From: Candidatus Lactobacillus pullistercoris | GTDB taxonomy: Bacteria > Bacillota > Bacilli > Lactobacillales > Lactobacillaceae | Direction: 5' to 3' | Assembly (NCBI GenBank): GCA_018883635.1 | Contig: JAHLFT010000065.1 | Span: 1 to 34,475, forward strand | DNA length: 34,475 nt | Part shown: positions 1-34,475 of the stretch, one piece after another | Position numbering within the stretch: the stretch's first letter is position 1 | How the letters are laid out: the number at the start of each line of letters is the position of its first letter | Program-made: the position numbers and the translations under genes | The notes under the pieces: generated by a model | The model's database searches: none | What the model was told of the DNA's origin: nothing | What the model saw: only the letters and a program-made list of their open reading frames with translations

Positions 1-1244
1 GTTTAAACAACAGTCTAAAAAATAGTGATCTTTCAATTGCAGATCAGAATTTAGCTACAAAAATAGTTTATGGTACGATTCAATACAAAATTTATTTGGA
101 ATATCAATTAAAAGATTTAATAAAGGTAAAAATCAAAGAAAGCTATCTTAAACCGCTTTTATTAATGTCTGTTTATCAAATTGTCTTTCTAGATAAAGTT
201 CCAAATCGGGCAGTTCTAGATGAAGCAAATAAATTAGCTAAACAATTTGGCAAAAAAAGATCATCAGGTTTTAGGTTAGTAAATGGTATCTTACGGTCAT
301 TTATTCGCCGGGGCAAAATTTTACCTAATTCAAATGATTTAATTGAATATTTAAGTGTCAAAGAAAGTTTTCCAATTTGGTTAGTTAAATATTTTATTGA
401 TCAGTTTGGACAAGAAAAAACTGAAAATATTTTGGCTAGTTTTAATAAAAATGCCAAAAATAGTGTGCGCATTTCTTCACTAATTGATAAGCAAGAAGTA
501 TTAGATAAATTAAAAAAGGAATCCTTTAAACCAAAATTATCTAGTTTAACTAGTCAAGTAGCTATTTTAGATCATGGTGGAATAGCCGAAACGGATTTAT
601 TTGAAGATGGTAAGATAACTATTCAAGATGAAGCAGCTAGTTTAGTAGTAGATAGTTTTAAATTTTCTAAGACAGATCAAGTATTAGATGCATGTAGTGC
701 ACCTGGTGGCAAAACTATTCAAATCGCAGAAAAGATTCCTGAAGGTCAAGTAACTGCTTTAGATATTCATAAAAATAAGTTAAACTTAGTTGTCAAAAAT
801 GCACAGAGAATGCATGTTGCTGACCGAGTTAAGACCACAGCTGTGGATGCACGAAAGTCTGATGAGTATTTTTCTGGTCAAGAATTTGATAAGATATTAG
901 TAGACGCACCTTGTTCAGGTTTAGGTTTAATGAGACGTAAACCTGAAATTAGGTATACTAAGAGTAAAAAAGATTTAGTGAATTTACAAAAAATCCAATT
1001 ATCAATTCTTGATCATGTGAGTCAATTGTTGAAAAAGAATGGTGAATTAGTTTATTCAACTTGTACCATTTCCATAGAAGAAGATGAAAATGTAGTTCAA
1101 AAATTCTTGGAAGCACATCCAAATTTTGAACTTCAACCATTTAATTTAGAAAAAGTTGATAGCAAAACTGGCACGTTGAAAATAATGCCAGATGAATATG
1201 ATAGTGATGGATTTTTTATTGCAAAATTTAAGTTACGAGGTTAG
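1..1244 (+). CDS. rsmB: 16S rRNA (cytosine-C5)-methyltransferase RsmB, 5' end outside the window
   Basis: The frame is open from base 3 (LNNSLKNSDLSIADQNLATKIVYGTIQYKIYLEYQL...), so the listed TTG start at 96 is internal. NusB-like N-terminal domain, then SAM MTase motifs DACSAPGGKT, VDAPCSGLG, YSTCTI. Confidence 0.93.
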   Translation, partial: LNNSLKNSDLSIADQNLATKIVYGTIQYKIYLEYQLKDLIKVKIKESYLKPLLLMSVYQIVFLDKVPNRAVLDEANKLAKQFGKKRSSGFRLVNGILRSFIRRGKILPNSNDLIEYLSVKESFPIWLVKYFIDQFGQEKTENILASFNKNAKNSVRISSLIDKQEVLDKLKKESFKPKLSSLTSQVAILDHGGIAETDLFEDGKITIQDEAASLVVDSFKFSKTDQVLDACSAPGGKTIQIAEKIPEGQVTALDIHKNKLNLVVKNAQRMHVADRVKTTAVDARKSDEYFSGQEFDKILVDAPCSGLGLMRRKPEIRYTKSKKDLVNLQKIQLSILDHVSQLLKKNGELVYSTCTISIEEDENVVQKFLEAHPNFELQPFNLEKVDSKTGTLKIMPDEYDSDGFFIAKFKLRG

Positions 1245-1247
1245 ATT

Positions 1248-1997
1248 TTGATTCAAACAGCATATGCTTCAAGTATTGGTAGAATACGTAAAAGCAATCA
1301 AGATTTTGTAGGAGTATTTAAAAATAAAAGTGATGTTACTTTTGCAGTTGTCTGTGATGGCATGGGCGGTCATCAAGGTGGAGATGTTGCTTCGACAATG
1401 GCAGTAAGTCATTTGGGGCATAATTTTCTCAATACAGATTTTGACAACGCAGCTTTAGCTCAAAAATGGCTTGAAGTCCAATTAAATTCAGAAAACGAAA
1501 CTATTTTAAAAACAGCAGATCGCTTTTCTGATTTAAATGGGATGGGGACAACCATTGTTTTGGCAATTGCCTTTAAAGATAGTGCTTTAATTGCCCATTT
1601 GGGAGATTCAAGGGCTTACAGTTATACAGATGGCAAGTTTACTCAATTAACTGAAGATCATTCTTTGGTTAACGAATTAGTAAAAATGGGGCAAATAACT
1701 AAAGAACAAGCTAAGCATCATCCGCAAAAGAATATCATTACTCAAGCACTCGGAGTTTCAAGTACTATTAACCCACAATATTCAACAATTTCTTTAAAAG
1801 AAAATGATCTTATATTGCTTTGTACCGATGGACTTACTAATTCATTAAATGATCCTCAAATTCAGCAAATATTAGCTACCAAAGATCTTTCTTTAAAAGA
1901 TAAATGTAATAAGTTAATTAATGAAGCCAATCGTTTAGGCGGTGGTGATAACATTACAGTTTGTTTGGTATGCAGTGAGGAGGATGAAAGTAAATGA
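1248..1997 (+). CDS. stp: PP2C-family serine/threonine phosphatase (Stp/PrpC)
   Basis: Motifs VCDGMGGHQGGDVAS, GMGTTIV, LGDSRAY, LCTDGL, GGGDNITV; adjacent to prkC; TTG start. Confidence 0.93.
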   Translation: MIQTAYASSIGRIRKSNQDFVGVFKNKSDVTFAVVCDGMGGHQGGDVASTMAVSHLGHNFLNTDFDNAALAQKWLEVQLNSENETILKTADRFSDLNGMGTTIVLAIAFKDSALIAHLGDSRAYSYTDGKFTQLTEDHSLVNELVKMGQITKEQAKHHPQKNIITQALGVSSTINPQYSTISLKENDLILLCTDGLTNSLNDPQIQQILATKDLSLKDKCNKLINEANRLGGGDNITVCLVCSEEDESK

Positions 1998-3991
1998 TCG
2001 ATAAAGGTTATTTACTTGGTGAGAGATACCGGATCATCGATACTTTAGGTGAAGGTGGAATGGCTAATGTTTATTTAGCCAAAGATATAATTTTGCAGCG
2101 TAAAGTTGCAGTTAAAGTATTGCGCCTTGACCTTCAAAAAGATCCTCAAACAGAAGCACGTTTTCAAAGAGAAGCATTAGCTACAAGTGAATTAAGTCAT
2201 CCTAATATTGTTTCAGTGCTAGATGTTGGGACTGATCAAGGCCTTCCCTACATGGTAATGGAGTATGTAGATGGACCTGATTTAAAAGAGTATATCCAGC
2301 AAAATTATCCATTAGATTTACATCAAGTGATTGATATTATGGATCAAATTTTGAGTGCAGTAGCTTTAGCACATAAACATAATGTGATCCATAGAGACTT
2401 AAAACCGCAAAATATTTTAATGGATAAACGCGGAAACATTAAAATTGCTGACTTTGGGATAGCGGTAGCATTAAATCAGAGTTCAGTAACGCAGACCAAT
2501 TCAATCATGGGATCAGTGCATTATATGTCACCTGAACAAACCCGTGGTGGGATGGTTACTAAACAGTCAGATATTTATTCTTTAGGAATAATTTTATATG
2601 AATTAATTACGGGGCATGTTCCTTTTAGTGGAGACACGCCAGTTGCTATTGCGTTAAAACATGCTCAAGAACCGGTACCATCAATTAGACAGAAGAATCC
2701 TGAAATTCCGCAAGCATTAGAGAATGTTGTCCTAAAAGCTACCGCTAAAGATCCGCGTGATCGTTATAGTTCAGCTCAAGAGATGAAAGAAGATCTTGAT
2801 ACTTGTCTAGATTATTCACGGCGTAATGAGCCGCCATTTGTCGCCTCCCATGATGTGAGTGATGACGAAACAATTATTTTGCCGGGGTTTAAACCGCAAA
2901 AAGAAGATCTAAATCAAGTAAAAAAAGATTCGCCAGTTGAAAATAGTGAAAATCAAGACAAAAACAATAAAAATAGTTTCTGGAAAAATCTTAGCAAACA
3001 TAAATGGTGGTTTATCTTTTTAGGCATTGCTGCCATTTTAATTATTTTTATCATGATTTTTGCTTTAAATGGGAAGCGTGATACCCAAATTCATGTTCCG
3101 GATGTAACTAATGTTGCAGAAGGAAAGGCAAAAATGAAAATTGAAAATGCTGGCCTAAGGATTGGAAAAGTAAAAAGAAAACATTCTGATAGTATTGATG
3201 CGGGTAAAGTAATTAAGACAACGCCTTCAGCTGGTGATAGTGTTCAAAAGGGGCGCAGCATTGATATTATTATTTCAAGTGGCGCAGGGATGGTAGAAGT
3301 ACCAGATCTTGTAAATGATAATTATAAAGAGGCTGCAGAGAAACTAAAGAATCTAGGTTTTGATGTGATTCGAGAAAATCAATACTCATCGACTTATGAT
3401 GAGGATCATGTTATTTCCCAGAGTATTGCTGCCGGTGTTGAAGTTAAACCTAAACAAACTACTATTACACTAGTAGTTTCTCAAGGTAAACGACCACATC
3501 CTAAAAAGCATTTGATTAAACTAAAGAATTTGAGGAATTATTCTTTAAAGAGTGCTCAAGATTACGCTAAGGATAATGACTTAACTCTTCAGATTAATGA
3601 GGAATATTCAAAATCCGTTGATAAAGGTTTAATTATTTCAACAGAACCTGCAGCTGGAACAAAAGTTGAACGTGGATCTACTATAATAGTTAAAGTTTCT
3701 AAAGGTGCTAAAGATGATGAGCATCCAACAAATATTACTAAGAACTTTACTGTTGATTATGTGGCTCCAGATTCTGCAAAAGATAATCAAAATAAAAATG
3801 AAGGTTTGCGCGGCAACCATGTCCAAATTTATATTAAAGATGATGAACATTCATTAGGAAATATCTATCGCGATCTTTATATTAAACATGATATGAGCTT
3901 TTCAATTCCATTTTCTCTTAAAGATGGTAATGGACAATTACGGGTTGTAAGAGATGGCAAGACCGTCTTAAATGAAAAGGTAACAAAATGA
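1994..3991 (+). CDS. prkC: Serine/threonine protein kinase PrkC/PknB with TM segment, three PASTA repeats and a C-terminal extracytoplasmic tail
   Basis: Kinase motifs [45 protein letters not shown]; three PASTA-like units at about residues 365-570; ATGA overlap with stp. Confidence 0.95.
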
Positions 3992-4884
3992 CCAGATTAG
4001 CAAAGGGCACTGTAATTAGTTTAATTGCAGGTTTTTATGACGTTAAGACAGATGAAGGAGTAATTAGGACAAGAGCCAGGGGTGTTTTTAGACAAAAAAA
4101 GCAAAAACCAGCAGTCGGTGATCGAGTTGAAATTCAAATCAATGATCAAGGGACTAGTTATCTTGTAAAATTACTACCAAGGATCAACAGGATTGGTCGT
4201 CCAGCGGTAGCTAATGTAAGTCATGTTTTGCTTGTTATTTCGGCAGTTCAACCAGATTTTTCAGTTCAATTACTGGATCGATTCCTAACTTTTTTTGATT
4301 GGCAAAAGGTTAATGTGACTATTTATATTTCTAAAGCTGATTTGATCAGGGATAGTTCAAAATTGAGTGCAATCAAAAAAGAATTATCTTACTACCAAAA
4401 AATAGGTTATGCAGTTTTTGATAACGATCAAGAGTTAGCTGCAGCATTAAATCAAAATATTGCTAAAGATGATATTTGGACTTTAGCTGGACAATCAGGT
4501 GCAGGTAAGTCCACTCTACTTAATAAATTAAAAAAGGATATTAATCAAAAAACTGGTGAAATTTCGTCAGTTCTTAATCGTGGTAAACATACCACTAGAA
4601 AAGTCGATCTTTTTAACTGGGGAGATGGTTTTATTGCAGATACACCTGGATTTTCAGCAATTGATCTGACGCCAATTAAGGTTAATGAATTAAAGGATTA
4701 TTTTGTAGAATTTAAAAAAGCTAGTAGTAAATGTAAATTTAGAGGTTGTCAACATTTGCACGAGCCAAAGTGTGAAGTAAAACGATTAGTTGAAGAAAAA
4801 GAAATAATAAAAAGTCGTTATGACAATTATTTGGGAATGCGTAAGGAAATAGAAGATGGAAGAATTCCCGAATATTTAAAATAG
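3988..4884 (+). CDS. rsgA: Ribosome small subunit-dependent GTPase A
   Basis: Circularly permuted GTPase: SKAD (G4), [12 protein letters not shown] (G1), DTPG (G3); C-terminal zinc motif [14 protein letters not shown]. Confidence 0.95.
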
Positions 4885-4897
4885 TATGGAGAAACAA

Positions 4898-5557
4898 ATG
4901 TTAATTGCACCTTCAATTTTAAATGCGAATAATTTGAATTTGAAACAAGAAATAAAGAAGGCTGCTGGTGCTGGTATTACACGCTTTCACATTGATATTA
5001 TGGATGGACATTTTGTCCCTAATTTATCATTTGGACCGCAACTAGTTAGTGATTTTAAACGAGAATTTCCCTTAATTGATGCAGAAATTCATTTGATGAG
5101 TAATAATCCCAAAACTTTAATCCCAGAATTTATTAAAGCAGGAGCCGATGTCATTGAGATTCATTATGAAGCAATGGATGAAGAAAATCTAAATTATTGG
5201 CTGGATTATATTTCTTCAAATGGAGTTAAAGTCGGTTTAGTTTTAAATCCTACTACTCCAGTTCAAGTTATTGAAAAGTTTAGCGATCAAATTGATCAAC
5301 TTTTATTGATGACCGTTAAGCCCGGATTTGGCGGACAGAGTTTTATTTCATCTTCTGCGGAAAAGATTAAAGAAGCAAAAGATATCTTGAAGAAGGCTGA
5401 TAATAAAATTCCAATCGAAGTTGATGGCGGCATCGATGAAAATACGGCAAGAATATGTAAAAATGCCGGCGCCAGTATATTTGTTGCTGGATCATATATT
5501 TTTAAAAAAGAGAGTATTTCCGAGCAAATTAATAAGTTAAATGAAGTGATCAAATGA
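4898..5557 (+). CDS. rpe: Ribulose-phosphate 3-epimerase
   Basis: IAPSILNA, HIDIMDGHFVPNLSFGP, VKPGFGGQSF, VDGGI. GGAG is 6 nt before ATG 4898, which is preferred over 4886. Confidence 0.94.
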   Translation: MLIAPSILNANNLNLKQEIKKAAGAGITRFHIDIMDGHFVPNLSFGPQLVSDFKREFPLIDAEIHLMSNNPKTLIPEFIKAGADVIEIHYEAMDEENLNYWLDYISSNGVKVGLVLNPTTPVQVIEKFSDQIDQLLLMTVKPGFGGQSFISSSAEKIKEAKDILKKADNKIPIEVDGGIDENTARICKNAGASIFVAGSYIFKKESISEQINKLNEVIK

Positions 5558-6240
5558 AAGCTTATGCTCTTTTAGGCGGACCAGTTAATCTATGGCCTAT
5601 GAATATAAAAGAAGTTTTTAAAAAGGCTCAAAATAAGGGCGATGTGATTGTTGGTGTAGATCGAGGAAGTCTTCTTCTGGAAGAGATGGGAATTATTCCA
5701 GATTTAGCGCTAGGAGATTTCGATTCATTAAAAAAAGGTGAACTATCAAAGATAGAAAAGAACGTAAAAGATATTCGCTATTCAAATCCAATCAAAGATT
5801 ACACTGATTCAGAATTGATGATTAGAACGATTTTTAATGAATATCACGTGGATTCTTTGGTTATTTTAGGAGCTACAGGAGGAAGAATTGATCATTTTCT
5901 TGTTAATTTTTTTATGATTTTGAATCCTGAAATTAGAAAATTTGCTGAGAAAATAACTATTTTGGATCGACAAAATAAAATTCAGTTTTGTGATTCCGGC
6001 AACTTTGAGATTAAAAGAGATCATTATTTTTATTATTTTGGAGTAGCTGCTTTAGAAACAGTGAAAGATCTAAATATTATAGGTGCGAAATACTCATTAA
6101 ATAATTTTTCGTCAGACTATCCAAGGATTTTTTCGTCTAATGAATTTAAACCTGACCAGGATTCTTTTATTTTAAAAATTGGTCAAGGATTAGTGGCGGT
6201 GATCTTTTCAAAAGATATTAATCGATTTGATAATTTATAA
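5554..6240 (+). CDS. thiN: Thiamine pyrophosphokinase
   Basis: VGVDRG, LGDFDS, DYTDSELMI, LGATGGRIDHFLVN; position after rpe. Confidence 0.9.
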   Translation: MKAYALLGGPVNLWPMNIKEVFKKAQNKGDVIVGVDRGSLLLEEMGIIPDLALGDFDSLKKGELSKIEKNVKDIRYSNPIKDYTDSELMIRTIFNEYHVDSLVILGATGGRIDHFLVNFFMILNPEIRKFAEKITILDRQNKIQFCDSGNFEIKRDHYFYYFGVAALETVKDLNIIGAKYSLNNFSSDYPRIFSSNEFKPDQDSFILKIGQGLVAVIFSKDINRFDNL

Positions 6241-6246
6241 AATAAA

Positions 6247-6280
6247 AAAATACCGTTTAGTAAAAACTAAACGGTATTTT
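6247..6280. terminator. Bidirectional intrinsic terminator between thiN and rpmB
   Basis: AAAATACCGTTTAGT-AAA-ACTAAACGGTATTTT perfect stem with flanking A/T tracts; convergent genes. Confidence 0.9.
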
Positions 6281-6361
6281 TATGCACAAACATGTTTTTT
6301 TTATCTGAATTCAAATAAAAAGAAAACTAAACAAAATCAACTTTGTTAGTTTTGTTTAACA

Positions 6362-6547
6362 CTAGGCACGAGTAACTTTACCAGATTTCAAAGTCTTGGT
6401 TGATACCCAAACGCGCTTTGGCTTGCCGTCAACAAGGATGCGAACTCTTTGAAGGTTTGGCTTCCAAGCACGACGAGATGATCTCTTTGAGTGGGAACGT
6501 TTGTTACCAAAAGTAGTCTTCTTACCTGTTACAAAATCTTTTGCCAT
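6362..6547 (-). CDS. rpmB: 50S ribosomal protein L28
   Basis: [37 protein letters not shown]...; GGAGG upstream; conserved opposite orientation to asp23/yloU. Confidence 0.97.
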
Positions 6548-6717
6548 TTGCTAAACCTCCTTTTTTGTGTTTTCATACTTAACTAAGATAGCATAATGTT
6601 AGAATCAATTCAATACCAAAACTATTTTTTAATTAATTGGTTTTAATAAGCGTTTAGTGTTTTACTATGATAAAATAAATACGTATATTGAGACAATAAT
6701 AAAGATGGAGGAAGATC

Positions 6718-7080
6718 ATGGCTGTTAAAATCAAAACAAAAGATGGTTTGATAGATATTTCAAACGGAGTGATTGCAACTGTTGTTGGTAGTGCAGCTAC
6801 CTCTAATTACGGCGTTGTAGGTATGGCATCTAAGAATGCCATCCGTGATGGCTTTGATGGCATTTTAAATCGGGCCAACTTTAAGCGCGGTGTTGTTGTC
6901 AAGTCAGCAGAAAATGAAATAACGGTTGACGTTTACATTATTGTAGGTTATGGTTTGAAGATTTCCGAAGTAAGTCGTAACGTACAAGATAGTGTTAAAT
7001 ATAATTTAAAAAATCAGTTAGGGATTGATACTAAAGCTGTTAATGTCATTGTGCAAAGCGTAAAAGTACTTGACGACTAA
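6718..7080 (+). CDS. Asp23/Gls24-family envelope stress response protein (YloU-like)
   Basis: About 120 aa with the Asp23 signature pattern (GVIATVVGSAA...GVVGMA...VDVYIIVGYG); directly upstream of the DAK-domain gene. Confidence 0.88.
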   Translation: MAVKIKTKDGLIDISNGVIATVVGSAATSNYGVVGMASKNAIRDGFDGILNRANFKRGVVVKSAENEITVDVYIIVGYGLKISEVSRNVQDSVKYNLKNQLGIDTKAVNVIVQSVKVLDD

Positions 7081-7101
7081 CACAAGCGGAGGTTATGAAT
7101 A

Positions 7102-8760
7102 TTGGTTTTAAAAGAAATAGATAGTAGTCAATTTAGAGATATGGTTCGTGTGGCAACACACAGAATGGGAAAGAATGCAGAATTTGTTAATTCATTAAAT
7201 GTTTTCCCCGTACCTGATGGTGACACTGGTACAAACATGAACTTGACTATTGAAAGTGGAGCAAAATCAGTAAGTGAAAATCCAAGCACAAACGTTGGTG
7301 ATTTGACTGAAAGCCTTGCTAAAGGTATGTTGATGGGTGCTCGTGGTAATAGTGGAGTAATTACTTCTCAATTATTTAGAGGTTTTTATAAAGCAACCCA
7401 AGGAATGAAAACCTTGAATGCCCAAGAACTAGCAAACGCCTTTACCAATGGTGTAAATACTGCTTACAAAGCTGTGATGAAACCAGTTGAAGGTACCATT
7501 TTAACAGTTGCGCGTGTTGCGGCTGAAGAAGGCGCAAAAAAGGCTAATGATTCTGACGATGTCGAAGAAGTAATGAAAGCTATCGTCGAAGGTGCTAAAG
7601 GTGCTTTAAAGACTACTCCAGATTTACTTCCAGTTTTGAAACAAGTTGGAGTTGTTGATTCAGGTGGTCAAGGTCTTTTATTTATTTATGAAGGATTTTT
7701 GGAAGGTATTTTGGGTGAAAACTTTGCTGATCAATATCAACCAGATTCTAGCGAAATGGATGAAATGATCAATGCAATGCACCACCAATCAGTCCAAGGT
7801 CAATTAGCAACTCAAGATATTAGTCATGGTTACTGTACTGAAATCATGGTTGATTTAACATCTGATGTTCCTGATAAGAAAAAGTTTGATCTAGAAGAAT
7901 TTAGAAAACATTTATCTAATATTGGTGATTCGCTGTTAGCAGTTTCTGATGGCGATGTTGCTAAAGTTCACGTTCATACTGAACATCCTGGTGAAGTTTT
8001 CCAATATGGTAGTCAATTTGGCCAATTAGGTAAAATTAAGATTGATAATATGAGAATTCAACATGAAACTATCGTTGAAGGTGACGAAAGTAAGCAAGAA
8101 GCTGTTGAATTCGCAGTTATTGCAGTAGCTTCAGGTAATGGTATTCGTAAATTATTTGAAAGTGAAGGCGTCAACAGAATTATTTCTGGCGGTCAAACAA
8201 TGAACCCATCAACAGCGGATATTATTGATGCAATTAAAAAATCCGGTGCTAAGAAGGCAATTGTTTTACCTAATAATGGCAATATTATCATGGCAGCAAA
8301 ACAAGCCGCAGAAGTTAGTGAAATTCCAGTGGGTATTGTTCCAACCAAGACTATTTCTCAAGGTTTGACAGCAATGCTTTCATTTGATCCTGATGCATCA
8401 ATTGAAGATAATGTTGAAGCGATGACTGAAGATTTGGATACTGTTGTTTCTGGTGAAGTTACGCAGGCTAACCGTGATACTACAATTAATGAAGTAGAAA
8501 TTCATAAAAATGATTACTTAGGTATCGTTGATGGTGAAATCCGCGTTGATAATCCTGATTTGATTCAAACAAGTGTTGAAATGATTGAAAAGATGTTAGA
8601 TGAAGATTCAGAAATTATCACTGTCATGTTTGGTAGAGATTCTAATAAGACTGAAGCTGAAAAGATTGTCAAAGCACTTGAAGATAAACATGATGATCTT
8701 GAATTTGAAATTCATGATGGTGGTCAACCAGTTTATAATTTCTTAGTATCAGTTGAATAA
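7102..8760 (+). CDS. fakA: DAK2/DhaL domain protein, fatty acid kinase subunit FakA (YloV)
   Basis: NVFPVPDGDTGTNMNLT, GARGNSGVI, VVDSGGQGL; TTG start with GGAGG 9 nt upstream. Confidence 0.92.
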   Translation: MVLKEIDSSQFRDMVRVATHRMGKNAEFVNSLNVFPVPDGDTGTNMNLTIESGAKSVSENPSTNVGDLTESLAKGMLMGARGNSGVITSQLFRGFYKATQGMKTLNAQELANAFTNGVNTAYKAVMKPVEGTILTVARVAAEEGAKKANDSDDVEEVMKAIVEGAKGALKTTPDLLPVLKQVGVVDSGGQGLLFIYEGFLEGILGENFADQYQPDSSEMDEMINAMHHQSVQGQLATQDISHGYCTEIMVDLTSDVPDKKKFDLEEFRKHLSNIGDSLLAVSDGDVAKVHVHTEHPGEVFQYGSQFGQLGKIKIDNMRIQHETIVEGDESKQEAVEFAVIAVASGNGIRKLFESEGVNRIISGGQTMNPSTADIIDAIKKSGAKKAIVLPNNGNIIMAAKQAAEVSEIPVGIVPTKTISQGLTAMLSFDPDASIEDNVEAMTEDLDTVVSGEVTQANRDTTINEVEIHKNDYLGIVDGEIRVDNPDLIQTSVEMIEKMLDEDSEIITVMFGRDSNKTEAEKIVKALEDKHDDLEFEIHDGGQPVYNFLVSVE

Positions 8761-8761
8761 G

Positions 8762-10795
8762 ATGAGTATTGAAACATTATTTGCTCCGGTAACTGATCTT
8801 AAAGGTGTAGGCACTAAGACTGCTGCTGATCTTGCAAGTCTAGGAATATATAGTATTTATGATCTTTTATATTATTTTCCTTTTCGCTATGATGAATTAC
8901 AAACTTTACCTCTTGATCAAATTATGGATGGTCAAAAGGTATTGTTAAAAGGTATAGTTGCTACTGAGCCTTTCGTAAGTCGTTTTGGTTATAAAAAAAG
9001 TCGCCTCAGTTTTAAGATGAGAATTGATCATGATGTTATCATGGTCAATTTTTTTAATCAGCCTTGGTTAAAAAATAAACTAGAAATCGGAAATGAAGTT
9101 GCAATTTATGGAAAATATAATGTTGCTAGACAATCATTATCCGGTTTTAAATTCGTAGCTGAAAAACAAAATGAATCGGGAATGGCACCTGTTTATCCAG
9201 TTAATAAGCACATTCGCCAAAAGAAATTGGTTGATCTGATTAACCAAGCAATAGATGAATTTTTATCAGATGTTGAAGATATAGTTCCTGCAAACATTAG
9301 AGAAAAGTATCGTCTGTTGTCTGATCAAGAAATTATTCAAAAAATGCATCATCCGCAAAACGGTAATGAAGCTGAATTTGCCAAAAGAAGTGCCATTTTT
9401 CGTGAATTCTTTATTTTTCAAATCCAGTTAGCGTTATTAATGCAGAATGATCAAGCTCAAAATAATGGTGAAGCTAAAAAATACGATTTAAATGAAATTA
9501 CTAAGTTGACTAGCTCTTTACCTTTTGAGTTATCACATGATCAAAAAAGTGCAGTTAACGAGATTTTCGTTGATCTACATTCAAATCGTCAGATGAGAAG
9601 ATTACTTCAAGGCGATGTTGGCTCTGGTAAAACGGTGGTAGCAGTTTATGCAATTTATGCTGCTGTGACTGCAGGCTATCAAGTTGCTTTAATGGTGCCA
9701 ACAGAAATTTTAGCAACGCAACATTTTAATAAGATTGACCATTTATTACGTAAATTTGGTGTTAGAGTCGCATTATTAACTGGAAGTACAAAGACTTTAG
9801 AACGAAAAGAAATTTATCGAGAATTGACTGATGGCACGATTAATGTAGTTATCGGTACGCATGCCTTAATTCAAAAAAATGTGATCTTTAAAAAGCTTGG
9901 TTTGGTTATAATTGATGAACAGCATCGGTTTGGTGTTGGTCAACGACAAGCTTTAATTAATAAGGGTAAATGTCCTGATATTTTAGCAATGACAGCAACG
10001 CCAATTCCGCGTACTTTAGCTTTAACAGTTTATGGTGACATGAATATTTCTGAAATTAGGCATTTACCTGCTGGCCGAAAACCGATTATTTCTTCTTGGA
10101 AAACAAGTAGTCAAATGGATCAGGTTTATGAGTTAATGCATCAGCAGTTAGCTGCCGGCTTTCAAATCTATGCTGTTACGCCGCTAATTTCAGAATCAGA
10201 AACGCTTGACCTGAAAAACGCCGAAGAGTTGTATGCTAAATTAAGTCATGACTTTCCAAAACAAAAAGTCGTGCTACTTCATGGACAAATGCCAGCTGCC
10301 AAAAAAGATGAAATTATGACAGAGTTTGCTGCTGGTGAAATAAATATTTTAGTAACTACTAGTGTAATCGAAGTTGGTGTTGATGTTCCTAATGCTAACA
10401 TGATGATTATTTATAATGCTGATCGCTTTGGCTTAAGTCAATTGCATCAATTACGAGGACGGATTGGTCGTGGTCAAACCCAAAGTTATTGTGTGTTTTT
10501 AGCAGATCCAAAAACTGAATCAGGTAAGGCAAGAATGAAGATTATCGCCGAGACTGGAGACGGTTTCAAACTTGCAGAAGAGGATTTAAAAATGCGTGGT
10601 GAAGGCGATCTGTTTGGTAAAGCTCAATCCGGCTTACCTGAATTTCGCGTGGGTAATGTTGTAAATAACTACAATACTTTGGTAGTTGCGCAAAAAGTAG
10701 CAAAAAAACTTGTAGCCGAAAATAATAGTTTATCCAATTATCCAGTTTTAAAAGAAGTATTAGAATATAATCAGTTGAAACAAAATAGAGTTTAG
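8762..10795 (+). CDS. recG: ATP-dependent DNA helicase RecG
   Basis: N-terminal wedge/OB domain; helicase motifs GDVGSGKT, DEQHRFGV, MTATPIPRTL, QLHQLRGRIGRG. Confidence 0.97.
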   Translation: MSIETLFAPVTDLKGVGTKTAADLASLGIYSIYDLLYYFPFRYDELQTLPLDQIMDGQKVLLKGIVATEPFVSRFGYKKSRLSFKMRIDHDVIMVNFFNQPWLKNKLEIGNEVAIYGKYNVARQSLSGFKFVAEKQNESGMAPVYPVNKHIRQKKLVDLINQAIDEFLSDVEDIVPANIREKYRLLSDQEIIQKMHHPQNGNEAEFAKRSAIFREFFIFQIQLALLMQNDQAQNNGEAKKYDLNEITKLTSSLPFELSHDQKSAVNEIFVDLHSNRQMRRLLQGDVGSGKTVVAVYAIYAAVTAGYQVALMVPTEILATQHFNKIDHLLRKFGVRVALLTGSTKTLERKEIYRELTDGTINVVIGTHALIQKNVIFKKLGLVIIDEQHRFGVGQRQALINKGKCPDILAMTATPIPRTLALTVYGDMNISEIRHLPAGRKPIISSWKTSSQMDQVYELMHQQLAAGFQIYAVTPLISESETLDLKNAEELYAKLSHDFPKQKVVLLHGQMPAAKKDEIMTEFAAGEINILVTTSVIEVGVDVPNANMMIIYNADRFGLSQLHQLRGRIGRGQTQSYCVFLADPKTESGKARMKIIAETGDGFKLAEEDLKMRGEGDLFGKAQSGLPEFRVGNVVNNYNTLVVAQKVAKKLVAENNSLSNYPVLKEVLEYNQLKQNRV

Positions 10796-10810
10796 AAAGA
10801 CGTGTTTTAA

Positions 10811-11809
10811 ATGAAAAAAATTGCAATTGATGCAATGGGCGGTGAAAATGCGCCTCAAGCAATTGTTGACGCAATCTTAAAAGTTAGAAGTGAATTGCCT
10901 GATACAAAATTTATTTTGTTTGGCGATAAGGAAAAAATTAAACAAAGTATTCCGGCCGATAAAATTAATGATCAACTAGAAGTAGTTCCTACAACCGAAA
11001 TTATTAATGATGAAGATGAACCAGTTAAGGCAATTCGGCAGAAGAAAGATTCATCAATGGTAGTAGCTGCTCGCTATGTTAAAAGCGGTAAAGCAGACGC
11101 TCTATTTTCAATGGGGAATACTGGAGCATTGTTAGCTTGTGGAATTTTCATTATTGGAAGAATTAAAGGAATCACCCGACCTGGTCTTATGCCAACTTTA
11201 CCTGTTCAAAATTCAGACAAGGGTTATAATTTAATCGATGTTGGAGCTAATGCCCAAACAAAGCCTGAATATATTTTGCAATGGGCGGAAATGGCGGCTT
11301 TTTATGCCAAAGAAATTAGAGGGATTGAAAATCCGCGTGTAGCGCTTTTAAACAATGGCTCTGAAGATGATAAGGGTGATGAAGTCCACCAAAAAGCCTA
11401 TGAATTGCTAAAAAATAGTGATTTGAACTTCATTGGTAACATCGAAGGTAATGAATTAATGACTGGAAAAACCGATGTTGCAGCTATGGATGGCTTTTCT
11501 GGTAATATTGCCTTGAAGAGTATTGAAGGAATGGCCAGTGTTCTTCTTCATTCATTAAAAGATAGTTTATTAAACAATGGTTTAATGACTAAAGTTGGTG
11601 CACTTTTAATTAAAAATGCAGTCAATGATCTTAAGAATAAATATGATACTGCGCGTTATGGCGGTGCCGTTTTAATGGGAATTAATGCTCCTGTCGTTAA
11701 AACTCATGGTAGAAGTGATTACCGTCCGATTTATTATACTTTAAAGCAAATAGATAAAATATTAGATCAAAATTTGATTGAAGATATTAAGCAAAAGTTT
11801 GCTAAATAA
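10811..11809 (+). CDS. plsX: Phosphate acyltransferase PlsX
   Basis: IAIDAMGGENAP, SMGNTGALLACG, LIDVGANAQTKPEYILQWAEM, DGFSGNIALKS. Confidence 0.96.
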   Translation: MKKIAIDAMGGENAPQAIVDAILKVRSELPDTKFILFGDKEKIKQSIPADKINDQLEVVPTTEIINDEDEPVKAIRQKKDSSMVVAARYVKSGKADALFSMGNTGALLACGIFIIGRIKGITRPGLMPTLPVQNSDKGYNLIDVGANAQTKPEYILQWAEMAAFYAKEIRGIENPRVALLNNGSEDDKGDEVHQKAYELLKNSDLNFIGNIEGNELMTGKTDVAAMDGFSGNIALKSIEGMASVLLHSLKDSLLNNGLMTKVGALLIKNAVNDLKNKYDTARYGGAVLMGINAPVVKTHGRSDYRPIYYTLKQIDKILDQNLIEDIKQKFAK

Positions 11810-11828
11810 TGAAAGAAGGAATTAATTT

Positions 11829-12068
11829 ATGTCAGAAGAAGAAATTTTTAATAAGATAAAAAAGTTAATCGCCGAAAACTTTGAAATCGATGAAGAAAAG
11901 ATTACTGAAAACACAAATTTTAAAAATGATTTGGATGCTGATTCAATTGACTTAGTAGAATTCATTCTTCAATTAGAAGATGAATTTGGATCAGAAATTC
12001 CTGATGAAGAAGCAGAAAAAATTAATACTGTTGGCGATGCAGTTGCTTATATCAAAGATAACCAATAA
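11829..12068 (+). CDS. acpP: Acyl carrier protein
   Basis: 79 aa acidic protein with phosphopantetheine site DLDADSIDLVEFI. Confidence 0.94.
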   Translation: MSEEEIFNKIKKLIAENFEIDEEKITENTNFKNDLDADSIDLVEFILQLEDEFGSEIPDEEAEKINTVGDAVAYIKDNQ

Positions 12069-12082
12069 ATTGAGTATATAAA

Positions 12083-12115
12083 AAAGCCGTTCTGTATTTG
12101 CAATAGACCGGCTTT
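12083..12115 (+). terminator. Intrinsic terminator after acpP
   Basis: AAAGCCGTTCT / AGACCGGCTTT stem with one mismatch; short weak T tail. Confidence 0.65.
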
Positions 12116-12193
12116 GTGTTTATAATTAGAAAATAAATTAAGAGAATTTAAGCACCTTTTAATAAATATGTTTTCGAGATGGAGGAATGACCT

Positions 12194-13219
12194 TTGGAAA
12201 AGCAGAGCGATCTCTTATTAGATATTCAGCATTTGCATACTGCGTATCGGTTACAAGGTAAGTTTTATGATGCTGCTGATAATATTAATCTAACACTGAA
12301 ACGAAATGAAGTGCTAGCAATCGTTGGTGAATCTGGCTGTGGCAAAAGTACAATTGCTTCAAGTATCGTTGGTTTATATGATCATAAAAATACTAAAGTA
12401 ACTGGCGATATTCTTTATAATGAATTGAATTTAGTTGGCTTAAATGAGTCACTTTTTAATAAGATTCGTGGAGACAAGATAGGAATTATCTTCCAGGATC
12501 CTCTAGCTAGTTTAAATCCTTTGATGCGTGTTGGTGATCAAGTAGCGGAAACACTTTATTATCATACAGATATGGATGAAAAGCAGCGTTATGCTATGGT
12601 AATTGAATTATTTAACCAAGTTGGGATGCCTCGTCCTGAAGAAATGTATGCAATGTATCCGCATGAATTGTCTGGTGGTTTACGTCAACGTGTAGTTATT
12701 GCGATGGCGATTGCATGTAAGCCAGAGATTATTATTGCTGATGAACCAACTACTGCATTGGATGTAACTATTCAGGCTCAAATTCTTGATTTGCTTGAAA
12801 AAATCCAACAACAATCTAATTCAGGTATTATCCTTATTACTCACGATTTGGGTGTTGTTGCTGAAACTGCAGACGAAGTTGCTGTAATGTATGGTGGTCA
12901 AATCGTAGAAAAATCAGATGTTAAGACCATTTTTGAACATCCACTTCATCCTTATACTCGCTCTTTGCTTAATTCAATGCCACAAACTGATGATGATAGC
13001 GACGAACAACTTCATGTTATTCACGGTACTGTTCCATCTTTGAAAAACATGCCACGTGAAGGTGATCGTTTTGCAGCAAGAATCCCTTGGATTCCTGAAA
13101 GCGCTCATGAAAAAGATCCAAAGATGCATGAAGTTGAACCAGGTCATTGGGTAAGATGTACCTGTTGGAAGACGTTCCACTTTGAGAATGAAGATTCTAA
13201 AGTAGTAAGTGGGGAATAA
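12194..13219 (+). CDS. oppD: Oligopeptide ABC transporter ATP-binding protein OppD
   Basis: Walker A GESGCGKST, signature LSGGLRQR, Walker B IIIADEPT; OppD-type C-terminal peptide-transporter domain; TTG start with GGAGG 8 nt upstream. Confidence 0.93.
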   Translation: MEKQSDLLLDIQHLHTAYRLQGKFYDAADNINLTLKRNEVLAIVGESGCGKSTIASSIVGLYDHKNTKVTGDILYNELNLVGLNESLFNKIRGDKIGIIFQDPLASLNPLMRVGDQVAETLYYHTDMDEKQRYAMVIELFNQVGMPRPEEMYAMYPHELSGGLRQRVVIAMAIACKPEIIIADEPTTALDVTIQAQILDLLEKIQQQSNSGIILITHDLGVVAETADEVAVMYGGQIVEKSDVKTIFEHPLHPYTRSLLNSMPQTDDDSDEQLHVIHGTVPSLKNMPREGDRFAARIPWIPESAHEKDPKMHEVEPGHWVRCTCWKTFHFENEDSKVVSGE

Positions 13220-13222
13220 TCA

Positions 13223-14188
13223 ATGTCAAAAGAAATCATTCAAATCAAAGATTTAAAAGTTCATTACCCAATTCGTTCCGGATTTTGGAATAGAATTACG
13301 GATTATGTTAGAGCTGTAGATGGAATTAACCTAACCATTAATGAAGGTGAGACTTATGGTCTAATCGGAGAATCAGGTTCAGGAAAATCAACTACAGGCA
13401 AGGCAATTGTTGGTATTGAAAAGGTTACAGCGGGTTCTATTCTATACAAAGGAAAAGATATTACCAAGAGCTCAGTTCGTCGACAATTAAATTACAATAA
13501 AGATGTTCAAATGATTTTCCAAGATTCAATGTCAAGTTTGAATCCTAGAAAGAGAATTGAAGATATCATTGCTGAACCAATTAGAAACTTTGAAAATTTA
13601 ACAACAGATCAAGAAAAAGAAAGAGTTCAGGAATTATTAGATATTGTTGGTATGCCAAGTGATGCTATTTATAAGTATCCTCACGAATTCTCTGGTGGTC
13701 AGAGACAAAGAATTGGTGTGGCTAGAGCAGTAGCTACAAATCCTAAGTTAATCGTTGCGGATGAACCTACTTCAGCTTTGGATTTGTCTGTTCAAGCACA
13801 AGTTTTAAACTTTATGAAGAACATTCAGCAACAATATAATATTGCCTATTTATTTATTTCACACGATTTAGGTGTTATTCGTCACATGTCCGAAAATATC
13901 GCGATTATGAACCGCGGTCGTTTAGTAGAAGTAGGAACTAAAGAAGATATTTATAATAATCCAGTTCATATTTATACTAAGAGATTACTAGCAGCTATTC
14001 CTAAAGTAGATGTTGAACATCGTGAAGAACACAAAAAGCAAAGATTAGCTGTTGAGGCGGAATATCGTAATGATCAGGGCAAATGGTATGACAAAGACGG
14101 AAGAGTCTTTCCATTACAAAAGATCAGTGCTACACACTCAGTAGCTTTACCGGCTGATGAAATAAATGAAGTGAAGGAGGAAAACTAG
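13223..14188 (+). CDS. oppF: Oligopeptide ABC transporter ATP-binding protein OppF
   Basis: GESGSGKSTTGKAIVG, FSGGQRQR, LIVADEPTSALDLSVQAQ. Confidence 0.93.
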   Translation: MSKEIIQIKDLKVHYPIRSGFWNRITDYVRAVDGINLTINEGETYGLIGESGSGKSTTGKAIVGIEKVTAGSILYKGKDITKSSVRRQLNYNKDVQMIFQDSMSSLNPRKRIEDIIAEPIRNFENLTTDQEKERVQELLDIVGMPSDAIYKYPHEFSGGQRQRIGVARAVATNPKLIVADEPTSALDLSVQAQVLNFMKNIQQQYNIAYLFISHDLGVIRHMSENIAIMNRGRLVEVGTKEDIYNNPVHIYTKRLLAAIPKVDVEHREEHKKQRLAVEAEYRNDQGKWYDKDGRVFPLQKISATHSVALPADEINEVKEEN

Positions 14189-14190
14189 GG

Positions 14191-15150
14191 ATGTGGAAGA
14201 CTGTTCTTAGACGTTTATTAATTATGATCCCCCAATTAATAATTTTAAGTATCATCGTTTTTGCTTTGGCTAAATTGATGCCTGGGGATCCTTTTACCGG
14301 ATTAATTAATCCAAATACAGACCCTAAAGAATTAATTCGTTTAAAACAAGAAGCTGGATTATATGATCCGATGTGGGTGCAATACTTTAGATGGATCGGT
14401 AATTTATTCCATGGTGATTTGGGAATGAGTTACATTCAAAAGGTGCCTGTAACATCATTAATTGCTAGTCGTGCGGTTAATACTTTCTGGCTTTCTCTTT
14501 TAACCGTTATCTTAACTTATGCAATTGCCGTTCCAATGGGAATTACTCAAGGTCGTTATCAAGATAAATGGCAAGATCAAGCAATCCAAATTTTTAACTA
14601 TATTACTTTCGCAGTACCAGGTTTTGTTGTTTATATTTTAGGTTTATGGCTATTTGGCTATACATTAAATTGGTTCCCAATTTCAGGTTCTGTTTCCGCC
14701 AATGCTTCTGGATTCTTTGGCATCCTTTTGAGTCGATTAGATCATATGATTTTGCCAGCAATTTTGGCAGCAATTATCTCAACTACAGTTACTGTTCAGT
14801 ATTTAAGAACTGGAATTGTTGATAATAAAGTTGAAGATTATGTCAGAACTGCTCGTTCAAAAGGTGTTCCGGAAAAAGTTGTTTTCAACAAACATATTTT
14901 AAGAAACTCATTATTACCAATTGCAGCTTTCTTTGGTAATACAATTACTGGTTTGCTTAGTGGTTCCGTAATTATTGAAACAGTTTTTAGTTATCCTGGT
15001 ATGGGTAAATTATTTATAGATTCAATTTCACAACGTGATTACACTACTTTGACGGCCTTAATCTTAATTTATGGTATTTTAACCTTAATCGGTAACTTGT
15101 TATCTGACATTATTATGAGTATTGTCGATCCAAGAATTAGAATTCAGTAG
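14191..15150 (+). CDS. oppB: Oligopeptide ABC transporter permease OppB
   Basis: Multi-pass permease; binding-protein-dependent permease (EAA-type) region DYVRTARSKGVPEKVVFNKHILRNSLLP; position in operon. Confidence 0.93.
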   Translation: MWKTVLRRLLIMIPQLIILSIIVFALAKLMPGDPFTGLINPNTDPKELIRLKQEAGLYDPMWVQYFRWIGNLFHGDLGMSYIQKVPVTSLIASRAVNTFWLSLLTVILTYAIAVPMGITQGRYQDKWQDQAIQIFNYITFAVPGFVVYILGLWLFGYTLNWFPISGSVSANASGFFGILLSRLDHMILPAILAAIISTTVTVQYLRTGIVDNKVEDYVRTARSKGVPEKVVFNKHILRNSLLPIAAFFGNTITGLLSGSVIIETVFSYPGMGKLFIDSISQRDYTTLTALILIYGILTLIGNLLSDIIMSIVDPRIRIQ

Positions 15151-15161
15151 GAGGAGAAAAA

Positions 15162-16079
15162 ATGGCTAAAGATAAATCTTTAAAAAAGAATAATAATGAT
15201 GATGCTAAAAAGAATACTCCTCCTTCAGGCTTTAGAATAATTTGGCGCGAAATTATGCATGAACCAAGTGCAAGATTTGCCTTGTTCATTGTAGTTGCTA
15301 TTTTACTTTTCTGTTTTGTTGGATCACTCTTTTTAAACAAAGCCCAATTGACAGAAATCAACATTATGGATTCTTATGATGCTTGGGGTGTAGATGGCCA
15401 TATCTTCGGAGCAGATGAAGGTGGTCGTGATATCTTTAAACTATTAATCATGGGTGGACGTAATTCAATCATGATTGGTATATCAGTTACTCTTATTTCC
15501 TTAGTAGTTGGTTTAGTAATTGGGATGTTTGCAGGTTACTATGGCGGTATTATTGATAATATCGTTATGAGAATTGTGGACTTTATCCAGATTATGCCAC
15601 AATTCCCAATCTTAATCGTTTTAGCAACGGTTATTCCAAACTATAACGCATATACTTTAGTAGCAATGATTTCAATTTTTGGTTGGACTGGTGAAGCTAG
15701 ATACTATCGGAGTTTTGTATTAGCGCAGCGAGAAAGAGAGTATGTTCTTGCTTCGAAGACTTCTGGATCCACGGATTTACAAATTATGTATCGTGAAGTT
15801 TTGCCAAATATCAGTTCAATGTTAATTGTTGATATTGTTCTAGGTGTTGCTGGAAATATCGGTATTGAAACTGGGCTTTCATTTATTGGATATGGACTTC
15901 CAATTACTACACCATCGCTTGGTACTTTAATTGGATATGCTAATGATCCAACCAATGTTACTACGAGACCATGGTTATGGCTCCCAGCTACAATCTTATT
16001 ATTAATTATATCTTTGAGTATTAACTATGTTGGTCGTGCTTTACAAAAAGCAGCCGATTCTCGTCAAAGAGAAGCTTAA
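15162..16079 (+). CDS. oppC: Oligopeptide ABC transporter permease OppC
   Basis: OppC-like GADEGGRDIF, EYVLASKTSGSTDLQIMYREVLPN, GLSFIGYGLP. Confidence 0.93.
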   Translation: MAKDKSLKKNNNDDAKKNTPPSGFRIIWREIMHEPSARFALFIVVAILLFCFVGSLFLNKAQLTEINIMDSYDAWGVDGHIFGADEGGRDIFKLLIMGGRNSIMIGISVTLISLVVGLVIGMFAGYYGGIIDNIVMRIVDFIQIMPQFPILIVLATVIPNYNAYTLVAMISIFGWTGEARYYRSFVLAQREREYVLASKTSGSTDLQIMYREVLPNISSMLIVDIVLGVAGNIGIETGLSFIGYGLPITTPSLGTLIGYANDPTNVTTRPWLWLPATILLLIISLSINYVGRALQKAADSRQREA

Positions 16080-16085
16080 AACTAA

Positions 16086-16115
16086 AAGAAGCGAGGATAG
16101 CTCGCTTCTTTTTTT
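16086..16115 (+). terminator. Intrinsic terminator between oppC and oppA
   Basis: AAGAAGCGAG-GATAG-CTCGCTTCTT followed by a T tract. Confidence 0.92.
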
Positions 16116-16151
16116 GCCTAAAAATCAGGTTATTATAAATTTCATTTTTAG

Positions 16152-16180
16152 TTCACAATTAATTAATTTTGTGCTATGAT
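16152..16180 (+). promoter_or_regulatory. Candidate oppA promoter, extended -10
   Basis: TTCACA-N17-TATGAT with TGC before the -10, between the oppC terminator and oppA. Confidence 0.75.
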
Positions 16181-16216
16181 TAACACGTCAACTTGAAAAA
16201 ACGGAGGTTATACCTA

Positions 16217-17968
16217 ATGAAAAATTATAAAATCTTGGGTTCTATCGGATTAGTAGCGGGTGCTGCTTTAGCCCTTTCTGCTTGTGGCTCAAAGAATAAT
16301 GATAATAATGATGCTGCAAAAGAAAAGTTTCCTGAAACAGTTCCAACTAAAACTCCTAAAAATGGTGGAACATTAAAATATGCTGTAGAAACTGAAACTC
16401 CATTCAAAGGAATCTTTGAAGACACTTTACAAGATGATTCTAGTGATGCTGATGTTTCTCAATTCGGTATGGAAGGTTTGTTCCATGCAAACTCTAGTTA
16501 CGTTATTGATAACAAAGGTGCTGCAACCTTTAAGTTAGACTACAAGGCTAAGACTATTACCATTAAAGTTAAAAAGGGCGTTAAATGGTCAGATGGTAAG
16601 CCAGTTGTAGCTAAGGACATTGAATATCCATACGAAATTATCGCAAATCCTGACAGTGGCTCTTCAAGATATACTTCTTCACTTCAAGAAATTGTCGGCT
16701 TAAAGGAATTCCACGATGGTAAGGCTAAGACAATTTCAGGTATTGAAATGCCTAAGGGTGCAAACGGTGATACTGTAATTCTTCACTTTAAGCACATGCA
16801 CGCTGGTATGAATATGTATGGTTCAGGTTACTTCTGGAAATCAGCTTCACCATACCACTACTTAAAAGATGTACCTATGAAGAAACTTAAGTCTTCAGAT
16901 AAGGTACGTAAAAATCCAATTTTCTTTGGCCCATTCAAGATTGATAAAGTTGTCAGTGGTCAATCTGTAACTTGGTCACCAAACAAATATTACTGGAAGG
17001 GTAAACCACACCTTAACAAGATTGTCGCAACTGTAATTTCTTCAAATTCAGCTGCTGAAGCAACTAAGTCACACAAGTTTGACGTTTTACAAGTTGTTAA
17101 CTCACAATGGAAGCAAGTAAAGGGCACAAAGGGCTTTAACTTTGTTGCAAATACTCCGTTATCATATGAGTACCTTGGTTTCAAGGTTGGTAAGTGGGAC
17201 CAAAAAGCAGGCAAGAACGTAATGGACAAGAATTCTAAGATGAATAATAAGTCTTTACGTCAAGCTATTGCTTATGCTATGAATGTTGATCAAGTTAACC
17301 AAAAGTACACCCAAGGTTTGACATTCAGAATCCCAACATTGATTCCAAAGGGCTTTGGTGAATTTTACGACAAAGACATCAAGGGTTACACATACAACTT
17401 AAAGAAGGCTAACGAAATTCTTGATAAAGCAGGCTACAAGAAGAAAGGCGAATACCGTGTTCAACCAAATGGTAAGCCTTTGACTATTAGATTAGCTGCT
17501 AGAACTGGTAGTTCAATTCAAGAACCAATCATTCAAAACTACATCCAACAATGGAAGAAGATTGGCTTGAATGTTAAATTAACTCAGGGTCGTTTAATTG
17601 AATCTAACTCATTCTATGACAAGATTCAAAACGACGATCCAAGTGTTGATATGTTTATGGGTGGTTGGTCACTTGCTGCTGAACCATCACAAAACGACCT
17701 TTATGGTGAATCAGCACCATTTAACTTCAGCCGGTTCGTAACTAAGCGTAACAGCCAATTGCTTGAAGAAATGGATAGTACTAAAGCTGAAAATAATGAG
17801 TACAGAAAGAAAGTTCTTTACGAATGGCAAAAGTACATGTTTGATGAAGCTTATGTTGTTCCTATTTCAAACTCATACCAAATTACAGCTGTTAACAGCA
17901 AGTTAACCGGCTTCTCTGTAGCAGACGGCACTACTTTAGGCTGGAACGATGTTGCTTTTACTAAGTAA
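16217..17968 (+). CDS. oppA: Oligopeptide ABC transporter substrate-binding lipoprotein OppA
   Basis: Signal peptide with lipobox LSAC^G; SBP_bac_5-like GVKWSDGKPVVAKDIEYPYE; ATG 16217 follows GGAGG (the TTG at 16193 is not needed). Confidence 0.93.
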   Translation: MKNYKILGSIGLVAGAALALSACGSKNNDNNDAAKEKFPETVPTKTPKNGGTLKYAVETETPFKGIFEDTLQDDSSDADVSQFGMEGLFHANSSYVIDNKGAATFKLDYKAKTITIKVKKGVKWSDGKPVVAKDIEYPYEIIANPDSGSSRYTSSLQEIVGLKEFHDGKAKTISGIEMPKGANGDTVILHFKHMHAGMNMYGSGYFWKSASPYHYLKDVPMKKLKSSDKVRKNPIFFGPFKIDKVVSGQSVTWSPNKYYWKGKPHLNKIVATVISSNSAAEATKSHKFDVLQVVNSQWKQVKGTKGFNFVANTPLSYEYLGFKVGKWDQKAGKNVMDKNSKMNNKSLRQAIAYAMNVDQVNQKYTQGLTFRIPTLIPKGFGEFYDKDIKGYTYNLKKANEILDKAGYKKKGEYRVQPNGKPLTIRLAARTGSSIQEPIIQNYIQQWKKIGLNVKLTQGRLIESNSFYDKIQNDDPSVDMFMGGWSLAAEPSQNDLYGESAPFNFSRFVTKRNSQLLEEMDSTKAENNEYRKKVLYEWQKYMFDEAYVVPISNSYQITAVNSKLTGFSVADGTTLGWNDVAFTK

Positions 17969-17994
17969 TAATTAGGTATAACAAGTAAAAAAAG

Positions 17995-18027
17995 AAAGAC
18001 TACTTTTTATGAAAGTAGTCTTTTTTG
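17995..18027 (+). terminator. Intrinsic terminator after oppA
   Basis: AAAGACTACTTT-TTATG-AAAGTAGTCTTT then T-rich tract. Confidence 0.93.
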
Positions 18028-18041
18028 TCTACGTTTAAAAC

Positions 18042-18050
18042 TGGTATAAT
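18042..18050 (+). promoter_or_regulatory. Candidate rnc promoter, extended -10 (TGGTATAAT)
   Basis: ACTGGTATAAT just after the oppA terminator and 25 nt before the rnc ATG; no clear -35. Confidence 0.65.
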
Positions 18051-18074
18051 TTAAAAGTACGAAAGGCGATTAAG

Positions 18075-18758
18075 ATGGTTAGCACAAAATTTTTAAAACA
18101 ATTAAACGATAAATATCAAATTAAATTTAGAAATGAAAAATTATTAGAAGAGGCATTTACTCATTCTTCTTATGCCAATGAGCATCCTAATGGTGTTCGG
18201 GATTACGAAAAGTTAGAATTTTTGGGAGATGCGGTTCTTGAAATAGCAGTTTCTGATTATCTTTACCGTCATTATCCTGAATTAAATGAAGGTGAATTGA
18301 CTAGAATGCGGTCAAACATCGTAAGAACTGAGGGATTTTCAGAATTTGCAATCGAATGTGGTTTTCAAGATGAAATCAATTTAGGTAATGGAGAAGAAAA
18401 AGCTGGCGCAAGACACAGAAAGACGTTACTTGAAGACGTATTTGAGGCCTTTAATGGTGCTTTATACCTTGATCAAGGTATGAAGGCAGTTACCCATTTT
18501 CTTCATTTAACTGTCTATCCTTTGATTGCAAAAGGTGAATTTGATGATTCTCGTGATTATAAGACTGATTTGCAGGAATTATTGCAGAAAAACGGCCCCG
18601 TTAATATTGAATATGAAACGATCAGTGAAACACAATTGCCATCTCACTTTGTGGTTGAATTGAAAATTAATGATCAAGTTAAGTCCCATGGAGAAGGACA
18701 CAATAAAAAGGCAGCAGAACAGCAAGCAGCAAAAAAGGCTTTACAAGAGCTTGAATAG
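18075..18758 (+). CDS. rnc: Ribonuclease III
   Basis: EKLEFLGDAVLE signature, KTLLEDVFEAFNGALY, C-terminal dsRBD (GHNKKAAEQQAAKKAL). Confidence 0.97.
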   Translation: MVSTKFLKQLNDKYQIKFRNEKLLEEAFTHSSYANEHPNGVRDYEKLEFLGDAVLEIAVSDYLYRHYPELNEGELTRMRSNIVRTEGFSEFAIECGFQDEINLGNGEEKAGARHRKTLLEDVFEAFNGALYLDQGMKAVTHFLHLTVYPLIAKGEFDDSRDYKTDLQELLQKNGPVNIEYETISETQLPSHFVVELKINDQVKSHGEGHNKKAAEQQAAKKALQELE

Positions 18759-18770
18759 GAGGTCAAGGAC

Positions 18771-21700
18771 GTGCCATTAACAGAGTTAATTATTGATGGT
18801 TTTAAATCCTTTGCAGATAAGACTACTATCCAGTTTGGTAATGGAATATCCGGGATAGTTGGCCCTAATGGGAGTGGTAAAAGTAATATTACTGAAGCTA
18901 TTCGCTGGGCAATGGGAGAATCTCGCGCAAAAACTCTTCGTGGAAATAATATGAAAGATGTCATTTTTGCAGGAAGTGAGTTTAGAAAGCCCCTTAATAG
19001 TGCCCAGGTAACTCTAGTCTTTGATAATAAAGATCGAAAGTTGAATTTTTCTAGTGATAAAGTTGCAATTACTAGAAAAATTCTGCGTTCGGGTGAAAGT
19101 AATTACTCAATCAACAATCAAAATGTACGTTTAAAAGATGTTCGTGAATTATTCTTGGATTCGGGGCTTTCGCAAAATAGTTTAGCAATTATTTCGCAGG
19201 GAAGAGTAGATCAAATTCTTAATTCTCGACCTGAAGAACGACGTGATATTTTTGAAGAAGCAGCTGGTGTACTTCATTTTAAGCAACAAAAAGAAGCAGC
19301 GGAGAGTCAACTTCAAAAGACAAACGATAATTTAATTCGAATTAATGATTTAGTTAAAGAACTTGAGAATCGTATCGAACCCCTGCATGAACAAAGTTCA
19401 CTTGCCAAAGAGTATAAATTTCAAAAAAAAGGGTTAGATAAAAAATTAAAGACTTTATTAGCTTTTGAAATTCAAACTTTAAATCAAAAAAAGCAAGCAG
19501 TAAAAGATGATGCCGATAAAAATCAAGTCCTTTTAACAAAATTAGATTCAGAGGTTAAAGAATCACAAGCTGCAGTTACACAAAAGAGAAATGAATATAA
19601 ACTTTTACAGGCAAAAAGAGAAAAGCTCCAACAAAAGTTATTAGAGATTACGCAACAATTTTCTGATTTAAATACTAATTTGCAAGTTGAGGAACAATCA
19701 AAACGTTTTGATGAAGCTACTAAAACTGAATATCAAAAACAAATTTCTGAATTAAAGGATCAAATTGCCAAAATCAAAAGAGAATTAGATAATCTTGCTG
19801 AAGAGAAAAATAATTTAGCTATCAAGAAAGATGAACTGCAAGCTAAAAAAGATTCTTTGACAGGTAACTTGAAGGAAAAGCCAGATCAATTAAATAAAAA
19901 ACTCGAGAGGCAGAGAAGTAATTATATTCAATTACTTCAAGATCAAACTTCGATAAACAACAAGCTTGTCTATTTGAAAAATGAATATCAAAGAGCTAGT
20001 GAAGATAAAAATGAACAGAATAATAATATTGAAACGCAGTTGCAAAAGGCACAGCAGGATCTTAAGCGGCTTCAAGGACAAGGACAAAAGTTAACTAAAA
20101 AACGCCGCGAAAATAAGGATCAACTTGATAAATATAACCAAACGCGAGCAAATCTCGATCTAAAAATTACTGAATTAAGACAACAGGTAAGCAAAACTCG
20201 TAATTTATTACAGAAATTTAAAGCCCGTCATGACGCTTTAGTTAATATTCAAAAGCGGCATGAAGGTTATTACTTTGGCGTTAGAAATGTTTTAAATCAC
20301 TTGGATCAGTATCCTGGTGTTATTGGAGTAGTTGGCGAATTAATTACTTTTTCTCAAGAATTAGAAGCAGCGATGACAACTGCGTTGGGTGCAGGTGTAC
20401 AAAATCTTGTTACCGATTCTAGAATGTCAGCTAGAAATGCAATTAATGCTTTAAAACAAAATCATGCTGGGCGTGCTACTTTCTTGCCATTAGATGGTTT
20501 GCGTCAGCATGTTATCCCGGATTCGACAGTTAATACCTTAAAGACTTTTAAAGGCTTCATCGGTGTTGCAAGTCAACTGGTAACTAGCTCAAGTAATATT
20601 GATATTTTGAATGCGATTAATTACCTTTTAGGAAGTGTCATAATTGTTGACAATATTGATACTGCTTTAGCTATTAAACAAAGAGTAAATCGTTACCGTG
20701 TAGTGACTTTATACGGGGATGTAATTTCTCCAGGTGGATCAATGACCGGTGGTGTCAAGAATCAACGAAATGATTCGCCTTTGCAAACTACAGCCGAAAT
20801 TAATTCTTTAAAAGAAAAGATTGATTCCCAGCAAAGAGAATTAGTTAGTTGGCAAAAAGATTTAGATAAACAAGTTGCTGATCAACAATCAATTACGAAA
20901 AAATTAACTGATTTACAAAATAAAGTTCAAGAACTCAATCAAGAGATCAATGAAACTGCTTTAAGCTATCAAAATCAAGAAAAAGAAGTCAAACGACTTC
21001 AAGATGCAAATAATTTATTTATTTCTCGTCAAAATCAACGTCGTCAAGAATTAAATGAATTAAGTGAAAATATTAAGCAGGCAAAAGAAAAACAAGAACA
21101 ACTGGCCGAAAATACGGAACAAGCAAAAATAAAGATGAATGATTTACAGGAGCGAATTAAGAATTTTAATGAACTCAGCAAAAACATTCAAGATAAACTT
21201 AGTCGTTTGGATCCGGAATTAGCGGTTTATTCAAATAAACTGGAAAATTTGTTGAGTAAGCAAAAAGAAAGACAAGTTGATTTAGAGCAAAATCAAAGTC
21301 AGCTGGATAATCTTGAAGAAAAATTAGCAGCTTTATCTAAAAATAGAGAAAATTCTAGTCATAAAAAAGAAGATTTGCAGCAGAAACGTGCTTCATTGCA
21401 AAATTCGCGTAAACAATATGAAGTTGAATTAAGTCAGCTAGCGGCAAAATTAGGACGCTTTGATGCGCAGATCAATCAGCTTGAACAAGTTGCTAGTCGA
21501 AATTATGATTTAAGAAAAGATGCAGCAGAGCAGCAAGAACAATTTTCAATTAAAATAACTAAAATTAGTAGTTTAATGGATCAAAAATTAAATACTTTAA
21601 GTGAAGATTATTCATTAACTTATGAAGCCGCAATTTATCAAGCAAAAGGTGATAATACAGAAGAATTTCGGCAAAAGTTAAAGAAAGCTATAAAGCTGCA

Positions 21701-22337
21701 TCGAATGTCGATTGAAGATATTGGACCTGTAAATCTTGATTCAATCGAAGAATATGAAAATGTTAAAAAGAGATATGACTTTTTAAACGGTCAACAAAAT
21801 GATTTACTTTCTGCTAGATCTGATTTGGAAGAATCCATGACAGAATTAGATAAAGAAGTAAAAGTAAGATTTAGTACGGCGTTTACCAATATTTCCGAAA
21901 GTTTCACAAAAATATTCCCAATTGTCTTTGGTGGAGGAAATGCCAAACTGGTCTTAACTGATCCTGATGATATGCTCAAAACAGGAGTAGAAATTATTGC
22001 CCAACCGCCTGGCAAAAAATTACAAAAATTAAGTTTGTTATCAGGTGGAGAAAGAGCATTAACTGCGATAACATTATTGTTTGCTATGCTGCAGATTAAT
22101 CCTGTACCTTTCTGCGTACTAGACGAGGTTGAAGCTGCCTTAGATGATGCAAACATAGCTCGCTTTGCCCGCTTTTTACAGAAGTATGATATGCATACAC
22201 AATTTATCGTGATCACTCATAGACGTGGTACTATGAGGCAAGCAGATCGTTTATTCGGTGTTGTTATGCAGGAATTAGGTGTTTCAAAAGTTGTATCTGT
22301 TTCATTAAATGATATTAAAGATGAGGTGAATCAATAA
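18771..22337 (+). CDS. smc: Chromosome segregation protein SMC
   Basis: GPNGSGKSNITEAIRW, long coiled coils, hinge (VGVVGELI...), LSGGERALTAITLLFA, CVLDEVEAALDD; GTG start. Confidence 0.98.
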   Translation: MPLTELIIDGFKSFADKTTIQFGNGISGIVGPNGSGKSNITEAIRWAMGESRAKTLRGNNMKDVIFAGSEFRKPLNSAQVTLVFDNKDRKLNFSSDKVAITRKILRSGESNYSINNQNVRLKDVRELFLDSGLSQNSLAIISQGRVDQILNSRPEERRDIFEEAAGVLHFKQQKEAAESQLQKTNDNLIRINDLVKELENRIEPLHEQSSLAKEYKFQKKGLDKKLKTLLAFEIQTLNQKKQAVKDDADKNQVLLTKLDSEVKESQAAVTQKRNEYKLLQAKREKLQQKLLEITQQFSDLNTNLQVEEQSKRFDEATKTEYQKQISELKDQIAKIKRELDNLAEEKNNLAIKKDELQAKKDSLTGNLKEKPDQLNKKLERQRSNYIQLLQDQTSINNKLVYLKNEYQRASEDKNEQNNNIETQLQKAQQDLKRLQGQGQKLTKKRRENKDQLDKYNQTRANLDLKITELRQQVSKTRNLLQKFKARHDALVNIQKRHEGYYFGVRNVLNHLDQYPGVIGVVGELITFSQELEAAMTTALGAGVQNLVTDSRMSARNAINALKQNHAGRATFLPLDGLRQHVIPDSTVNTLKTFKGFIGVASQLVTSSSNIDILNAINYLLGSVIIVDNIDTALAIKQRVNRYRVVTLYGDVISPGGSMTGGVKNQRNDSPLQTTAEINSLKEKIDSQQRELVSWQKDLDKQVADQQSITKKLTDLQNKVQELNQEINETALSYQNQEKEVKRLQDANNLFISRQNQRRQELNELSENIKQAKEKQEQLAENTEQAKIKMNDLQERIKNFNELSKNIQDKLSRLDPELAVYSNKLENLLSKQKERQVDLEQNQSQLDNLEEKLAALSKNRENSSHKKEDLQQKRASLQNSRKQYEVELSQLAAKLGRFDAQINQLEQVASRNYDLRKDAAEQQEQFSIKITKISSLMDQKLNTLSEDYSLTYEAAIYQAKGDNTEEFRQKLKKAIKLHRMSIEDIGPVNLDSIEEYENVKKRYDFLNGQQNDLLSARSDLEESMTELDKEVKVRFSTAFTNISESFTKIFPIVFGGGNAKLVLTDPDDMLKTGVEIIAQPPGKKLQKLSLLSGGERALTAITLLFAMLQINPVPFCVLDEVEAALDDANIARFARFLQKYDMHTQFIVITHRRGTMRQADRLFGVVMQELGVSKVVSVSLNDIKDEVNQ

Positions 22338-23503
22338 TGGGTTTATTCGATAAAATAAAAAAATCTTTATTTGGTAATTTAGATGAAGATCAAGAAGAAA
22401 AAGAAAAACCAAAAAAGAAAAATGAAGAACTAGCTGAAGACGATACTATCCTTGAAAGTAATGCAGAAAATAATGAGGAAGAATCTGATTTAGCAGAAAA
22501 TTCCGAGGATTCAGATATTACAGAAGATGAAGATGCAGAGGCCGCTGAAGAAGACAAACATGAAAAAGCTGACCAGAAGAAACTTTATGAAAAAGGTTTG
22601 GAAAAAACAAATAAAGGCTTTGGCGCAAAATTAAATGCGTTCTTTGCTAAGTTTAGGACTGTTGATGAAGACTTCTTTGATGATCTAGAGGACCTTTTGA
22701 TTGAATCTGATGTTGGTTATCAAACAGCTGAAGAATTAACTGAGCAATTACGTGATGAAGCTAAATTGCAGAAGGCAAAAACACGTGATGAATTAAAACA
22801 GGTTATCGTTGAAAAATTGGTCGCTTTATATGATCAAAATGGTAATGCTGATGATGAAAAATTGATTTATCACGATGATCAAAAGCCAAATGTTTACCTA
22901 TTTGTTGGAGTAAATGGTGCTGGTAAAACTACGACAATCGGTAAATTAGCTAAGCGTTTTAAAGATCAAGGTAAATCAGTACTTATGGCAGCTGCCGATA
23001 CCTTTAGGGCTGGAGCTGTTGAACAATTGGTTGAATGGGGTAAAAGAGTAGACGTCCCCGTTGTGACTGGTAAAGAAAAAGCTGATCCGGCTTCAGTTGT
23101 TTATGATGCAACAAAAAAGGCGTTGGATGAAGGATATGATTATCTATTAGTTGATACTGCAGGTCGACTTCAGAATAAGAAGAATTTGATGAATGAGCTT
23201 GAAAAAATTCAACGAACGATAAAAAAATTAGCTCCTGAAGAGCCAACAGAAACCTTGCTTGTTTTGGATGGCTCTACTGGACAAAATGCATTACTTCAAG
23301 CGAAAGATTTCGATAAAACAACAAAATTAACAGGCTTAGTCTTAACTAAATTGGATGGTTCATCAAAAGGTGGAGTTGTCCTTGCAATTAGAAATGAAAT
23401 GAAATTGCCCGTTAAATTAGTTGGGCTTGGTGAAAAAGCAGAAGATCTTGCTGATTTTGATGCCGCTAACTATGCGATTGGTCTTTTCCATGGTCTAGTA
23501 TAG
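22337..23503 (+). CDS. ftsY: Signal recognition particle receptor FtsY
   Basis: Acidic A domain; NG domain GVNGAGKTTTIGKLA, DTFRAGAVEQL, DTAGRLQNK, TKLDGSSKGG; overlaps smc by 1 nt. Confidence 0.97.
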   Translation: MGLFDKIKKSLFGNLDEDQEEKEKPKKKNEELAEDDTILESNAENNEEESDLAENSEDSDITEDEDAEAAEEDKHEKADQKKLYEKGLEKTNKGFGAKLNAFFAKFRTVDEDFFDDLEDLLIESDVGYQTAEELTEQLRDEAKLQKAKTRDELKQVIVEKLVALYDQNGNADDEKLIYHDDQKPNVYLFVGVNGAGKTTTIGKLAKRFKDQGKSVLMAAADTFRAGAVEQLVEWGKRVDVPVVTGKEKADPASVVYDATKKALDEGYDYLLVDTAGRLQNKKNLMNELEKIQRTIKKLAPEEPTETLLVLDGSTGQNALLQAKDFDKTTKLTGLVLTKLDGSSKGGVVLAIRNEMKLPVKLVGLGEKAEDLADFDAANYAIGLFHGLV

Positions 23504-23549
23504 TGATAAAGTTAAAGTAATAGTTAGATAGAAAAAAGGAGATTTAATT

Positions 23550-24971
23550 ATGAGAGAACCTAGTGCATGTACCACAATTTTAGTAGGTAAAAAAGCCTCT
23601 GTTGATGGCACTACAATGATTGCTCGTAACGATGATACATTTAGACCAATTACTCCACAAAAATTTATCATTGAACCTGCAAGACATGGAGAAAAGAAGC
23701 ATATCAAGTCTTGGTTAAATAAATTTGAAATGGATTTACCTGAGGATGCTCAACGTGTACCAGCAGTGCCAAATGTTGATTATAAACATCGTGGATATTA
23801 CGATGAATCAGGTATTAATGAAGAAAATGTATGTATGTCATGTACTGAATCAACATACGGTAATGAAAGAACCTTAGCTTTTGACCCACTTGTAAAAGAT
23901 GGTTTAGATGAAGATTGTATGCAAACTTCAGTTTTACCATACATTCATTCTGCTCGTGACGGTGTAAAATACCTCGGAATTTTGATTGCCAAATATGGTT
24001 CTCCAGCTGGAAACTCAGTTTTATTCAGTGATAAAGATGAAATTTGGTATATGGAAATCGTAACCGGGCACCACTGGGTTGCTCAAAGAATTCCAGATGA
24101 TTGTTATGCAGCAACTGGTAACCGAGTAGCTATTGAACAAGTTAACTTTGATGATTCAGATAACTTTATGTGGAGTGAAGGCATTCAAGAATTTGTCGAA
24201 AAGCATCACTTAAATGTTGATCACGAAGGTTGGAATTTCCGTCACATTTTTGGTACTTACACTGAACAAGACCGCCACTACAATACTAATCGTCAGTGGT
24301 ATATTCAAAAGTTATTCAATCCATCAATTGAACAAGATCCACAGGATCCAGATATTCCATTTATCCGTAAAGCTGAAAAGAAGATTACCCGTGAAGATAT
24401 TCAATTTGCTTTAGGTTCACACTACCAAGACACGCCATATGATCCATTTGGTAAAGGTACTGATGAAGAAAAGCATCGTTATCGTCCAATTGGTTTGAAT
24501 AGAACCCAAAATTCTCATATTTTACAAATTAGAAATGATGTTCCAGACGATCGTGCTGCAATTATGTGGCTATGTATTGGTGGCCCAACCTTTACGCCAT
24601 ATGTTCCATTCTTTGCTAACATGAGTGATACTGATCCTTCATATAACAATACTTCAATGGATTACAATATGAACGATGCATGGTGGTATTACAAGTCATT
24701 GGCTGCACTTGTTGAAAGTCATTACCCACAATTTGTTCAGCTTGACACTGATTATTTAATTGAATTAAATCGTTACTATCGTGGCCGAGTAGAAGAAATT
24801 ATTAAGGGTGCTGAAGGTAAGTCGGGTGAAGAATTAACTGACTACTTAACAAAGGCTAACCAAGAAACTGTCGCTCATACTAAGAAAGATAGTGAAAAGT
24901 TATGGGGACAAATGATGACTGAATCAATCAATATGTCTAAGCTTACATTCCATATGGATGAGAACTTATAA
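23550..24971 (+). CDS. pepD: C69-family dipeptidase (PepD-type)
   Basis: N-terminal nucleophile Cys context SACTTILVGKKASVDGTTMIARNDD; ~470 aa. Confidence 0.88.
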   Translation: MREPSACTTILVGKKASVDGTTMIARNDDTFRPITPQKFIIEPARHGEKKHIKSWLNKFEMDLPEDAQRVPAVPNVDYKHRGYYDESGINEENVCMSCTESTYGNERTLAFDPLVKDGLDEDCMQTSVLPYIHSARDGVKYLGILIAKYGSPAGNSVLFSDKDEIWYMEIVTGHHWVAQRIPDDCYAATGNRVAIEQVNFDDSDNFMWSEGIQEFVEKHHLNVDHEGWNFRHIFGTYTEQDRHYNTNRQWYIQKLFNPSIEQDPQDPDIPFIRKAEKKITREDIQFALGSHYQDTPYDPFGKGTDEEKHRYRPIGLNRTQNSHILQIRNDVPDDRAAIMWLCIGGPTFTPYVPFFANMSDTDPSYNNTSMDYNMNDAWWYYKSLAALVESHYPQFVQLDTDYLIELNRYYRGRVEEIIKGAEGKSGEELTDYLTKANQETVAHTKKDSEKLWGQMMTESINMSKLTFHMDENL

Positions 24972-24991
24972 TAAAATTTAAGTATATTTTT

Positions 24992-25022
24992 AAAGAGATC
25001 TAGAAAAAATCTAGATCTCTTT
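24992..25022 (+). terminator. Intrinsic terminator after pepD
   Basis: AAAGAGATCTAGA-AAAAA-TCTAGATCTCTTT, 13-bp perfect stem, then T-rich tract. Confidence 0.93.
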
Positions 25023-25098
25023 CTTTTATAGTGTCATAATAGTTGATTGTAATTTACATTTTTGGAGTTGAAATTTACCTTATTAAAAGGAGGAAATT

Positions 25099-25962
25099 AT
25101 GGCACTTTTGATTGCTTTAATTAACATTATTGGTTGGGGATTAATTCCTCTGACCGTAAAAGGAACTCCTGCTCATCAAATTACAGGTATGGGAATAGGT
25201 GCGTCAGTCACAGCCTTTATTATCTATCTTTTTACAAGACCTAGTATTGACGTTACAGTTTGGATAATTGCGATTGTAGCTGGAGCATTATGGACAATCG
25301 GACAGTTAGGACAATTCATTTCATATACTAGAATTGGAGTTAGTGGTACTATTCCACTTTCCACTGGCTTTCAATTAGTGGGTAATTCTTTAATTGGAGT
25401 TTTGATTTTCGGAGAATGGCCAACCGCGATAGCTAAAATTATTGGTTTTATTGCTTTAGCTTGTGTGGTAATTGGAATTGTTCTAAGTTCAAAGAGCGAT
25501 GACAAAGGTTCGGGAGATGCTAACTTTAAAAATATTATGTTTTTGTTAGCTACAACGATTGGTTTTTGGGCTTATTCAAGTTTTCCAAAATTCATTTCAA
25601 GTCATATCAATTCAAAAGTAACTGGATTAGATTATATTTTTCCAGAAATGCTTGGTGTGTTAGTGGGAACAGTAATTTATATTATTTTGTCTCATAATAC
25701 AAAAGTTTATTCGGAAAAAGTTACCTGGAGAAACTGCTTAGCTGGTTTATAATTCGGTATCGGTACTCTATTTTATCTATTTTCAGTAAGAGATAACGGG
25801 GTAACAAATGCCTTTATTTATAGTCAGCTTTGTTCAGTTCTTTCAACTTTCGGTGGAATTATTTTCTTACATGAAACTCAAAGTAAAAAGGAGATGTTTT
25901 ATATTGCTATCGGTTTAGTCTTTATTGTCGGTGGTAGTGTATTAACGGGTTTTGCAAAATAA
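25099..25962 (+). pseudogene. GRP/GlcU-family sugar (glucose/ribose) uptake transporter interrupted by one in-frame TAA at 25750-25752
   Basis: ORF 25099-25752 encodes a multi-TM DMT/GRP-type protein. The same frame continues after TAA as FGIGTLFYLFSVRDNGVTNAFIYSQLCSVLSTFGGIIFLHETQSKKEMFYIAIGLVFIVGGSVLTGFAK* to 25962. Combined length of 287 codons fits the family. Confidence 0.85.
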
Positions 25963-25998
25963 AAAAATGAGTTAGCTTTTATGCTAACTCATTTTTTT
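25962..25998. terminator. Bidirectional intrinsic terminator between the GRP transporter and the APC permease
   Basis: AAAAAATGAGTTAGC-TTTTAT-GCTAACTCATTTTTT with A/T tracts on both sides. Confidence 0.9.
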
Positions 25999-26012
25999 AT
26001 TTTTGATTATGA

Positions 26013-27434
26013 TTATCGATTTAAGCTAGAATGTTTAGCACCATATATTAAATAAATAATTACCCCCAAAATAAACCAAATACCAGCGTATATTTTGGCC
26101 TGGGAATCTAAACCTAAGAAGACAATAAACGCAGCTAAAAATGCTAGGAATGGCAAAATAGGGAAGAGTGGCATTTTGAAGGATGGATCATCAATATCTT
26201 TTCCTTCTCTTTTTCGCAATGGATAAATTCCAATTGAGACAAACATGAATGCAATTAATGTTCCGGCAGAAATTAACTGTGATAAAGCAGCAAAAGGAAA
26301 GATAGCGCCAATCACGATTGCAATGAAAGTAATTGCAAAAACAGCATTATTTGGACGGTGATTTTGATTAATTTTTCCTAACCATTTAGGAAGCATTCCG
26401 TCACGACCAAAAGAATATATTAGTCTCGAACCAGCCATACTCATTCCAATTAAAGCTGTAAACATCCCTAAAACGGCAATAGTTTGAACAATAACTGCAA
26501 TAGCGGGATGTCCTGCAAATCTCAGAGCTAGACCAACTGGTTCAGCGTTTCCTGCATATTTGGCATAGGGCATAATTCCTACCAAAACTAAGCTGACACT
26601 CACAAATAACACGACTGCGATGATTAGAGAACCAATGATTCCGCGCGGCATTGTTTTTTGTGGTTCGATTGCTTCTGCAGAATTGGCGGCAACGGAATCA
26701 AAGCCAATGTATGAAAGAAAAATCATCGCTACACCGGCATAAATTCCTTGAAAACCACCAAATGGACCATTATCAGTTGGATGATATTTGGGAATAAATG
26801 GTACATAATTACAGTTCTTAATTGCAGTTGCACCGACTACCACGAAAAGTAGAATAGCGAAAACTTTTAAAACAACTAACGCATTTTCAACTCGTGCCAC
26901 TCGATTTAAACCAATAGAGATTAAGACGCCAACTAGTGCAATTGAAATAATTGAAACTAAATCAACAATTCCGCCATTTGTTCCAAAAGCGTTGGACAAA
27001 TAAGGCGGCAATTTTAAACCTATGGGTGCAATTAAGGCTCTAAAATTAGCAGATAATCCTGACCCAACGAAGGCTAAGGCAATGAAATATTCTGCTAGTA
27101 GGGCCCAACCAGCAACCCAACCCCAAAATTCACCGAAAATCACATTAATCCAAGAATAGGCAGAACCTGCAAAAGGCATAGCCGCAGCCATTTCTGCATA
27201 GGCAAAAGCGACTAAACCAGCAGCGATTGCTGCTAAGATAAATGAAATTGCAACAGCTGGTCCAGTATGCATGGCTGCAACTTCACCCGGTAAAGTAAAG
27301 ATTGAAGCAGAAACAATGGTCCCAACTCCTAGTGCCAAAATGTCTTTTACTTTTAATGATCTAACCAAATGTCCATCTTTATTTTCATATATTCGAGGAT
27401 CTTCTTTTCGATTCATTTTTTGCCAAAGACTCAT
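26013..27434 (-). CDS. APC-superfamily amino acid permease (CAT/YfnA-like)
   Basis: VKDILALGVGTIVSASIFTLPG, AGSAYSWINVIFGEFWGWVAGW, IGFDSVAANSAEAIEPQKTMPRGI; about 12 TMs; AGGAGG upstream of ATG. Confidence 0.9.
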   Translation of the reverse strand: MSLWQKMNRKEDPRIYENKDGHLVRSLKVKDILALGVGTIVSASIFTLPGEVAAMHTGPAVAISFILAAIAAGLVAFAYAEMAAAMPFAGSAYSWINVIFGEFWGWVAGWALLAEYFIALAFVGSGLSANFRALIAPIGLKLPPYLSNAFGTNGGIVDLVSIISIALVGVLISIGLNRVARVENALVVLKVFAILLFVVVGATAIKNCNYVPFIPKYHPTDNGPFGGFQGIYAGVAMIFLSYIGFDSVAANSAEAIEPQKTMPRGIIGSLIIAVVLFVSVSLVLVGIMPYAKYAGNAEPVGLALRFAGHPAIAVIVQTIAVLGMFTALIGMSMAGSRLIYSFGRDGMLPKWLGKINQNHRPNNAVFAITFIAIVIGAIFPFAALSQLISAGTLIAFMFVSIGIYPLRKREGKDIDDPSFKMPLFPILPFLAFLAAFIVFLGLDSQAKIYAGIWFILGVIIYLIYGAKHSSLNR

Positions 27435-27580
27435 TAAATATTCCTCCTAGTGTTTTATCTTTGATAATATATCATAAAATTAGAATATAATTAAAACATT
27501 CAAAAAAGTATTTTGTAAAACCTTTATTTTTATTGTGATCTAATACTAAAAAGAGAGCATTTTTGCTATACTAAAAAGCG

Positions 27581-27931
27581 GTGAAATATATGGATGAAAT
27601 CACAAAAAATGAAAAATTTGGAGATTTGTACGCCTACTATGGCTCTCTTTTAACTAAAGGTCAACAAAGATATTTTGAGGATTATTATTATAATGATCTT
27701 TCCTTAGGAGAAATCGCTGATAATCATCAGGTTTCAAGGCAAGCTGTCTATGATAATTTAAAGCGTTCTAGCAAAATTCTAGAAAACTATGAAAATAAAC
27801 TTCATATGTTGCGTGATTATAATAAAATTGAAGAAAATATTGCAGATTCAGTGTTAGCGATTGATAATAACGATCTTAAAACTGCAAAAAAAGAATTAAT
27901 TAAACTATTAAATCAAATGAGGGGAGAATAA
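27581..27931 (+). CDS. ylxM: YlxM/p13-family DNA-binding protein, SRP-associated
   Basis: LTKGQQRYFEDYYYNDLSLGEIADNHQVSRQAVYDNLKRSSKILENYE helix-turn-helix; immediately upstream of ffh. Confidence 0.92.
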   Translation: MKYMDEITKNEKFGDLYAYYGSLLTKGQQRYFEDYYYNDLSLGEIADNHQVSRQAVYDNLKRSSKILENYENKLHMLRDYNKIEENIADSVLAIDNNDLKTAKKELIKLLNQMRGE

Positions 27932-27934
27932 CCC

Positions 27935-29365
27935 ATGGCTTTTGAAAATTTAAGTGAAAGAATTCAAAAAGCGTTAAAAAATTTAACTGGTAAAGGTAAA
28001 ATCTCAGAAGAAGATATTAATAAGGCGAGTCGCGAAATTAGATTAGCATTGCTCGAAGCCGATGTTAACTTTAAAGTTGTCAAAGACTTTATTAAAAAGA
28101 TAAAAAAGGAAGCTCTCGGCAAAGAGGTACAAGAAAGCCTAAATCCAGGTCAACAGGTTATTAAAATTGTTAATGACCAATTGACAGAAATGATGGGTGA
28201 AAAGGCGGCTAGTCTAAATAAATCCAAGCATATTCCGACAGTAATCATGATGGTGGGTCTTCAAGGTACTGGTAAAACTACCACAGTCGGAAAACTAGCT
28301 TATCATTTACAAAAGACAGAAAAAGCACGTCCATTATTAGTTGCCGGTGATATTTACCGTCCAGCTGCTATTGATCAGTTGAAACAAATTGGTGAACAAC
28401 TAAAAGTTCCTGTTTTTAGTGAGACTGATCAAAAAGATGTTGCGCAAATTGTCAAATATGGTTTAGCTGAAGCTGAAAAGAATAAAAATGACTATGTCAT
28501 TATCGATACGGCTGGTCGACTTGAAATTGATGAAGCTTTGATGGAAGAGCTTGAACGAGTTAAAGAAGTTGCACAGCCAGATAACATTTTACTTGTTGTT
28601 GATGCAATGACAGGACAAGCTGCTACTGATGTTGCTAAAGGTTTTGATGTGCACCTGGATGTTACTGGGGTAATTTTGACCAAGCTTGATGGTGATACTC
28701 GTGGTGGTGCCGCACTTTCAATTCGTGCCGTCACTGGAAAACCAATTATTTATACTGGTCAAGGTGAAAAATTAACTGATTTAGAAGATTTCCACCCTGA
28801 TAGAATGGCTTCACGTATCTTGGGTATGGGCGATATGTTGACTTTAATCGAAAAGGCGCAACAGGATTATGATGCCAAAGAAGCTGAAAAAGTTGCGCTG
28901 AAGATGAAGGAAAATACCTTCGATTTTAATGACTTTATCGATCAGCTAGAACAAGTTCAAAAAATGGGCCCTCTTGATCAAATTATGAAAATGATTCCTG
29001 GGATGGCCAATAACCCACAATTAAAGAACTTTAGTATTGATGAAAAACAAATAGCTCATACCAAAGCGATTGTCTATTCAATGACACAAGAAGAGCGTGA
29101 AAATCCAGATCTTTTAAATCCAAGTCGCAGACGAAGAATTGCTGCTGGTTCTGGTAGACCCGTTGTTGAAGTCAACCGGATGATAAAACAGTTTAAGCAA
29201 GCTCGTGATATGATGTCGAAAATTACTAAAGGTAATATGAAGGGCTTAGGAAATTTACCAGGAATGAATTCTCCCATGGCTAAAATGGCAATGAGAAGAA
29301 TGGGTAAGAAATTTAAAAAGAATAAACATAAGAAGCTAAAGAAAATGAGAAGATTTCATTCTTAA
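27935..29365 (+). CDS. ffh: Signal recognition particle protein Ffh
   Basis: GLQGTGKTTTVGKLA, GDIYRPAAIDQL, DTAGRLEID, TKLDGDTRGGAALS; M domain with MIPGM and Arg/Ser-rich motif. Confidence 0.98.
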   Translation: MAFENLSERIQKALKNLTGKGKISEEDINKASREIRLALLEADVNFKVVKDFIKKIKKEALGKEVQESLNPGQQVIKIVNDQLTEMMGEKAASLNKSKHIPTVIMMVGLQGTGKTTTVGKLAYHLQKTEKARPLLVAGDIYRPAAIDQLKQIGEQLKVPVFSETDQKDVAQIVKYGLAEAEKNKNDYVIIDTAGRLEIDEALMEELERVKEVAQPDNILLVVDAMTGQAATDVAKGFDVHLDVTGVILTKLDGDTRGGAALSIRAVTGKPIIYTGQGEKLTDLEDFHPDRMASRILGMGDMLTLIEKAQQDYDAKEAEKVALKMKENTFDFNDFIDQLEQVQKMGPLDQIMKMIPGMANNPQLKNFSIDEKQIAHTKAIVYSMTQEERENPDLLNPSRRRRIAAGSGRPVVEVNRMIKQFKQARDMMSKITKGNMKGLGNLPGMNSPMAKMAMRRMGKKFKKNKHKKLKKMRRFHS

Positions 29366-29388
29366 TTAAAAGTGTTAAGTAAAAACCC

Positions 29389-29418
29389 TTTACAGCTTTA
29401 AAAGTTAATGGTATATTA
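29389..29418 (+). promoter_or_regulatory. Candidate rpsP promoter
   Basis: TTTACA-N18-TATATT in the ffh-rpsP gap. Confidence 0.6.
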
Positions 29419-29450
29419 TTAATCGTTAAGTTTTAGGAGGAAATTAATTT

Positions 29451-29723
29451 ATGTCAGTTAAAATTCGTATGCACCGTATGGGTGCCAAGAGAAAGCCATT
29501 CTACAGAATCGTTGTTGCCGACTCACGTATGCCACGTGATGGTCGTTTCATCGAAGAAGTTGGTTTCTACAATCCAGTATCTCAACCAAAGGAATTAAAG
29601 CTTGATGAAGATAAGATCTTTAGTTGGCTTCAAAAGGGTGCACAACCTTCAGATACTGTTAGATCACTTCTTTCAGGTGCTGGCTTAATGCAAAAGTTGC
29701 ACGATGCAAAATACAACAAGTAA
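29451..29723 (+). CDS. rpsP: 30S ribosomal protein S16
   Basis: [42 protein letters not shown]. Confidence 0.98.
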
Positions 29724-29734
29724 TTTAATTTACT

Positions 29735-29770
29735 AAAAAGGTTTGAGGCGATGTGCTTCAGCCTTTTTTT
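29735..29770 (+). terminator. Terminator-like hairpin between rpsP and rimM
   Basis: AAAAAGG(T)TTGAGGC-GATGT-GCTTCAGCCTTTTTTT, about 14 pairs including G-U, one bulge. Confidence 0.8.
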
Positions 29771-29793
29771 ATTAATTGATTTTGGAGAAAATA

Positions 29794-30309
29794 ATGCAAT
29801 TTTATGATGTTGCTAAGATTTTAACAACTCACGGTTTACAAGGCGAAGTAAAAGTTGCTCTTATTACCGATTTCCCAAACAACCGCTTTGCTGCTGGATC
29901 CAGACTTGCTTTAAAAGATGACCATAATCTAGTTTTGACAGTTAAATCAGGCCGTCCTTTTAAGCAATTTTGGTTAGTTACTTTTGAAGAAATAGATGAT
30001 ATTGAGCAAGCAGAAAAGTTAAAAGGTAAAGTTTTAGTAGTTAGTCAAGAAAATCAACAAGAATTGCCAGCAGGAAGTTACTACTATCGTGATATTATTG
30101 GCTGTCAAGTAATAGATAATGGAAATAAAGAAGTAATTGGCAAAATAACGGATATTGAAGCACCAGGTGCTAATGATATTTGGCTAGTTAAAGAAAAAAA
30201 TGGTAATGAATTTTGGCTGCCTTACATCAAAGATGTTGTTAAAGAAATAGATATTGAAAATCAAAAAATTTATGTTGAATTGATGGAGGGATTAAGAGAT
30301 GAAAATTAA
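29794..30309 (+). CDS. rimM: Ribosome maturation factor RimM
   Basis: [43 protein letters not shown] 29794 follows GGAG (the TTG at 29776 is likely spurious). Confidence 0.95.
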
Positions 30310-31027
30310 TGTCTTAACTCTTTTCCCAGATATGTTTACACCGCTTCAAACTTCAATGCTAGGAAGAGGACTTGAAGATCAAAAATGGGATCTGAATTTA
30401 GTTGATTTTCGTGATTTTACCACTGATGTTCATCATCATGTAGATGACACACCTTATGGTGGTGGGGCAGGCATGGTGCTGCAAATTATGCCAATCAAAA
30501 AGGCCTTAGATTCATTATCTTCAAAAGGTAAAGTTATTATTACTGCTCCGCAAGGAAAAACATTTAATCAATCTTTAGCTAAACAATGGTCAAAAGAAGA
30601 GGAACTTACTTTTATTTGTGGACATTATGAGGGGTTTGATCAAAGGGTCTATGATTTAGCTGACGAAGTTGTTTCAATTGGTGACTATGTTCTAACTGGT
30701 GGTGAATTACCAACTATGAGTATGATTGATGCGACAGTACGTTTGATTCCAGGAATTTTAGGTAATGCTGCTTCTCCTGTCGAAGAAAGTTTTTCTCATG
30801 GATTATTAGAATATCCACAATACACTCGTCCAGCTGATTTTGAAGGAAATAAAGTTCCTGAAGTTCTGACTAGCGGAAACCATCAAAAAATAGATGAGTG
30901 GCGACATTATCAAGCCTTAAAAGCGACATATCTTAATCGGCCTGATTTGTTAAAAGACCGTGATTTTACTGATGAAGAAAAGATAATGATGCGGAAAATT
31001 AAGTCGGAGCTTGATGAAAGTAAATAA
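30299..31027 (+). CDS. trmD: tRNA (guanine-N1)-methyltransferase TrmD
   Basis: [56 protein letters not shown]. Confidence 0.97.
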
Positions 31028-31044
31028 TTTTGGTAAACTATAAT

Positions 31045-31124
31045 GCGTGGCATTAGCCACAAAATAAGTTATGGGTATTCCGCTGACGAAAGACGTGAAT
31101 GAATGCCGAAGAAGGAGAAAAATT
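31045..31124 (+). ncRNA. Ribosomal protein L19 leader-like structured 5' UTR
   Basis: Upstream of rplS: GGTATTC (31073-31079) can pair with GAATGCC (31100-31106), enclosing a small ACG-AAAGA-CGT hairpin; preceding hairpin GTGGC-ATTA-GCCAC (31047-31060). Matches my memory of the L19 leader motif, not verified. Confidence 0.65.
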
Positions 31125-31472
31125 ATGGATCCATTAATTCAAGAATTAACCAAAGAACAAATTCGTGACGATATTCCTAAGTTCCGTGCTGGTGACACTG
31201 TTCGTGTACACGTACGTGTTGTTGAAGGAAGCCACGAACGTATCCAGATGTTCGAAGGTGTTGTAATTAAGAAGAAGGGTGCTGGCATTGCTGCAACTTA
31301 CACTGTTCGTAAGATTGCTTCTGGTGTTGGTGTTGAACGTACTTTCCCAGTTAACGACCCACGTGTTGCTAAGGTTGAAGTATTGCGTCATGGACGTGTA
31401 CGTCGTGCTAAGCTTTACTACTTACGTGACCGTAACGGTAAGGCAGCAAGAATTGCTGAAGCTCGTCGTTAA
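31125..31472 (+). CDS. rplS: 50S ribosomal protein L19
   Basis: [51 protein letters not shown] 31125 after AAGGAG. The listed ATG 31071 lies in the leader. Confidence 0.97.
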
Positions 31473-31483
31473 TTATCTTATAG

Positions 31484-31512
31484 AAAGCTGGCCTTGTGTC
31501 AGCTTTTCTTTT
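31484..31512 (+). terminator. Intrinsic terminator after rplS
   Basis: AAAGCTG-GCCTTGTGT-CAGCTTT followed by TCTTTT. Confidence 0.75.
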
Positions 31513-31519
31513 GCGCAGT

Positions 31520-31548
31520 TTGACACAAAAGAAAACTATTGATATATT
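31520..31548 (+). promoter_or_regulatory. Near-consensus sigma-A promoter of the candidate intergenic RNA
   Basis: TTGACA (31520-31525)-N17-TATATT (31543-31548), with TGA before the -10 (extended -10 form). Confidence 0.8.
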
Positions 31549-31554
31549 TAAAAT

Positions 31555-31670
31555 TATAAAAATAAAAATAGGCTTTTATGCTTATTTTTGACTACGCTTG
31601 ACTAGGTAGAGGTAGACTAGTTGGACAACGTGGTAATCACTATTTCGATTTTCGAAATAGTGATTTTTTT
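31555..31670 (+). ncRNA. Candidate small structured RNA of unknown function
   Basis: Starts about 7 nt after the -10. P1 AAAAATAGGC/GCTTATTTTT (31564-31589, 10 pairs); P2 ACTACG-c-TTGACTAG ... CTAGTTGG-acaa-CGTGGT (31591-31634, 6+8 pairs with G-U); P3 is the terminator stem. No credible ORF. Confidence 0.7.
31635..31670 (+). terminator. Intrinsic terminator of the candidate RNA, upstream of the NUDIX gene
   Basis: AATCACTATTTCGA-TTT-TCGAAATAGTGATT, 14-bp perfect stem, then T tract. Confidence 0.93.
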
Positions 31671-31678
31671 ATTTTTAC

Positions 31679-31687
31679 TGGTATAAT
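31679..31687 (+). promoter_or_regulatory. Candidate NUDIX gene promoter, extended -10 (TGGTATAAT)
   Basis: ACTGGTATAAT just after the terminator T tract and 25 nt before the ATG. Confidence 0.65.
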
Positions 31688-31712
31688 AAAGCCATTACGA
31701 GGGGGAAATAAA

Positions 31713-32132
31713 ATGATTCATGAGCACTCGGCTGGAAGTATTATATTTCGTAGAAATGAAAATAAGATCCAATATTTAATTGTAGAAAGTGTTTTACATC
31801 ACACCTGGGGCTTTCCAAAAGGACATCTTGAAAAGGGCGAAACGGAAAGAGAAGCTGCTATTCGCGAAGTTGCAGAAGAAGTTGGTTTGAATCCAAAATT
31901 TAATTTTGAATTTAAACGACAAATAGAATATGTTACCGAAGAAAATACGATTAAAAAAGTAGATTTCTTTTTAAGTGAATTTGTCAAAGATCAAAAAGTT
32001 GTTGATCAGGTTGAAGAAATTCTAAATTCTAAATGGATAAGTTTAAAGCAAGCTAAAGAATATTTGCCTAAAGGTAGAGGGCTATATGAAATTTTGCAAG
32101 CTGCTGAAGAATATATCAATAAAAATGAATAA
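31713..32132 (+). CDS. NUDIX hydrolase, bis(5'-nucleosyl)-tetraphosphatase-like
   Basis: NUDIX box region GFPKGHLEKGETEREAAIREVAEEVGL (GX5EX7REUXEEXGU); SAGSIIFRR start. Confidence 0.92.
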   Translation: MIHEHSAGSIIFRRNENKIQYLIVESVLHHTWGFPKGHLEKGETEREAAIREVAEEVGLNPKFNFEFKRQIEYVTEENTIKKVDFFLSEFVKDQKVVDQVEEILNSKWISLKQAKEYLPKGRGLYEILQAAEEYINKNE

Positions 32133-32164
32133 ATTAAATATTTAAATAAAAAAGTATTGAAGGG

Positions 32165-32195
32165 AGATTGAGAAACGAATTCTCAATCTTTTTCT
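32165..32195 (+). terminator. Terminator-like hairpin between the NUDIX and UDG genes
   Basis: AGATTGAGAA-ACGAA-TTCTCAATCT followed by TTTTTCTT. Confidence 0.85.
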
Positions 32196-32210
32196 TATAG
32201 AGGTTATTAG

Positions 32211-32864
32211 ATGAAATATCCAACTGATTTAGTTACTCTAGTCAGAAAAAGAGCACAAGGCATGAAATTAGAAGGAATTAATGAAGGTGCAGGTCCTACA
32301 AAACCGAAGCTAATAATAATTGGTGAGGCACCTGGAAGAGAAGAAATTGTGTCACATATTCCTTTTCATGGTGATTCTGGAAAAGAATTGATGAAGTCCT
32401 TAGCTAGCATTGGTTTAAAGCGTGAAGATGTTTATATTACAAGCGCTGTTAGAAGTCGACCGTATTCAGTCAAAAAGGTTTTTAGCAAGAAAGAAAATAA
32501 GGAAGTAACTAAAACGCCGAATCGGAAACCAACAAAGAAAGAAATTCTTGCTCATGCACCCTTTTTAGATTTCGAATTAAAGAATCTAGATTGTAATTTG
32601 ATTGTTGCGGTAGGAAATACAGCTCTTGAAAGGTTACTGGGCCCGAGAAATAAAATTTCAAATGAGCATGGTAAAATAATTAAGAAGACATCGATTTTGG
32701 AATTAAATAGTAATTTGGATGGATATCAGTGGTCAAAGAAGAAATATAATATTTTCCCTGAATATCATCCAGCTGCTGTTTTTTATAACCGAAAGTTAAC
32801 TACTCAAATTGAACAAGACTGGCAAGTTATAGGTCGATATTTAAGGGATGAAAATAATGAGTAA
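32211..32864 (+). CDS. Uracil-DNA glycosylase superfamily protein, family-4-like
   Basis: LIIIGEAPGREE, FHGDSGKELMKSL, YITSAVRSRP, AVGNTALERLLG, EYHPAAVFYNRKL. Confidence 0.85.
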   Translation: MKYPTDLVTLVRKRAQGMKLEGINEGAGPTKPKLIIIGEAPGREEIVSHIPFHGDSGKELMKSLASIGLKREDVYITSAVRSRPYSVKKVFSKKENKEVTKTPNRKPTKKEILAHAPFLDFELKNLDCNLIVAVGNTALERLLGPRNKISNEHGKIIKKTSILELNSNLDGYQWSKKKYNIFPEYHPAAVFYNRKLTTQIEQDWQVIGRYLRDENNE

Positions 32865-33654
32865 TGAGAGCTTTTTGATTTCACTAAAACAGAATAATGA
32901 TTTATCCGATATTGCGGTCCAGGAGATCCGAGTTGATTGTTCAGAATATCCACTGAATCAACGAGCTTATATTCAAATGGCAAGTTTACCCGGAAATAGT
33001 AGAAAATATGCTTTAAATCGGATTTCACCCAAAATTGGTCCACTTTGGCACAAGGAGATTTTATTTTTAGGTTCATCAGTCACTTTTGGCTTTGGTAGTC
33101 TAGGTGAATCATTTGTCGACTATCTTTGGAAAGCCGATGGTGTGCAGGGAATCAAAGATGCAGAAAATGGTGAAACTTTAGTAGGTACGATTGATGAAAC
33201 TAATAAAAAGTATGATCCAGATTCCTATGTGAATAGGTTTCGGGCCGAATTAGCTGCTACTAAACCAGATGTTTTTGTCCTTCAACTTTCAACCAATGAT
33301 GCCACTCAAAATAAACCATTAGGTGAAATTAGTTATAATGGTAAATTTAATACTGAAACAATTACTGGCGCACTTGAATTTATCATTAGTAAATCAGAAG
33401 AAAAATGGAAATGTCCAATTTTAGTTTTTACTAATCCTTATTTTGATAATGCCCTATATAAAGAAATGGTTCAAAGAACGAAGGAACTTACTAAAAAATA
33501 CCATTTTGAGCTTTTAAATTTATTTGAAGATCCAAATTTTAACAGTCAAAAACGAATTTACATGGCGGATAAAATTCATCCTACTAGGGCTGGTTATCTT
33601 GAAAAATGGCTGCCAGCTTTTGAAGAAAAATTAACTGCGATGACAAAAAAATAA
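32857..33654 (+). CDS. SGNH/GDSL-family hydrolase, no signal peptide
   Basis: Block I ILFLGSSVTFGFG, LQLSTNDA, DKIHPTRAGY (catalytic D-x-x-H); start overlaps the UDG 3' end by 8 nt. Confidence 0.85.
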   Translation: MSNESFLISLKQNNDLSDIAVQEIRVDCSEYPLNQRAYIQMASLPGNSRKYALNRISPKIGPLWHKEILFLGSSVTFGFGSLGESFVDYLWKADGVQGIKDAENGETLVGTIDETNKKYDPDSYVNRFRAELAATKPDVFVLQLSTNDATQNKPLGEISYNGKFNTETITGALEFIISKSEEKWKCPILVFTNPYFDNALYKEMVQRTKELTKKYHFELLNLFEDPNFNSQKRIYMADKIHPTRAGYLEKWLPAFEEKLTAMTKK

Positions 33655-33683
33655 ATGTCTAGGAAATTATATCCCAGACATTT
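33653..33683. terminator. Bidirectional terminator-like hairpin between the SGNH gene and lexA
   Basis: AAATGTCTAGG ... CCCAGACATTT with one mismatch; convergent genes. Confidence 0.75.
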
Positions 33684-33693
33684 ATTTATCTTG

Positions 33694-34317
33694 TTAATCA
33701 ATATTATTACGATACAGCCCAACTACTTTTCCTAAAATAGTAACATTGGATAAAATGATTGGAGCCATTGTATCATTTTCTGGTTGCAGCCGGTAATGAC
33801 CATTTTCTTTAAAGAAACGCTTAACCGTTGCTTCATTATCTTCAGTCATAGCGACAACAATTTCACCATTATTTGCAGAGGATTGTTTACGCACAATTAC
33901 GTTATCACCGTTAAGTATTCCGGCATTAATCATACTTTCACCATGAACTTTAAGCATGAAGAGTTGACCAGCATCACTTTTTAGATCTGGGGGAAGTGGG
34001 AAATAATCATCAATATCTTCAACAGCAAGGATTGGTTGACCAGCTGTAACAACACCAACTACTGGTATTTCTTTAGGTTTAATTCCTAATTCTTCACGGC
34101 CCTTTTTAGTAACTTCGATTGCTCTTGGTTTAGTAGCATCTTTTAATAAAAAACCTTTTCTCTCTAGCCGAGCAATGTGTCCGTGAACAGTTGAAGTTGA
34201 AGAGAGGTTGACGGCGGAACAGATTTCTCGAACAGTTGGAGGAAAACCTCTATCTTCGACAGTATCATAAATGTATTGTAAAATTTCGGTTTGTTTTGAT
34301 TCATGGTTATTTGTCAT
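33694..34317 (-). CDS. lexA: LexA SOS repressor
   Basis: [48 protein letters not shown] wHTH; Ala-Gly cleavage site VTAGQ; catalytic Ser HGESM and Lys ATVKRF. Start at 34317 is 6-7 nt from GGAG. Confidence 0.97.
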
Positions 34318-34381
34318 AATTTTCTCCACTTGTGTCTATATTTCTTTAGAATTAAGTTTAGCAAAAAACAGCAATAATTAC

Positions 34382-34393
34382 AAACAAATGTTC
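34382..34393. promoter_or_regulatory. Candidate LexA (SOS) box in the lexA divergent region
   Basis: AAACAAATGTTC, one mismatch from the Gram-positive core GAAC-N4-GTTC. Confidence 0.6.
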
Positions 34394-34461
34394 TTAATAA
34401 GTTTTTACTTTTTTTATTTTTGTAAATACTGTAAACTATCTTTTATATAGAGGTGTTAATT

Positions 34462-34475
34462 ATGAACCAAGAAGA
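34462..34475 (+). CDS. Start of a gene divergent from lexA, truncated by the window end
   Basis: AGAGGTG SD-like sequence then ATG AAC CAA GAA; too short for a product call. Confidence 0.5.

Follow-up and report, generated by a model that had tools for sequence, protein, structure and literature searches.

Gram-positive trans-acting sRNAs that are independent of Hfq, e.g., the CiaR-controlled csRNAs of streptococci and ArgX of Lactococcus, are short, intergenic, and intrinsically terminated, and are likely to pair through an exposed loop. ArgX of Lactococcus sits downstream of argR, a locus differing from the rplS-NUDIX gap considered here (PMC6586332). Few studies of sRNAs in lactobacilli were found in the open literature, and a search of the open-licence literature gave no description of the present locus. 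An sRNA as such is a known kind of molecule; the candidate family itself is new. The locus lies in a 34.5-kb window, i.e., the whole stretch of DNA that was analyzed, and its position and hairpin shape recur in three related species, so that it probably encodes a genuine and hitherto undescribed regulatory RNA. The reading that we favor, with somewhat better than even confidence, is an independently transcribed, lineage-restricted, non-coding sRNA of ~115 nt that probably acts by base pairing and has the loop of its hairpin P2 as interaction site.

The gap between rplS and the NUDIX gene (31520-31670) contains a promoter, the hairpins P1 and P2, and a 14-bp terminator, one after another (Table 1). 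The upstream gene encodes ribosomal protein L19 (Pfam PF01245) and the downstream gene a NUDIX hydrolase (PF00293). The promoter consists of TTGACA, 17 nt, and TATATT, with a TG ahead of the -10. It has 11 of 12 matches in addition to the TG, and neither strand of the window has a second site of this kind; shuffles give an expectation of 0.1 promoters of this quality per 34.5 kb, and one in 2000 shuffled gaps has one. An independently transcribed small RNA is expected to have its own promoter and an intrinsic 3´ terminator, and the locus appears to possess both. RNA polymerase would start at this strong promoter and transcription would stop at the terminator, two steps for which sequence and conservation speak. 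A discrete RNA of ~115 nt is predicted, with its putative start ~7 nt past the -10 and its putative end within the T tract. The self-contained unit from promoter to terminator was described in a first-pass annotation of this DNA, and it recurs with the same layout in three other Lactobacillus species. The extended -10 promoter and the 14-bp terminator of that description hold as well, the latter with a 3-nt loop ahead of the T tract, and its 10-bp P1 (31564-31589) was essentially right, the predicted stem being 11 bp.

Table 1. Positions of the features in and around the rplS-NUDIX gap, numbered from the first nucleotide of the window.
Feature	Position	Strand	Basis
Terminator-like hairpin of rplS with T-rich tail (stem AGCTGGC/GTCAGCT, then TTTTCTTTT); sets rplS apart from the unit	31482..31510	+	Gap fold
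Sigma-A-type promoter, TTGACA-N17(TG)-TATATT	31520..31548	+	Sequence match; conserved in three other species
Predicted non-coding transcript, ~115 nt	31555..31670	+	Fold z -8.0; syntenic homologues
Hairpin P1	31563..31590 (approximate stem limits)	+	Position kept in relatives, sequence not conserved
Hairpin P2	31591..31634	+	Covariation in upper stem; model matches in relatives
P2 upper 8-bp stem	31598-31605 / 31617-31624	+	Covariation
P2 apical loop GUAGAGGUAGA, conserved purine-rich element, proposed interaction site	31606..31616	+	Identical in L. kalixensis
Intrinsic terminator, 14-bp stem, 3-nt loop, and T tract	31635..31672	+	Stem-loop at 31635-31665
TGGTATAAT, extended -10 of the probable own promoter of the NUDIX gene	31687..31695	+	Read from sequence; present in L. 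kalixensis too

Gene rplS was found in 71 of 75 Lactobacillus genomes, and the DNA downstream of it was compared in 68 genomes other than that of the window. In most of the genus, rplS is followed by a terminator only and then directly by the next gene. The unit is located directly 3´ of rplS in three other species, L. kalixensis DSM 16043 (G026), G020, and the diverged G073. In the first two, as in the window, it precedes a NUDIX gene on the same strand. This arrangement, seen in three of the four carriers, is what would be expected if the unit were a cis-acting 5´ leader of the NUDIX gene, an attenuator or riboswitch with the terminator as its switch. We give this explanation little credence because the unit in G073 lies between rplS and a convergent signal-peptidase-I-like (lepB-like) gene with no NUDIX gene next to it, and because the NUDIX gene has a promoter-like site of its own, an extended -10, just past the terminator. 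The convergent neighbor in G073 breaks the constant association and thus makes the unit independent of NUDIX. Furthermore, the related species G042 has the NUDIX gene and a gap of 115 nt without the unit, and inspection of the unit showed no obvious alternative antiterminator pairing and the Rfam comparison no riboswitch.

The unit is dispensable, since G042 lives without it. In the rplS tree, the window, G020, G026, G073, and G042 belong to a supported group that comprises 22 genomes, within which G020, G026, G073, and G042 group together (94/92). The four carriers do not form a resolved clade in it, and loss of the unit in G042 would be the simplest reading. The gene after rplS varies greatly across Lactobacillus (L034-L101), e.g., phosphorylase-like, NUDIX, UDG, and lepB genes, and this suggests that the position is a site of frequent gene turnover. 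In five genomes (G060, G013, G029, G005, and G027; L069, L075, L076, L078, and L082) a gap of 250-400 nt separates rplS from a uracil-DNA-glycosylase gene and carries the conserved pair TGTGGAAT ... TTATCCACA. The second of these is an exact DnaA-box consensus and, in four of the five gaps, forms the loop of a terminator-like hairpin rich in GC. A full cluster of DnaA boxes was tested there and not supported; the element may be a DnaA box that stands alone or a further structured RNA.

Comparison of the four carriers shows that the parts of the unit are unequally conserved. The promoter, P2, and the abutting terminator persist, whereas the sequences of P1 and the terminator are almost wholly replaced, yet still form hairpins. 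All four promoters have an unchanged TTGACA and TG motif. Between the window and L. kalixensis, P1 and the terminator cannot be aligned; at the apex of P2 the two share an exact match of 22 nt, ACTAGGTAGAGGTAGACTAGTT, compared to at most 15 nt in shuffled pairs (n=150). In both, the P2 loop has a tandem GGUAGA-GGUAGA. The P2 stem of G020 is different (AAGAUAG/CUAUCUU) but pairs, and AGGUAG is retained in its loop. G073 has a weaker promoter (TTGACA-16-TATTCT), a much longer first domain, and the hairpin ACUGACUAG-GAGGGGAGC-CUGGUCAGU, which a terminator of 16 bp directly abuts. Its homology is argued from position, from architecture, and from the similarity of P2. The purine core of the loop (GGUAG-like) is thus kept in G020 and in part in G073. 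The picture is one of an sRNA gene retained by a few species in which the structures at the ends turn over fast and a single hairpin loop is retained.

The predicted transcript folds at -39.9 kcal/mol (z -8.0), a value equalled by none of 200 shuffles, and the z-score without the terminator is -4.4. P2 on its own is modestly beyond chance (z -2.3). Its minimum-energy fold is a slipped form with a 7-nt loop at -13.3 kcal/mol, compared to -10.4 kcal/mol for the form with 6 bp, a 1x4 internal loop, 8 bp, and an 11-nt loop, which is suboptimal by energy. Covariation favors the upper 8-bp stem of the latter even though it is not the minimum-energy form. Across the four species, all 32 cells of this stem are paired and four of its eight pairs are changed on both sides. 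The covariation score is reached by 1 of 500 shuffles and slid controls are far lower, on an alignment that has four rows only and hence thin statistics, to which the G073 row was added after its sequence had been seen; the hairpin itself was defined before alignment. The form of P2 proposed in the first-pass annotation therefore stands for its upper stem and not, as a whole, for the fold of lowest energy. Decay of P2 without compensatory changes, which that annotation named as evidence against the RNA, was looked for in the relatives and not seen, G042 being without the entire unit. A conserved RNA structure with compensatory changes is thus indicated, as far as four sequences can tell.

These changes also bear on the possibility that the unit is an mRNA that encodes a very short peptide and uses the loop as its Shine-Dalgarno sequence. 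In each species, an AGAGG/AGGAGG-like loop does lie 6-11 nt ahead of a possible start. The resulting peptides (LDNVVITISIF..., MQQKTTASFSFD, LATALFMFYM..., and LEHHFSHLCG...) are unrelated, and most of their frames begin with TTG and most continue through the terminator. The stem changes preserve pairing and not codons. A small peptide product was rejected for its lack of conservation among the four species, whose short ORFs are unrelated; conserved coding capacity appears to be absent, and we regard a peptide mRNA as highly improbable. A transcribed remnant devoid of function, or a palindrome acting at the DNA level such as an operator, would be in line with the absence of the unit from most of the genus. 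This too is improbable, as four species retain promoter, P2, and terminator though the flanking sequence has been replaced, and as conservation is higher in the loop than in the arms, the opposite of an operator.

The distribution of the unit is narrow. Covariance-model searches of the genus and of 301 family genomes gave no convincing members beyond the four, and a pattern search for the exact P2 motif of the window in 401 family genomes found only the window and L. kalixensis. Matches to model R1 in G056, G033, G062, G003, G028, G060, G013, and others were rejected, their context being without the promoter-P2-terminator layout; most resemble coding sequence or other promoters. R2 matches outside the four carriers were likewise judged by context and not accepted. 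The G056 match recurs with the same flanks in G297 and is unrelated to the sRNA. L110 and L198, from G056 and G297, the latter of another genus, are almost the same in sequence and include a perfect hairpin, GAACAATTAGGTAGACTAATTGTTC; the segment that they share is probably mobile or a contaminant and has nothing to do with the sRNA. A Bathyarchaeota MAG (L106) has an exact P2 match as well, a 19-mer that we attribute to chance. Searches of plasmids, phages, and viral contigs for a mobile origin gave no match.

How might such an RNA work? P1 and the terminator hairpin may cap and stabilize the ends of the RNA, and P2 would present the conserved purine-rich loop on a stem that, from its sequence, has been maintained by compensatory change. 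The loop would be the contact site and would most likely act as a seed for pairing with pyrimidine-rich, CUACCU-like stretches in one or more mRNAs, the translation or stability of which would be altered with no need for Hfq, as in other Gram-positive sRNAs. The retention of one hairpin loop narrows the search for the target to this loop. When the loop complement was searched in two genomes, a perfect 12-nt complement was found once elsewhere in the genome of the window (L138; G000:C53:13378-13389, minus strand), in sense orientation and 84 nt past the start of an open reading frame of lipoprotein type. We claim no target, because G026, G020, and G073 have no match to this gene with the sole perfect complement. 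Shine-Dalgarno mimicry on 16S rRNA was considered and rejected. Shuffled loops bind the anti-SD equally well in 42% of cases for the window, 30% for G020, and 3.7% for G073; as only the G073 loop beats its shuffles, anti-SD pairing is not supported as a shared property.

Alternatively, the RNA may be structured and non-coding and its P2 loop may bind a protein, as a decoy or sponge, and not an mRNA. A hairpin that, like P2, keeps the core of its loop and has compensatory changes in its stem is typical of protein sites, the tandem GGUAGA shared by the loops of the window and L. kalixensis would fit, and no conserved target complement of the loop was found. The single copy of P2 per transcript is poorly suited for titration and no candidate protein was identified. 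CsrA needs a GGA core, which the loop in the window lacks. On balance, we find a protein sponge unlikely. In a further and improbable reading, the loop, with its tandem GGUAGA in the window and L. kalixensis and GAGGGGAGC in G073, would not be a pairing seed but the place where a novel Lactobacillus RNA-binding protein or the ribosome docks. If true, the RNA would be a sequestering one, specific to this lineage, and its type has not been described in lactobacilli. The preferred reading of a base-pairing sRNA and these alternatives concern a candidate that has a promoter, a terminator, and a covarying hairpin, and that can be tested in a named species whose type strain has been sequenced, L. 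kalixensis DSM 16043, where the RNA would be ~135 nt long.

The locus was called a candidate undescribed structured small RNA in the first-pass annotation, which could name no known family for it. Three syntenic homologues and the compensatory changes in P2 support this, as does Rfam 15, which gave no family at gathering threshold and sub-threshold matches no better than chance; a riboswitch or known RNA was rejected for lack of an Rfam match. The best sub-threshold match is the streptococcal sRNA SpF01 (RF02425; 23.3 bits, E 0.37), mainly through the terminator hairpin. Its gathering score of 55 is far above this and P1 and P2 are unmatched, so the candidate is not a member. Ribosomal protein leaders (the L10 leader, RF00557, and the L19 leader) likewise adjoin a ribosomal protein gene; the L10 leader scores 16.8 bits, its gathering score being 44. 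Unlike these leaders, the unit follows rplS and is set apart from it by a terminator-like hairpin and a promoter of its own. The csRNAs and ArgX show no sequence or covariance match, and the loop of the unit is purine-rich rather than C/U-rich. In its organization, the unit nevertheless resembles the Gram-positive Hfq-independent sRNAs in being short, placed between genes, and equipped with an intrinsic terminator and an exposed loop.
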